Shown: piece by piece, positions 1 through 64,000 of the stretch
How the letters are laid out: every line of letters begins with the position of its first letter
Position numbering within the stretch: position 1 is the stretch's first letter
DNA from: Neoscytalidium dimidiatum
Taxonomy: Eukaryota > Ascomycota > Dothideomycetes > Botryosphaeriales > Botryosphaeriaceae
Direction of reading: 5' to 3'
NCBI GenBank assembly: GCA_037367355.1
Contig: CM074699.1
Coordinates: forward strand, 620,001-684,000
DNA length: 64,000 bases
Position numbers and translations under genes: made by a program
The notes under the pieces: model-generated
Told to the model about the DNA's origin: nothing
The model's input: only the letters and a program-made list of their open reading frames with translations
The model's database searches: none

Positions 1-737
1 TGCGTCACCAAGAACCCACCTGGTTCCGCCCCTTCCTCCACCAGCGCATCGCGACGACCCGTCAACGGCAGTAGCGGCACTTTTCTTATCAGCAGACCTC
101 ACAACCTGGCTCATCCTATGTTTCATAAAGCGCAAGCCAATGCAGATTTTTCTATTCTTACGAGCAAGCCCCAGCGTAGATCGTGTATCCGTTCTCTCGG
201 GACCCTTTGACTCTCCACTCCCACATACGGAGGCAGCTCCAGCCCGCAGCTGCACATGCACATCTTGTAAGGTTTTGGCGAAGGCAATAAGGCAGTGCAC
301 AACTCATTGGTGGCTGTACAAAGGCACTTTTCCTCATCTGTCCTCTACCCCTGCTATCATTCCCATTTTGATGTGTTTCGAAATCACGTGTGCGGCGTAG
401 ACGAGCGCTTAAGCAGGGAAGCCACAATCACACCGCTCGCTGATTGCTCAGCGCGAGGTCTGTCTTCCCCATTCTCTGGGTTGAAGGAATCCTGCGGAGC
501 ACCTGAGGCATGGCTGAGCCTTGGGCATCCAGGGTGTCGTCCGCATTGCTCCGCCCCCTCGAAGGTCGAGCGTGCCGCAAAGACGCCATATTTTAGTAGG
601 ACTTCTTTCTTGCAGCCCCCATTCTTGAGAATCCTCATCGGCGACAAAGCATTTGCTCTCTTCTAAGACAACCATTTCATTTTTTTATCGATTATTCATA
701 CTTTCTATCCCCTTTTGGTACATTTCCTCCTGTCGAG
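1..737. other. Gene-free left edge and upstream region of the RING-like gene
   Basis: Only short overlapping frames with no family resemblance are seen. The last 80 bases are T/C-rich and lead to the start codon at 738, so this probably holds the promoter and 5' leader of the next gene. No clear TATA box was found. Confidence 0.4.
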
Positions 738-2077
738 ATGTCTCTCGGTCTATCGCAGAACGATATATACCGTGAGCTATATCGTATCATCGAACCAATC
801 AACCCCGATAAAGGGGGTTTTTCCTGTGTCGCATACGCACCATCGAAAAGAAGAAGATGCCGGAATGTCGTCAACCGCGGAAACGTGTCCGAATTTAACT
901 ACTTACTTCGCAACTTCACAGAAGTCGAGCTCAGAAACACCGAGGCCCGTGTAGAGAAGCTTCTCCATCTCGCGGAGCTTGGTCATTGTGCCGGCTTGCA
1001 CAGAAAAGAAAAGTACGAGGTCCAAAAAGTCGCTTTGCAATGGAACCATGAGATATCTGCCTGGCTCAGGCAGCGACGAGCCGTTCAGGATCAAAGCCCT
1101 CTTGTCTCCGAAAGCTCTCGGGGCCGTCTTTCTCCAAGCACTGCCTCTTCCACACAAGCGAGGTCGACAGGTTCCAATGCAAGCTGGACATACACTCCAT
1201 CGAGTCCTGCGCCTACTGTTATTCGGGAACGGTACAACACCACACGCAGTGAGGAGATCATCGAAACCGTGGAACGTACCTCAGGCCTCCAGTCTACCAG
1301 CCGCGAGCGCCGCGCGCGTCCCGTCCAAGTAGCACCCAGCCCAGCCTCTCAGATGAACCGGGCAGAAAGGCTGTCCTCTCCACCAAGGGCCGAATTCACG
1401 TTTACAGCACCACGACGGCCCGTGGCTGTCGTCGAGCCTCCCGCGCAGGAAACATCCCAGGACTTTACAAGAGTCTTTGCATCGAACCCTCGCCCACCTG
1501 CCGCTCGTGTTGGGCAAACCACCATCTCTACTCCGACCAGCTCCTCCTCAGCGCAACGTCCTTCAGCTCTTCCCGCAACCCCCCAACCAACAACAGCCAT
1601 GCCACCAACCGCAAACCCATCCTCTTCACCCTCACCGGTGGACTCCCCAATGCAGTCACCCACCTCCCCGGCCACACCACCACCACCACCACCGCCCCCA
1701 CAACCCCAACCATGCACCCAGCCCCACGCCCAGCGCAAGAGCACCGACGACGACTGCCCCATCTGCCAGTCCTCCCTGCGCACCAGCCCCCTCGCCGACC
1801 TCGTCTGGTGCAAGGCCCAATGCGGCACCAACTACCACCGGTCCTGCTGGTCGACCTGGGCGCGCGTCCGCTCCGCGTCCCAGCCCACCTCGCCGCTCAC
1901 GTGCGCGTTCTGCCGCGCGACCTGGGCGCCCGCGTGCCGCCACGACGAGGTCGCGCCGCCGGCCTACTCGTTCTGGGACGCCGCGGACGGTGGTGGCGTG
2001 GGCGACGGCCAGGAGAGCAGCCTCCTCCTCCTCCTCCCGTCGCTCTTCTCGCCGCGGAACCATGCCTGGACACTGTG

Positions 2078-2114
<37 letters not shown>

Positions 2115-2681
2115 GCCGCCGCCGCAGCCGCAGAAGAAGAAGATGATGATGATGGCGCGTCCTCGTCGCCGCTCCCGGCGCTCTTCGATCCCCGGCGGCA
2201 TGCTCGCCCGCTCCTTCGCGACCGCCGCGCTCGCGCAGACGTCCTCGCTGTCGACGATGCCGACGATGCGCCCGCCGCGCTGCGCGCTCTGTTCGACGAG
2301 CGCGCGCAAGCGCGGAGCCAGGCGTGGCGGTTGTGGGGTGCGGGTGCGGGTGCGGATGCGGATGCGGAGGACGCGGGGTTCGGCGTCTTGTTCGATGCGC
2401 GGAGGCATGTGCGGGGCGTCAGGGCGGAGCGGTGGATGGATGCGTCGGTGTTGGACGGCGAAGGGGAGGCACTGCTGGAGGGGCTCTTTGATGAAGACGC
2501 GAGGGGCGATGATGCGGCGGAAGGCGGGTTTGAGAGAGATGGGTGTCGGATGGTGTATGTGACTGTGTTATCGGATCCGGGAGAGGAGATGGTGGCGGCC
2601 GTGGGAGAGAAGGAGGCGCCGGCGGAGGAGGAGGGGCTGTGTGGAGGGTTGGTGAGGTGGGCTTTTGGGAGATGTGCTTGA
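738..2681 (+). CDS. RING-like zinc-finger protein with a low-complexity linker and repeated LFD-R-H C-terminal motif
   Basis: A single open frame of 647 residues. A conserved-looking N-terminal region (about 1-120) carries its own Cys/His residues (Cys29, Cys41, then His-Cys near 82). A Ser/Pro/Thr-rich linker follows (about 120-330, including a run of nine prolines). The RING-like finger has C340, C343, C358, C362, H367, C370, C389 and C392, in the order C-x2-C-x14-C-x3-C-x4-H-x2-C-x18-C-x2-C. RING fingers usually recruit E2 enzymes, so a ubiquitin ligase role is possible but is inference; the substrate is unknown. The C-terminal third is encoded by very GC-rich DNA and repeats an 'LF(D/S)xRxxA..LW' motif around a poly-Ser/Ala/Glu/Asp tract written by a (TCG)n run. 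No introns are needed. The start at 738 is the first in-frame ATG. Confidence 0.7.
2077..2114 (+). repeat. (TCG)n trinucleotide microsatellite inside coding DNA
   Basis: About twelve TCG units encode a poly-serine run in the RING-like protein, followed by poly-Ala and poly-Glu/Asp codons. Length is likely to vary between strains, changing the tract without shifting the frame. Confidence 0.9.
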
Positions 2682-3902
2682 GGGGCTGTGTTACCGCGTG
2701 TGGTGATTTGTGGGTGGTATCTTTTCTTTGGTTCTGTTGGGGTTCTATTATTTGGCCTTCCTTGCCTCCTTCTCCCTTCTTATTTTCCTTCCTCCTTTCG
2801 CTTGTCTCTTTTGTTACCCGCGTTGTCTCTGGGACGGAGTTTGGGGGTCTGGGCTTGAGATACCAGGATGAAATTTATGACTATATGGATGAAGCGATAG
2901 TGGAATTCATGGCCTAGCTTTTCTCTCCATTGCTGCAGGTACGAGGGCAGTGTGCATCAGCTCGGGGCCGTTGAAAGATCCCCCGTTGCTCCTGATACTA
3001 GATGGCGTGACAGCGATATTACGAACAAAGACAGCCAAGAGACACGTTTATGGTGCCAGCCGCCCCAGAGCTGCCAGAAATATTGTACTGCATAATGCCC
3101 ATTAGTGTGACGCGGTGAGTTCCGGTGCAGGATGCTGTTAATGAGTCAACGCTCAGACAAGATAAATGAATCCAATCAGGAATAGCATGGTCGCGGATGA
3201 TTTCACGCCAATGACCATATCGTCTATCTTTATCAGAGTGATACTTGCTTAGACAGCAGGAAGACCGAGGACTTATTCCTGCGCAGAAAGATCCAGAAAT
3301 AGAGACGATTCGGCAGTTGCGCAGGCATCCGGACGAATAACAAAGATGCGGCGGAGGAGAAGTCATGCAAGTCGCTTTATGAATATTCGCGGAAACACAG
3401 GTCATAATGGCATGCTTAGCGACTGCGCCTAGGGATTTCGCAGGGGCTATGATGAGTCGGCAGTCGGGTAGTGTTGATTTGGGGGCGGCTCAGTCGCGTT
3501 TTCGCGTTCCTCCGGGACGGAACAACGTTGATCCGGGGCAGCGGGCTCAGCGGGCGGTCACCCGCACAGTTCGGGGCGGCGCAAAGCTCGCTATCAAGTG
3601 CTGGAAAGCAGACTGCCTTTACAACGCTTTTCTGGTGCCTGCGCCTTTTGATGTTCCTGTCGCTGCCGCATCTGCGCTTGGCCACGCCCCCCAAACTAGT
3701 CTAGCGCGCCTCGCTCAGCAGTTGCAACCTAATCACCCGGCTCTCCTATTTAAAGCTACCGCCGTCCTTCGTTCTTCTTCCCTTTCCCTCTTTCTTCCAC
3801 CGTTTCCGACCGCGAGCGACCACAACTGCGTGACATCAACACCACGCCCTTATCCACGACTCCAATTAGCACAACACTCTACAACCAACACACTAAGCCA
3901 AA
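2682..3902. other. Intergenic region with the histone H4 promoter
   Basis: No supportable gene. Short frames on both strands show no family pattern. The right part (about 3560-3902) is the H4 promoter and leader, with a TATA-like element near 3747 and CT-rich DNA around 3775-3800. Confidence 0.5.
3747..3754 (+). promoter_or_regulatory. TATA-like box of histone H4
   Basis: TATTTAAA lies about 150 bases before the H4 start codon and is followed some 25-50 bases later by a pyrimidine-rich stretch typical of fungal transcription starts. Confidence 0.55.
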
Positions 3903-4526
<624 letters not shown>

Positions 4527-5100
4527 ACACCTTGTCCACGATGTCCTCACTCAACCGGCTCTCGTGCATCGTGTCGGCTCATATCTGGTTTCGGCGCTAC
4601 TGTCAATTTGGTCGGCAGATGGGTTTCGATGGGAGCGACTGCTGGTTTCTTCATGGGAAGGGTCTTTGCTGTGATTAAGGAACGGAACGGAGTTCATGGG
4701 TTATGCTGATTACTTGTTTGATACAATGGATATGACGGACATGGCGGCGCGAGCCAGCTTATCAATACACGATCCATCCGATTGAGAATCGCGTCCCTGT
4801 GCGTACTACAATGATTGTGTTTTGTTGTCGTGACACGATGCCCCTAAGCAGTGAGACGCGTGCATCGCCCAATGGTGGAGGGAGGGACCCACCGGCCGGC
4901 TATCATCAGACTGAGGGGCCGCGATCGGCAGCCCCCGCCAAAGCTTGCGTCCAGTCCTCCGGCTCGCGAAGGGCGCGATTTCAACACTTGAGCCGCCGAT
5001 GGCGTCACGTGTGGTGTATCGGGCGATGCGTAAGCCTGGCTTATAAGTTTCGTGCAGCCTCCGCATGCAAAAGTCAGACTTCAACAGCGTCTCTGCAGCC
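4527..5100. other. Intergenic: H4 3' region and promoter of the NmrA-like gene
   Basis: No gene seen. It contains the H4 downstream sequence and a GC-rich stretch before the next start codon. Short frames crossing it have no family features. Confidence 0.5.
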
Positions 5101-6206
5101 ATGGCGCCCCCGACTGAGAACGTGCTTGTCTTCGGTGCGACCGGTGTAATTGGGCGCTTCATCACCAAAGCACTGGTCAATGCTCAACCACCTTTTAAGC
5201 GCATTGGCATCTACACCTCTGCCAACACTGTAGCAACGAAGGCTGCGGAGATCCAATTGCTCAAGGATAAGGGCGTCGAGATTATTGTCGGTAGCTTCGA
5301 TGATGAGGCCAAAATTTTGGAGACATACAAAGGTTCTGGCCCACAATCTCTTTCCCCTTCCCCCACCTCTGCGCTGCTTGAGATCTGATCCGCCTTACGC
5401 TTTTATGCGCCGCGAATGCGAAGCTGACCATTCCCACAGGCTTTGACACCGTCGTCAGCGCCGTGGGCCGCAATGTCATTGCCGAGCAGATCAACCTGAT
5501 CAACCTCGCCGAACAGTCGCCCAGCATCAAGCGCTTCTTCCCGAGCGAGTACGGCACCGACATCAAGTACGGGCCACAGTCCGCCACCGAGAAACCGCAC
5601 CAGCAGAAGCTGAAGGTGCGCGCCTACCTTGAGTCCGATGCGGTCAAGCGGCTCGAGTACACGTACCTCGTGACTGGACCCTACTCGGACCTGTACATCG
5701 GAAAGAGCCCCGCCGACGAGATTGGTACCTTCGACGTCAAGGCGAAGCGGGCGGTGCTCCTGGGCGACGGCAATGGCAAGATCAGTCTGACCACGATGGA
5801 TGAGTGTGTTCATGTTGTGTTTTTTTTTTAAAAAAAAAAAAGTCTCCTGCTAATTCCAAACAGCGTCGGCACGCTCCTCGTGGCCGCCCTCCAGCATCCG
5901 GAAAACACGGCCAACCGTGCTCTGATCGTCAACTCATTCACCACCACGCCGAAGGAGATCCTGGCTGAGTACGAGCGCCAGACAGATGCCAAGTGGGATG
6001 TCTCTTACACGCCTTTGCCTCAGCTTGAGCGTGCGGAGCAGGAGGCTTGGGAGAAGGGCGTCCCATTCGCGGCCGGCTACACCTTGAGGAGGATCTGGAC
6101 GCAGGGCGGCACGCTTTACGAGAGCCGCGACAACGACCTGATCAAGGCGCCGCCGAGCGAGACGCTGCAATCGACTGTTGCAAAGGCTATCCAGGCCCAA
6201 CAGTAG
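5101..6206 (+). CDS. NmrA-like / isoflavone-reductase-like NAD(P)-binding protein
   Basis: join(5101..5332, 5440..5803, 5864..6206), 312 residues. The N-terminus has the Rossmann signature [10 protein letters not shown] right after the first strand, followed by a second strand ending 'IYTSAN'. The middle 'KRFFPSEYG' and '[11 protein letters not shown]' segments are typical of isoflavone-reductase-like/PCBER-type members of the NmrA-like family. These are soluble NAD(P)(H) reductases or redox sensors; the substrate is unknown. Both introns restore phase exactly (AAG|GCTTTGAC and GATGA|CGTCGG). Intron 2 contains a T10A12 palindrome. An in-frame ATG at 5065 would add 12 residues, but the ATG at 5101 sits directly before the first conserved strand and is preferred. 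The next gene downstream runs in the opposite direction. Confidence 0.9.
5820..5841. repeat. T10A12 self-complementary homopolymer palindrome (intronic)
   Basis: An uninterrupted run of T followed directly by A, lying within intron 2 of the NmrA-like gene. Two similar elements occur near 17414 and 43717. Confidence 0.9.
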
Positions 6207-6352
6207 CGCTCTGTAAGGCCATAAGATCGTTGCGCTAACCATGAGATTACTCTACGAATTGCACGCAGTTATGAATACCAGAATCTCCCCAAAAACTCAT
6301 ATTGCCCCATTTCATGGTGTATCCCATCAGAAGACCACTACCGGCAGGCCCA

Positions 6353-7770
6353 TCACGCCGGCTCGACCCCCCTCCCCAAAAAGGTCGACTCACCAAACTC
6401 CCGCTCCGCAAGCTGGAAAAGCGGCAATCCCATGACTGCAAAACACGTCAGCACATCCCCTCCAGGCAGCGATCCCCCCTTCCCAGACAAAAACCAGTCA
6501 CAGCTCTGAACGCTGCGCCCACCTTCCTCACTCAAATCCCCCACCGACAAACACCAACCAAAAAAGAAAAAGTAAAAAGAAAAAAAAAAAACCAAGAAAG
6601 GGAAAAACTTACAATACCCCCCTTCCCCACTCCCAATCGCCTCCCTCGTGCCCCTCGCCTCCGCCTCGCCCACGCGCACCAGCGGCACCCCCGTCCCCGC
6701 GCTGCTCGCCTCGGCCGCCATCTGCATCTGGCAGCACCGCTCCATCAGCACGAACCACGCGACCGCCGCCTCGACCGTCGCGCCCACCGTCAGCAGGCCG
6801 TGGTTGCCCAGGACGGCCGCTTTCTTCGGACCGAGCGCGGCGGCGATGCGCGCGCCTTCGTCGGGTGCGAGGACCACGCCGGCGAAGTTTCTACAAGGAG
6901 GGAGTGAGTGAGTGAGTGAAGAAAGATGGACGGGAGAGGGTTTTACGGGTAGAGCACGTGGTCGTCGTGGAAGATGCAGGCGTCTTGGTGCAGCGGGAGG
7001 ATGGTGCGGCCCGTGCCGCTGAAGGCGCGGCCGTAGGTGCTGTGCGCGTGCGCGGCGCAGGTCACGTCCGGGCGGGCGGCGTGGATGGCGTGGTGGATGG
7101 CGAAGGCGGCTGCGGGATGGCGGTGAGATGGATGGCTTTGGGTTGGAAAAGAGAAGAGAGAAGGGGGTTTGGTCTGGAGGCTGGATGTGGAGAGGTTATG
7201 TACGGACCGTAGTTCAGACGCCTGTTCTTGCCACCTTCGATGACTCTGCCGGACGCGTCGACGCGGATGAGGTCGTCGTCCTTGAGGAGGGAGAAGTGCA
7301 AGCCTGGTAACGTGTGTCTCAGCTTGAGTTGTCCTTCACGTTTCCCCTCCTGTGCTGCCTCAGTAATTCTTCTCTCACGCTCGCGCCCAATCACGAATGC
7401 AGCACCTCACGCTAACCCCATAATACCAAGCTCCTGGAAGTATATACGACAAAGATGACCAACCAAAAGGATTCACCCAGAACGTATCCCTTTCCACCGG
7501 ATCACGCAGCGTGATGTGTCCTGCAATCCCCTCTGCGAACCCCTGCGCCGCGAAGACGCGGAATGCCAGCGTCAGCCGATGCTTAAGGTACGCTCGCTCC
7601 TCCAAGCGCTGATCCTCGCTGAAGGACGGTGGGCCACTCGTTCCCCCAGACGAGTCTGGAACGAATTCGGATATTTTCTCGCCGGTCTGTGGGTCCACCG
7701 TTGTGCGCATGAAGCCACCGGACACGGCAACGAGATCGTCGCCTGGAGGCGTGTCGGCGGAGGGTGACAT
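6353..7770 (-). CDS. Class II aldolase/adducin-domain protein
   Basis: complement(join(6353..6435, 6613..6890, 6947..7109, 7208..7303, 7464..7770)), 308 residues. The class II aldolase/adducin fold is recognised from 'GHITLRDP', 'WVNPFGLHF', 'AAHAHSTYGRAF' and 'GNHGLLTVG'. The predicted Zn-binding histidines are H155, H157 and H219. Sugar-phosphate aldolases of this fold (such as L-fuculose-1-phosphate aldolase) use these plus a glutamate. Here the residue I align with that glutamate lies in 'LNYAAF' and is not Glu, so classic aldolase chemistry is uncertain. All four junctions restore phase and conserved sequence. The start at 7770 is chosen over an upstream in-frame ATG because it begins the usual acidic leader. 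It is convergent with the NmrA-like gene and its 5' end faces cyanide hydratase 1.6 kb away. Confidence 0.88.
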
Positions 7771-9344
7771 TTTGTAAGACACGCGAGTTTGTTGGAGGGT
7801 GATTGATTGGTTACAGAGTGCGGTGCGAGAATATTGATCTTTGCTTGTCACATGTTGATGTATGACAGCTGCCCCGCGGGGATGTAGCTGAGGGGTCGAT
7901 AAGCGGATGCAAGCAAGGACATAGGTGGGATAGGCACCGATCTTCTGGATTGAGGCGTCGGCTGGGGGGCATGCACTTCCGATTGGCTGCTGGGCGTGAT
8001 GATAGAACGCGATTAATGATCTTCTAATTAATCCAAATTGAAGAGAGTTTGATTATTATTTTTTTCTGCAGTGTTTGAAGTCTGGAGATACTTGACAGTT
8101 TGGATAGGTTTCGTTCGCAGGGGTTGAACTTACATTTTGGAAAGTGGGGGATTTATTTCCTGTTTGCGTAAGTCTCACTAGCTTCTAGGTTCCTGGGATT
8201 TTCCAAAGTCGAACTGCTGACATGCTTGATATCGAATGCTGACTGTCTGCTCTATTATGAGTGCTGCTATCAGGTCATACCTTTATGTTTCAGTTGTCCT
8301 CTTCAAAATGTAGTTGATGCGGAGAAGCCAGCCTTCATGAAATGATTAGAGGCCATTCAAGTCTAGGCCCATTTGAAATGCAACCTGCGAATTGGGGCTG
8401 GACGTAAATAGCCCCATATGCTTGCGTGTAATTGACATCAAGAGTATTTGCCAAAGTCTCTCTATGAAATAAGTCTGTAAAGTAAATCTCATTTTCCGGT
8501 GCCGCACTCAACAGCGTACTGCAAGCCGCGCAATACTCTCTGCCACCCCCTCATCTTCGGAACGTACCGTCCAAGGATGGGTCCAGCCAACGTTGGTCCC
8601 ATAATGTCGGAGGCAGTTCTCTGCTGCAGCAAGCTCGCAGAGCGTTGCAGTTAACTGACGTGTCGTATGATAGCCATCACTCCCATCCAATTGGACCCCG
8701 GTCTCATATGTGCACCTGATACACAACTATGTTGAAGCTCCAATATAATTCTCCACGGTGTGACGGAGACATTGCTGCTGATTCTCGTGTGTAACTCGGC
8801 GCTGCCGTGGCCACCGAGATCGGCAAACTGCCGTCGGCATCACCGGCATCTCCTGCCTCTACATTCGACGGCATTGTCGGCACCGCCACGTCTCAGTTAG
8901 TTAACATACTCGGCTCTAAGATCTGAGCTGATTGCTGCTGCTGCCGCATGACATCTAGTCTGTGCCCTAGGAACGCTTATTCACTCACTTTCCAATGTCA
9001 TTGGTGGGATGATGACCAGTAGGCCTCCCCACGGTAACGCTGTATGCTCCTCACGGAGCCCCGGCACTGCCTTATCGTACCACTTGGCTCGCAGACTACA
9101 GCAGGATAGATGCGTTTACCCTGCATGGTATGTCTTTTGCCGCATGCCGTTCGGGATTGCTCGGGCGAGAAGGCCGTGCGGGGGCTTGCCGGTCTCTCCA
9201 GTCACACTTCGCCGTCAGACGGATATATAAAGACGACACGAGGGCGTCGTGATCAACCATTCACCAAGAAAGCATATCTTCTCAGGTCCAAGGATATCTA
9301 GAATCATCCCGACATTGGCTGTTCAATCAACCACCACTTTCAAA
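7771..9344. other. Divergent intergenic region between class II aldolase and cyanide hydratase
   Basis: About 1.6 kb with no supportable gene. A 72-codon frame on the minus strand near 8508-8726 has no family resemblance. The right end carries the cyanide hydratase TATA box. The region can serve as promoter for both flanking genes. Confidence 0.5.
9224..9231 (+). promoter_or_regulatory. TATA box of cyanide hydratase
   Basis: TATATAAA about 115 bases before the start codon. A strong TATA box fits a highly inducible gene, as cyanide hydratase is known to be in several fungi. The inducible role is from the literature, not from this sequence. Confidence 0.65.
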
Positions 9345-10590
9345 ATGCCCATCACCAAGTACAAGGCAGCTGCGGTAACTATGACCATATTTCCAACAAT
9401 CAGAGCTACATGCTGATGGAGGATCAGGTCACTTCCGAGCCCGGATGGTTCGACCTTGAGGGGGGTGTCCAGAAAACCATCAACTTCATCAACGAAGCCG
9501 GACAGGCTGGCTGCAAGCTGGTCGCCTTCCCCGAAGTCTGTAGGTTCTACCAGTCTCCATAGCAATCCTTCTCCTCCTCTTACTAGAAACTTCACTAACC
9601 ACTCGTCCTACCCTAGGGATCCCTGGCTATCCGTACTGGATGTGGAAGGTGACCTACCAGCAATCTCTGCCCATGCTCAAGAAGTACCGCGAGAACTCGC
9701 TCCGCGTCGACTCCGAAGAGATGCGTCGGATCCGCCGCGCCGCCCGCGACAACCAAATCTACGTCTCGATGGGCTTCTCCGAGATCGACCACGCCACGCT
9801 CTACCTCGCGCAGGTGCTCATCGCCCCCGACGGCAGCGTCCTCAACCACCGCCGCAAGATCAAGCCCACCCACGTCGAGAAGCTCGTCTACGGCGACGGC
9901 GCCGGCGACACCTTCCAGTCCGTCACCGAGACCGAGCTGGGCCGCCTCGGCCAGCTCAACTGCTGGGAGAACATGAACCCGTTCCTCAAGTCCCTCAACG
10001 TCGCGCAGGGCGAGCAGGTCCACATCGCGGCGTGGCCGGTCTACCCGGGCAAGGAGACGCTCAAGTACCCGGACCCGGCCACCAACGTCGCGGACCCGGC
10101 CTCGGACCTGGTCACGCCCGCGTACGCGATCGAGACGGGCGCGTGGACGCTGGCGCCCTTCCAGCGGCTGAGCGTCGAAGGGCTCAGGAAGAACACGCCC
10201 GAGGGCGTCGAGCCCGAGACCGACCCGAGCACGTACAACGGCCACGCGCGCATCTACAAGCCCGACGGCACGCTGGTCGCCAAGCCCGACAAGGACTTCG
10301 ACGGCCTGCTCTTCGTCGACATCGACCTCGACGAGACCCACCTCACCAAGGTGCTCGCCGACTTCGGCGGCCACTACATGCGCCCCGACCTCATCCGCCT
10401 GCTGGTCGACACCCGCAGGAAGGAGCTCGTCACCGAGGCCGATCCGGATGGCGGCATCGCCACGTACTCGACGAGGGAGCGCTTGAATCTGGACCTCCCG
10501 CTTGACGCGCCGAAGGATCCGAAGAGGGGCCAGGTCGGTGTTGCGGGCGTTAAGAGGGAGGAGGAGAAGAAGAAGTATGCGGAGTTGTGA
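9345..10590 (+). CDS. CHY1: Cyanide hydratase (nitrilase superfamily)
   Basis: join(9345..9374, 9428..9539, 9617..10590), 371 residues. Cyanide hydratase (EC 4.2.1.66) converts HCN to formamide and protects fungi on cyanogenic plants. The nitrilase triad is visible: E46 in 'FPEVWIPGYP', a lysine in 'HRRKIKPTH' (K128 likely) and C163 in '[10 protein letters not shown]'. The sequence is the fungal cyanide-hydratase type rather than a general nitrilase: [20 protein letters not shown] at the start and 'GGHYMRPD' near the end. It also has the charged C-terminal tail found in spiral-forming members. Intron 1 follows a 30-nt first exon; intron 2 splits the Trp codon of 'EVWIP'. Length is normal, and the long GC-rich exon 3 shows no disruption. 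Confidence 0.96.
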
Positions 10591-10856
10591 AGGAAGACGA
10601 TAGTGATGCTTGTACCGGATGAGAGAAAATGACAAAAAAGGGATGTTTTCTTGTACGATATAGGGTGGGGTTGAGGACATTATCCACGCTCTTTATAGGA
10701 ATTCCAATTATTTCGAGGCCTCATTAAAATCACGGCACGTGTGGACCTGAAGCAATAGTCTCAGTATAAACGTCACCGTTTCTTTGTACGTCTACGGTCG
10801 GATAGCTGCTTCAACAGCCCACGAAAGTTGAAGGAGAAAAACAATATGCCTTTTGT

Positions 10857-11142
10857 CTCGAGCGCTATGCTAGAAGTAAGGAAGCCGTATGAAAAGTGAA
10901 TAAACCGCCCAGCTCTCTCGTGCCATGCCAGAATTAGAAATATCCGTGAGCAAAGTGAATAAGCCGCTCTCCGCTCGAGTGTCATGCTAAAAGTAAAAAA
11001 ATCTGTAGGCAAAGCGAATAGACTGCTCTGCTCTCGACTGCCATGTCAGAAGTGAAACGAATCCGTGAGCAAAGTCAATAAGTGCACTCGAGCGCGATGT
11101 CAGTGATTTGAGAATCCGTAAGAAAAGTCAATGGGCCGCCCA
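10857..11142. repeat. Five degenerate tandem repeats of about 54-59 bp
   Basis: Five copies share a core of CTCGAG, ATGYCAGAAGT, ATCCGTGAG and AAAGTGAATA. The ATG of each core falls at 10867, 10925, 10984, 11043 and 11097, giving spacings of 58, 59, 59 and 54. Copies differ at many positions, so the array is old. It lies just downstream of the stop codon of the coiled-coil gene on the minus strand, probably in its 3' untranslated or flanking DNA. No stable frame crosses all copies. Confidence 0.85.
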
Positions 11143-11160
11143 CCCTTGACGAAACCGCAA

Positions 11161-12963
11161 TCAACGCAATCCGAAAATGGTGCCAAAGATGATGAGGGCA
11201 CCAGAGAGAACATGAATGATGAGATCGGAGCCGGACCGGAATAAATGGTGGATCCAACTCGCACTGCCGGGAAGGCTGAACCAAGGGTGCATCCAAGTCG
11301 CACCGTTGAGTCCACCTCCGACGTACAACGTTTGCGGAGCGCTGATCAAAAGCCTGGAGGTGTGCCTGCCGCCATAGCCAAAGTGTCCGAGAGTCGCCAG
11401 ACGTGCGCCTTCGTTAGCTGTCAGCCACAGCTTTTGCTCGGCCTCGGACCAGCCAGCGTACCAGAAGAGAGCGATGAGAGTGAGCAAGAACAGGATAAAC
11501 GGCCAGGTGAGAACGTGTAGACGAGTGCAGGGGGCCGAGAGGAGCTTGCGCATCTTCGCGACTTCGGTGGCTCTCTTTTGCTCTGCAGCGTGGACATCCA
11601 TCTTGGCCATCTTGGCCATCTCCTCCGCAGCGTGGACATCGATCTTGGCTTTCTCCTCCACGATCTGGATATCGATCTTGACCTTCGCCTCCATAGCCTG
11701 AACAACCGCCTTGGCCTTCTCGTCAGCAGATCGGATTTCCTCCTGAGCCTTCTCTTCAGCAGATCGGATGTGTTCCTGAGCCTTGTCTTTAGCAGACTGG
11801 ATTTCCGTCTTAGCTTTCTCTTCCACAGATTGAATGTCAGCCTTGGTCTTCTTCTCGACAGATTGGATGTCAGCCTTTGCCTTCTCTTCAGCAGACTGGA
11901 TGTCGCTCTTCGCCTTCTCCTCCACCGACTGGATGTCGCTCTTCGCCTTCTCTTCCACCGATTGGATGTCCTCCTTCACCTTCTGCTCGAGCTCGGTGAC
12001 CTTGACCTTCTTGGCTGAAAGGTTCTCGACGAGGACCTTGTTCTCCCAGAAAAGCTTCAGACGTTCCTCACGCTCGGCCGGGAACATTGCGATGGCCTGC
12101 TTCGCATCGTAGGGACCCGCCAGCGGATAGTTCCTCGAGACCCAGTCCTTGGAGATGTCGGGGTGCAGATCGGTGCCGGGGCGCTTGCTCCACCTCTCGC
12201 GCAGCTGCTCCGGAATGCCGCCAACGGTCCTGTCCATCATCGCGCGGTTGCCGTCAAACTGCGCGTCCCAGCGGTTCCTGCGGAAGTCTGGCTGTCCGTA
12301 GGGAGGGTCGCACAGGCGGAAGAGGCTCTCGTACTCGTTGCGGATGGATTTCATGGTGGGCGCGCTGGTGGGTTTGAAGGTGAATTCGAAGTTCTTCTCT
12401 TCGCCGAACTGCACTGGTGCAGGTTCGGTGTCGGCTGGTGCGTCGGCGAGCGCGTCGGCGAGCTCGCCGGCCAGGCTGGAGCTGGGTGCCTCCGAGCGAG
12501 GCTCTGCCTCTTGTGACTGGCCAAGAGAGCGGGCGGACTGGTGGGCGGCAAACTGGCGGTCCTCGATGTGCTTGAACCTCTTGGTCAGCTCGCCCAGGTT
12601 GGCCTTCAGGCCCTCGATGGTCTCGTCGTTTTCCCGCAGCCGGGAGGTGGTGCGGGCCAGCTCGAACTCGGCAGCAAGAGCCTTCCTCTTGCTCTCTTCG
12701 AGCTGCTTGGAGCTCTCCCGGCGCTCCGCTAAGATCTGGGCCTGAAGGCCCTCCGCTCTCTTGACCAGGTCGGCGGCCCTGGTCTCGGCCCTCTTGGCCC
12801 TTCCGTCGGCCTCGACGTACTTCTCCTGGCTCAACTTGAGAGCCGCTTCTGCAACACTGCTCCTCTTCTCGGCTAGGCCGAGTTCATTGGAGAGGTTTTT
12901 GTTCTCCTTTCGGAGAACCTGGTACTTGACCTCGAGGTCAGTGGTGTATTTGTTGGAAGGCAT
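11161..12963 (-). CDS. Long coiled-coil protein with 11-residue repeats and two C-terminal membrane segments
   Basis: 600 residues from the ATG at 12963; an upstream in-frame ATG at 13104 would add 47 unconvincing residues. An N-terminal coiled coil (about 5-140) is followed by an acidic Ala/Pro linker (about 150-185). A globular part (about 190-310) has 'FRLCDPPYGQPDF' and 'HPDISKDWVSRNYP'. Then come at least eleven tandem 11-residue units of the type K-x-D-I-Q-S-V-E-E-K-A (about 329-455). Two hydrophobic segments follow, about 482-503 ('FILFLLTLIALFWYAGW') and 578-598. The layout suggests a membrane-anchored protein whose amphipathic 11-mer helix lies on a lipid surface or forms a rod; this is inference. 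I do not recognise the family. No intron is needed. Confidence 0.75.
   Translation of the reverse strand: MPSNKYTTDLEVKYQVLRKENKNLSNELGLAEKRSSVAEAALKLSQEKYVEADGRAKRAETRAADLVKRAEGLQAQILAERRESSKQLEESKRKALAAEFELARTTSRLRENDETIEGLKANLGELTKRFKHIEDRQFAAHQSARSLGQSQEAEPRSEAPSSSLAGELADALADAPADTEPAPVQFGEEKNFEFTFKPTSAPTMKSIRNEYESLFRLCDPPYGQPDFRRNRWDAQFDGNRAMMDRTVGGIPEQLRERWSKRPGTDLHPDISKDWVSRNYPLAGPYDAKQAIAMFPAEREERLKLFWENKVLVENLSAKKVKVTELEQKVKEDIQSVEEKAKSDIQSVEEKAKSDIQSAEEKAKADIQSVEKKTKADIQSVEEKAKTEIQSAKDKAQEHIRSAEEKAQEEIRSADEKAKAVVQAMEAKVKIDIQIVEEKAKIDVHAAEEMAKMAKMDVHAAEQKRATEVAKMRKLLSAPCTRLHVLTWPFILFLLTLIALFWYAGWSEAEQKLWLTANEGARLATLGHFGYGGRHTSRLLISAPQTLYVGGGLNGATWMHPWFSLPGSASWIHHLFRSGSDLIIHVLSGALIIFGTIFGLR
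11600..11985 (-). repeat. Coding 33-bp minisatellite (11-residue units)
   Basis: The DNA repeats with a 33-bp period and encodes the K-x-D-I-Q-S-V-E-E-K-A units of the coiled-coil protein. Units near the N-terminal side are almost identical, while those near the membrane end have diverged, so expansion appears recent at one end. Confidence 0.9.
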
Positions 12964-14832
12964 TGTGGTGTGTGGAGAGAAGAGGAAAAGATCTTGGGTG
13001 GAGGATAAAGGAAGTTGGTTGTTGAGGAAAGGAAGAAAGGTGGGTGTGCTGAAAGCGGCGGCGAGGTTTTGTAGCATCGCATGTGCGCACAATAGCCACG
13101 CCAAGCCATTGTTGGGTCACGCACTTTCGCACAACAATAACAATAGCCATCATGCGACGGAAAATCTTTTCAGGCCACTTCCATCAGCATCATAATGGCC
13201 CAATGAGGAACCGCAATGACCCAATATTGTGCCTCTCCATTGTCACAATAGCGTTCATGCCCCGCTATCGAGCCAGCCATTGTTGGATTCAGCACCGCTT
13301 TTGACAATGATATAGCCTGTGAAATTTGGTCATCCAGGTGAAGTCCAAGTTTCTCGAGCCTGTATGAGCAGTTGAAGCAGCCGACCGGACGCAAGTGTTC
13401 ATTCACACACCTTTCGCAGGGCTACATTTGCGTCCTGAACGGCTGCTTCGACTCTCCATGTTTATCCTTGTTGTTCACAGAAGTGTGAATGCACATTTGC
13501 ATCCGTATGACTGCTTCAGCTCCGCACGTAACGATGTCCACTGCTCTGAAAAGAAATGAATGCACATTTGCATCCGGATGACCGCTGCAGCTCCCCATGC
13601 CGCTCCGTCAGCAGACAGGATGCCTCGAAGATTCCAAGCTCTTGATAGACATGATAGACATGAACATCCTCGCCATCGGCCTAAATGACGCGGTAGATAA
13701 GAAATGGCACGGAAAAAAAAGGAGCATATCTCGCAAAGCCTGCACGCCCAGCTCATCTCGAAGCAGCGGCTCCATAGAGCCAGACACGCGGCCCAGGCCA
13801 CCCACAATGTCCGCCAAAGAAAGGGTGCGAACCAACCACAAAAACCCATCCCGTACACACGCTTCCTTCATCCACGCCACAGCCGCATCGCGCGATGTTC
13901 GAACGCGCGGAGGGATACACGACGACGCCCGACGAAGGACAGCTTGGGGTTCGTGTTCTGGAGAGGGGACCGGGGGCAGAATTAAGCTCAAGCGCCACCC
14001 GGCACCAGCGTGGGGAACGCCCAGACGTTCGCCGACCTCGCTCGCCCGCGCCCGTCGCACACGCTGGGTCGTGCTCCTCTCGCTACTCGTTCCACCCCCC
14101 CCCCCCCTTCTTTCGCCCCCCAGCCGAGTCTTTCCCACCCGCCCGCCCTTGTCGCTCTTCGTTCCGCGACGATCCTATGTCGACGACATGCTCAGAACTC
14201 TCTCCGCGAAATCTCGTCTATAATTATCGTCGAAACGGATCGTGCTGAGGACTAGCCCTTCTCGCAAAAGCTAATTCGGTCATGCGCCTGGATGCCTGGT
14301 CTTGCTTGCAGACCCTGAGGAAACCGGCTTTTCTGCAAGCGTCCGAAAGTCATGCCAGTCTTGGCTGCCGAGAAGTTTATGAAATGCAAAAAAAGGGCTG
14401 ACAAAGGACATTGTGGGAAAAAAAAAAGCGTCTCGGTTCTGCCGGGCCGCGTGCATTGCCTTAGCCTGGTTTTCCTTGACAATTATTAGGGCCATCGACG
14501 AGGGGGCCGCATTCGGGTTGATCCTGTTTCACTTGTTAATTCCCAGCCAGAGAAGTTCAAATTTCATGCACTCATCAGTACGGCATCATAGTAGGCGTCA
14601 TTGCGAATACAGTCGTCGGCGAGCACCAACAAGAAGTAATCTAGCTACGAGCGACTGTAACCAGCGTAGAAGAAAAATGTTTACTGTGGTAATATCGAAA
14701 ACCAGCCGTCCCGCAAATTCATCCCTGAACGCCATCCACATTATTGAATCCATCCGATCTTGAGCCAGTTTAATCGCGGTTTATTCCATAAGTCGAACCC
14801 TTTTCCTTTAGAAGTTTTCAAGAGAAACAACT
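12964..14832. other. Intergenic region with dispersed short repeats
   Basis: No gene I can support. Frames of 176-208 codons around 13597-14223 lie on opposite strands, lack family features and are probably chance frames in GC-rich DNA. The left part holds several CCATTGTTGG-like and CAATAGC-like words and the 70-bp repeat cluster listed separately. A C12 homopolymer lies near 14095. Confidence 0.5.
13371..13605. repeat. Cluster of about 70-bp repeats, three direct and one inverted
   Basis: The core AATGCACATTTGCATCCG followed by a CTGCTTCAGC-like box occurs on the plus strand near 13421 (diverged), 13487 and 13559, with a period of about 70. It occurs once inverted at 13371-13408. The inverted copy and the first direct copy face each other over a spacer of about 15 bases, so a hairpin could form. 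Confidence 0.8.
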
Positions 14833-16011
14833 TTACAGCTGTCGGTCCTCAATGCCCTCGTCCTCAGCGACGACCTCCTTCTCCGTGTAAACCGGGGGTG
14901 CCTCGTCAGGGATTTCCTCCTTGACAGCAGCGTCCTCCTCATCAGCCGCAACAGCCGCGTAGCCGTTTCCGCGCCTCTGGTTGTACTTGACCCAAGCAAA
15001 GGCGATGACACAGCCAAGAAGCCAGCCTAGAGCATAGGTGAAGGCACCAATAGAGATACCGATAACGATGGGGATCATAATGCGGCCGATAGTGGCGAAG
15101 AAGCGAGCAAAAGGCCCGCTGCGGTGATGACGCATGATGCCATGGGGACCATGGTGCGGGCGGCGGTGGCCGGGAAGGTGACTGGGGCGCCCATCTTGCT
15201 CCTCAGCCTTGCCTGCGCCGTGAGGACGACTCTTCATGCAGCCGCCCTTGGCCCTGTTCAGGCCGCTCTTCATGCTCTGGATGCGGTCGGAGATCATGGC
15301 ACGCCACTTGCAGAGTACAGGCCAGCTCTGACACTCCTTGTCATTCTGCTGCGGCTTGGTTCCGTGGATGGGAGCAGCGGTGGTGATGGGCATGATGGAA
15401 ATGTCGCCCTCGGGGTGCTTGATGATCTTGACGGAGAGAGCCGGGACACCGATGTGGTGGGCCTCGAGGGACGAAAGTTGCAGAGTCATGGGGACGAGCT
15501 CATCACCGTCCGAGCCAGTGACCGAAGGGTCGATTTCCAGGGCATAGGCGGAGATGCGGAGAGGCTTGTCGGTGTACTTGCCAATGTTGGCACGGATGTC
15601 GGTCAGCGGGATGTCGGCGCGGACCTGGTAGACCGGAATAGGCTGAGGGATGGAGTCGAACGACGGCGGGTAGAGCTTGACGCCGTTGAGCTCGATGCTG
15701 TGGCCATCGACGACGGAGAAGTTCAGAAGCTATGGTGGTCGGGTTAGTAGCTGCTTCGCATGTTTCGACAAGGCGACCGAAAATGGACATACCAATGAAC
15801 TCTCGATGCCCTGCACCCACACCAGATCCTCGTCGGATGAGCCGGCAAAGGGGCAGCCGGGGCAGTCAAGGGTCAGGAGCTGGGAAGTTGTGTCGACGAG
15901 GTTGAATTCACGATCGGGGACCACGCCAGCGGTGGTGGAGGGAATGAGGAAGGCGGCGGAAGGCGCGGCGAGAGCAAGGGCGGCGCAGAGGCCAAGCGTG
16001 TGGGACTTCAT
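14833..16011 (-). CDS. Secreted or ER-membrane protein of the fungal DUF7728 type
   Basis: complement(join(14833..15729, 15793..16011)), 371 residues. It has a signal peptide (MKSHTLGLCAALALAAPSAAF) and a luminal domain with 'LDCPGCPF', 'DEDLVWVQGIESSL' and 'LYPPS'. A His-rich basic stretch (about 250-280) precedes one strong membrane segment near 'IPIVIGISIGAFTYALG', and the cytosolic tail is acidic. This order matches conserved fungal proteins carrying the uncharacterised DUF7728 domain; molecular function is unknown. The single 62-nt intron (GTATGT...CCATAG) joins 'ESSL' to 'LNFSVVDG' in phase 0. Type I orientation is predicted. The DUF assignment is from pattern memory. Confidence 0.8.
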
Positions 16012-17413
16012 GATGAGCCCAGAGAAAGCGGAGTCACGACGGCAGGAGAGACAGGATCCAGATGGCAGAGAAACAAAGGAAATGCGAGGCGACAGAGGCA
16101 GGTCGAGTGTTTTGGAGGCGTGGAGTGATGGACCAGACAAAGGCAGGGCGGCGAGCGGCGAGTAGCGGGCTGGCGGGCAGCTTCCTTATGCGCGCGGACA
16201 AGTGCCTGGCACACTGGCCTGGCGGCTGCTCAGCCCCGATCACGTGAAGCGCTACGCGTCATGGATGATCGTCGCCGGCGTCCGAGCGGAGCGGCAGCCA
16301 GTGCCCACACGCCCGCCCTCCTCCAGAGTCCTGATAGCCAGCCACCCCCCAAAGTGCCCCCCCGGTTGGCCGTTTCACGATGCGTTTCACCGCGCACCTG
16401 CTCATCCATCACGCCTGATAGCTGCGCGCCGCGCTTGCCCGCCAGCCGCCTGCCTCAATCGCCCGCCATCATCCGTTGCGCTCCGCTGCGCTCCACTGCG
16501 CACCCACTGCACCCTCCTCGCCCCGCTAAGCCGCGCGGTTGCACAGCGCAGACGAGCAAATTGCGATGGGTCGGCATTCGTCAACCACCCTCCCCCGGCC
16601 CTGCCCCGTGCAGCCAAGCCTACGTGGTCTTATCCTTATCGCCGGACGCCTGGCCGTTTCCAACTGATGGGCCCCCGGCAACGAAGCCAAACTGCACAAT
16701 AAACTCAACCTCTGCATCTGCCCGGCATCCTGCCGTATTGACAGGGAAAAGAACAGCCACGAATACGGAAACCCTGCACGACCGTGCCCATCTCAACTCA
16801 AAAGATTCGGTACATACGCCCTCGAGCGTTTGTTAGCTTCTTAGTCGGTGTGTTTTGAGGACCGACCGCCGACCGCCGACCAACCAACGCTTTCCTGTCC
16901 CTGTTACTTTTCCTTAACTTATAGCACCACCCAGATGCCCTTTCTTTGAATTGTCCTGACCTAGATAGGCCTCTGGCAAGGCATCTTTGCTCTCTCTTCT
17001 GCGACATGCCGCCTTGCTCGACGTCGCCGACGGCGTTTCGGACTTTTCGGAGTAACTAGAGCTGCCACACAGTTGACACGGTTTGAGCGAAGGATGCAGC
17101 CCACTGCGAAGTCCAGAGCGGCATGCTGGTCGCACAGTTTGGCTGCTACCTAATGCTATATGACGCCATTTCTTAATGCTCACACCGACATCCGTTTCAC
17201 CTTGGCACTGCAGTCTTACAGCACACTTCCAACTTTTGACGTCTGGACTTTCGGTTAGCCGTCGCCTATTCTTCCTTCTCAATACTCAAATCCAGGGGCT
17301 GCAAGGGATTCTTCAGGTATCATCTTGTTTTCCCAGGCTCCAGTTGCCCTAATGCGATCTGTTGATGGTTTGCAGAAGTGGGCCACGGCACTCTTCTTCC
17401 AACGCTCGAACAC

Positions 17414-17437
17414 TTTTTTTTTTTTTAAAAAAAAAAA
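17414..17437. repeat. T13A11 homopolymer palindrome
   Basis: An uninterrupted T run joined directly to an A run, followed by a GAA-rich stretch. It is the second of three such elements in the window. Confidence 0.9.
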
Positions 17438-17870
17438 GAAGAAGAAGAAAAGAGAAGCGATCCACATGATACAAATGCTCGGAGCCTATCATGTACGCAG
17501 CAAGCTCTCTCCAGCCGATGTAACCAGCGCAACCCATCTAGGACCGGTCAGCCATGCGAGGAATGAATGCGCGCCGCATCGACGGCTGGTTGGAGCCATT
17601 CCACTCATGAAGTGTTCTTCGCTCATGCTCCAATGTCAACTCAGTCTTGCAGCTACCACGAGAATACACCAGAGCCATAGCATTTGTCAAGGAGTAACAG
17701 CAAAGCCACAATCTCAAGCACCAAACCGTTTCCGCATCGAAAGATGAGACTGCCGAAGTGCCAAGCCCGGTAAGATCCGCAGCAGAGCTTGCTTCACTAT
17801 CGCCTGCCCTAGCCTCATCCACCAAAACGGATGAACGGTCAGACGCTGCACGATAGACAGCCCAAAGACC

Positions 17871-17876
17871 AAAAAA
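17871..17876 (-). terminator. RNA polymerase III terminator of tRNA-Leu
   Basis: Six T residues on the minus strand, 8 nt after the discriminator base of the tRNA gene, matching the T-run stop signal of Pol III. Confidence 0.8.
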
Positions 17877-17884
17877 GATAATGA

Positions 17885-18050
17885 TGAGAAGAGTGGGACT
17901 CGAACCCACGAAGGTTTCCCAACTAGTAAACCCTGTCTTCGGGACTCTTTTCAGAAGACCTGAAACTAGCCTATGATGTTGTTAGATGAGTGTTGAGGTG
18001 GGAGTTGTGTTTACTGGTGACTTACGCCATAACCACTCGGCCATCTTCCC
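17885..18050 (-). tRNA. tRNA-Leu (anticodon CAG) with a canonical intron plus a spliceosomal-type intron
   Basis: Read on the minus strand. The acceptor stem is GGGAAGA (18050-18044) paired with TCTTCTC (17892-17886), followed by discriminator A at 17885. The D arm carries the A box TGGCCGAGTGG; the T arm carries the B box GGTTCGAGTCC with a perfect GTGGG/CCCAC stem. The anticodon stem is CTAGT (17969-17965) with ACTAG (17927-17923), and the loop TTCAGGT gives anticodon CAG. A73, a long variable arm and the D-arm pattern all fit leucine. Two insertions must be removed. A 30-nt intron at 17958-17929 sits after position 37 and can pair with the anticodon, as usual. A 55-nt insertion at 18025-17971 lies between positions 25 and 26, begins GTAAGT, contains CTAAC and ends CATAG. 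Without removing it no anticodon arm forms. See findings. Confidence 0.85.
17971..18025 (-). other. Spliceosomal-type 55-nt intron inside the tRNA gene
   Basis: GTAAGT at the 5' end, a CTAAC branch-like word 11 nt before the 3' end, and a CATAG 3' end. Length and signals match the protein-gene introns in this window. It splits the tRNA between the D stem (C25) and G26. A 4-bp TATG/CATA pairing is the only hint of a bulge-helix-bulge alternative, and no flanking helices are seen. Confidence 0.7.
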
Positions 18051-18829
18051 TGGTCGTTGGAAAGCGCCTCGCCCGCATATGTCAAGAACAAATACTCGGC
18101 ATGAACGCTGAGATTTCGGCCTTTGCTCGAAAAGTGTGCGGGTGGACTGCAAATATTTATCCTCACGGACCTTTTCCTCCACTTGCCGAGCTTGTTCCGC
18201 GCCCCACGGCCCGATCTCCGGTCTCTCCCCTACATCATACTATCCTCACTGTTTTTGGGAGACTTCACACAGAAAGCAACAATTCTAGACTGTTAGTTTG
18301 CAGACACCCGCCGAGTATGAGGCCCGAGACTTCTTACTTTGTGAAGGCCTACATGGAAGGAAGTGTTCTGCCCTCGGTAAGGAGAAGAACTTGTGTGCAG
18401 ACTCTGCGCAGGGAGGACCGAAAAAACGTATCCGGATTGCTGGGTTGCGCTAGAGCTCGTGTTTCTCACAACATATTCAAGCTTCTGCACGTTATTGCGG
18501 ATTAGGCATTCGTTTAATGAAATTCCGCATCGGTAAGTTCCTAACATTTTCCATTGCTGCCCTTGTTCTACGCCCTCCCCTTCTTCGGAATTGACCCCGC
18601 AACTTGACATTCGCACAAGGTCTCCATTGTGGCTTCTTCATTGTAAAAGACCAGAATTCTTTTTAAGATGGCATTCTGCACTACAGGTCATCCCCTCGTG
18701 GTCCGCATAAGTCCGCCTTCACTGTCCATTCCTTAATTTCTACGCTTTATTTAACAGGTTCTTCCACCCCATCTGTAAGCGTCGTCATCCGGGATTCCTT
18801 CTTTCTGATTCAACACCCCTGGAACGACC
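18051..18829. other. Intergenic: tRNA 5' flank and promoter of the CBM18 gene
   Basis: No gene recognised. A TTATTTAA word near 18745 is a weak TATA candidate for the chitin-binding gene. Confidence 0.4.
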
Positions 18830-20683
18830 ATGCTCAAAAAGATGTCTTTTGTTTTTCCTTGGAGCGTCTTGCTCTTCACGCGCGTTTGCTATGGGCAATT
18901 TTCCTCTCCCTTTCCCTCGGCCTCATATCCGCCAGGTCCGGGGCCTCGAACTATCGGTAATAGCACCTACACCATCCTGTGCGAGCAGGTGAATCCAAAT
19001 GAGCTTGCGCCTTACGTACCCAGCCATATTGCAACGGCTATTAAGGACATCGATGCTTGCATGGCCCTATGTGACAACTTTGGGGATACCTGCGAAATTG
19101 CCCTTTGGGATCCTGCTCAAGCTAACCCATGCACTCTTCTTACTGCTGTTCCTCCTGCGCAAGCACCGCCGGCTCCAACTGGACGATGCTATGCAGCAAA
19201 GATCCGTGGAACGCTTCCGTCTCCGGTCTCATTTCCCGTATCGTTCACCCCGGGACCTGCAAGTTTTCTGTCCAATGGTCTTATACCCACCAGCAGTTTC
19301 CTATCTTTTCCTTCCATTCCAGCCGATAATCTTTCTTTGCCACTGGTATCTAGTTCCGCCTCATCAGAATCGACTTCTACATCTACCTCTGAGTCTCAAG
19401 TAGCTACGTCAACATCAACCGACTCTGTGGCATCATCTTCTTCTTCTGAAAACGTAACCTCAACATCCTCCTCTACTGAGGAAGAAACTTCAACATCCTC
19501 CTCTTCTATTGAGGGAACCTCGATATCCACTACCACCACGTCATCAACGCCCACTACCGAGAATTCCACCAGTACCACCTCTTCCACGCAGCCGGAACGC
19601 ACCAACGCTCTCTGCGGTCCTGCATGGCCCGACATTTCAATCAGAGACTGTCCTCAAACCGACCAGACCTGGGGCCGCTGCTGCTCACGCTTTGGCTTTT
19701 GTGGAAACGAGACCGCATACTGTGGATATGGCTGCCTTACTGGGTTTGGATCATGCGACACGCCCGCAGAAGACTCGCCCGTTCAGCCTTCATCATCTGC
19801 TGTACCCACCGCTGCACAATCGTCAACTGCAGCGCAACCAATAGCTAGCTTACCGTTCCCCGTTTGGTCTGCCGCTCCTTTTTACGAATCATACTACTGG
19901 CTACCTATCCCTCAGCCTGCCGCCGTGTTTCCAAGCTGGGCCATTGCTACTCCACCTCTTCCCATTATTCCCACGCCTGCAGCGCAACCCACAAGCCAAT
20001 TCATTCAATCATCGATCGGAATCGTGTCATCGCCCTTCTTCATTGCTCACTCAGTCCCATTTTCATCGCCGAATTTCTTCTCATTCCCCCTTCCTTCTGC
20101 GATCTCTATTACGCCCAGCAGGAGGCCCAGCCCGATGCTTCCCAACCCACCGGTGGTTGATCCGAGCACCGGTGTTCCATCCTCGGGTATCCTGTTGCAG
20201 ACATCTTTTGCACAGACACCAAGCCCGGTTACGCCAAACCCACCGGTCATCGAGGCCAGCACTGGTGCTCTGAACTCCGACCTTATTTTGCCAGTAGAAT
20301 CCGCGCAGAACCCGAGCCTTGCCACACCAAGCCTGTCAATCATCGAAGCGAGCTCTATAGTCGCAGACTCTCCGGATCTTTCCGACGTCACTAGCACTGC
20401 CATTGAATCCATCCAGCCCGCTTCCATTGACACACCTTTCGCCGCTTTATCCGCCCCAACTGACTCGAGCATCTCTGCGTCTCTCTCGGAGTTCGAGGAG
20501 GCACCGCTCGTCTCATCTACTCCTGCGCCTTTTAGCGCGGGTGCAGGCTCTTTTCAGTCTTTGCTTCCTGGGACTTCTTCAGCTTCGCCAATTCCGGTGG
20601 GCCCGAATCCACCTGTTGTTGAACACAGCCCCATTTCCAGTCCTTACGCTTCTGGCAGCGCCACAGTCAGCTTCGTTGCATAA
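18830..20683 (+). CDS. Secreted chitin-binding protein (CBM18) with an N-terminal Cys-rich domain and a Ser/Thr/Pro stalk
   Basis: 617 residues in one exon. The signal peptide covers about 1-23 (ends 'CYGQF'). A Cys-rich N-terminal domain (about 40-125) contains 'CMALCDNFGDTCEIALWDP' and resembles PAN/apple-like modules of fungal wall proteins. A Ser/Thr-rich stretch follows (about 175-255). A hevein-type chitin-binding domain at about 261-308 has the pattern C-x-C spacing ending 'CCSRFGFCGNETAYCGYGC'. The long C-terminal half is Ser/Pro-rich with imperfect repeats of the form 'NPPVV(D/E)xSTG...'. No GPI signal or catalytic domain is seen. It probably binds cell-wall chitin, which could shield hyphae from plant chitinases; this role is inference. 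The start at 18830 gives a good signal peptide, and Met5 is an alternative. Confidence 0.82.
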   Translation: MLKKMSFVFPWSVLLFTRVCYGQFSSPFPSASYPPGPGPRTIGNSTYTILCEQVNPNELAPYVPSHIATAIKDIDACMALCDNFGDTCEIALWDPAQANPCTLLTAVPPAQAPPAPTGRCYAAKIRGTLPSPVSFPVSFTPGPASFLSNGLIPTSSFLSFPSIPADNLSLPLVSSSASSESTSTSTSESQVATSTSTDSVASSSSSENVTSTSSSTEEETSTSSSSIEGTSISTTTTSSTPTTENSTSTTSSTQPERTNALCGPAWPDISIRDCPQTDQTWGRCCSRFGFCGNETAYCGYGCLTGFGSCDTPAEDSPVQPSSSAVPTAAQSSTAAQPIASLPFPVWSAAPFYESYYWLPIPQPAAVFPSWAIATPPLPIIPTPAAQPTSQFIQSSIGIVSSPFFIAHSVPFSSPNFFSFPLPSAISITPSRRPSPMLPNPPVVDPSTGVPSSGILLQTSFAQTPSPVTPNPPVIEASTGALNSDLILPVESAQNPSLATPSLSIIEASSIVADSPDLSDVTSTAIESIQPASIDTPFAALSAPTDSSISASLSEFEEAPLVSSTPAPFSAGAGSFQSLLPGTSSASPIPVGPNPPVVEHSPISSPYASGSATVSFVA

Positions 20684-20931
20684 TCATTTACTGGCTACTT
20701 GCACAGCTTTGGCTTCTTTATGTTTCTTGATAATCACAGAAGTGGACTGCACAGCACGTCCTTTGCTCCGGGGCGCCCTCACGATTATACGGTATCGATT
20801 TCGGCTTTCTCTTCTATCGGCACTCTGAAGCCTAATTCACAAAACCAGTAGTATCTGTTTTTCTTGTTTATACACTTGACCATTCGTCTACTTAGGAAAT
20901 TGAGCCGTGGCGCTTGATGTGCTATCCCTCA

Positions 20932-21561
20932 TCATGATCCAACCAGTTCCAAGTCGATTGGAATAGCCTCTTTGAAGTCGTCCTTGTTGTAAGGGCGCGG
21001 AGTGACCCAGTAGATAACCCATGACCGGCTCGAACCGACCTCCTCTTCCACAGCGATCCAATGCCCATCGTTGATTGCTTCGTGCTCTTGCCGCAGCAGA
21101 AGATTTTGTGCGTTAGCGTCCTCGGCGACAGCCCAGGAATTGTGGTATATGAGCGATCCAATTCCAAATGGTTTAACCTGCGTCGTTGCTTGTAATTTGT
21201 ACGGACCTCTGCCACTAGGACCCCTGACTGCAAGATATGTTTGCTCCGGAGAGTCTCTCTGGATGAGCAGCACTGAGGCGTCGCTGGCGGGCTGTACATG
21301 TAATGCAGAGCTGGCGCTTGGTGAATCCTTCAGGACCAGAGTGCTGTCGGCGTTCAAAGCCACACTCGTGTTGCTTGTATCACCATGGTTGCTATGAGTC
21401 TTATCAGCTATTTCTTCCAAGCACGTTGAATTAGTAAGCACGTAGATGACGAACCTGATAACACGGAGATAATATGTTTTGCTCGAGTTGATTCTCGCGT
21501 TGGTGGATGTACCGGTATTAGCCATGTATGCCATGGCTGCAAAATGTTCGAAAAATTTCAT
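20932..21561 (-). CDS. Small protein of unknown function
   Basis: An open frame of 209 residues; later starts at Met10 or Met13 ('MAYMANTG', 'MANTGTST') are plausible. The sequence has strand-like segments ('TYYLRVI', 'STLVLKDS', 'LLIQRDSPEQTYLAVRG', 'WVIYWVTPRP'). These suggest a beta-rich fold, perhaps trefoil-like, but I recognise no family. A possible 47-nt intron (GTTCGT...CTAAT...TAG) lies within the frame after 'YYLRVI'. Removing it would break the reading frame, so it is not used. It has no signal peptide, membrane segment or near neighbour that suggests a role. Confidence 0.45.
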   Translation of the reverse strand: MKFFEHFAAMAYMANTGTSTNARINSSKTYYLRVIRFVIYVLTNSTCLEEIADKTHSNHGDTSNTSVALNADSTLVLKDSPSASSALHVQPASDASVLLIQRDSPEQTYLAVRGPSGRGPYKLQATTQVKPFGIGSLIYHNSWAVAEDANAQNLLLRQEHEAINDGHWIAVEEEVGSSRSWVIYWVTPRPYNKDDFKEAIPIDLELVGS

Positions 21562-22453
21562 GTGAGGGTTCTAGATAATCGTAGCGAGCGGACATGTGAC
21601 AGCGCGATCCCTTAAGTATAAAGAACACTAGTGGACACGTTGCAGCAACAGGCACGTGTGCGCGGGGCTGTGCTGTAACGCCCTGCATACAAACCATACG
21701 AAGTCTGAAGAGCATGTGCGCAAGGGCAAAGCAAAGAGTCGGAGTAGGCGACTGATATGTGTCATCGCACTTTAGCGAACAAGGTGGATCTTGTCCAAGA
21801 TTCAAAAGGCCCGTTGCCAAGCAATAACGTCTGATATGCTATATCACTACAATCCCCGACAGTTTCCTCACAGATGATATGATTCAAAAAGTGAAAGCTG
21901 CAGTGCTCGCAACTTTTCCGGATGATGAGCATTCAGTGAAATTATGGCCAAACCTGGATGAGAGAGAGGGGTTAGATGTTGATCATGTGCGGGGTAAGTT
22001 TTAACCATCCCAAGCCTCCACTACTTCCGCCAAAATAGATTGATTAGAGTTTAGAATAAGGAAGCCACATATAGCAATGGGAAACTCTTCAAGATCGGGA
22101 TTCTAGGGCTGGAGGTGTTCTGAACGCCAAACGCCAACACTACCGGATTCGGCAAAAAGACGCGCACGCATTATACTCTTGAACTGCACCGTACGAGAAG
22201 TATGGAAGCTATCTCAACATCGCTTTTTTTTTCTTTTTTAATTGCAGTCAATTCCACATTTATTGCCATCTTGTATCCATCAATCGTCGAAGAAGCGGAT
22301 GTTTGAACTCAATCGATTGTCCCTCTGAGGGTTGATGAGGAGAAGACATTTTACACAAACCAACGCACTGCACTAGGGCCCCAACTGCACAATATTCCGT
22401 ATGAGTCTATTTACCGAACGCTTTCGACTTCAAACAGCGGAGAGCATTCCAAG
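21562..22453. other. Gene-free stretch before the aldolase pseudogene
   Basis: Nothing supportable was seen. The DNA is moderately AT-rich with short frames only. Confidence 0.4.
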
Positions 22454-23809
22454 ATGCAGGCCGCGAACCGCTTGCAGAAAGCTCTCAAGAAGTGCGGAAC
22501 TAGCTTCGGAGCATGGCTGGAAGACAGCTCAACACCCAGTAGTATCAGTTTGGTAACCCAGGTTCTAGATTTTACCTGGCTCGAATCTTTCTCGTGCCAT
22601 TGCTAGTGCGGATATGGACTGGATCTGCCTGGACATGGAGCACGGGAAAATTGACGGTCAGCATCATGCCGCCTCATCTTACTCTAATGAGTGTATCGAA
22701 TTGACTGTCGTTTAGACGGATAAATGCATGAATTTGTGGTAGTAGTTGCCGGCTGTGGTGTCAGTCCTGTTGTCCGCATTGCAGCCAACGAGGCCTGGAT
22801 GGCCAAGCGTTAGTGTGCATTTCTCAACCCGTCCTCAGACCAGCTTTAAGTCAACGTGCAGGAGACCTTGATGCTGGCGCACATGGAATATGCGTACCAC
22901 ATCTCGACGCTGCAGACGACGCTCGTAAGCTCGTTTCAGCAGCCAAGTACTCTCCTCAAGGAAAACGAGGTTTCAGTCCGGAACTTGCAGTAGGCAAATT
23001 CAATGGCAGGAGAACTGGTGATTACCTGGTACAAGCCAATGACTCTCTTGTCACAATCGTCCAGATTAAGACTAAGGAGACGCTTGAGAACGTATGCATC
23101 CAAGTCTGGATTCATCGTCCATACTTATCTGACACCCTATCAGGTCAACGAAATCGCCGCTGTGCTAGGAATTGACGTTCTATTCATCGGTCTCTTTGAT
23201 CTCGCGAACGATATCGGGCATCCCATCTCAACAAAGCCATACATGATGACCTAAAGGCTGCCTTTGATCGTATTTACAAAGCTGCGGTCAATAATGGCAA
23301 GTGGGCTGGCATCTACTGCAACGATGGTGTTGAGACTTACGACTATACGCAGAAGGAATTTCACATGGTGAGTGTTTCATTTTTCATTTGTTTTATGTGA
23401 GCTTACTGAGACCTGGTAGTAGATTAATGTTGGTGCCGACCCGATCGATCTCCCGAACCACTTCGACAGTGTTTTGAGCATAGCGAAAGGTGAAGGCGTG
23501 GTGGAAATGAGACTCCCATCTCGAGATAAAAATTCAAAGGTATTAAAACTGGATAAAGGGGTTATCGGATGTCTGTACTTCAGGAGGATGATGTGTGATG
23601 AAGCGAAACCCGTCAAAAACTGGAATCTGAGAGTTGCGCTATACCCTGGAGACCCCTGTTTCGATTTCGAGGGCTCTTATATCTGTCGCCAACTTTGCTG
23701 GGCTATCTCCAGAAATTTCAGAAAGTATGCTCCTGGTAAGGCGTTTACGATAATACGTATCGGGGGTTCGTGTCCGTATGCGCCCGGATCTTCCTCTCGT
23801 CGGCCCTGA
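22454..23809 (+). pseudogene. HpcH/HpaI aldolase (citrate lyase beta-like) pseudogene
   Basis: Pieces in order match the 2-dehydro-3-deoxy-sugar-acid aldolase family: MQAANRLQKALKK and 'SFGAW', then 'LPGSNLSRAIASADMDWICL', 'MEHGKID', 'CGVSPVVRIAANEAWM', 'DAGAHGICVPHL', 'ANDSLVTIVQI', 'GIDVLFIGLFDLANDIGHPI' and 'WAGIYCNDGVETYDY'. Active copies cleave 2-keto-3-deoxy acids with a divalent metal. Three lesions are visible. The first donor reads GGAAGA where GGTAAGA is expected (about 22519). A TAA stop at 22721-22723 stands where the family has a residue before 'MHE'. One base is missing near 23226 ('CCCATCTCAAC' instead of a frame giving 'PILNKAIHDDLKA'). Other introns (22801 region, 23092 region, 23368 region) still have good GT-AG ends. 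The last exon runs on past the usual end, to about 23809. Confidence 0.75.
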
Positions 23810-26737
23810 TCAGAGCATTCACCACACCATCCATCAAGACAAAGCAGCCGTCCAACGCAGTGCACATTTAACTCACTTATAGGGCTGATAATGTGAGCCA
23901 GTGCTCTCAATATAGAGTAGCTGAAACAGTACGTGCCACCGTGTCTGAAATAGAGCCAACGACACCGAAAAGAAGCTCAGCCAGCCTCCAAAAATAAAAA
24001 CGGAACCGTGCTGACCATCTGCACAACTATAGGCTATGTCTCGTCAAGCGAGATGGCACAAATATATTACGACACCAAGACACATCGGTGCCACAACCGC
24101 ACAACACAATGAGGGGCAAAATGTAGAAAAAAAAAAAAAAGAAAAAGGGTTGAGACTCAGGATAAATTCGGAAAACAGAGATGGGACAGGTGCGACGGCT
24201 GTTGCAACCCCGTTTTCTTATCGCCTAACATGTACCGTGATATGTCCAGGGAAGTGGAAGTGGATGCGTGAAATGCACGTCAGTATATTCAATCACCTCG
24301 TCACTCGCAGATATGAAAAGCGACCATACTGCGCCTGTACTGTCACGCGGCAGACCTGTCAAGAAACCATTGAAGCTATCTCAATCAAGCTAACGTGACC
24401 ATCAACAGGTGTAGCGTACCATGACGGAAACATGAAACCTCTCGCGACTCCGCTACGCAAAAAGGCGACATCACCGAGAGAAGAGCGATAGTCTTCACGC
24501 TGAAAAGCAATACATCAGAGTCGCTAAGTATCATCCCAGTGCTATCATGTATGAAAAATAAAAATTGAAAAGAAAAAAAAAAGCATATCGGAATCCTTCA
24601 CCACAGCCGTGATATCCGGAGGAGGAAAAAGAGTGGGACGCGAAGAATGGTCGACACACGCATCGCTCAGGACCACGCGTCCCCCTTCGCTAATACCACG
24701 AACCACTCAAGAGAATACGAACGCCACCACCACCACAACACCAACCTGCAATCACAACGCCAGATCCCTCCTCAGCCAGCCAAACCCATCTGCGGCTCAT
24801 CCCTAGACCGTCCGGACCCATCGCTCCGAACTCGACTACCGCCACCCAAAGAAAAGCCCAATCCGCCTACCCGGCCGGCACACACCATCTCCGAGCGAAG
24901 CCCTTTACACCACCATCACCCCTACCGAATAACCTCAGTAACTTTATGACGCAGGTACGCCAGCCGCTCGACAAATCACATCCGCGCTGCTACCAACCGT
25001 CGTGATCGCCGTATCCGGGAAGCGCCTGGCCGGCCGTAGGGCTGAAACGGACCTGAGGCAAGGATGCGCCAGCACGCCCACCCGGCTGGCAAGGGTAAGG
25101 GACTCAAAAACTTGGTTCCTACCTCCGCCTCCCCCCCCCTCCTCCATTACATGATCAACCGGTCAGCGAGCGCGCGTCGTCCCCTTCCTCATAGCCACGT
25201 CCGGTCCGCCCGGGGAATGTTCGTGATGTGCAACAGGATGGATCGTGATCACAAACGCATCCAGCATGAAAAGTGCGAAGCGATCATACAGCCGGAGACA
25301 TGTCCGGATGGATGCTTTACTGTGGTCTAAAGGGTATCTTTTGTCCCTGTGGGTCTCCTGACCAGGGTGTAAAGCTGGCCGTGCGAAGCCAAAGAAGCCA
25401 ATAGAATGTTGCGAATACCCTGGAAACGACGATTTACCGCCAAGTGGGGGGGACAAAAGATACCGTGTAGACCACAGTAAAGCGTCCATTGGCGACCGCT
25501 GATCGAGTATAGAATAGAGTAGTCATCATGCTGTCGAGGGTGAGTAGGGAACGGGAAATGACGTAAGGTGCGAAGACGCGCATAAAAGACCAAGAAAGAC
25601 ATGGAAGAAGTAGAGATATGCAGTGAGATGATTCGGAGCTAAGGGGGGCGAAAGTCGATGGGCGTGTTCGATAGGAAAGTCTTGCTCCATGGATAGTCCT
25701 TCTTCACCATCAATGCAGATCCTCAGTGGAATTCCAAATACATTAAGAAAAAGAAGAGGCTGTTTCTCCTTTGGACTGAAAACTCAGGCATCCAATTCTT
25801 CTCGCCTATGCCAATTTTGAACCAACTGTCCTTCCCCTTTTCCTTCCGTTCCCTTCGCAACGGATGTTCTCGGGATTGAGAATTGAAGCAGTTACACGTG
25901 AAAGGCAAAATCTTGAAGTCGCCAGGGGGGAAGGTGTGATAGGCGAATTGGATAACATCAGCAAAGAAAGGCCGTTTCAGAGCCGCAGCAGTGTGGGTCT
26001 CCGTGGTCTCAACACCAATGTGGATTGAGACGCAGTCAGTCACAGCAACGCCATGCAGATGTTTGGAGTGCAATTGCCGAAAAAAAAAAACAAAAATGTA
26101 AGGAAGAGGGAAGGAAACCACGACCAACTGCACTGTGCAGTGGAAAACTCAATCCCGGATATAGCCCATTCCGTAAACGCACATCTTCAGCAGAAACCAA
26201 AAGAGTAAGGAAAACCGGGGATTTCATTGTCGCCAGTGTCAATCTGGACGGCAAATTCCACCCAGACATGATCAATGAGTCGGGAAAGCCCGCAACACTT
26301 GTGACCGGGAGCCGGAAGCTCGCAGGCCAGTGTAGCGCGTGGCATGATTCGTCGTAGAGGATTTAGTGTATCCGTTGCTAGGGAATTTTCGTTGCCGAAT
26401 CCGAGTTGACGGTGTTGAACGAGTGGTTGTGGTCAGTATGATTAGAACCGATTTTTGTTACCCTTTTTAAAAAGAAAAAGCCCAAGCCAGCGGGAATGTC
26501 AGGAAAAGAGAACGGGTATCTAGCGGCGCAAAAGGGCCTCTCATGGTCCAACACTCTTTTCTCCAAAGGCGAACCCACGCGCCGAATCCATTGCAAAATC
26601 GATCCGAGCCGAAGCGTGAACGGTCTCCAGAAAGTGAAGGGCTCGAGCGTCCCAGAAAAGAAAACCTAAGCCAGGCATCCGTGCAGCAAGAAAGGAAGGA
26701 AAAGTAGTCGTCCCAAGCGTGAGTGATTCCTGAGCGT
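23810..26737. other. Long gene-poor stretch (2.9 kb)
   Basis: No supportable gene. It contains several A-rich runs (near 24130, 24570 and 26080), C-rich and GC-rich patches around 24700-25150, and a long inverted repeat at 25309-25488. A frame at 25723-26133 (minus) has no family features. Confidence 0.5.
25309..25488. repeat. Inverted repeat with 40-bp arms and a spacer of about 100 bp
   Basis: The left arm (about 25309-25348) reads GGATGCTTTACTGTGGTCTA and continues to GGTATCTTTTGTCCC. The right arm (about 25449-25488) carries its reverse complement with few mismatches (GGACGCTTTACTGTGGTCTA on the other strand). Nothing inside the spacer encodes a recognisable product. It could be a small MITE-like element or a foldback RNA source. 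Confidence 0.8.
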
Positions 26738-27813
26738 CTATAGCAGGATCAGGTAGTTGCTGGGCGCAATACCCGTCTCACCCGTCTGCTTCCTCGCCTG
26801 CCACCAGCGGCCGCTGACATCCGATACCTCGAGGATCTCGTGCTTCGAAAAGCTAATCTCGTTTGCATCTTCAGGGTTGGCCTCGTAGCTGTAGATAGCC
26901 TTGGCACGGTACGGGTATTCTGTGGGGGCGTCGGGCTCCTGCTGCGTGTTCGTGTTGATCGAGCCGTTCATGCCGTTACCGAAGCGAGGCATCGTCGAGT
27001 TGCGCTCGGCCGCACCAGCAGGGCCGCCATGGTATCCCGACACCGGCGAAGAAGTCTCGAAGCCATTGAGCTGGGCCGACGTGTACATCTGGGGCTGCTG
27101 CTGGGTAACAGAAGTCTGCGGGCGAGCACTGTAGTTGTTGGTGGACATCGGGCGAGAGTTGCGCGCCGAGTGGCCTTCCTTGTTCAGCGCAAAAGAGTCG
27201 ACAAAAGTGCGGTGCGAGGCCGAGGGCTGCGAACCAAAGTAGAAGATCCAGATAATCTGTCACTGTCAGATCAGGAAACCTTAGGCGTCCAGCCATTCGG
27301 AACTTACGGCGACCATGGAGAGCAGAATATAGCCGGCAGCGGCAGCCTCCTTCGCGCTATCATTCTGGTAGACGGTGGCATTGACGGCAGAACTGGTGAA
27401 GACGAGGCCGGCGGCGAGGTAACTGGAGACCTGCTGAAGGGTTAGACTGACAAACAGGAGCGGCGCGCGGGCTTCATACCGCGACGTGGTAGGTGTCCTC
27501 AGCCTGGGAGCCGACTACGATGACAACGCCGACAATGCAGCAGAAGAAGTAGACGAGAGCCCACCAGGTGTAGTTAGGAAAGTCGCCATGGAGACTGCCG
27601 ATGACAGAGCCGACGAAGGCGATGATCCATGCGAGCTGTGCAACTGTCAGCAGCTGGGCAGGGCGCGGGTGGCGCGTAGGGCGGACGACTCACAATGCTG
27701 ATGGAGATGGTCGACAAGGCGAAAGGGTCGCCGAGGATGTTGTCGAAGCTAAAGCGGTTGCGAGCGCCGTAATTCATCTTCTTAAGACTGTTGGGCGAAT
27801 CGAGCGAGGGCAT
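26738..27813 (-). CDS. SHO1: Sho1-type osmosensor (four membrane segments and SH3 domain)
   Basis: complement(join(26738..27256, 27308..27430, 27480..27635, 27694..27813)), 305 residues. Sho1 is the plasma-membrane adaptor that feeds the HOG MAP-kinase pathway and, in many fungi, polarised or invasive growth. The N-terminal '[20 protein letters not shown]' is the family signature. Four hydrophobic segments lie between about 29 and 150 (around '[11 protein letters not shown]', '[18 protein letters not shown]', '[13 protein letters not shown]' and '[17 protein letters not shown]'). A cytosolic linker has '[13 protein letters not shown]'. The SH3 domain occupies 248-305 with the 'ALYDY'-like 'AIYSYEA', 'WWQA' and 'PSNYLILL'. 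All introns are phase 0. The start at 27813 is the first ATG; Met13 (27777) is an alternative. Confidence 0.95.
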
Positions 27814-29581
27814 TTAGGTGCCTGGCGGGGGCTGAGTAGAGGCGGTGGTGGAAGATCTGGCGCGGTGGTCGCGAGATGGACGGCGGGAGGGCAGGGAATG
27901 CGCAGCGGGAAGGCGACTGTGGGTGGGTGAAGAGGAGAGTTCAAGAGAGCGGCGACGAGCAGAGTAGCGAATGAGGGTGGTTAGGCGCCTGGCCCTACGA
28001 GATGCGACGGGGAATGGAGAAAGCGGAGCCTCGATGGCGGGCCGAGCAGCGTTCACGGCGGGTGCGCGGCGCGCGTCTTGATGCGGGAGTGGAGGTCGCA
28101 GCCGCGCTCGAGAGGCTTCAGTTGGGTGGTGAGAGAGACTCCGGATCGTCGGGGTCGAGGCGTGTCTCTGGAGAGGACGCAGCGATAGGAGAGCGGCGCG
28201 GCGGTGTTTCGCACGGGCCCGGGGCACAGGCGCCGAAGCTGCAGCGATCAAGCGCTTTCGTCCACTAATTTACCTGACGCGCGCGCGCAATCAAGCGGTG
28301 CGGGGAGCCCTCGCTGGCTCTGTCTTTATTGCAGCACCGATCACTTTCCTTTGCCTGCGCCAACCTGCCGGCCATCGCGCGGATCGTATGAGATTCCAGC
28401 ACCGCCACGTCGTGCAATGGACGAGAGCGCCAGGCGCCTGCGCGCGACGCCCAAAGGAGTCCGGCTGCTGTCTCTGGCCTGGCCGAGCCAGGCGCCGCGC
28501 AGCACCAGCACACGTTGCGTCGTCGCGTAATCCGAGACAGCTGCACAGCCTGCCACTGGCACAGGCAATGGCACCGGCACCGGCTGTCGCACCCCAACGC
28601 GCCGCGCACGAGTCCGAAATTTGTCGTCTGCTTTTCATCTCGCGCTCCAGCCTCACCATTTCCCTAGCTGCCGTTAGGCGCTGGCCCATGCGACGGCTGC
28701 TGATCCCTCAGTCGCCCGATCCAGCAAAAGCCATGTTGATGAAACAGCCTTCTAACGTCTCGCCTCTGCCCACTGCGCCCGTGCCTCAGCGCACGAAACC
28801 CTCTCCACCGCGACCTGTCCGCCGCACACGACATCACCACCTCATCCGCGCCCCAAACCGCTCTCTAACTGGCCCTCTGCCGCGTCAAGCTTCGCCTCCC
28901 TGCGGCTATCACAAAGCTTGTCGCCCGGCCGTCCTGCCTGTCACAGCAACGCCAGACCCGGCCTCTGAAGAACCGCCCATTCCGGCACTGTGCATTTCGT
29001 CATACGTTCCGGCGCCGGGCGTAGCCGGTTCCGCGGCCGCTGGATTCCAGGAAACAGGGCGCGTGCATATTTTGCACTGAACCGCCAGCGCCAGGCGCCG
29101 CATCCGCCCTGTCGATTCCCGGGAAGGAAAACCAACCGTGAGATTCGCTGCTATCCGCTCTTTATATTGCCATGGTCACCCTATCTACCGAGGCCCTTCG
29201 GACAGGGCTCTTGCTAGCTACGTGTTCATGCCGCCATAGCTTTTACAAATGCTGCCCATTCCTCGGCCAGGCCGGCGACATGCACCGTCTGGCCAGCGTG
29301 CCGAGGTTTTGTTCTGCGAGGAATGGCCGGATGAAGTGTTTGCATCCGCCTCCTCTCGTCGCCGCTATGCTATGCCTCCCCACAACTGTGCATTGCCGCG
29401 TCTGCCACAGCTGTGACTTATACTGCGTGCCTGATATAGACCTTGGCCATCCCACCAGCCACAGTGAAGTTTCAATCGATGACACTCGCCTGGGACGTAG
29501 CACGCAACTTCCTCAGTCTGGGCTTCGTGCCCCGAACCTCCAATTCTCCATGAATTTTGATCTTCATGTCACGGAGGTTCG
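27814..29581. other. Intergenic: SHO1 promoter and RO10 3' flank
   Basis: About 1.8 kb of GC-rich DNA between two minus-strand genes. A 260-codon plus-strand frame (28298-29080) has no family features or codon pattern that convinces me. Long leaders are common for SHO1-type genes, so part may be 5' untranslated. Confidence 0.45.
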
Positions 29582-30260
29582 TCATATACCACCCGACTCG
29601 CGCTCAATTCTGACCTCTTCCCTGCGAACTTCCCTCTCTGCCTTCCGAACACGCGAATCCCATTCAGCCCAACATCTACCCTGTCCCAGCACCATAACCT
29701 CATGCCACCGCAAGACTGCTTTTCCACTCCTCTTCCGTAGGTCTGAAATCTCCTGCGCTTGGGCAAGCTGGTTGTGTTCGAGCTGGGCGATGCGCGGTGA
29801 CAACGCAACGAGGGACGTGAAAGACTCCGTAGGCGGCAACGGCAGGTCATGCAATGATGTTAGCTGCGAAGCTGTGGCGGGAAAGGCCGGAGCCTCGGTA
29901 AGGATGGTAGCGAGTTTGATCTCGGGCGTTGGGTCATCAATGCTGCTGGGTTGAGGGCGTGTGGGCTGCTCAGCCGGGGCGAAGATATCGGCATGCTTGG
30001 ATTCTGGCCGACGTTAGGCTAAAAACGGCATGTCGGAGGGGCTTCTACGTACGGAGTTGGAGTATCTCGTTTATGACACGGGAATTGCTGGCAAGATTTG
30101 ACAGTTTGCTCTCGAGCTTCTGTAGGCGGGACGCGACAGGCGCGTCTCCCTGGTGGTTTTCCGGCGGCACGTTGCCGTTGAGGACGAACTCGATGCGGCG
30201 GAGACGCCATTCGAGCATGTCCAGCGTCTGTAGGAGCACTTCTTCCAGGTCATCGGCCAT
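29582..30260 (-). CDS. ro-10: Nuclear distribution protein RO10-like (dynactin-associated)
   Basis: complement(join(29582..30003, 30053..30260)), 209 residues. RO10 of Neurospora is needed for dynein/dynactin-dependent nuclear movement in hyphae. The N-terminal 'LLQTLDMLEWRLRRIEFVLNG' and 'VASRLQKLESKLSNLASNSRVINEIL' form the family's coiled-coil head. The C-terminal half has 'SPRIAQLEHNQLAQAQEISDLRKRS' and ends in a basic-acidic helix. The 49-nt intron (GTACGT, CTAAC, CCAG) joins 'EILQL' to 'QSKHADIF', as expected for the segment before 'HPDIF' in relatives. The start at 30260 is chosen at the conserved acidic leader; the upstream frame to 30419 is probably untranslated. It is divergent from the transporter gene, 315 bases away. 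Confidence 0.85.
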
Positions 30261-30575
30261 GGCGGGGTGGTGCGCGGGGCAAGCGGAGGGTTGGGTGTTG
30301 TATTTAGGTGCGGCCGCCGGATAGGGCAAGAGAACCCTGGGGAACGGGATGATCCGCGGCAGTGTCGTGCGGCTGCGGCCAGCCAGATGACAACTCCGCT
30401 CGCACGCAAGACCTGACATCCTTAACGCGACTTATCGCAACCCTCTACAGTTTCGCCGCGCCGAGCTCCAAGCACGCCTTTCTTTCTTAATGACTTGATC
30501 GTTAGTGAGGTGTGCACCGCCGGCTAAGCTGCCTCATCCGCGCGACACCTCCTGGACGACGAACCCCGTTCCGAC

Positions 30576-32418
30576 ATGGCTACGTACGCGGCGATAAGCG
30601 CTGGTCCCTCCGAGCACGAGGACAGGCCTGCGAGCGCAGCCTCCCACAGAGGCAGACGGTCCGTGTGCATGCTCTTTTGCGCTTTAACGTCTGCTAATAG
30701 GGACCTTTGCAGTTCGCGCCATGGCAAACGTGACGTCGGCTTCGCCGGACAGGCGACATGGGCAAGCAGCGTCATCAACCTGGTTAATACGAGTGCGCTC
30801 CTCTCGAAACTCTTGCGGATGTGGAAAGGGATGTAAGCTGACAGGCTGGCTATAATACAGTTCTGGGCGCGGGCCTGCTGGCTATGCCACATGCGCTGTC
30901 GCAAATGGGCATCCTGTTAGGCGTCTGCGTCATCGTGTGGGCAGGACTCACGGCAGGCTTCGGCCTCTACCTCCAAACTCGATGCGCGAAGTATCTAGAT
31001 CGTGGAACGGCCTCCTTCGCGTCGCTCTCGAAAATCACCTACCCGAATGCTGCCGTTGTCTTCGATGCTGCGATTGCCATCAAGTGTTTCGGCGTTGGAG
31101 TCAGCTACTTGATCATCATCGGAGACCTTATGCCTGGAGTCGTGAGAGGATTCAGTGAATCTGCTGGAGAAATCGGGTTTTTGGTGGATCGTCAGTTTTG
31201 GGTGACAGCATTCATGTGTGTCTCAGGTCCCAGTCTGCCAGAAGAATTTGTACAGTTGCTAACGCATCTTCAGGCTCATTGTCATTCCTTTGTCTTTCCT
31301 TCGTCGTCTCGATTCCCTCAAGTATACCAGCGTTATCGCGCTGATCTCTATCAGCTATCTCGTAGTTCTCGTTCTTGCTCATTTCTTCAAGGGAGATACT
31401 ATGGCTGACCGTGGCGAAGTCCATGTAATCACATGGTCTGGTCCTGTCGCTGCACTCTCGGTATTCCCGGTTATAGTATTCGCGTACACATGCCATCAGA
31501 ACGTGAGTCAGATCAACCTCGGATACAGTGCAGATACTGACGAGTCCAGATGTTTTCCATTCTAAACGAGATTTTTGACAACTCTCACTTCCGGACCACC
31601 TCCGTAGTTGGCGCCAGTATTGGTCTGGCTTGCTTTCTGTACATCCTCGTTGGTATTACCGGCTATCTTTCTTATGGCGATAAAGTTGGCGGTAATATCG
31701 TCAGCATGTGTAAGTATATCCAGAATGTTCAGAGACTCAACATTCTCACATCTATTCAGACGCCCCGTCAGCCGCTTCCACAATCGGTCGACTTGCCATC
31801 GTTATTTTGGTCATGTTCTCCTACCCTCTCCAAGTCCACCCTTGCCGCGCCTCCGTAGATGCCGTCATCAACTGGCGGCCCCAGCGTGGGCCCAAGTCTT
31901 CTCGTACGAGCACTACCGAGACATCACCCACGCGGGAACACAGTGCTCCGCTCCTCGGGCCACCCAAACCCAATAGTGGTCCAATCACTCCTCTCCAGCC
32001 GAAAGCCGAGCCGATGAGTGAGCTACGCTTTGCTATCATCACGACCATCATAATCGTCCTCAGCTACATCACTGCCATGACTGTCTCCTCGCTCGAGAAG
32101 GTCCTCGCATACGTTGGTAGTACCGGCAGCACGGCCATCAGCTTCATCTTGCCTGGCATCTTTTACTACAAGATTTCATCTCCCGACAGTCCGCACCACC
32201 AGCGCCTTCTCAAAGACGAAGATGACGAAGACGGCTACGCTTCCGGAGACGAGGAGAACATGACAGAGTCAGGGCTTTTGCTGAGAACCTTGGCAACTAG
32301 GACCAGGGATTTCCGGAGGGGTTTGATGAGGAGGATGAGTTTGGCGTTGTCGATTTACGGTCTGATTGTTATGGTTGTCTGCTTGGGGACAAACACCTTT
32401 TTGATTGCTGCGCATTAA
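30576..32418 (+). CDS. AVT-type vacuolar amino-acid transporter (AAAP family)
   Basis: join(30576..30658, 30713..30792, 30861..31215, 31274..31502, 31550..31709, 31760..32418), 521 residues. The AAAP signature is clear: 'SSVINLVNTILGAGLLAMPH', then about eleven hydrophobic segments, 'FMLIVIPLSFLRRLDSLKY', 'FAYTCHQNMFSILNE', 'YPLQVHPCRASVD' and a late 'LAYVGSTGSTAISFILPGIF'. The pattern is closest to yeast Avt5/6/7, where Avt6 exports acidic amino acids from the vacuole; substrate here is inferred. The long loop (about 335-380) and acidic segment (about 455-475) are cytosolic. Five introns restore phase; the third splits the Met codon of 'FMLIV'. Intron 1 (54 nt, with CTAAT) is the least certain because the frame is open across it. 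Confidence 0.9.
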
Positions 32419-32873
32419 ATGGGGTTCATGGGGAGCGGGGAGATGGCTGACACTAAGTAGACTTCTGAGAACTCCTTTACCTTTTTGCTTGTTTGGAGTT
32501 TGGCAAGGTGCATAGAGCGAGTCAGTAGCATTCATTCTGAACTTATAAATGCTTTTTCGTAGTTGATTCCCATACCAACGTCGACAGTTGAACGAAGAAC
32601 TCGATTCAATTTTGAAATTATTACAGACTTACCTCCTGTGAAACGGGTTTCTTGTCACTGAGCATCGTTCATGGGTCTTCTCAAATCGTGTGTATTTTGT
32701 ACATGGTACTGGTACAACTGCATCTTATCTTGAAACCAAAACTACGTAAGACCCCATTGGGCCAGCGCACCCTCAGACATTCCCAAACGCCAATCCCGAT
32801 GCAAACCGTTCCCGCTTGAAACGCATATCCAATTCTTCCGTGGCAATGCGTCTCCACTGACATGCGCCTTGTT
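32419..32873. other. Convergent intergenic region
   Basis: Between the ends of the transporter (+) and bS16m (-) genes. Nothing beyond 3' flanking sequence is seen. Confidence 0.5.
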
Positions 32874-33637
32874 TTAAGAGCTTTCGGCCGGCGGTGTGGG
32901 CTCCTTGTAAGGATTCTTCCTATGTCGTGCATCCGCCTTTGCAACTTGCTCCTGAACTTGCCCAACACGGTATTTCGGCTCGAGAAGGCCAGCCTGGATA
33001 TTCAAGAGTTTCGTCAGTCTTGGTATCCGTTGGGATCCGTACTCGTTGCTTGTCTGGTGTGATCTCCAACCCGACGCCAGATCCAGTGTGTGCCTGGTCT
33101 CCTGCAATTTGGATGCACCTGATAAGAAGATTGTACCGACATACCATTGAAAGCAGCCTCCAGCAGGTCTCACTCGGCTGCGCACCCACACCAAGCCAGT
33201 ACTGCGCACGCGACCTGTCCAGCTTGATATCCTTGTACGGCCGACCAGTGGTATCGCCTGGCAGCGGAGGCTTAGGAATCGGGTCATAAGTGCCTTTGAA
33301 AGCTCCAGCGTCAGCTTTTCCATCTTCCATCTTCCTCAATGCAGTATGTATTCCTCCAACCCCATCTTTTCCATTCGGCGCGTGCTTCCGGTCCCAACTC
33401 CCCGTAATCCAACGCGAATGGTGATCAAATCTATGGAATGGGCGTATGCGTACCGAGAACTTCAAGCGGTTTGCTGCCTCTTGCCGTCCTGCTCGCAATT
33501 CATGTTTTAGCTGCGAAGCTCTTTTCTTCTGACTTTCGAACCGTCGGGAGATGCGCTTACCGTGCGTGGGCGACGACTACGTTGTAGAAAGGCGCATGAC
33601 GCTTGCCGAAGCGCGCGAGCCGTATCTTAAGGACCAT
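32874..33637 (-). CDS. mrps16: Mitochondrial small-subunit ribosomal protein bS16m
   Basis: complement(join(32874..32993, 33145..33293, 33454..33488, 33561..33637)), 126 residues. bS16 binds rRNA in the small subunit of the mitochondrial ribosome. The start 'MVLKIRLARFGKRHAPFYNV' and later 'YDPIPK', 'KDIKLD', 'YWLGVGAQPSETCWRLLSM' and 'GLLEPKYRVG' are diagnostic. A 35-nt internal exon (33488-33454) encodes 'TARGSKPLEVL', exactly the conserved stretch that would otherwise be missing. It is flanked by introns of 72, 160 and 151 nt and is easily overlooked. The C-terminus is a charged fungal extension. No transit peptide is obvious, which is common for bS16m. The upstream in-frame ATG at 33802 is rejected. 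Confidence 0.93.
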
Positions 33638-34052
33638 GCTGGGCGGCGGTGGTAACGATGAAGTAAACTGCGTTCGCTCAATTATGGGCCGATGCGCGCA
33701 ATGCCCACGGACGGGTTCTGGAGAGCCGGCGATACTTTTTGCCGGTGTTGCAGGGATCGGTGCTATTGCTGTGTCGCGTGAAAGGGTGCAACGCTTCCGC
33801 ACTTCTGGCTGCCTTCAGGAATTATCTTATGCAGATCAAGGGTGATTGGTGGAGTTGGGAAGGCCTAGCAAATGTGGAAGGGAATTAGATTTGCAGATTT
33901 GGATTATCGTGATTTCCTCTTTGGGAGCGCTGACATGATCAACGCGATGTGATGTAATCGTTGTGCCTGCCCGCCTTCGTCCGGCTTCCATCCACACCAC
34001 CAACAACTTTTCCACTTCTTCTTAGTCGATGTTCCGGACAACTAGAAAATTG
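33638..34052. other. Divergent promoter region of bS16m and NAD(P)HX epimerase
   Basis: About 415 bases between two divergent housekeeping genes. No TATA box was seen. Both flanking genes relate to mitochondria or nicotinamide repair, so a shared promoter is plausible. Confidence 0.45.
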
Positions 34053-34055
34053 ATG

Positions 34056-35165
34056 ATGGCACTTAAAGTTGGTGAATTCCTGGAGCTCCAGTGTCTTTGC
34101 TAATCGTTCCCAAGACTCTTTCTGCGAGGAATGCAGCGGAGCTCGATAAAGAGCTCATGAGCACCGGCGCTTTTTCCATTGATCAATTAATGGAGTTGGC
34201 TGGTCTCTCTGTCTCTCAAGCTGGTATACTCCTAGTAACGTTGCTCTCATTATCGTACATGCTGACAGACCACTTAGTTTTCAAGCTTCAACCTCTGAGT
34301 CAGGGCAAGCGCATTCTAGTAGCCTGCGGACCTGGCAACAACGGTAATATCGACCCAGCCGAAGTCAGTCGAAAGATTAAGCTCATGTTCTTTAGGCGGC
34401 GATGGTCTTGTCGCTGCACGACACCTCTGGCATTATGGCTATGAGCCCACTGTCTACTATCCGAAGCAGAGCAAAAATGAACTCTACCAGGTGCGCTGCG
34501 GCTATTGTGAACACCAAAGAGCTATCTCTAACATCCACAAGCGTCTCAAGAAGCAGTTAGAAGACCTCAACGTTCCTTTTATTGACGACTTTGACGCTGC
34601 GCTCGGCGCTGCTGACCATGTCGTTGATGCCATTTTCGGTACGTTTGCAGCGCTCTCTCGCATAGCTCAAAGACTGTGGCCATGGCTTTGAGAGAAACAC
34701 ATGGAATCGATGCAAGAATTCTGCTCATTTTCCGTGATCCTGACCTACTCTCAGGCTTCAGTTTCAGCGGCGAGGTACGCGAACCGTTCCCCAAGGTCAT
34801 CGAGGCTCTCCGGGACACCAAGGTGCCTGTGTTGGCCGTCGACGCACCTTCGAGCTGGAACATCGAGACCGGCCCTCCCGAGTCCGGCCCCGGCAAGGGC
34901 TTCCACCCTCCGGCTTTGATCAGTCTGACGGCGCCAAAGCCGTTAGTGAAATGGTTCAAAGGAAGACATTTCCTCGGAGGACGGTAAGTTGGCCAAATCG
35001 AACACAATACTACTTTCAGCACATACCTTTCGGCACTTTTCTGACATTTTGCACCGAAACAGGTTCTTGAACAAGGCTTTAGCGGAAAAGTATGGTCTCG
35101 ACATCCCCCCGTACGAAGGTATTGATCAGGTTGTTGAGGTGTCAGCTGAGGGCCAGAAGTTGTAA
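34056..35165 (+). CDS. NAXE: NAD(P)H-hydrate epimerase (YjeF N-terminal domain)
   Basis: join(34056..34067, 34115..34223, 34278..34343, 34396..34490, 34542..34638, 34755..34983, 35063..35165), 236 residues. The enzyme (EC 5.1.99.6) interconverts R and S forms of hydrated NAD(P)H so the ADP/ATP-dependent dehydratase can repair them. The YjeF_N features are present: 'STGAFSIDQLMELAG', the nucleotide loop 'CGPGNNGGDGLVAARHLWH', 'DHVVDAIFGFSFSGEVREPF', 'VDAPSSWNIETGP' and 'LISLTAPK'. No kinase domain is fused, as usual in fungi. The first coding exon is only 12 nt (MALK), joined to 'TLSARNAAELDKEL' by a 47-nt intron with a GCTAAT branch. An ATG at 34053 would add one Met. Seven exons in 1.1 kb is unusually split for this window. 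Confidence 0.93.
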
Positions 35166-36969
35166 GCTTTGACTTACTTAGATGAGTAACGACAATTGAA
35201 TGACGCAAGCTCAATGAACTCCTTTTGCAATGTCCTTGCTGCGATCAACGGAAATTTTACTGTTCTCCGATGACCTGGAGCGGCGGTCAACCACCCACTC
35301 AGATCAGATGATAGAAGTTCATAATACTTCTGTAAATGTTTCCCAATACTCGGTCAAACTACGCCAGACCCAGCTTCGCTTCCCCAATAGTTTCAGTGGC
35401 AGGCGAGAGTACCGGGTGCTCCACTCACGATTAGACGGCAATGAGTGTGGCACCACCAGCGTCGACGAGTGGAGCCGTCAAGAGCTAGCACCTGAACGAT
35501 CTTGCAGATTCTGGAGCCAACAACACTCGAGTTTCGCCACCAATAGCAACATTTTCTTTTTTTTTTTTATTATTATTGAAATGCAGAATAAGCTATATGC
35601 AATCCGAATCGACCTAGCCTCCGCGTTCAGTGCATGTGCGCAGCGCTGATTCTCTAAGGCTCCTATTTTTGGCTTCTACATGTATCCATATGGATGAAAG
35701 CCGGATGATCTGGAACAGATCCAACAGTAAGCATATGACTGACTCAGCGATGATGATTAAAGAAAGAGGATAAGGCGCATGTCCACTCACTTGATCGAGC
35801 TCGGTTAGCTCACTACTACTTTCTGTCTGCCCTCCTCTTATAGGCTCTTCCCTGGATATTCGAACCACCTACTGTGCGTCTTTTGTCCGAGCTAAGCAGA
35901 CCAGACTGACCCATTACAAATGCGGCAGTGAGAGCTGATCCCCACGTATCGGAAAGACCAATGGGCATCGTTCCCGTGAGTGGAGTTGCCGATGCACGAA
36001 GCCGACGACTACCGAGCTCTTCAATTTAAAGAGACGGGACTCCCGTCGTCCCCAGTAGGTCGCTGTTACTTCGGGTTTGTACGTCTCAGACCGCAGTCCC
36101 CCCTCAGGTTAGACTGCCCTTGTCCTCCAGTCGGCGGCCAAAACTCAGCAGCACTTCATTATCAAAGATACGGAAACCAATACCCAGTGTGGTCTGGTTT
36201 AGGTAAGTCCCAGAACAAGCAGGAACAACACAAAGTTTCTCAAGATTGAACTATCTTTCTTCCAGGGAGGAAGCTACTTAAACATTGGGGCGCAGAATAA
36301 TGCTGATTATACACCGAAGCAATACGAATCCGTTGCCGCCGCACTCGGCCGAGCTGGACCTGTCGCTACTGTCGTGCACATGAAAAGATGGCCCGGCCTC
36401 ACAAGTAGGCAAGGATGCAGCGGAGCAGTGGATTTATCAGCACCGGAAGCAGCGAAGTCCGCTTCCGGATTGCGTGTTACCAACAGCAGGCGGCGCAATA
36501 CGCTGCTGACATATCGCACAGCTCGTCGGCGTCTCAGATTCCCCCGATGAAGCTCGCATCGGTGTTGATGATTGTCAGCAGAAGGCAGCTTGCTTACTGT
36601 GGAGGTGTACCTTGCAGGCAAAGCAGGGACCCGAAAATCAGCGGGAGAATTCCGCAAAGCGTCAGGGCTGGAAAGGGCTTAGCGCAGTGCTCGTCTCCGT
36701 CAAGGAATTGTCCGATCCGTCGGATTTATCGCGCTACCCCTCCATCGCCGCCTGAGGCCTGAATGCCCCTCCGCTGCCATCACGCAAGTCCGACACGACG
36801 TCAGCTAAGCAATCGCCAATCATGGCGCATCGACGAAGACCCTGTCGGCACGGCGTGAGCTCGAACGACGCCCTGCAATTGGTTAATTAGCTCCTTCGCC
36901 CGGCCTGAAGCTCGGCCGCTGCGCCGACACCCTCCAGCAGAAAAGGCGCTCCCGGACCGGCTCTATTCC
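35166..36969. other. Intergenic stretch with unassigned spliced-looking fragments
   Basis: No gene I can name. Around 36130-36370 a GTAAGT...TTCCAG pair separates two short open stretches ('ALHYQRYGNQYPVWSG' and 'GSYLNIGAQNNADYTPKQYE'). This could be the remnant of a gene or a short unrecognised one. The rest is ordinary sequence with an AT run near 35560. Confidence 0.35.
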
Positions 36970-37932
36970 ATGCGCTTCACGGCATTTCTATTCGGCCTGT
37001 TGGCAGCTGTATTCGGAGCATACCTTCACGCGACCTTCTTTACAGACACTACCCCAAACATGTCAGCCCCACATCTGCTTAAGAATTCCTTACCAATCCT
37101 CGCCCGCTTGTCCTCGCGCCTCTCCTACAAAAGCGCCGCCCCCGCCGCTACCTCATTATTCTCCAGATCACCAGCTTCAGCTTCAGCTTCAGTCACTCCT
37201 CTCTTCCACGCTAATTCTCGCGCCTTCAGCACCTCCAACACAATGGCCTCCAGCAAGCCCTTCCTCGACGTCGTCAAGGAGCGCCGCACCTACTACCAGC
37301 TCAACAACACTTCTCCCATCTCCGATGACCGCATCCTGGAGATCGTGAACGACATCGTTCTGTCCGTTCCCTCCTCCTTTAACAGCCAGAGCGCCCGCCT
37401 CGTCGTTCTTCTCAAGAAGGAGCACGAGAAGTTCTGGGATATCACCAAGGAGGTCCTAAAGCCTCAGGTCCCTGCTGAGCAGTTCCCCTCGACCGAGGGC
37501 AGGCTGAACGGCTTCAAGGCCGGCTACGGCACTGTGAGCAGAACCCGCCTTCACTTATTCCCTTCCCATTGTCGCGTTTCAATGTCAGGAATCTCCCGCT
37601 AATGTTCGCTATAGATCCTGTTCTTCGAGGATCCCGCCCCAGTCAAGGAGCTCCAGAGCAAGTTCGCCCTGTACGCCCAGCACTTCCCCACCTGGTCGGA
37701 GCACACCTCCGCCATGCACCAGTTCGCCCTGTGGGCCGGCCTTGAGGCCGAGGGCTTCGGCGCCAACCTCCAGCACTACAACCCCGTCGTCGACCGCAAG
37801 GTCCAGGAGGAGTGGAACGTCCCTAAGGAGTGGGCCCTCCGCGCCCAGCTCGTCTTCGGCGGCCGCGCCGGCGAGCCTGGCCCCAAGGACCAGAAGCCGC
37901 TGTCCGAGCGCGTCTTCGTCTATGGCAAATAA
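36970..37932 (+). CDS. Nitroreductase-family protein (Frm2/Hbn1-like)
   Basis: join(36970..37533, 37615..37932), 293 residues from the first ATG. The core from 'MASSKPFLDVVKERRTYYQL' (ATG 37243) has the FMN-binding pattern of small fungal nitroreductases: 'KERRTYYQL', 'VPSSFNSQSARLVVLL', 'ILFFEDPAPVK' and 'HQFALWAGLEAEGFGANLQHY'. Yeast relatives Frm2 and Hbn1 take part in lipid signalling and oxidative-stress responses; the physiological substrate is unknown. Upstream residues form a hydrophobic segment (1-30) and a Ser/Ala/Arg-rich stretch ending 'FHANSRAFSTS' that looks like a mitochondrial presequence. Starts at 36970, 37060 and 37243 could therefore give differently targeted forms. The single 81-nt intron is phase 0 between 'GYGT' and 'ILFF'. 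Confidence 0.9.
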
Positions 37933-39819
37933 ATGCTCGACGGGCAAGATCATAACAATTTGATGGAATGAAATTAGTTTGGCGTTGGAAGGATCACGAC
38001 TAAGCGGGTGCACTTCTTGCTGCGCTAGATCACGTAGACAAGATGTTTGAGAGACAAATTAACACTTTTCCCGCAAGATTGTCGTGTGCCTACCACTGAC
38101 GGAGGTCTGTGACGTGAAAGAGTGTAGGATTCGCTATGAATCACCGGCGTGGAGATCAAGTTCCCGGAAGCAACGGATGACGCCGCTAACTACCGGCTAC
38201 AACGAAAGCGCTTGAAAGATTAAGTGCCTCCTGCGGTAATGTCGTCCGCTAGCAGAGGCGAAAATCGGGATTCGAGGAAATGGGCACAAGTGCCCGCATC
38301 AGATGCGCCCTACTGGATAAGTAAGGATAACGACTATCCACAACTATCCAGGATAACGAAGGATTCTAACTATCTACGATCATCCCGAGATTGATTGGCT
38401 ACGCTTATTAGATAGTACTTTGACCTTCGCGGTTAAATTAAAAGTTTTAATGCAACACCTATTAGAGGTAACACGGCCTATCCAACTCTAATGTTACGTG
38501 ACTTCTTGTTGTACTATTGCTCCCTTCTCTTCGTCTCAAGGTAAACCCTTCGACAGCCCTAAATCTACTAGAAGATTCCGAATCCTAGTAGTAGAGGCCC
38601 GCCATTACAGGTAGGATCTCCTCATTGGCGTCAAGTGTTGTAAGAACAAGGAGAACCACTTCCAATGGGCAACATCAACACGGACGAACTGTCAGGAGTG
38701 TCAAAATGCATGAATACAAGCTCTTGGCGCCACATGGCACCATTGAAAGGTTCTATCATCACTCGAGATAGCAGCGTTCGCCCTCGAAGTAGATCCGTAC
38801 CCGTATCAAGCCCGCCATCCGTAATTGCCTTAAGGAATGAAAGGATGAGCTGGATGGAATTCGTCTTGTCCACGAAGGTACTTTTCTGGATCTACTTCTT
38901 TGTGCGCCACGCTTGTAGGTACGATATCTGATTTGTGTGCTAAAGTCTATTAGCAGTCTGGATCTGGCGTGGCCTCGTTCGAAAATCGCTCTTAACCATA
39001 TCCCCGTGTCGGTGGGCAATGAGCTTTGCAGATCTTGATGCTTTCTAATCCTGATGGGAACTAAGATCGCAGGTGTGAGGGATCAACTTCCGAGGCACGA
39101 ATTGATCGGATCAATTCATATAAGCGATCCGGAGGAAGAATTCGCATCTAGTCTCCTCGCTCGAACGGCAAATGGCGTGGAATCTCGTCCGGTCGCTGGA
39201 GGCTACTTTCAACGAAAGCCTTTGGGTCACTAATGACGTGAAGAACCGACTCTTCTGCTTTATCGATTGATGCGAATGTCTGTCCGATTAATAGAATGCC
39301 GGGTAAATTCCGGGAGGAGGTCATCGTAGTCAACTGTCGTATTTTTGGGTGCTCGGTGGGAGGAAGTCTTGGTATTCGCGTCAGAACGCGTCCACTCTTT
39401 AATCGCGTTGGACGCATTATGAGCCATTGCGGCTTAGCGGGCCGCTAAATCTAACGCGAATAACAAGAAGCCCTACCATCATAATACAGACTCTCCTTTC
39501 ATATAAAACTGCTACTGCTTGTATCTGCTGTCCGAGAATACCTGGGAGCGGCGTGAAGCCCACTGATTAAAGGGGGGTATCAGGGATAGAACAGCAGCAC
39601 TGGGAAATTTTTTGAGCCGAAGTTACGTGTTTGGTAGTGTATTCAAAACGGTGGTAGATGGAAAATTATGCCAAGCAATGGTATTTTCGTAACTTGCTGA
39701 ATATTTTTGACACAGTGATTTGAGTCATCCGTGCTTGTCCAGGAGAGGCTTAGTCGCGGGTCTTCCCGCAACCTCTTTCTCCGCCTAACTCACCTCGTCA
39801 TCATCATCATCCATGAGAG
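37933..39819. other. Left part of a gene-poor, TA-enriched island
   Basis: No supportable gene. From about 38320 to 38620 the DNA is rich in CTA/TAG words, with near-repeats of 'ggataacga' and 'actatc'. Frames are short and without family features. It looks like decayed repeat DNA next to the DUF7924-like ORF. Confidence 0.45.
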
Positions 39820-41121
39820 ATGCTCTCGCCTGCCAACCCGCGTACATATCTCCTGTCAGACTTTCAGAAAGAGCGCAAGCGCAAGCGCGACGACGATCCC
39901 GGAAAGAATGCCACGAAACGCTACTGCCAACTCTCTCCTCCGTCCTCCGTACCCGAACAACAGCTCGAGAATCCGCCGCCTCATACTTCTGCCTACACCC
40001 GCACCCTTTCCATCGCTGCCTGGGTCGATGACATCGCTGGTATTGCCGTGCCTCCGGAATGTCAAACCGACACCATGCCCTCCGACGTCACCGTGGCCGA
40101 CTCACGCGCCTCATCGTCGCGGTCGCGCGTCACACAGACACAAACGAAGGCATACCGCGGGTTGATCAAGGAGGCCGGCATCATCCCAGAGACATCCCGT
40201 CCGATACCGAATGGCATGCAAGCCATGGTCGACGATGCGTTGTCTGCTACGCCAGCCGCGCACGACGCCAATCTGCGCCTGGCCGCGTCCCTCTTCTGCA
40301 ATAAAACCCGCGAGCTGGTTGACGACGATGCCAACGAATCGGAGTGGAAGGCCGTGTTCTTCTCCATGGTCGATAAGGTATGCGTCGATGGCGAGATCAA
40401 GCTGGAGTGCGACCGGAACTGGTGTGAGGAGCTTCTCCCTCAATCGCAGCTTCTCCTTCCAACCTCGACCATCCCGCAACGGCGCCAAAGGGACAGCCAG
40501 GGCAGCACCGCCGTCCAAGAAAAGCTTCAGTTGCCCAACAAGCTGAAGAAGCCACGCCCGGACGTCCAGCTAAGCCTGGCTAAGGAGGTGTTTGTCAGCG
40601 GCGCAAGTGCCAACCTAGTCGATCGATGCTTAAGGATGAAGGGCCTGATCGCCAATCCTTCGCTAGAGTCCGGAGGCGGCTTCTTTCCCTTCCTCATCTG
40701 CAAGCTCAAATCCGGCGCCACTGGCGGCAACCTCTACGGTGCCCAGAACCAGGCCAGCGTTGCAGCCGCCATCGTCATCCGCATCTTCGCCGACCTGCAA
40801 GCCCAGCAGCCGCTAGCGCCCGTCAACGCCGATCCCTTGGTGCCCGTCTTCGCCGTGTGCTCCGAAAGCTCCTGCTTCCAGCTTTTCGCCTACTACCGCG
40901 CCGGCCAGGATCAATGTGTAGGCAGACGTTTCAAGCAATGGGACTCCACCAATGAGAACGATGCGCTCGATCTGGTTCAGTGTATTGCTGGTATCATGAG
41001 ATGGGCAAAAGACAGCCTAAAGAGCAAACTGGTGCAGGCGATAAAGGCTATTTTGGAGCATCCTCGCGAATCACCAGACGATCAATCAGAGGAACGGGCA
41101 GAGAGTGAGGCGCAAGGTTAG
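39820..41121 (+). CDS. DUF7924-like protein with a PD-(D/E)XK-type fold region
   Basis: 433 residues, one exon. The N-terminus ('LLSDFQKERKRKRDDDPGKN') is basic and likely nuclear. A disordered stretch (about 35-115) precedes 'YRGLIKEAGIIPE', 'FCNKTRELVDDDANESEWKAVF' and the core 'RPDVQLSLAKEVFV', 'GGFFPFLICKLKSGATGGNL' and 'AQNQASVAAAIVIRIFADL'. This order matches fungus-specific proteins of the DUF7924 type, thought to be related to PD-(D/E)XK nucleases. Many relatives have E-x-K in the 'FPFLI.E.K' strand. Here it is K-x-K ('ICKLKS'), so catalysis is doubtful. These proteins form large, variable families in filamentous ascomycetes. The ORF sits between TA-rich DNA and a broken CAC2 copy. 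Function unknown. Confidence 0.7.
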   Translation: MLSPANPRTYLLSDFQKERKRKRDDDPGKNATKRYCQLSPPSSVPEQQLENPPPHTSAYTRTLSIAAWVDDIAGIAVPPECQTDTMPSDVTVADSRASSSRSRVTQTQTKAYRGLIKEAGIIPETSRPIPNGMQAMVDDALSATPAAHDANLRLAASLFCNKTRELVDDDANESEWKAVFFSMVDKVCVDGEIKLECDRNWCEELLPQSQLLLPTSTIPQRRQRDSQGSTAVQEKLQLPNKLKKPRPDVQLSLAKEVFVSGASANLVDRCLRMKGLIANPSLESGGGFFPFLICKLKSGATGGNLYGAQNQASVAAAIVIRIFADLQAQQPLAPVNADPLVPVFAVCSESSCFQLFAYYRAGQDQCVGRRFKQWDSTNENDALDLVQCIAGIMRWAKDSLKSKLVQAIKAILEHPRESPDDQSEERAESEAQG

Positions 41122-41467
41122 TGTCGATGTTACTGTCACAAGACTCGCCCCGGCGCGATCACAGGGGACTCAGGCATGTTCTCCTGGGAAATAGGAAGGT
41201 GTAATTGCTTGCGTGAGCGAGGAATGGGGGGTCAGATGGGAAATAGGCGAGCCAGGAAGTTTTAAAACCAGACCTGGGGAATTGAGTCAATCCTTGGCAA
41301 GAAGACAGCTACAACTTGCGATAGGATTGGGGCGCCTTTATTCATTTGCTTTTCTCCGCGCGTTTAGTCGATGGACCTGGGCGACACTTCCTTCCGGAGG
41401 CAAGGTGTTACTATGCAAAAGTTGACCTCTCTCCACCGCCGCGTCTCCGGCTACCCCCTTAGCCATT

Positions 41468-41910
41468 ATGAAGGCTGCTCCATTACTCGTCTCGTGGCAC
41501 GACGACAACGCCGCTATCTACTTAGCCCACTTCTACACCCACGAAAAGGGTCGTCTGGCCACCGCCTGCGGCGACAACAACGTCAGGGTAAGCTTTTACG
41601 CCCGCCCAGCTCAGCGCCCTGCCATCGCCGTTGCTGACGCCTGGGCATAGCTTTGAAAGATCGAAGGTTCCGGTGAATACCGGAAGGTCGTCTACCTCTC
41701 TACTCTAGTAAAGCACACACAGTCGGTCATCGTCGTCCGATGCCCCCACCCGGTGAGGCGGTGGGGGGGTACGCCAAATCCTCCCCTCGCTGTCCCCCGT
41801 CGCCCTCCTCTGACAACAGCCTTCCGCAGGCGACCTCCTCGGGAGTGCCGGCGACGACGACAATGTCCTGCTGTGGGTGCTATCTCCTTTCGGAAACCGA
41901 CTTGCGCCGC
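41468..41910 (+). pseudogene. Truncated, broken copy of CAF-1 subunit B (Cac2, WD40)
   Basis: The 5' end of a chromatin assembly factor 1 subunit B gene. 'MKAAPLLVSWHDDNAAIYLA' and 'GRLATACGDNNVR' are followed by a normal 63-nt intron (41588-41650), 'KIEGSGEYRKVVYLSTLVKH' and, after another intron-like gap, 'GSAGDDDNVLLWVLS'. The Trp codon expected after 'NVRL' is TGA (41654-41656). The frame also shifts by one base just before the second intron (near 41740). No further WD repeats follow, so the copy is cut off after about 100 residues. The retained introns show that it arose by DNA duplication, not from mRNA. A full copy should exist elsewhere. Confidence 0.75.
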
Positions 41911-44216
41911 GCGGCCTTAACGCGAGTAAGTTTACTTTATGCAGCTATTTATTTAGTCCTTGGATCGCTAGTACTCACTTCGCCTTGTGACTATTACTGT
42001 AGTAGCTGTTGGAGATTAAACTAAGATTTTAAGGAATGTTCGCCTCTTGAAAAGCACGGCCAGTTCACTTCTACTTAATGTCGGGGGCTTAAGCGCGTGG
42101 CTTATACGAGGAAATAGTTGTCCTGTATCTTCACCCATGTTGAATTTAATTCACAGGGGGCAAGATCCTTCGACATTTCTCAAGAACATGCGAGCTCAAA
42201 TTGAACTAGTACAGGAGTAGTCCTCTGAAGGTCAAAAATGTTCGGGGCTTTTGGGAAACTGACCGGCCTCATTTGCAGCCTCTCAAAGGAACTGCTATCG
42301 ATTTTGCCGATACGTATAGCTAGTGCTTCCCGTCAATTACATCGATAAACAGGATTCACCCCCACTTTCCTTTTCCCAAGAGATATACAAACTTTTTTTC
42401 TTTTACCAAGGCTATTCAGCATCTTAAGGATTATAACTTATATTCCATTTGACTTTATGATAAATGCACACTACGAGGCAAAAAAAAAAAAAAGGTATAT
42501 AACTTTTCGGCGTTTTTGCTATATTCCGTAGGGGGGCTAAGAAGTATAATGTTCTTAGAACTCTATAGTGCTCTATATCTTCTACTTTTTCTAAGGCACT
42601 ATAAAGAGGTAGGGGTTGAGACAACAGCCTTTTCGGAGTAATATAACTATATACTGGGAAGCATACTATATGTCCTCCTGCGCTCTTAAAATGCCTATCT
42701 ATAGAACCTTGTTTAGTTTAGTATCTAGCTTAGTTTAGACTGGGTTTCCTGCGCTTTCTAATACTACCGGGTGAACTGTTCTTATCGGATAGGGATAGTA
42801 AATGGGCTATGTGGTTATATATAGATAAAGAGCATTTAGTTTCGATCTAGTACGATACGGACTATTTAATGCGTCTTTGCGACTATAGGATGGACCTCCC
42901 GTCGCCTCGTAGATATTATAGTTAACCGCGAAGTCATCGAGCTTTTTATTCTAAAGTAATATAGCTGAATACTCTTAGTTTAGGGTCGATCTGCCGGCTC
43001 TTTAATCTGAGGGTAATATTATTAGCATAAAGGAATGAAATGATCATTATCATTAATATTTGGCATTGTTTTTCTCTGCGAGATTTTGCTATGGCGAGAG
43101 CGAGATGCGTTTCGAGCAGAGGCTTGAACTTAAGGCCACCCAAATGACTAAGGAAGTTGAGAAGCCATCGATCTCTCAGGAAGAAATTGTACGTTGATGT
43201 TCGGGGCTTTAGATAGTATGCGAATAAAGTGAACTTAACCCGTGAAGCAGCTTTGACGATGACTGGACGGAGAAAGATGTTATTTCAGTCAAAGTATTTG
43301 ACAGCTCTTATATTTATTCTTTGCACCATATACGTTTCTACTCTCTAAGTTGGTCAAATACAGGTGTTGGATTGTAGAAAAAGGTAGTTGGGAGAGCCTT
43401 AGTAGCGTGCTTAGCAGCAGGACTTCAACGAATATCTTTATGCTTTAGCGGGTCAATTGATTGTTCAATGTACCACTCTAAGCATCGAGTCTCTAAAGTA
43501 TTGGTGGGCTTATTCAAGGGGGAAAAAAGAAAAAACGGACGCAACGATTTGTTAAAACGAAGAGCAGTTGTGGAGTTAAAATAGAGTTCGAGCTACTCTT
43601 TAGTCGTCGAAAGACATGAGACCAATATCAGAGTAGAATTTTTTTTTTTCCCCATTGATGTTCCATTCCAGTTTTAAGAGTTCACTCTGATCTGCGATTC
43701 CCGATGTGAGTTTTTATTTTTTTTTTAAAAAAAAAAGGGATGAAATCTGGCTACCAGCTACGGGAATAAATATTGTGCCACAACAAGGTAAAGCATTCGG
43801 CTGATGACCTCAGGGAGGGCCTTTTCGATACCCCAAATAGAGCCTCAGATCAAGAGCCCACAACTTCGATGCAATTGTAAATTGAGACGCTGTGAATTTG
43901 GGAAAGACTTCAATCAACGGCAGGGCAGGACGCGGTAGTGGAAGACTGCTCAGCTTTTATCAAGAAGATTAAGGATTTCCTTCCTGATTTCCTGTATGTA
44001 AAATGAAATCTATGATAAACACCACTGTACTAGTGAAGAGGAGCTCCCCGTCTTGAATTAAAACCGGTAAATGATAGGGCGGGCATAGTAAGTTACCTTG
44101 AAAATTGCGGTTTACTTCTACACCACGTCGCCGTCGCGAGAAACACACAAACCGCCAGACAGCACCGAAGCAGCAAAAGAATCTTTTGGAACAATGCAAA
44201 AGTGAAGAATTCGAGG
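41911..44216. other. TA-rich, stop-rich DNA (decayed repeats, possible RIP)
   Basis: No gene. The stretch 41930-43780 is clearly richer in A/T and in TA, TAG and CTA words than its surroundings, and all frames are short. This fits repeat-induced point mutation of an old transposon, but no transposon domain can be read. It contains a T10A10 palindrome at 43717-43736. Confidence 0.55.
43717..43736. repeat. T10A10 homopolymer palindrome
   Basis: The third exact T-run/A-run junction in the window, within TA-rich DNA. Confidence 0.9.
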
Positions 44217-44370
44217 CTACGATTTCGTGAGACAAAGAGCCTGGTCAGCGTTCCTATGCAACGCAATCAATAACTGCCCCAAATCCATCACGCCCTGCAT
44301 CTCACACGCTCGACGTGCGTGAGCTCTTCCACAACTCCACAAACGCATCCCACTCGCCCTCCCAACCATA

Positions 44371-44753
44371 ATGACCACTATGACCTCATCCCGCGAAACC
44401 CCTGCCACACAAGCCGCTACCCTGCCCATCCAACCCAACCACCGACCTTCCACCGCGGTCCCAACTCCGAGATCAGCACCGCACGTCCTCCGTTCGCCAT
44501 GGCAAGAGCAGCCGAGCATGAATCCAGGCCAGCCGTCCGCCCGCGATCGACGCTCGTCCGTCCGAAACCCGGCCCACCGAAGTAAGTTAGAGCGAGCGAG
44601 CGAGCGGGCGGGCGGGCGCGCACGTTCGAGAGGGAGTAAGAAAGTGACGATCACGGGCGGACCGGCGGCGTGCTGTCAGCGCTGCTGATCATGTGGCTGG
44701 TGAACGCGCGGGTTGGACAGAAAAGACCACTACAGCCCTCACGCCCAAATTAG
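44371..44753 (+). CDS. Possible small two-exon protein
   Basis: join(44371..44581, 44680..44753) would give 94 residues: a Thr/Pro/Ser/Arg-rich N-terminus, then a short hydrophobic 'LLIMWLVNARVG' near the C-terminus. The donor is a good GTAAGT and the acceptor GTCAG, and phase is kept. The 98-nt intron is a GAGC/GGGC simple repeat without a clear branch site. Another frame (44319-44585) and the opposite strand are also open, so the call is weak. No family recognised. Confidence 0.22.
44587..44618. repeat. (GAGC)n/(GGGC)n simple repeat
   Basis: A short run of GAGC units changing to GGGC units, within the possible intron of the small gene. Confidence 0.85.
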
Positions 44754-46398
44754 CGTACCCCGGGCCGGTCGGCAGTTCTTGGCCGCCGCTGCTTATTTTT
44801 TATTGCGTGCGAGACCGACTACTGCCTTGATGCCTGAAAGGTGAGGGATTGTGCATAGTCTGGGGAGGGCGTAACCGTTGTTTGAGACGGTGGCTTAGGG
44901 GTGTGATTCTATTGCAGCTGAAGAGCCGCTACGAAAGTTCCGCGGCTGCATTCGAGGAGGCCGGCTAACGCGTGTGCGCATGGGATAAAGACCGGCTGAG
45001 GAGACTAATGCACGTTTACTTAGCGCAGGAGGAGGAGCGTCGTCGTTGCGCGCGGCGGAGATTGAGAGCGGCTAGAAACCTCGGGCAAAGGCGTTGTGGT
45101 CGCGGAGACATGGAAAAGGAGACGGGCGGACACCGGGATTAAGAAAGGGTATCTCTGTTTGAAGCTAATGCGGAGGGAGGTCAGCAAACGGGTGAGAGGT
45201 GGTGAAAGAGGTGTAGTGTAGTGTTGGAGGGAGCTGTGGTGTGGAGGGACCCACACGCACCAGAGACGCCTCCAAGAAGTCTAGACCATGGCCACTCGGC
45301 CGCTGCTGGTCAGAGCCAGGGCAACGCTCAGACGCCTGACTGGTCAATTAAACGGAGAAAAGGGTCCAAGCACATCTCTGACGGTCAGAAGAAAGGAACA
45401 GGGAATAAATCAAGCGGCAAGACGTTCAGAAACCTCGGCGGGGAAGCATCCGGCAAGAGAAATAGTATGGGGGCCAAAACGCCTGTCCCGAAAAGGCAGT
45501 CTAGATCTAGATCCAACGATGCACGCGCTTCTCCAGCTGCTCGCTGATCCGGAGCGCGGCTCGACCCATCGTCGGGCGACGCCGTCGATCGGGGCACCCG
45601 CGGAAAGGGGACCTGTCGAATCTTCACCCTCAAGAAAAAGCAAAACCCCCATTCATGCCTGATGACAGCAAACGCTCCCACTTGCAGATCCCCAAAAGGA
45701 TCAAGCCTAATCGTCATAGCCTGTTGATCAATGCGTCTTTGCTAAACCTCCGAGTGACTACACACAACGTGCCGCATTCATTTCGCGCTAAACAAGCGCC
45801 TCTACCATGCTCGCGATGTTCGCCACGCCATCCCCCCATGCTGCCCACTTTTCTAGTCAACAACATTTGGGTCGATAAAAACGCCACATCCTGCAAGGGG
45901 CTCAGCCTCCGCGCAGCTTGGGCGCTGAAACCACCTGAGCTGGGCGATTGCCCGTGCCGTGCCTGCTTCTCTTTCGCGCACTGCTGCCTCACACACATAC
46001 AGCATAGCCGTGCGCTCGTTCTTACTCCTGCAAGGCACCCCAAGGTATGCCGGGCCCCCGCTGAACCCAAGTGTTCGCTGCCCCGGTCTGTCATTTGACG
46101 GGTAGCACTGCCGTCGACCAATAGACTCTACTCGTTGCTCCCAGGGGCGGGACAGGATGTCAATCCCCCGACGGGCGGTGCCGAACTGGAATCAGACAAG
46201 CCCCAAATGTCAGACGCGCGCTGAGGCCTAGACCTTCTGGACCACCGCAGCATCCCTGAAGCCATATGTGCGGGAGCCCAATTGGCTTCATCTTCATCAA
46301 GCACGTTCCCAATATGGCGTAGAAGCCCATGCGCAAGCTTGGACGTAGACGCCATAGCGAGCGAGCGTAAAGTAATCAGCTCGATGCTCAATTATTTC
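44754..46398. other. Gene-free stretch downstream of polymerase eta
   Basis: Frames of 75-147 codons overlap on both strands and show no family features. It may include the 3' flank of the polymerase eta gene. Confidence 0.4.
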
Positions 46399-48555
46399 TC
46401 AACCCTTACCGAAAGCAAGCTTCATTTGCCCCTTCTCTGGTCCCTTAGCAGTGCTTCCCGAACCGGCTGGTCTCCCTCTTCCCCGCGGCTTGGGCATCGT
46501 GGTGGACGAGGTCGCCGGTGCAGAGGACCGTGCGGCGGAAGAGGCGGCGCGGTCCTCGGCCTGGAGCTGCTTGGCTAGATCCTTCGCGACATGATAGTCC
46601 AAGTGTTCGGCTTCCTGGAAGACGGGGAGACGGGTAGAGCAGCGCTCGCAGAAAAAGGTGTCCAGGGTGGTTTGATGAGGTTGGGCAGCAGCGTGAGTAG
46701 GGACAATGGCTGAACTTGAGGCCATAGAGTGATGAGAAAGGATTTGAGGTTGCGGTTGGGCTGAGGGTGGTGGGATGTCGGACGGGAATGGTTCTTTCCG
46801 GACGCGCTCGATGTCGTCAAGGCTGGATTCGGTGAAAGGATGATGGTCTTCGGGCATGAAGTCTTGGATGGTATCATGTTCAGCTTGCTCGGACGCAGCT
46901 CTACTATTCTCTCTGCTCATTGGGGGGCTGTGCTCGTTACCAGAGTCATCACGGCTGCTTTGGCGCGGGCCGAAGAATCTTTGGATACCGTCGTTGTTTT
47001 TGCGTTTCTTCTGGGGCGGCAAAGAATCAAATCTCTCATGCTTACTTGCGGATGAAACCCTGTCGCCGGAGAGCATTGCTTTGGCTTCCTCGCCACGAAC
47101 AAGAAAGCTTCCGATGCCTTTATTGCCAGTAATGCCATCCTCAAAACCGCCTACACTCAAAGAAAGATTGGAGCACGGCCAAGCCCGTCCGTCCACGACC
47201 ACTTGAGCGAGGAGACCTTTGGCAAGATCGAACAACATTTCTTCGGAAAAGATCTTAGCCTGGGGAATCGGGGCTTGTTTTGATCGGGTCTGCATCCCTT
47301 GTCGATGGTGCAAATTGATAGTCTTTGGTCTGCGCTTGTTTTCAAGGACACCTTCTTCCACACAGCGGGAGAATATGTCTGCACAGAAAATGCGTAGCCA
47401 CCTGATGCCCTGATCGAAGGTGTTGATGGACGGACGAAAAGATTTGGCAGAAAGCATGCTCTTGATTTGTAGCCGGGAATTCACCTCGCTGGTATCGTTG
47501 CCACGGATGATATCATAAAGCCAGATACCGGTGCCATCGCCGAGTCTTTGGAGCTGCTCTAGAGACACATCCAACAGGTCCTTGACAGTTTCAGTGTTGA
47601 ACATAGCTACAACCTCGTCGCCGAGCTTCCCGCCCAAATTGCGAATCTTCGTGAACTTCAGATCACTAAGGAAGTTTTGCACTGCGCGATTGCGAACAAC
47701 GGTCTGCTGGTTGGGTTTCCTGTGGCCGGACCCAAGCTTGGCGAGCATCTTGTTCCGCGCCACTCCTCCGGAGCAAGTGTACTTTAGCTCTGCGTAGATC
47801 TTCGCGCGCACATCCCGCACGATCTCCGAGCCAATCAGAATGGCGATGTCATCCCAATCTGGGTCGTCGTCTTCAGTCTCGGTGGAATCCAGATCAATCA
47901 GATGGTCCGTCTGCCAGTCCAAAGCCGTTGTGGGCGGCCGCGGCAGGTTCTCGGTTGGATCATCGTACGGCGGCGGGCCAGCCAGCTCGGGATACCTCTC
48001 CAACATGATGCTATGCACCTGCGCCGACAGATCCATGAAGACCTCGTCAATGCTCGCCTTCTCGACCCTCTGCAGCTCCTTCGGCAACGAGTTCTTTATC
48101 AACGCTAGGATCTTCCGCGACTCGAGGCGGTACGGGTCTAGGCTGACCTTGTGGGTGGCCATGTTCTTGAACGCGTCGTCATGGTAGGCCCAGCGCTCGT
48201 CGCCCTCCTTCCATGTCGCGACATGCTGGCAGATCAGCTCCGGGCAGAGCTTCTGGGCCTCGGAGGCCGTGACGTGCCGGCTCAGGCCGTATGCGCGCGC
48301 CGGATAGTTAATGGCAATGAGGCCCTGCCATTGCTGCACGGCCAGCGGCTGGTCCGCCGGCACGCCCAGGCGCACCATCTCGCACTGCGCGTAGAAGGCA
48401 TCGAGGTCGATATGGGCGACTACGCGTAGTGGGCACGTCGTCGTGAAGGTTGAGAGCTGCGAGAGCTGCCGGAACGTGAATTGTGATTTTCGACGGCGCC
48501 CATTGCTTGTTGTGGAGAGGGGCGAGGACTCGATGAACGGTTGCGAAGACGACAT
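46399..48555 (-). CDS. RAD30: DNA polymerase eta (Rad30), Y family
   Basis: 718 residues from the ATG at 48555, single exon. Pol eta copies past UV cyclobutane dimers in the nucleus. The catalytic carboxylates are D50 and D52 in 'VVAHIDLDAFYAQCE' and D170/E171 in 'ASIDEVFMDLS'. 'GLIAINYPARAYGLSRHV' is the finger segment. 'CSGGVARNKMLAKLGSGHRK' and 'IRNLGGKLGDEV' are the helix-hairpin and thumb parts. The tail has a PCNA-binding box QTTLDTFF (628-635) running straight into a ubiquitin-binding zinc finger (C636, C639, H651, H655). A second PIP-like 'NDGIQRFF' lies further upstream, and the protein ends 'QMKLAFGKG'. The upstream frame to 48681 adds 42 unconserved residues and is rejected. Confidence 0.95.
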   Translation of the reverse strand: MSSSQPFIESSPLSTTSNGRRRKSQFTFRQLSQLSTFTTTCPLRVVAHIDLDAFYAQCEMVRLGVPADQPLAVQQWQGLIAINYPARAYGLSRHVTASEAQKLCPELICQHVATWKEGDERWAYHDDAFKNMATHKVSLDPYRLESRKILALIKNSLPKELQRVEKASIDEVFMDLSAQVHSIMLERYPELAGPPPYDDPTENLPRPPTTALDWQTDHLIDLDSTETEDDDPDWDDIAILIGSEIVRDVRAKIYAELKYTCSGGVARNKMLAKLGSGHRKPNQQTVVRNRAVQNFLSDLKFTKIRNLGGKLGDEVVAMFNTETVKDLLDVSLEQLQRLGDGTGIWLYDIIRGNDTSEVNSRLQIKSMLSAKSFRPSINTFDQGIRWLRIFCADIFSRCVEEGVLENKRRPKTINLHHRQGMQTRSKQAPIPQAKIFSEEMLFDLAKGLLAQVVVDGRAWPCSNLSLSVGGFEDGITGNKGIGSFLVRGEEAKAMLSGDRVSSASKHERFDSLPPQKKRKNNDGIQRFFGPRQSSRDDSGNEHSPPMSRENSRAASEQAEHDTIQDFMPEDHHPFTESSLDDIERVRKEPFPSDIPPPSAQPQPQILSHHSMASSSAIVPTHAAAQPHQTTLDTFFCERCSTRLPVFQEAEHLDYHVAKDLAKQLQAEDRAASSAARSSAPATSSTTMPKPRGRGRPAGSGSTAKGPEKGQMKLAFGKG

Positions 48556-48987
48556 AATTTGGGCCTGGACGTCGTCGAGGCGGCGCGCCTCATCGAGTGG
48601 GAGACATGGCGGGGATAAGCTGACGAAGTGGTGGCTGCGGTCGCGGTAATCGCGAAGGAACAACGCGCGAGGGCGCGGCACGCGTCATCGGCGGCTCGGA
48701 CGCGAGTGAAGGGTCCTGACCGCAGGGCTGCGGACAACGCATAGCAGTCTTCCCCATTGCTGCATGGATGCATCTTGTACATGCGTACATTGCAATAGCT
48801 TTCTTGTCGCTTGCTTCCAAGTGTGTTCCTATTACTACATGTTCACTTGGAGTGCATTGCGTCCTTGTCGATCCATGCTAGCGCGGATCTATGTCATCAT
48901 TGATTCAAACATCGCGCAGCAGGTGCTCCTCTATATATGCTGGTAGCACATCTAATGCATTCCATACTACGAACTGCATAGACTCCG
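48556..48987. other. Divergent promoter region of RAD30 and the small membrane protein
   Basis: About 430 bases. No clear TATA box for RAD30; a TATATA-containing word near 48932 could serve the plus-strand gene. Confidence 0.4.
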
Positions 48988-49360
48988 ATGAAAATGTCGT
49001 TCCTGCGTAACCCTTCAGCTCTTTTTGGAATTCTCAACCTTTCGGCAATCGGTGGTGCAACACTGTACTTGCGCTCCCATCACGTGTACAACCTGGAGGA
49101 GCACGAAGCTCGCATGGACGAATTGGAGGGCACGCTCAGAGGACACATTGGGCTGATCGAAGAGGCGTTGGACCGTTTGGAAGGCAAAGCGGGAGAAGCT
49201 GATCGCGGTAAGAAGATGTAGGTGATCGGCGCAGATCTCCAATTCTAATTCTAACACCGGCCTAGGAACGAGTATTATTCAAAAAGAGGTCGTGACGAGA
49301 AAAACCAGCGCTAAGGAATTGGCGCGTCGCATTTTGGAAAAGCACCCCGGGGCGAGCTAA
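48988..49360 (+). CDS. Small single-pass membrane protein of unknown function
   Basis: join(48988..49207, 49266..49360), 104 residues; Met3 is an alternative start. The N-terminal hydrophobic segment ('ALFGILNLSAIGGATLYL', about 11-28) is followed by a coiled-coil stretch ('EEHEARMDELEGTLRGH') and a basic C-terminal part ('ELARRILEKHPGAS'). The 58-nt intron (GTAAGA...CTAAC...CCTAG) is phase 1 and joins 'EADRG' to 'TSIIQKEVV'. Size and layout resemble small mitochondrial inner-membrane or ER proteins, but I cannot name the family. The intron makes an ORF-only call end too early. Confidence 0.7.
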
Positions 49361-49804
49361 TCGGGATGGGGATTTTTGACCTTTGGGTGCTTGGGAATTG
49401 CCTTTCTTGTTTCCAAATACATACATTCTACTGCCGGATATCTACTTCCGCACAGACAGGTGATAAACCGGCACTTTTCCCCTCACGTGGCGGGCTTGTC
49501 CTTTTAACTTCGAATTGATCGTCTTTAGAGCCGTGAGCAATATCTCTCGCAGCGCGCGGTGGCGGGTTTGGCAGACCCTGGCAGGCTGTCGAGCCGTCCG
49601 CTCTAGCATGACGAAGGGTGGGGGGGGGGGGGGTACCGAGGTTGGTGTCCGGGAATTGCCTGGCTTCGTCGCTCGCTCCGCAGGGGAGCTGCCGAAGCTT
49701 CAGCGAGTAGCAACATCCCATCGCTGCTTTTAACCACCAACAGGCCCGCTGCCCAACTCCAGAGCCGCACGTCGTATCTGCTGCCCTCCCAATTCGCGCG
49801 AGTC
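49361..49804. other. Intergenic: promoter of the GST-like gene
   Basis: No gene. It contains a G14-like homopolymer near 49620. Confidence 0.45.
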
Positions 49805-50977
49805 ATGTCGGCGGTGCCAAACGAGATCGTCCTCTTTCACTACCCGTTCTCTCCTTACGCCCGCCGTGTCATCTGGTATCTGCAGCTCCGTGGCATAGCA
49901 TTTGCGCAATGTGTGCGTCCGCTCCCGCCCGCCGCCTGTGGCGGCAAGCAGCATCTGTGCCTTACCACGATCCTTGAACGCTGACCAGACCCGCGCGCGA
50001 GATAGATACAACCAGTGACGCTGCCTCGTCCCGACCTCCGCGAATTGGGGATTGCCTACCGCCGAATTCCGCTCATGGCCATCGGCCGCGACGTCTATTG
50101 TGACACTCGGCTTATTCTCCGTAAGCTTGAGGAACGCTTCCCCGACGGGGCGCTCGGAGCGTCGGGCAGCGACCACAAAGCCATTGAGCGCCTGCTCGAG
50201 CGCTGGAACATCGATGGCGGAGTCTTCGCACGCGCGGCCACGCTGATCCCCACGGAGATGCCTGCTCTTCAAGATCCCAAGTTCGCCAAGGATAGAGAGG
50301 AATTCTCGGGACGGAGCTGGTCGAAGGATGCGATGCAGCGAGCGCGGCCGGAAAGCGAGGTGCACATTCGCGATGCCTTCGCACTGTTAGAAAGCACGTT
50401 GCTAGCCGACGGGCGCGAGTGGATTTTGAAGACATCGGGTCCTAGTCTGGCAGACATCGAAGGTGCGTGACGACCCGTCCCTTGTGGTGGCGACGGACAC
50501 CAGTCCGCGGCTAGCCCCGGTCTGATACTCGAGTTAGCAATATGGCCGTTCGACTGGCTGGTCGAGATGAAAGGCGCGCTGCCGGCTTCTATAATATCAG
50601 AGAGGCAGTACCCCAAGGTCTACGCGTGGATCGAAAGATTTCGCGAGGCAGTACGTGCGGCCAAGTCGTCGGGGCCCAAGGCCGTCACGCTGAAGGGGGC
50701 GCAGGCCGTCTTGTTCGTTTCTGGCGCCAACCTTGCGGAATCTGGCGGCCATGTTGATGCGGCTGATCCGTTGGGCTTACAGAAGGGTCAGGAGGTAGAG
50801 GTGTGGCCGATCGACAGTGGGTTCAACCACCATGACCGGGGTAGGCTGGTCAGCCTGACGCCGAACGAGGTCGTGCTGGCGAGTAGGACAACGGCCGGCA
50901 GCAGCGAGGTACACGTTCATTTCCCGCGATGGGGTTTCAGAGTGGTGAAGGCGCGGGAGCAGTCAGCCAAGCTGTGA
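49805..50977 (+). CDS. Glutathione S-transferase-like protein with a fungal C-terminal extension
   Basis: join(49805..49910, 50016..50462, 50538..50977), 330 residues. The thioredoxin-like N-domain is seen in 'IVLFHYPFSPYARRVIWYL' (SPYARR active-site helix start), 'RRIPLMAIGRDVYCDTRLIL' (the usual IPxLxIGxxxxxDSxxI turn) and 'KLEERFPDG'. The helical domain runs to about 245 ('WILKTSGPSLADIEAIWPFDWL'). A beta-rich extension follows (about 255-330, 'VLFVSGANLAESGGHV', 'LQKGQEVEVWPIDSG', 'EVVLASRT'), as in the fungal class carrying DUF7962. Substrate unknown; detoxification is likely. The first junction uses donor GTGTGC after 'FAQ' because other options give a stop. Standard phase is kept at both introns. 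Confidence 0.85.
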
Positions 50978-52754
50978 TGGCGCCGGGCTGTAAGCGCGCT
51001 GATGAGGCAGCTTGCGGGTGGCATGGCTGGCTGGCGGCGACGGCTTTGGATGTTTTGCTTTGGGCGAGCGGGCGGTTGTGGGAGCAACCTGGGCCGATGA
51101 TATCAAGCGCGCACGGCGGCTTTCCCGGCACTCCGGGTAAGCGCAATGTAGGGTTACAGCCACCAGCACAATAGGGAGCCCAAACAGCTGGGAATTGGCG
51201 TATTGTCATCGGATGATTATTATTGAAGGAGGACATCCCACGCAGGCGTTAGTCAGGACACAGCGCGTCGGGCAGGCGCCCACGGGCAGGCTCGTGAGAC
51301 AGGGCGATGTCATGGCTGCTGCTGCTGCTGGCGCTGGCGTTAGTGCTGGCGCTTCCTCTCACCGGACACGCCGGCTTAGCAGTCAGCCAGGTCGCCGTCT
51401 CTGCGTGCGACAGCAACGGTGACACGCATCGCACCACGGAGCTGAACGCTGGACGCCGGCCATGAGTGCGAGTGCGCGAGATCCAGCGGGAGACGCACCC
51501 CGGACACGTGCCTTGTGCCTTGCCATCGGCGGCCAGCCATCTGCCCACGGACAGGCTCGGGCGCGGGCGACTAATTGGCAGCAGCCAGCGCAGCATGGAA
51601 ACCCATGGCCGTTTGCGCCGGTAGTGCTCGCGCAACAGGAGCGGGCGCACGCTGCAGCCGTGCCCAAACCCAAGGCCGACCGCCCGATGCAGCCCGGTGG
51701 TGCGCACGCGTGCCGGTCAGGACAGGACCACCGGACGCAGGCCAGGGCGGCTGCGGGCTGGAGCTGGGAGCTGGGAGCTGGGAGCTGGGAGCCGGAAGCT
51801 GGGAGCTGGGAACTGGGTGCTTGGTGCGCAGCGCTTGGTCGCGCTCACCGCCACAGGCGCTGGGAGCCCGGAGCTCAGGCCTGCACAGCAAGAGCAAGGC
51901 CCGGGCAGGTTGACGCGCGAATTCTAGACGTCGGCATCGGGGGGCGAGCTAGCGGCGGGCGTGCAGGACCGCTGGCGTCAGTGTTTGCGGTCGTGTTGGG
52001 CCCTGGCTCGGCCTCGCTGCCCAACGCGCGCCCGCCCAGGTCCACTCGACCCTCATGTGAATGGGCTCGGCAAGCATCCATGATCCATCGCAGCCCGCAA
52101 CCACCGCCCAAGATAAAGCAAAAGGCACGCCTGCGGCCGCGCAGGGCGTCTCACGTCTCCCATTTTTCGCTCTCTGAAGCCTGCACACATCCACCGCCGC
52201 AGCGGCACCCACCAGAGAGCCTCGAGCATTGGGCACCAGCCTGTGCTGTCATCCGCCCGCCAGTGTGCTGCTACTGCGAGGAGCCGCCGCCGTCGCGCTC
52301 GCTGCCCCGGCCCGTCCAATTGCAGCAGTTGAAGGCCCGCTCAGAGCCGCAAAAGCTCAGCGCAAACCAGCTGGCCTGTCCGCCGCGAGCCCTGCCGCCG
52401 CCACGCGCCGCTCACCGACAGCCGCGACGATATTACCTGCCCACTCCTCAGCCCCGCACCCCGAGCCCTGCCTCTTCTTCCTCGCACGCTCCTCAGCGTT
52501 TGACTTTGGTTTTTCTTTGGAGGGTTCCCGTCCCCAGCCGTCCGCCAGCGCCTCGTCCCCGAGGCCGTTCCAGGAGCCAGCGCCTTGTTTGCTTTTGCCC
52601 TGTTGGTTGGTTAGGATCTGACTCCGCCTGTCGCTGCCTTGTCGTCAGCCCAGGCCGCCTGCCTTGCCGTCGCACTCGTCTGCCCTCCAGACGCTGATAT
52701 CAGTGCGAATTTTTCTCTCGTTGCACACCCACCACCCGCGCCATCCGATCGCAA
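50978..52754. other. GC-rich intergenic stretch
   Basis: About 1.8 kb. A 411-codon frame (51462-52697, +) is open because the DNA is very GC-rich. Its product is Arg/Pro/Ala-rich with no domain and it crosses a GGGAGCT simple repeat, so it is not called. The right end is the leader of the RfeG-like gene. Confidence 0.45.
51761..51817. repeat. (GGGAGCT)n heptanucleotide repeat
   Basis: About eight units of GGGAGCT with a few changes (GCCGGAA, GGGAACT). Confidence 0.9.
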
Positions 52755-53840
52755 ATGCCATCGACAATGTCGCGTTCGACTCCGACCCGGCAATGGTTTC
52801 AGCCCGGTGAGGGCATCGCCCGCGAAGTCATCACCGCTGACATCCAGCGCTACCTGGGCCCGGACGCTCTTGTCAAGCCCGGCATCGGCACCGGAGAGTA
52901 CGAGGTCAGTCATCGCGCGCTCTTGCAGCCTCCATCGCCGGGCTCGTGCTAACCCATCCCCTCCAGGGCGTTGAAGGATATTGGATTACTGCTTATCGCA
53001 CCCTGACATCGGTGAGTTTTCGCCCGCACGCTACCCCGCCGTGCCGAGGGATCGCTTGCTGACACGTCGCGCCCACAGCAAATGGTGCAAGATTTGAAGT
53101 TGGACTCTCAGCGGTGGCGTGCTGAAGTCCAGCAGGGACGAGGTAGCCCACTTGCGAGAGATTCGAAGATGATGGCCAAGCCTCCTGACAAAGCTGCAGT
53201 TGCCTACCAAGACTCTAGGACGCACCAGTCCAGGCAGTACTACGGTCCCACTACGCCAGCCCCGGAGCAGTCGTATGCTCCGCCCTCGGCTGGCCAGGTT
53301 TACGCGGACCACCCGCCGTCTTCAGGATACCGGGCGCCCGCCCAAAGTGCCTATGGAGGAGGAGATTACACCTATGCCCAGCCCCAGACAGGATATGCCC
53401 AGCAAGGAGCCCACTATGTGCCCGCCCCTGGATATGGACAAGGCCAAGTGAGGACAGCCCCGTCCTATGGATCCTACAGCCAGCCGTCCGGCAGGGAACC
53501 AGAGTCGCATGCTTCGCACTACTCAAGTCATCAGGACTCCCCTAGATATGGTTACCCTCCGTCAACGTCGGCGCCGCCAGAACGCGTGTACGCCCCGCCG
53601 CAACCAAGGTATTTCATGGAAGAACATATTCCTACGGATGTTTTGGATTTGGCTAAATTTCCCTGTAGCACAACCCAGCAGTACTACTATGCCGACAGCA
53701 GAAGTGGTAAGTCGAGCTAGCATGCATGACGTTCTCCGCTCGACGGGCTGAGGGGCGCCGAGAGACCGTACTAACATCGCCTTCTTCTAGCAGCAACGCA
53801 GCCCCCTCCTCAAGCTAACGATCGTCGTCGTCGGCAGTAG
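52755..53840 (+). CDS. RfeG-like putative transcription regulator, Tyr/Pro/Gln-rich
   Basis: join(52755..52904, 52967..53011, 53079..53706, 53791..53840), 290 residues; Met5 is an alternative start. The conserved N-terminal block (about 5-80) reads 'RQWFQPGEGIAREVITADIQ', 'RYLGPDALVKPGIGTGEYEG', 'YWITAYRTLTSQMVQDLKLD' and 'SQRW'. I associate it with the fungal protein annotated as transcription factor RfeG; this link is from memory. The rest is a low-complexity region rich in Tyr, Pro, Ser and Gln with prion-like composition, ending in an Arg-rich 'NDRRRRQ'. The three introns (62, 67 and 84 nt) keep phase. A 45-nt exon 2 encodes 'GVEGYWITAYRTLTS'. Nuclear location is likely but untested. Confidence 0.75.
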
Positions 53841-54447
53841 CCTGCAGTAATGTTCTGCCTGTCTAAAATGATGTTTCTTTTACCATACCCTGTGGCTTTG
53901 TAGAGTCTTGCATTCCTTTTGCCGGTCCTGGGCCTGGTCTAGGGTTGTTCCACGGATTCAGCCTGAAGAATCCAACCGCACCTGCCTTCCTTGCTTTCCT
54001 GGAAACTGGCCATCATTCTGGACGCCTCTCGCCAAGCCGGGTTGGAGAGGCACAAAAAGTTTCGCGGTGCGTGCACCGTTGCCGTTGTCCGTTCCCTCCT
54101 GCGAGTCCTCACCGACTCGATCTCCTTGGGAGCCGTTGAGAAGCCGGAATTAGAACCTGGTCAGCCACCCTGGATTGTTTGTCCTCCTTGTCTCGTCCCA
54201 CCTTTTGGTTTCCGTGGACCACATCTTCTACCGCATGGCGCGCAGGGATGGAGTGATGGCTACTACATGACTTAATGCTTTCTCATTTAGGTGCATCTGC
54301 GTTCTCTTCGTTTTCATTTTCCTTTGTCTAGTCATACCGTTTACATGGCGATTACTAGCGTCCGGCGTCTCGCGAGGGAGGAACACCTTGCTTCTGTCCA
54401 GGACAGGTTTACCGTTTCCGGCTGTTGCTCGTTCGGCTTCTCTCGCG

Positions 54448-54486
54448 CACCACCACCACCACCACCACCACCACCACCACCATCAT
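54448..54486 (+). repeat. (CAC)n microsatellite
   Basis: About eleven CAC units followed by two CAT units. Confidence 0.9.
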
Positions 54487-55492
54487 AGCCACCAGCTTTC
54501 GGCGATCTCCAGCTGTGCTGCTCGCTCTCACAACCCGCTAGGAGGAAGACCATCGACCCATGGATCGTAGTTTGGCATTCGCATGGATTGCGTTGCCGTA
54601 CTCTGGAAAGCAAGGCTTTCCTGTCCATGTGTGTTACACACATTCATCCTGAGGCCCAAGCTTTCCGGGTGGAAAGACGCCGGATTACTCCGTAGTTTTT
54701 AAAGCAGCGAAAAAAAACACCAGACCAATGACTGCGACTATCTGTCCTGAACCTGTGCTACGGCTCTTCTGGCTTCCTCTGTAAATAGTTTTGCACCTAC
54801 CTGTGCGACATGGTCCCCTTGCCCTCTGCAACATGGGCCTTCTGGATACCTGCTGGTCCTCCTGATTGACGGCTCTTCACCGCCGACGCGACATCTGGCT
54901 CCTCGATTGCATAGCCTATGAATCGCGAAGGTGGAGTTTTGAGGATGAATTATTTTGTGGAGTGAGAGCGGGCTAGCGCAACTGCCTTTCGGCTTTTCTG
55001 TGTATGGGGTCGAACGTATGCAAACCGATGTTAATGCTAGTAACATGATACCAAATCGTTCCCTGCCGAGATTGTTCGCTCGTCCGCCATGCTGCGGCAA
55101 ATTGACCAGGCGGTGCCGGAAGCGGGTCTGGCTGGGATTGCTCAGTGGGACTATGGACGCCCGACGCCAATCCTGACTTGATACAGTTGACATCATCCAA
55201 ATAGTGAATATACGAGAGCCAACTCGGGAACGGCGCTCATCGAGGATTTTTGGGACAATTGGGCTCTCAAGCCCCCGCGGATCTGAAACAGTTTCACTAC
55301 TCATATTGCAGAAATGGCGTATGCGTGCCCGTCTGCGGGTCAGGGACCCAGGAGTAAGTCTCAGGATATGGGGGTCGAGGATGCTGAGTCGCGGGTTTGC
55401 CATGCTGTCTTTTTTGGGGACGGCGCGAATCGTGATGCTTCTCCCATTCCCTGCTGCGCCGGGTTCTGGGCATCCGCCGCATCGGGACTGCC

Positions 55493-55499
55493 TCGTCCT

Positions 55500-55530
<31 letters not shown>
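55493..55530 (+). repeat. (CGTCCC)n/(CGTCCT)n repeat
   Basis: Six imperfect hexanucleotide units. Confidence 0.85.
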
Positions 55531-57795
55531 ACGACGTCGTCTTTCTTCCCCTTTATCCACGCGGTGAACGGGAAATGGAAGATCTCTCGCTGCCGCCGTC
55601 TGCGCTTACGGCTCGGCATTTGCTCCTCCTCCTCCTGCGCTTGTACCTCGCTCGCTAGTCCGCCTTGCAATGCCTGACCAAGTCCCGGCGTCACCGCCTT
55701 GCTGCAAATCAGGCCACCGCCTCTCCCAAAGGCGTTCGTGCATCGCCCGCTTCTCAGACCCCTGCCCAGCCCAGCCGGCTGACTATCACTCTTTGTTGCT
55801 AGCACCAGCCTCGAAACCCAGCACTCGGCTTGCTCAAGCCCTGCTCTAAGCCAAGCTCGCGCATGCCAACCTCATGTGTGCTGCCCACCGCCTGGGTGGG
55901 ACGACTCTCGCTGCCATCATTCGCCCTTCCACTGCCTCCTCTCCATCCGCCACCCGCGTCTACCCGTTGACCGGCACCGGCCCAACTCACAATAGCCGTT
56001 AATCCAAACAGAGCAACTCGCTATCTCCTCAAAGCTCACGACTTGGCGTCCATCGCACCTCCGTCCTCTCAGTTCCGATTGCTCAGGACCGCATCTAGAC
56101 GTGCAAGCACTGCTTGATTACCTACGCTACGGGCCAACTTGCGCACCATTCAATGCTCTGAGCTCGAGGGCTCATCAGCGACCCAGACCGTTCGTCTCGC
56201 GTCGCCCCGCTGCCGCCCCTCCCTTTCCTCTCCGATCATCATCATGCTCAAAGGAGAAGCGAGAAGACTCGTACCTGCAGCAACAGCAGGACCCTGAGGG
56301 TCTCAGACCCTTTTTCCCTTCTCCGCCCGTCCCCTCGCACTCTCCGCCCCTTTCTGCTGTCTACCGGCTCTGCCAATAAGGTTTCTTCTGCCCCGTTGCT
56401 CGCCCCGTTTGCGCTATTGTCTGCGGGATAATTGTCGTCATAGTCTGCGACCAATGCGTGGAGCGGCTTTTTTCGCTTGGACTACGACTCGACTTTGGAC
56501 GGCAAAGTTACGTACGCTTCATTAATATGTACTTGGAAGGACCACCCCTCTCATATCACACAGAAGCCGGACTGGCAACTCACTAACCACTCTTGCTATT
56601 GTGCTATACGTCCAGACCCCCATGCCTTTGCAAAGAGAGGGAGGCGAGAGGGAAGGGTGCTTCTCGAGCACGGCCACCCTTCGATCCGACCCGCAACGAG
56701 AGATGCCCTCGTCTCAATGCCCGATCAGCACAGAGCCAGTTTTCATTCTCATCTTTTCTCGCCAGGAGCCGCGCCTTCCCGAGCAGTCCGGCCCCCAGCG
56801 GTTGCATCGTCAGTACCAGCCAAGCGAAAGCCAATTCTCTCTTCTCGAAGAGGGGGGGGCGGGCGCGCGCCGCGGGGCCGCGGCCGGGGCCAGGGCGAAT
56901 CAACGATCGGTGCAAACCGTTGATCTCGCAAGGAAAGTGGAGAATGAGAAGAAAAGGCCCCGAGCAAGAGCGGACGGACGGATAGCGGGTGGCCTGAGCA
57001 CGAACCCGCGGGCGCGCGCGCGCGAGCTCTCTTGCAACAAGGCGTCACCGCGAGCTCCGCACCCGACGGTGGTGGACGGACTGTTTGCTTTCCTTTCGGT
57101 CCGTTGACAGGGCTGCCCGTTTACCGCCGTCACTCTCCTCTCCTCTCCCTCTTGTCTTCTTACCGTGCCCAGGCTGCCCGAGACTTGTGCGAGACATTTG
57201 AGTCTAGAGGCGAGGCAGAGGAGAAAAACAATTGTATAGGGTGCTAACGAGGCACAGGTCTGCCGAGGACTACCGTACGTATGGGAATGGTACGTGCCGC
57301 GCCGCTGCCAACCATTTTGCATGCATGCATGCACGTTGCAGCTGGGTGGCTTGCCTGCGGCCCTGCAGTAGCAGCGGCAGCAGCGGCGGTGGCAGCAGCG
57401 AGAACCCAGCAATCAAGTTTTGCCCCGGCGCAGGCCCTCTTCCCCCTCTCTCTGTCGTCTCGTCTGCCCTGCTTTTTTCCCTCTCTGCCTTCTCTCTTTC
57501 GCTCCACTTTGCTGCCTTCCATTGGCTTTTTAGGGTCCAGTTAGGACAGATCAAACTCGCATGCCGAACCACTCAGAACGTCTCCCGAGCTTCCGCGCGA
57601 GATCTCGTGGCTGGGTGGCCATCGAAGGGTTCGTGCAGGGTAAGCGAGACATCTGTCACCGATCTGCTGCAGGAGCAGACGCGTTCGGTAGGTGAACGAG
57701 AGGTCGTGGTTCGCTCGAGGTATGGGGGGGGGAAAAAAAAAAAAAAAAAGAAAAGAGGACGCCCTTGTGTCCTCGCGCCATTGGCGCGGAGGCTG

Positions 57796-57836
57796 CCGGC
57801 TGGCTGGCTGGCTGACTGTACTGTACTGTACTGTAC
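57796..57836 (+). repeat. (GGCT)n followed by (CTGTA)n
   Basis: About four GGCT units, then about four CTGTA units; the CTGTA part contains the self-complementary word GTAC several times. Confidence 0.85.
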
Positions 57837-59216
57837 ACGCGCGATCCGCTGTATGTGGTACAGACCTGATCAGCCAGCCACATGGGGACGTCATCGTCGT
57901 AGCTTCCATTAGACGTGTTCTGTGCTTTTTCTTTTCCAAAAAAAAAAAAAACCTCGTGCTCATTTTCGCATTCATCTCCAACGAGAAGCAGACGAAATGA
58001 AAAGTAGGCTCGAAAACGAAGGGCGGATCCAACAGCCGCTTTGCCGTTTCCCCCAATGCCGAGTTCCGGTACTTTAGGAACTGTTCGATTGCGGCTGCTG
58101 GTGCTGCTGGTGCTGCTGGCCTGTGGTTTGCTGCGCCCGCCCTCGCCGCTGGCAAAATCCTACGACCCACCACCATTTCCACCTCCATACCAGCTTTCCC
58201 GGTTTTTAGGCCTTCTTATCCCTGCCTCTTTCTTTCTTTTTTTGGTCTCCCTGAGCATCCATTCCTTCCCCGTATCAAGCACCGTTAGCAAAAAAACGAA
58301 ACCCGGGAATAATAGCCGTAGAGGCGTCGTTCACGGAGCTATTCCCGCTCCCCGCCCGTCGGCCAATCGCCGTCGAGCGCGAATCACCCGATGACATATA
58401 AGGGTACGCGCAGATAGTAGCGGTGATGGGAAGACACACACACACTCTCTCTCTCCCATCCATTCCCGTTTCGGCGCATATAGCATTCTCAGCGTACGTC
58501 CATCCCCATCCGCCATCCCACAATGCGGTGAGGGCGACAAATTGCCGGTACCATCCCAATCCGTCGGCCATGGTCATTTCGCTGTGGCGCTTTCAGACGT
58601 TCGAAGTTGCGAAGGGTTCTGCTCCCCCCCGCCAGCGTCGGTGTGACTACGTATGCTTTGCTGCAGATTGGTCCCATTGCATGGATTGAAGAGGGAGGGA
58701 AGAGAGAGAGGGGGTAAAGGTGTGAGATGGGCTCTCTCGTGGTTTAAGGCGTGCAGTTAGGGAAAAAAAAAAATACCGCGCTAAGATTTCTGTACGTGCC
58801 ATTATACTCTCTTCGAACGAATCGGGAAGCCCTAAGCGTACTCGGCGGAACGTATACTACATACAGGCATCGGAAGGGAAAGAAGGGAAAACAGAACCCT
58901 TGAAAAGAGGGGGTTTGCCAGACCTTCCACCCTCAAAACATTTTCCGGAGTAGAGTATGCTTGCCATCAAGCATACCCGAGACTGCAAACAAAAAGGACC
59001 AGTCAGAAAAGCTCAAGTGAGGGAAAAAAGAAAGGAAGGAAGGAAGAAACCCCGAACACCCTCAACGTCCCACCCCAAGGTATTCAGTACTCACGCCAAA
59101 TACAATGAAACCCATGTCCCATCCCCCACCGTCCAATTCTTCAACCGTAAAACCAGACCAACGAAAAGCACCCCCTACTCAGTCCTCACAGCCCTGAACT
59201 TACCCCCCCCCTCCTC

Positions 59217-62200
59217 TCACAAAAACGCCGGACTCCCACCCACGCCGCGCTCCCCACTTCCTCCCTCCACACCCGTCGCGCCCACCGCACCGCTGCCGGT
59301 AGCAACGCCCCTCTGCTGTCTCGCACACAACCACCTCTCCGCCAACAGCTGTCCGGGGCTGGGCGTGCCCCTCTCCCTCTCGCTCTCCGCGTCCCCAGCA
59401 CAGCCGAACCCCTTCTTCCCATCCGTCGTCATCGTGCCGCCGCCGCCGCCAACGCTCGCCCCCGGCGGCACCGCGTTCTCCTTCGCCCCGCGGCCCAAGC
59501 ATCCCAGCCCCACAGTCCCCATCGTTCCTGGCACGCCCATCCCCATCCTCGTCCCCGGTTGTCTCGCCGACCCCGTCGCCGTCGGCGTCGGCATCCGGGC
59601 CCCTATCTCCGCCGAAGCCCGCAGCGCCGGCGTGCTCTGCCTGGTCGCGAGCAGCGGCAGTGACGGCGGCGATCCGACCGCCGCTGCCGCCGCCGCCGCA
59701 GCAGCAGCAGCAGTATTCCACGGCGCATCCCGCACGCCCTCGCACGCAGGAGAAGATGCAGTAGCATTAGGAGGGGGAGGCGGGACCCAAGGCGGCGTGT
59801 CCGTCCTCTCCATCTGCGTTTCAGCTTGAAGTGGAGGAGCAGTGCCACGGTGATGGTGGTGATACGGACCCTGCATGATCACCCGCATCGTCTCGCTCTC
59901 GAGGCCGGGGGCGGGCGTCGGGCTGGGAGTCAGGCGGCCGGTGCGGCGGACGCCGCCCACGGCGATGGGTTTGCGGCGGAGGTGGTGCGGGTGGTGGGGA
60001 GGAGGAGGAGGAGGAGGAGGAGGAGTGGGGGGGAGGAGGATCTGGCCTGCGGGTGTGGGGGTCGGATTCAGGACCGGCGGGCCGCTGCTGTGGTTATTGC
60101 TGTTGTTATGGAGGACAGGAGGACCGCCTGCGGCGGAGCGGAGAGCGGCGCCGCTGTTCTGGTTGCGGAGGTCGAAGGCGGAGCGGGGGCGGGACGAGAA
60201 GAGCGGCGATGTCCTGGCGGGAGTGGTGGAAGAGGACGGATCGACGGCGGGGCGGCAGCGGAAGCGTGGGTTGGCGACGGGGCCCGTGGGTGTAGGGGCT
60301 GATTGGTGTGGCACATCTGGGTCCTCGGCCGACGTGGTGTAGTGGGCCAGACTGGAGTGGCTTCGGCCGACCGAGCGGTGGATGGAGTGGTAGGAGCGTG
60401 AGTGACGGACGGGTCGATCTGCTAGCGTGCTGACGGGTATCTTCTCCTCAGGTTCTGTGGAGAAGGAAGCTTCGGCGGGTTCCTGCGCTTTGCTGCTCTT
60501 ATCACTTGACCCCTGCGTGCTGATATTTCCACCCCTGCTCGATTGGATGGGCTCACTTCCATTTTCCTCATGCATTCGATCACTGTTCCAGTATTCACGA
60601 TGAATCTGGCCTTGAGTACTGATTTTATTTCGAAGATTAGCAGTCGGAGTCCCTTCCGGTGGAGTAGGGGTGCCGTTGTTCAAATTCGCTTCGCAGCGTC
60701 CTGGCGCATGAGAGCTTTCTGTTGTTCCATTCGGAGGGTCACCCAAAGTGAGTCGTTCCGGTCTGGTCGGGAAATTGTTCGAAGCTGGCCGTGATTTGAA
60801 GAGGATGACTTCATCCTCATCGTCGCCAACGCCAACGATTTCTGCATGTTCTCGCTGATGGCCAGCGGGTTTCAGCAGCCACTCCTCAGTCATGCTCATG
60901 TCGAAGTCCTGGCTCATATCGAGTTCGGAAACCTCCTTGGACAGCCATGATTTCCAGTCCCTACTCGTCCGAACGGACCGGGCTCCAATATCTTTCTTTG
61001 GTGAGGTTCCCAAAGTGTAGCTCTTGGCCGAGTGATTAGAGACGATAACAACAGTGCCAGGAGGGCAGTTGGATCCATCGCTTTCCTTTCTGACCGGAGA
61101 TTCACCGCTGGAATCCCTGGAGTATACGCTTGGGGACATAATGTCCGCCCTCGACGGCCAGTTTGGGCTGAGCATATCGACTGGCTGCTGTGGCTTGCGG
61201 CTTGATGTGCGCGGCGGAGCTTCAATGCTCTTGGATGGGCTGGGCGACTGATCAGGTGGGGTTAAATCATAAGGATTCTGACCTATCATTGCCTTCTTGA
61301 TATTTTTCGAGAACACTGGGGAGGGACCTTGCCCTAGTTGAGTTTGCCAACGATTCTGTACCCTCTTCTTGCGGGTAGCTATCTGCTCTGGCGTCGGGAC
61401 TGTGGCCTTCGCAGCACGCTGGAGACGGATGCGAGGAAGTACAAGGCCACTATCGTCACCATCCGGAGAATGGCTTTCCAAATTGTCATCCTGGAACTCT
61501 TGGTGACCATCATCTACGCGGTCTCTTGATCGTGATCGCCCAAAAGCATCTGGCGTGACCGTTCGTATGGTGGCTCTAGTCGCTCGGCTGAGTTTTGATG
61601 TGTTTGAACTGTTGCGGGTTTGCGAAGGCAACATAGCTCGCTCAGTCCTGCCATGCAAATCCTGCGATCCGGAACTTTGCAGGCCAGGGTCGAGGTTGCT
61701 ATCCAGACCAGCCTTCTCAAGTCTACTCTTGAGCGCGGAGAAGACGTCGAAACTATCAGGTCCCTTTACAGCCCCCCGAGGGGAAATGTGGATAGGCTTT
61801 CTGAACGGACTGCGGCCAAGGATCGAGTTGGAACGTTTCTTATCAGAGGCAGGTTCAAACTCTGGAATAATAGAGAGCCTTTTGGCATCACGATTGTCGA
61901 TGCTGTTTGTCGCTGAAGAGTTGGTCCAACTTGTAACGCGAGACTTACTGATTTCAGTGACATCTTGATCTTCAGCAGAGTGCTTTGAGCGGTTTGACAT
62001 ATCCGAAGAAGCGCGTTGACGCGATGGAGGCCGCGGCGGATCATTAGTGACAAAATATTCAACAGGCGTGCCTGTACCAGTGAATGGTGAAGTCTGACCA
62101 GTGGCCGTACTAGTCGAGTTCCCGAAGTAGGCGCGTGAAGCATCAACTTGCTGAACTGGCAAAGAAATTGCTGGCTTGGAAGGCTTCCGAAAGACTTTCT

Positions 62201-63167
62201 TGAATCGGGTCTTGAGAGATCCCGAGAAAGACCTTTTCTCCTCGGATTTTACAGGAGTGATTGCAGGAGCCGGGATCCCAAAAGGTGGCGTTTCATGTGG
62301 AGAAGGGCTGTGTTCGTGAGTTGCACTTGCTTCATTATATCGCTGTTTCTCTTGGCGCCTTTTGAAGGGAGTAAAGGCGAAAGATGGCCGCGTCCTCAGC
62401 TTGTTCTTCTGGAATTCTTGCAAAACTTTATCCCGTGCTGTAGAGACCTCGTCTGTAGATGCCACTTGAGAGTAGCGCTGGTGTGCGTCGTTCTCCTTCA
62501 CGTTGACGTCATGCTCGGACAATGCTCTATTTTCTTTCGTTATTTGGCTGGAGGAATACCTCGTGTTCATGTTGGTGTCCGGGCAGTTGTCATGAGTACT
62601 GCCAATACCAAGACTCCACGAAGTGTACATTGAGCGCGACTTGCGTACCTGCTTTGAGGCGGGGGTCTTTGGAGGAAGGATCGGCGACGCCATCGAGAAG
62701 GGCTCTCTAGGGGCGGGAGGAGCGGATGCGATGGATGAAGTAGGTATGTGATCTCGTACGTAATGCTGAGGAGTGGCAACCGGGGCCGCTGTTGCATTAG
62801 ACGTGCTGCTCTGCTGCCTTTCAAGGCTGAATCTATGAGAGTGTAGTGACTTTCGATTTCTGATTGCATTGTCCTCTCCGGCCTGTCGAAGACTGGAGCC
62901 ACGTGCTGGGAAGTGGGAGCCTTGAGAGGCCCTACTTGCGCTGCTCTTGTGTCTTGCTAATTCCAGACTTCGCTCAGCCTTGGATTTGGCGTGCTCCAAT
63001 GCATATGCTCGTTCAAAGGCCTGTACAGCGGCGGCCGTCGCATGCTCTCGGACAATGAACGGATCGGAAGGCTCAGCTACAGAAACTTTTCCTCGTGCTT
63101 GGACCGAAGACGATGACTTGGCGTGCCTTAGCCGTGTTCCGGCATCGCTGGAGGCACGCGCAAGCAT
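59217..63167 (-). CDS. Large disordered fungal protein of unknown function
   Basis: 1316 residues from the ATG at 63167 ('MLARASSDAGTRLRHAKSSS'); the frame is open a further 37 codons upstream, but this start matches the usual beginning of related fungal proteins as I recall them. An Ala/Arg-rich helical segment near 35-60 ('HATAAAVQAFERAYALEHAK') follows. Most of the rest is Ser/Pro/Arg-rich with short conserved-looking islands: 'RPSFAFTPFKRRQEK', 'SLKTRFKKVFRKPSKP', 'LGRSPFRKPIHISPRG', 'PDSFDVFSALKSRLEKAGL' and 'DFDMSMTEEWLLKP'. The C-terminal quarter, in very GC-rich DNA, has poly-Pro and poly-Ala runs. Basic-hydrophobic 'RFKKVFRKPSK' could bind membrane or be a nuclear signal. No enzyme domain; function unknown. 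Poly-Pro and poly-Ala lengths are likely variable. Confidence 0.72.
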   Translation of the reverse strand: MLARASSDAGTRLRHAKSSSSVQARGKVSVAEPSDPFIVREHATAAAVQAFERAYALEHAKSKAERSLELARHKSSASRASQGSHFPARGSSLRQAGEDNAIRNRKSLHSHRFSLERQQSSTSNATAAPVATPQHYVRDHIPTSSIASAPPAPREPFSMASPILPPKTPASKQVRKSRSMYTSWSLGIGSTHDNCPDTNMNTRYSSSQITKENRALSEHDVNVKENDAHQRYSQVASTDEVSTARDKVLQEFQKNKLRTRPSFAFTPFKRRQEKQRYNEASATHEHSPSPHETPPFGIPAPAITPVKSEEKRSFSGSLKTRFKKVFRKPSKPAISLPVQQVDASRAYFGNSTSTATGQTSPFTGTGTPVEYFVTNDPPRPPSRQRASSDMSNRSKHSAEDQDVTEISKSRVTSWTNSSATNSIDNRDAKRLSIIPEFEPASDKKRSNSILGRSPFRKPIHISPRGAVKGPDSFDVFSALKSRLEKAGLDSNLDPGLQSSGSQDLHGRTERAMLPSQTRNSSNTSKLSRATRATIRTVTPDAFGRSRSRDRVDDGHQEFQDDNLESHSPDGDDSGLVLPRIRLQRAAKATVPTPEQIATRKKRVQNRWQTQLGQGPSPVFSKNIKKAMIGQNPYDLTPPDQSPSPSKSIEAPPRTSSRKPQQPVDMLSPNWPSRADIMSPSVYSRDSSGESPVRKESDGSNCPPGTVVIVSNHSAKSYTLGTSPKKDIGARSVRTSRDWKSWLSKEVSELDMSQDFDMSMTEEWLLKPAGHQREHAEIVGVGDDEDEVILFKSRPASNNFPTRPERLTLGDPPNGTTESSHAPGRCEANLNNGTPTPPEGTPTANLRNKISTQGQIHREYWNSDRMHEENGSEPIQSSRGGNISTQGSSDKSSKAQEPAEASFSTEPEEKIPVSTLADRPVRHSRSYHSIHRSVGRSHSSLAHYTTSAEDPDVPHQSAPTPTGPVANPRFRCRPAVDPSSSTTPARTSPLFSSRPRSAFDLRNQNSGAALRSAAGGPPVLHNNSNNHSSGPPVLNPTPTPAGQILLPPTPPPPPPPPPHHPHHLRRKPIAVGGVRRTGRLTPSPTPAPGLESETMRVIMQGPYHHHHRGTAPPLQAETQMERTDTPPWVPPPPPNATASSPACEGVRDAPWNTAAAAAAAAAAAVGSPPSLPLLATRQSTPALRASAEIGARMPTPTATGSARQPGTRMGMGVPGTMGTVGLGCLGRGAKENAVPPGASVGGGGGTMTTDGKKGFGCAGDAESERERGTPSPGQLLAERWLCARQQRGVATGSGAVGATGVEGGSGERGVGGSPAFL

Positions 63168-64000
63168 CTGCGGGTGTTGTTCGAACGGAGAAGTGCAGGC
63201 GCGGCGTATCGAGATTGCCAACAATATCCAAGACGGCGGGATCAAACGAATTATGTGGATCCAACAGTGGGGGAACAAACAGTGGTATCATGTGGAGAAG
63301 AGAGGAGTGAGGGAGAAGAAGGCGGACGCACGACTGGAGGTTGTCAGTAGAGAAGATCACCAATGAGGCAAGAGAGATCCCTCATTGTTACGGTAGGTGC
63401 TTGCCGGGCCCGACCGATCGGATAGAAGCTTGGCCTCTGAGATCTTAATTTGAGTAGGAGAGAGAAATTGGGAAGGCCGCTAAACGAATCGTGAACCCAC
63501 CACGCTGGGAGCTGGTGTTAATGAGGGGAGCTATTCAAAGCGTATACTGGAGAACACCGGGAGTTGAGATATTTGTCTTAGCCATATGCGTCAGAGAGCT
63601 TGGAAATAATTCCTACTGTCGTCAAGAGCAGAAGGTAGGGCAGCTGTTTATGCGCATTTTCTCGAAATCGTATTACGGGGAGGCCATTAACGTCGACCAA
63701 TCCTTGTTGCCAATAAACTGTTGGAGGTATCACAATCCTGCCTTAGCTGTGCAACAGAGATCTTTAATGTGTAGATACGCCTGGTGAAACTCTTAGATCG
63801 AGAGATTGATTGAGCAGTTTTCCAACAGAAAGCCGGCTTAAAGTACTGGAGCATCTAAGAACAGAGTTCGTGGTGTAGAAGCCGCTGTGCAAAGAGTGCA
63901 TGTGGTATCCGAACCGTCCAAAGGTGAGTGAACAAACATAGTCGTGACCTTCGCGATTGGAGAAACAATTCCCTTTCGTGTTATGCAATGGCCTTGTTGC
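63168..64000. other. Right edge, upstream of the large disordered protein gene
   Basis: Probably promoter and leader of the minus-strand gene. A 98-codon frame at 63491-63787 (+) has no family features. Nothing else is seen. Confidence 0.4.

What the first reader, a model, noticed from the sequence alone, without database searches (positions are those of the whole stretch)
17885..18050. Leucine tRNA gene that needs two different splicing systems
Seen: removing a 30-nt canonical intron after position 37 and a separate 55-nt insertion between positions 25 and 26 yields a complete tRNA-Leu(CAG). The product has A and B boxes, all four stems, A73 and a T6 terminator. The 55-nt insertion starts GTAAGT, has CTAAC near its end and finishes CATAG; its length equals the protein-gene introns around it. 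Established: eukaryotic nuclear tRNA introns sit at 37/38 and are cut by the tRNA endonuclease. mRNA-type introns in Pol III genes are known for U6 snRNA in some fungi. I know of no described spliceosomal intron in a nuclear tRNA. Inference: the pre-tRNA is processed first or second by the spliceosome, or the intron makes maturation depend on splicing.
Basis: partly seen in the sequence, partly recalled or inferred. Interest (0 to 1): 0.92.

Follow-up and report, generated by a model that had tools for sequence, protein, structure and literature searches.

The report
tRNA genes with mRNA-type introns
A fungus carries messenger-RNA-style introns inside many of its transfer-RNA genes, including every copy found of the start-codon and tryptophan tRNAs, so making its tRNAs would seem to need the spliceosome as well as the usual tRNA-splicing enzyme.

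Summary
The window gene (minus strand, 18050-17885) is a tRNA-Leu(CAG) with a canonical 30-nt intron at 37/38 and a 55-nt GTAAGT...CTAAC...ATAG insertion at 25/26. A paralogue in the same genome lacks just that insertion. Searches of this genome (Botryosphaeriaceae-like ascomycete) gave 24 tRNA genes, read in full, with such an insertion, plus 3 seen only as exon gaps: 12 isoacceptors, 9 positions, none at 37/38. 23 of 24 are GT-AG (one GC-AG), 51-64 nt, with a branch-site-like motif 8-17 nt from the 3' end. All copies found of initiator Met (4), Trp (3), Pro(AGG), Pro(CGG), Gly(TCC), Arg(CCT), Arg(CCG) and Ala(CGC) are interrupted, so the cell must remove them if these genes are its supply. 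Five insertions split the T-loop and thus the Pol III B box; all five carry a new B-box core, none of the other 19 does. Bulge-helix-bulge pairing is at control level overall. Best reading: Pol III pre-tRNAs spliced by the spliceosome, then by the tRNA endonuclease. There is no RNA evidence, no related genome could be searched and the census is incomplete. Ten paper searches showed no precedent in nuclear tRNA.

The parts
17885..18050 (-). tRNA-Leu(CAG) gene, whole, with two introns
18026..18050 (-). Exon 1: acceptor 5' strand and D arm, positions 1-25
   Evidence: joined positions 5-38 are 97% identical to the C8 paralogue
17971..18025 (-). 55-nt mRNA-type intron at 25/26: GTAAGT ... CTAAC ... 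ATAG
   Evidence: absent in paralogue L054
17981..17985 (-). Branch-site-like CTAAC; presumed branch A at 17982, 11 nt before the intron's 3' end
17959..17970 (-). Exon 2: positions 26-37 with anticodon CAG
17929..17958 (-). 30-nt canonical tRNA intron at 37/38
17885..17928 (-). Exon 3: positions 38-73 with variable arm, T arm and A73
18033..18043 (-). A box TGGCCGAGTGG
   Evidence: read directly
17896..17906 (-). B box GGTTCGAGTCC
   Evidence: read directly
17871..17876 (-). T6 Pol III terminator

Best explanation
The 55-nt insertion is a spliceosomal (U2-type) intron in a functional Pol III tRNA gene, one of at least 27 such genes in this genome. Pol III transcribes the gene from its A and B boxes to the T run. 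The spliceosome, recognising GTAAGT, CTAAC and AG, removes the D-arm, anticodon-stem or T-loop intron in the nucleus. The rejoined transcript can then fold, and the tRNA splicing endonuclease and ligase remove the 37/38 intron where there is one. Where the intron splits the T-loop, the intron itself supplies the B box. Shown here: the gene anatomy, the splice signals, intron-less paralogues, no uninterrupted iMet or Trp copy found, and a B-box core in all five T-loop introns. Inferred: Pol III transcription, spliceosomal removal, and the order of the two splicing reactions.
For: Paralogues without the insertion exist for Leu (L054), Phe (L064, L067), Ala(AGC) (L074) and Asp (L156). 24 sequenced introns: 14 GTAAGT, 9 other GT, 1 GC; all end AG; length 51-64; a branch-like motif, chosen from a short list, 8-17 nt from the 3' end. 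Among iMet copies exon 1 is 78-100% identical while intron bodies are near shuffled level (52-63% against 52-59%); Trp likewise, 96% against 56% (shuffled 53%). Unbroken copies: 0 of 4 iMet; 0 of 3 Trp, 0 of 3 Pro(AGG), 0 of 2 Pro(CGG), 0 of 1 Gly(TCC), 0 of 2 Arg(CCT); 0 of 1 Arg(CCG), 0 of 2 Ala(CGC). T-loop introns: 5 of 5 carry GTTCGA, 0 of 19 others. In one search each of the 13 rows that needed a GT-AG removal (12 genes) had one removal only that gave the best tRNA. ARAGORN names the right isotype in 2 of 24 genes unspliced and in 20 of 24 with the intron removed. T4 or longer follows within 70 nt in 23 of 24.
Against: No RNA data; no related genome could be searched. The signals were not compared with a curated set of coding introns of this genome, and the window motif scan showed weak enrichment at most. 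Copy counts are lower bounds by the tool's own statement, so an unbroken, diverged iMet or Trp gene could have been missed. Two supporting copies look worn: iMet C12 is GC-AG with exon changes, and the third Trp copy matches only at 84-95%. The four ARAGORN failures after removal include the window gene. Four of 24 junctions, in two sister pairs, could form a full BHB central helix. In Phe genes the first T4+ lies 43-50 nt downstream, and for Arg(CCG) too little flank was held. Fold alone does not place the junction to the base.
Confidence: 0.92

Rival explanations
1. The insertions are ectopic tRNA introns removed by the tRNA splicing endonuclease, as in archaea, nucleomorphs and Cyanidioschyzon.
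For: Ectopic and multiple tRNA introns exist in those groups (PMC4090602 and PMC3978253, passages), and PMC3978253 says that many nucleomorph ones form no defined BHB, so absence of a BHB alone does not exclude the enzyme. Four of 24 junctions could pair all four bases of a central helix, against 3.3% in a random control.
Against: Those four are two pairs of sister genes (Pro(CGG), Trp), and mean pairing over all 24 is at control level (4.04 against 3.81). There is a shared sequence grammar GT/branch motif/AG. PMC4033280 (passage) states that the yeast enzyme cleaves strictly at 37/38.
Confidence: 0.04
2. The interrupted loci are silent pseudogenes or relics, and other intact genes supply the cell.
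For: Copies without the insertion exist for Leu(CAG), Phe, Ala(AGC) and Asp. One iMet copy (C12, L060) has GC-AG ends and several exon changes, the third Trp copy is diverged, and an Ala(AGC) copy (L072) shows no exon 1 nearby.
Against: No unbroken iMet or Trp copy was found. The joined exons still make complete stems, most followed by T runs, while intron bodies drift.
Confidence: 0.02
3. The genes are transcribed by Pol II, for instance inside longer transcripts, spliced as mRNAs and trimmed to tRNAs afterwards.
For: Spliceosomal introns are normally tied to Pol II transcripts (general knowledge).
Against: A and B boxes and T runs are kept, and all five T-loop introns carry a replacement B-box core, which makes best sense if TFIIIC must bind.
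Confidence: 0.05

Closest known systems
Spliceosomal introns in the nuclear rRNA genes of ascomycetes (Bhattacharya 2000 and Cubero 2000 as cited in PMC8527467 and PMC11889510; passages seen)
   Same: mRNA-type introns (one of 57 bp is described) in a non-coding, non-Pol II gene; the PMC8527467 abstract says the fungus's splicing machinery removes the introns from rRNA.
   Different: rRNA, Pol I, long repeats; no internal promoter to be broken and no second, endonuclease-type intron in the same transcript.
mRNA-type introns in the U6 snRNA genes of some fungi (recalled; also named in the finding; no paper on it was read)
   Same: Spliceosomal intron in a Pol III gene.
   Different: U6 is a spliceosome component, not a tRNA; here many isoacceptors, an endonuclease intron as well, and B boxes inside introns.
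Canonical eukaryotic tRNA introns at 37/38 cut by the SEN endonuclease (PMC4090602, passages)
   Same: Short introns in nuclear tRNA genes; the window gene also has one.
   Different: Fixed place and structure-based recognition; the 55-nt insertion is elsewhere and follows a sequence grammar.
Ectopic or multiple tRNA introns of Cyanidioschyzon merolae, nucleomorphs and archaea (PMC4090602, PMC3978253 passages; PMC9602550 listing only)
   Same: Introns in D, anticodon and T arms, several per gene.
   Different: Described as endonuclease-cut, mostly at BHB structures; no GT-AG/branch-site grammar appears in the passages seen.
Introner-like elements in fungi (title seen only in a reference list)
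   Same: Multiplication of spliceosomal introns in fungi.
   Different: The tRNA introns are mostly not alike in sequence (6 of 276 pairs with z > 4), so no recent copy-and-paste burst is visible.

Membership tests
Spliceosomal (U2-type) intron | 5' splice site GT (or GC) with GTRNGT-like consensus | tested here: met
   23 of 24 GT, 1 GC; 14 of 24 GTAAGT
Spliceosomal (U2-type) intron | 3' AG and a branch-site-like motif at short distance | tested here: met
   24 of 24 AG; CTAAC, CTAAT, TTAAC or CTAAG 8-17 nt from the 3' end in 23; the GC-AG copy has only CTAC at 12. Motifs were taken from a preference list, so a weak one can be chance
Spliceosomal (U2-type) intron | Removal restores the functional RNA; intron-less paralogues exist | tested here: met
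Spliceosomal (U2-type) intron | Same signals as coding introns of the same genome | tested here: inconclusive
   Only a motif scan of the window: 28 against 17.9 (sd 4.5, maximum 28) in 50 shuffles
Spliceosomal (U2-type) intron | Removed by the spliceosome as a lariat | not testable with these tools
   Needs RNA
Eukaryotic tRNA intron cut by SEN endonuclease | Position 37/38 | tested here: not met
   The 55-nt insertion is at 25/26; the 24 insertions lie at nine sites, none 37/38. The 30-nt intron of the same gene does meet it
Eukaryotic tRNA intron cut by SEN endonuclease | BHB or BHB-like junction | tested here: not met
   Window insertion: 1 of 4 central pairs; over 24 junctions at control level, with four exceptions in two sister pairs
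Group I or group II self-splicing intron | Catalytic core | tested here: not met
   51-64 nt long; no Rfam match to such a family at E <= 0.001 in 19 of the 24 loci (one sub-threshold tmRNA match in L069) or in the window
Functional nuclear tRNA-Leu(CAG) gene | Cloverleaf, A and B boxes, T run | tested here: met
Functional nuclear tRNA-Leu(CAG) gene | Expressed and charged | not testable with these tools
   Needs tRNA-seq

The most novel reading that the evidence does not exclude
In this fungal lineage tRNA production as a whole depends on the spliceosome. All initiator-Met and Trp tRNA genes, and all copies of six other isoacceptors, carry mRNA-type introns, at up to nine different places over the tRNA set. 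Many transcripts pass through two unrelated splicing machines in a fixed order. Introns that broke the internal promoter survived because the intron carries the B box, so a promoter element of a Pol III gene has moved into a sequence that is thrown away. Spliceosome capacity would then limit translation initiation directly.
Probability: 0.85. Interest if true: 0.96.

Novelty: new variant of a known kind. Interest (0 to 1): 0.94.

Why it matters
Textbook division of labour gives nuclear tRNA introns to the endonuclease and ligase and mRNA introns to the spliceosome; a 2026 review (PMC13149111, passages) still classes tRNA splicing as spliceosome-independent. A genome in which initiator and Trp tRNAs carry GT-AG introns would show that the spliceosome can act on very short Pol III transcripts whose mature exon may be only about 15 nt, presumably without a cap, which makes the roles of exon length, cap and Pol II tail in splicing directly testable. 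It would also show how a broken internal promoter can be rescued by its intron. And such genes are easy to miss: the Rfam tRNA model found 1 of the 19 intron-bearing loci given to it at E <= 0.001, so tRNA sets of related fungi may be incomplete.

Tried and rejected
Considered and rejected: Gly(ccc) with one 72-nt intron (ARAGORN), because the Leu reading has complete stems and a clean paralogue. SeC(tca) with an intron is an initiator Met gene. Protein-coding look-alikes of the A-box+GTAAGT pattern (L184, L185; judged by eye) and the 15 further hits of the GTAAGT...GTTCGA pattern (L200-L214) gave no tRNA; that pattern as such occurs no more often than its reversed control (19 against 31). Recent introner burst: intron bodies mostly unalike. 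Dead ends: the yeast tRNA query matched nothing; the A-box pattern had the wrong spacing and missed even the window gene, corrected; patterns in viral contigs and genome contigs found nothing, as expected of collections without fungi. Ten paper searches listed no report of a spliceosomal intron in a nuclear tRNA gene; three of them matched more papers than were listed, and subscription papers and preprints are not held. T runs inside the introns (none longer than 4) are too few to count as avoidance. Parser control: of 147 loci of at most 500 bases, 43 parsed as tRNA with or without one GT-AG removal and 104 did not; one of the 104 (L179, branch motif CTAAG) is a true case by hand. In 70 longer sequences (275,153 bases) two of 11 GT-AG parses were wrong alternates of real genes (L020, L075), and the parser missed L060 (GC-AG) and L084 (GTCAGT), which were set by hand.

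Full report
What is in the window. On the minus strand, 18050-17885, there is a tRNA-Leu(CAG) gene in three exons. The 30-nt piece 17958-17929 is a normal 37/38 tRNA intron. The 55-nt piece 18025-17971 sits between positions 25 and 26, begins GTAAGT, has CTAAC with the presumed branch A 11 nt before its end, and ends ATAG. The joined 81-nt product folds as a cloverleaf and a T6 run starts 9 nt after A73. The tools tried misread or miss it, except Rfam on a short piece.

The organism. The pol eta protein of the window (46402-48681) is 80-82% identical to proteins named from Lasiodiplodia, Neofusicoccum, Diplodia and Macrophomina, so the genome is from Botryosphaeriaceae or close by (Dothideomycetes). 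It has 43.76 Mb in 40 contigs. I give no species; that the size resembles Botryosphaeria dothidea is recalled only.

The same thing elsewhere in the genome. A Leu(CAG) paralogue on C8 has no break at 25/26. Searches with joined tRNA sequences of the genome and with short patterns brought out 24 tRNA genes read in full with a GT-AG or GC-AG insertion away from 37/38: Leu(CAG) 1 at 25/26; initiator Met 4 at 24/25; Phe 3 at 30/31; Ala(AGC) 4 at 19/20; Ala(CGC) 1 at 15/16 and 1 at 57/58; Arg(CCG) 1 at 26/27; Arg(CCT) 1 at 28/29; Asp 1, Pro(CGG) 2 and Gly(TCC) 1 at 57/58; Trp 2 at 24/25; Pro(AGG) 2 at 23/24 (positions counted by hand in standard tRNA numbering). Three more, Trp C1:3404258-3404390, Pro(AGG) C3:2890112-2890253 and Arg(CCT) C7:1216735-1216874, appear as exon gaps that begin at the same places and were not read. 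The census is incomplete: the Rfam search scored 63 of 1020 candidates, and only 100 of 260 B-box hits were listed, 60 of them fetched.

Signals. Lengths are 51-64 (median 56.5). Starts: GTAAGT 14, GTAAGC 3, GTTAGT 2, and one each of GTATGT, GTCAGT, GTGAGT, GTACGT and GCGAGA. Ends: CAG 12, TAG 9, AAG 3. A branch-like motif lies 8-17 nt from the end. In iMet (exon 1 78-100% identical) and Trp (96%) the intron bodies are near shuffled level; in Phe they are at or a little above it (57-60% against 50-56%); the Pro(CGG) pair (85%), the Pro(AGG) pair (74%) and some Ala(AGC) pairs (up to 72%) are clearly alike. So ends and branch site are kept while the rest drifts, as expected of spliceosomal introns.

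Necessity. For iMet 4 of 4 and for Trp 3 of 3 copies found are interrupted; so are all copies found of Pro(AGG) 3, Pro(CGG) 2, Gly(TCC) 1, Arg(CCT) 2, Arg(CCG) 1 and Ala(CGC) 2. One iMet copy (C12) and the unread Trp copy (84-95% identity) are diverged and may be worn. No other tRNA can replace initiator Met, or Trp(CCA) at UGG (general knowledge). If these genes are the supply, the introns must be removed. The searches give lower bounds. Mixed families are Leu(CAG) 1 of 2, Phe 3 of 5, Ala(AGC) 4 of 6 (another, L072, shows no exon 1 within about 400 nt upstream) and Asp 1 of 5. Gly(GCC) and elongator Met genes seen have 37/38 introns only. Asp L154 and L156 share a 37/38 intron that differs by one base but differ by the T-loop intron, a recent gain or loss.

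The moved B box. Five introns split the T-loop at 57/58, in the middle of the B box. All five contain GTTCGA beginning 12-15 nt after their start; none of the 19 other introns does; the chance per intron by shuffling is 0.7-1.5%. Three of the five were found by a pattern that did not ask for it, two by homology. Two of the five are sister genes, so there are four separate cases. In the Gly gene the core is followed by TT instead of a CC-type end, so it is a weaker B box. The simplest reading is that TFIIIC binds the intron, which also argues for Pol III.

Not the endonuclease. A BHB model at each junction gives a mean of 4.04 pairs against 3.81 in the control; 4 of 24 have a full central helix (two sister pairs, Pro(CGG) and Trp) against 3.3% expected. 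This is a result against, limited to those genes. Some nucleomorph tRNA introns are said to lack a defined BHB (PMC3978253, passage), so the sequence grammar weighs more than the missing BHB. Group I/II introns are excluded by size and by no Rfam match in the loci scanned.

How it likely works. Pol III transcription; spliceosomal removal of the GT-AG intron in the nucleus; folding; then endonuclease and ligase removal of the 37/38 intron. The order is inferred: the endonuclease needs the folded tRNA body (general knowledge), which a D-arm or T-loop insertion breaks. Not shown: any RNA, any lariat, any protein contact.

What is known. Spliceosomal introns in ascomycete rRNA genes are established (passages of PMC8527467 and PMC11889510), and U6 introns in fungi are recalled. 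In reviews of tRNA introns (passages of PMC4090602, PMC3978253 and PMC4033280) ectopic introns are described for algae, nucleomorphs and archaea; the word 'spliceosom...' occurs 0, 1 (about protein genes) and 0 times. PMC13149111 (passages) places tRNA splicing outside the spliceosome. In the passages shown of the tRNAscan-SE 2.0 paper (12 of 19 places) noncanonical introns are treated for archaea, and 'spliceosom...' does not occur in its text. Passages of PMC11782384 gave nothing on the point. Ten searches listed no report of a spliceosomal intron in a nuclear tRNA gene; the library holds open-licence papers only.

Verdict. Observation confirmed, interpretation supported and widened from one gene to a genome-wide feature. 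I call it a new variant of a known kind because spliceosomal introns in other non-coding genes are known; tRNA as host, two splicing machines for one transcript and the B box inside the intron are, as far as I could find, new.

Noticed in passing
L154 (C6:3301774-3301936), L155 (C1:3220917-), L161, L162, L175: T-loop introns that split the B box each carry a GTTCGA B-box core beginning 12-15 nt inside the intron (5 of 5; 0 of 19 other introns).
   Followed up: yes
L154 versus L156: Asp(GTC) sister genes whose 37/38 introns differ by one base, one with and one without the T-loop intron: a recent gain or loss.
   Followed up: partly
L060 (C12:1574909-): Fourth initiator Met gene has GC-AG ends, a weak branch motif and several exon changes; possibly decaying.
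   Followed up: no
L072 (C9:1013063-): Ala(AGC) gene without a recognisable exon 1 within about 400 nt upstream (read by eye).
   Followed up: partly
L183 (C9:2039960-2040220): An initiator-Met-like 5' half followed by GTAAGT but no 3' half nearby; maybe a relic.
   Followed up: no
G000 contig C40: tRNA-rich contig (probably mitochondrial) with gene pairs about 176.85 kb apart in 308 kb: perhaps a circular genome assembled nearly twice.
   Followed up: no
3' flanks of Phe genes L064, L067, L075, L076, L084 and Ala genes L069, L079, L081: A downstream stretch that could form a hairpin (CCAGTCTCAGGCTGG and variants in Phe, CTGGTT..CCAG-like in Ala) before a late T run.
   Followed up: no
Gly(GCC) genes L068, L071, L077, L078, L080, L085, L086: Long 37/38 introns (38 to 67 nt by the parser), very variable in sequence between copies.
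   Followed up: no
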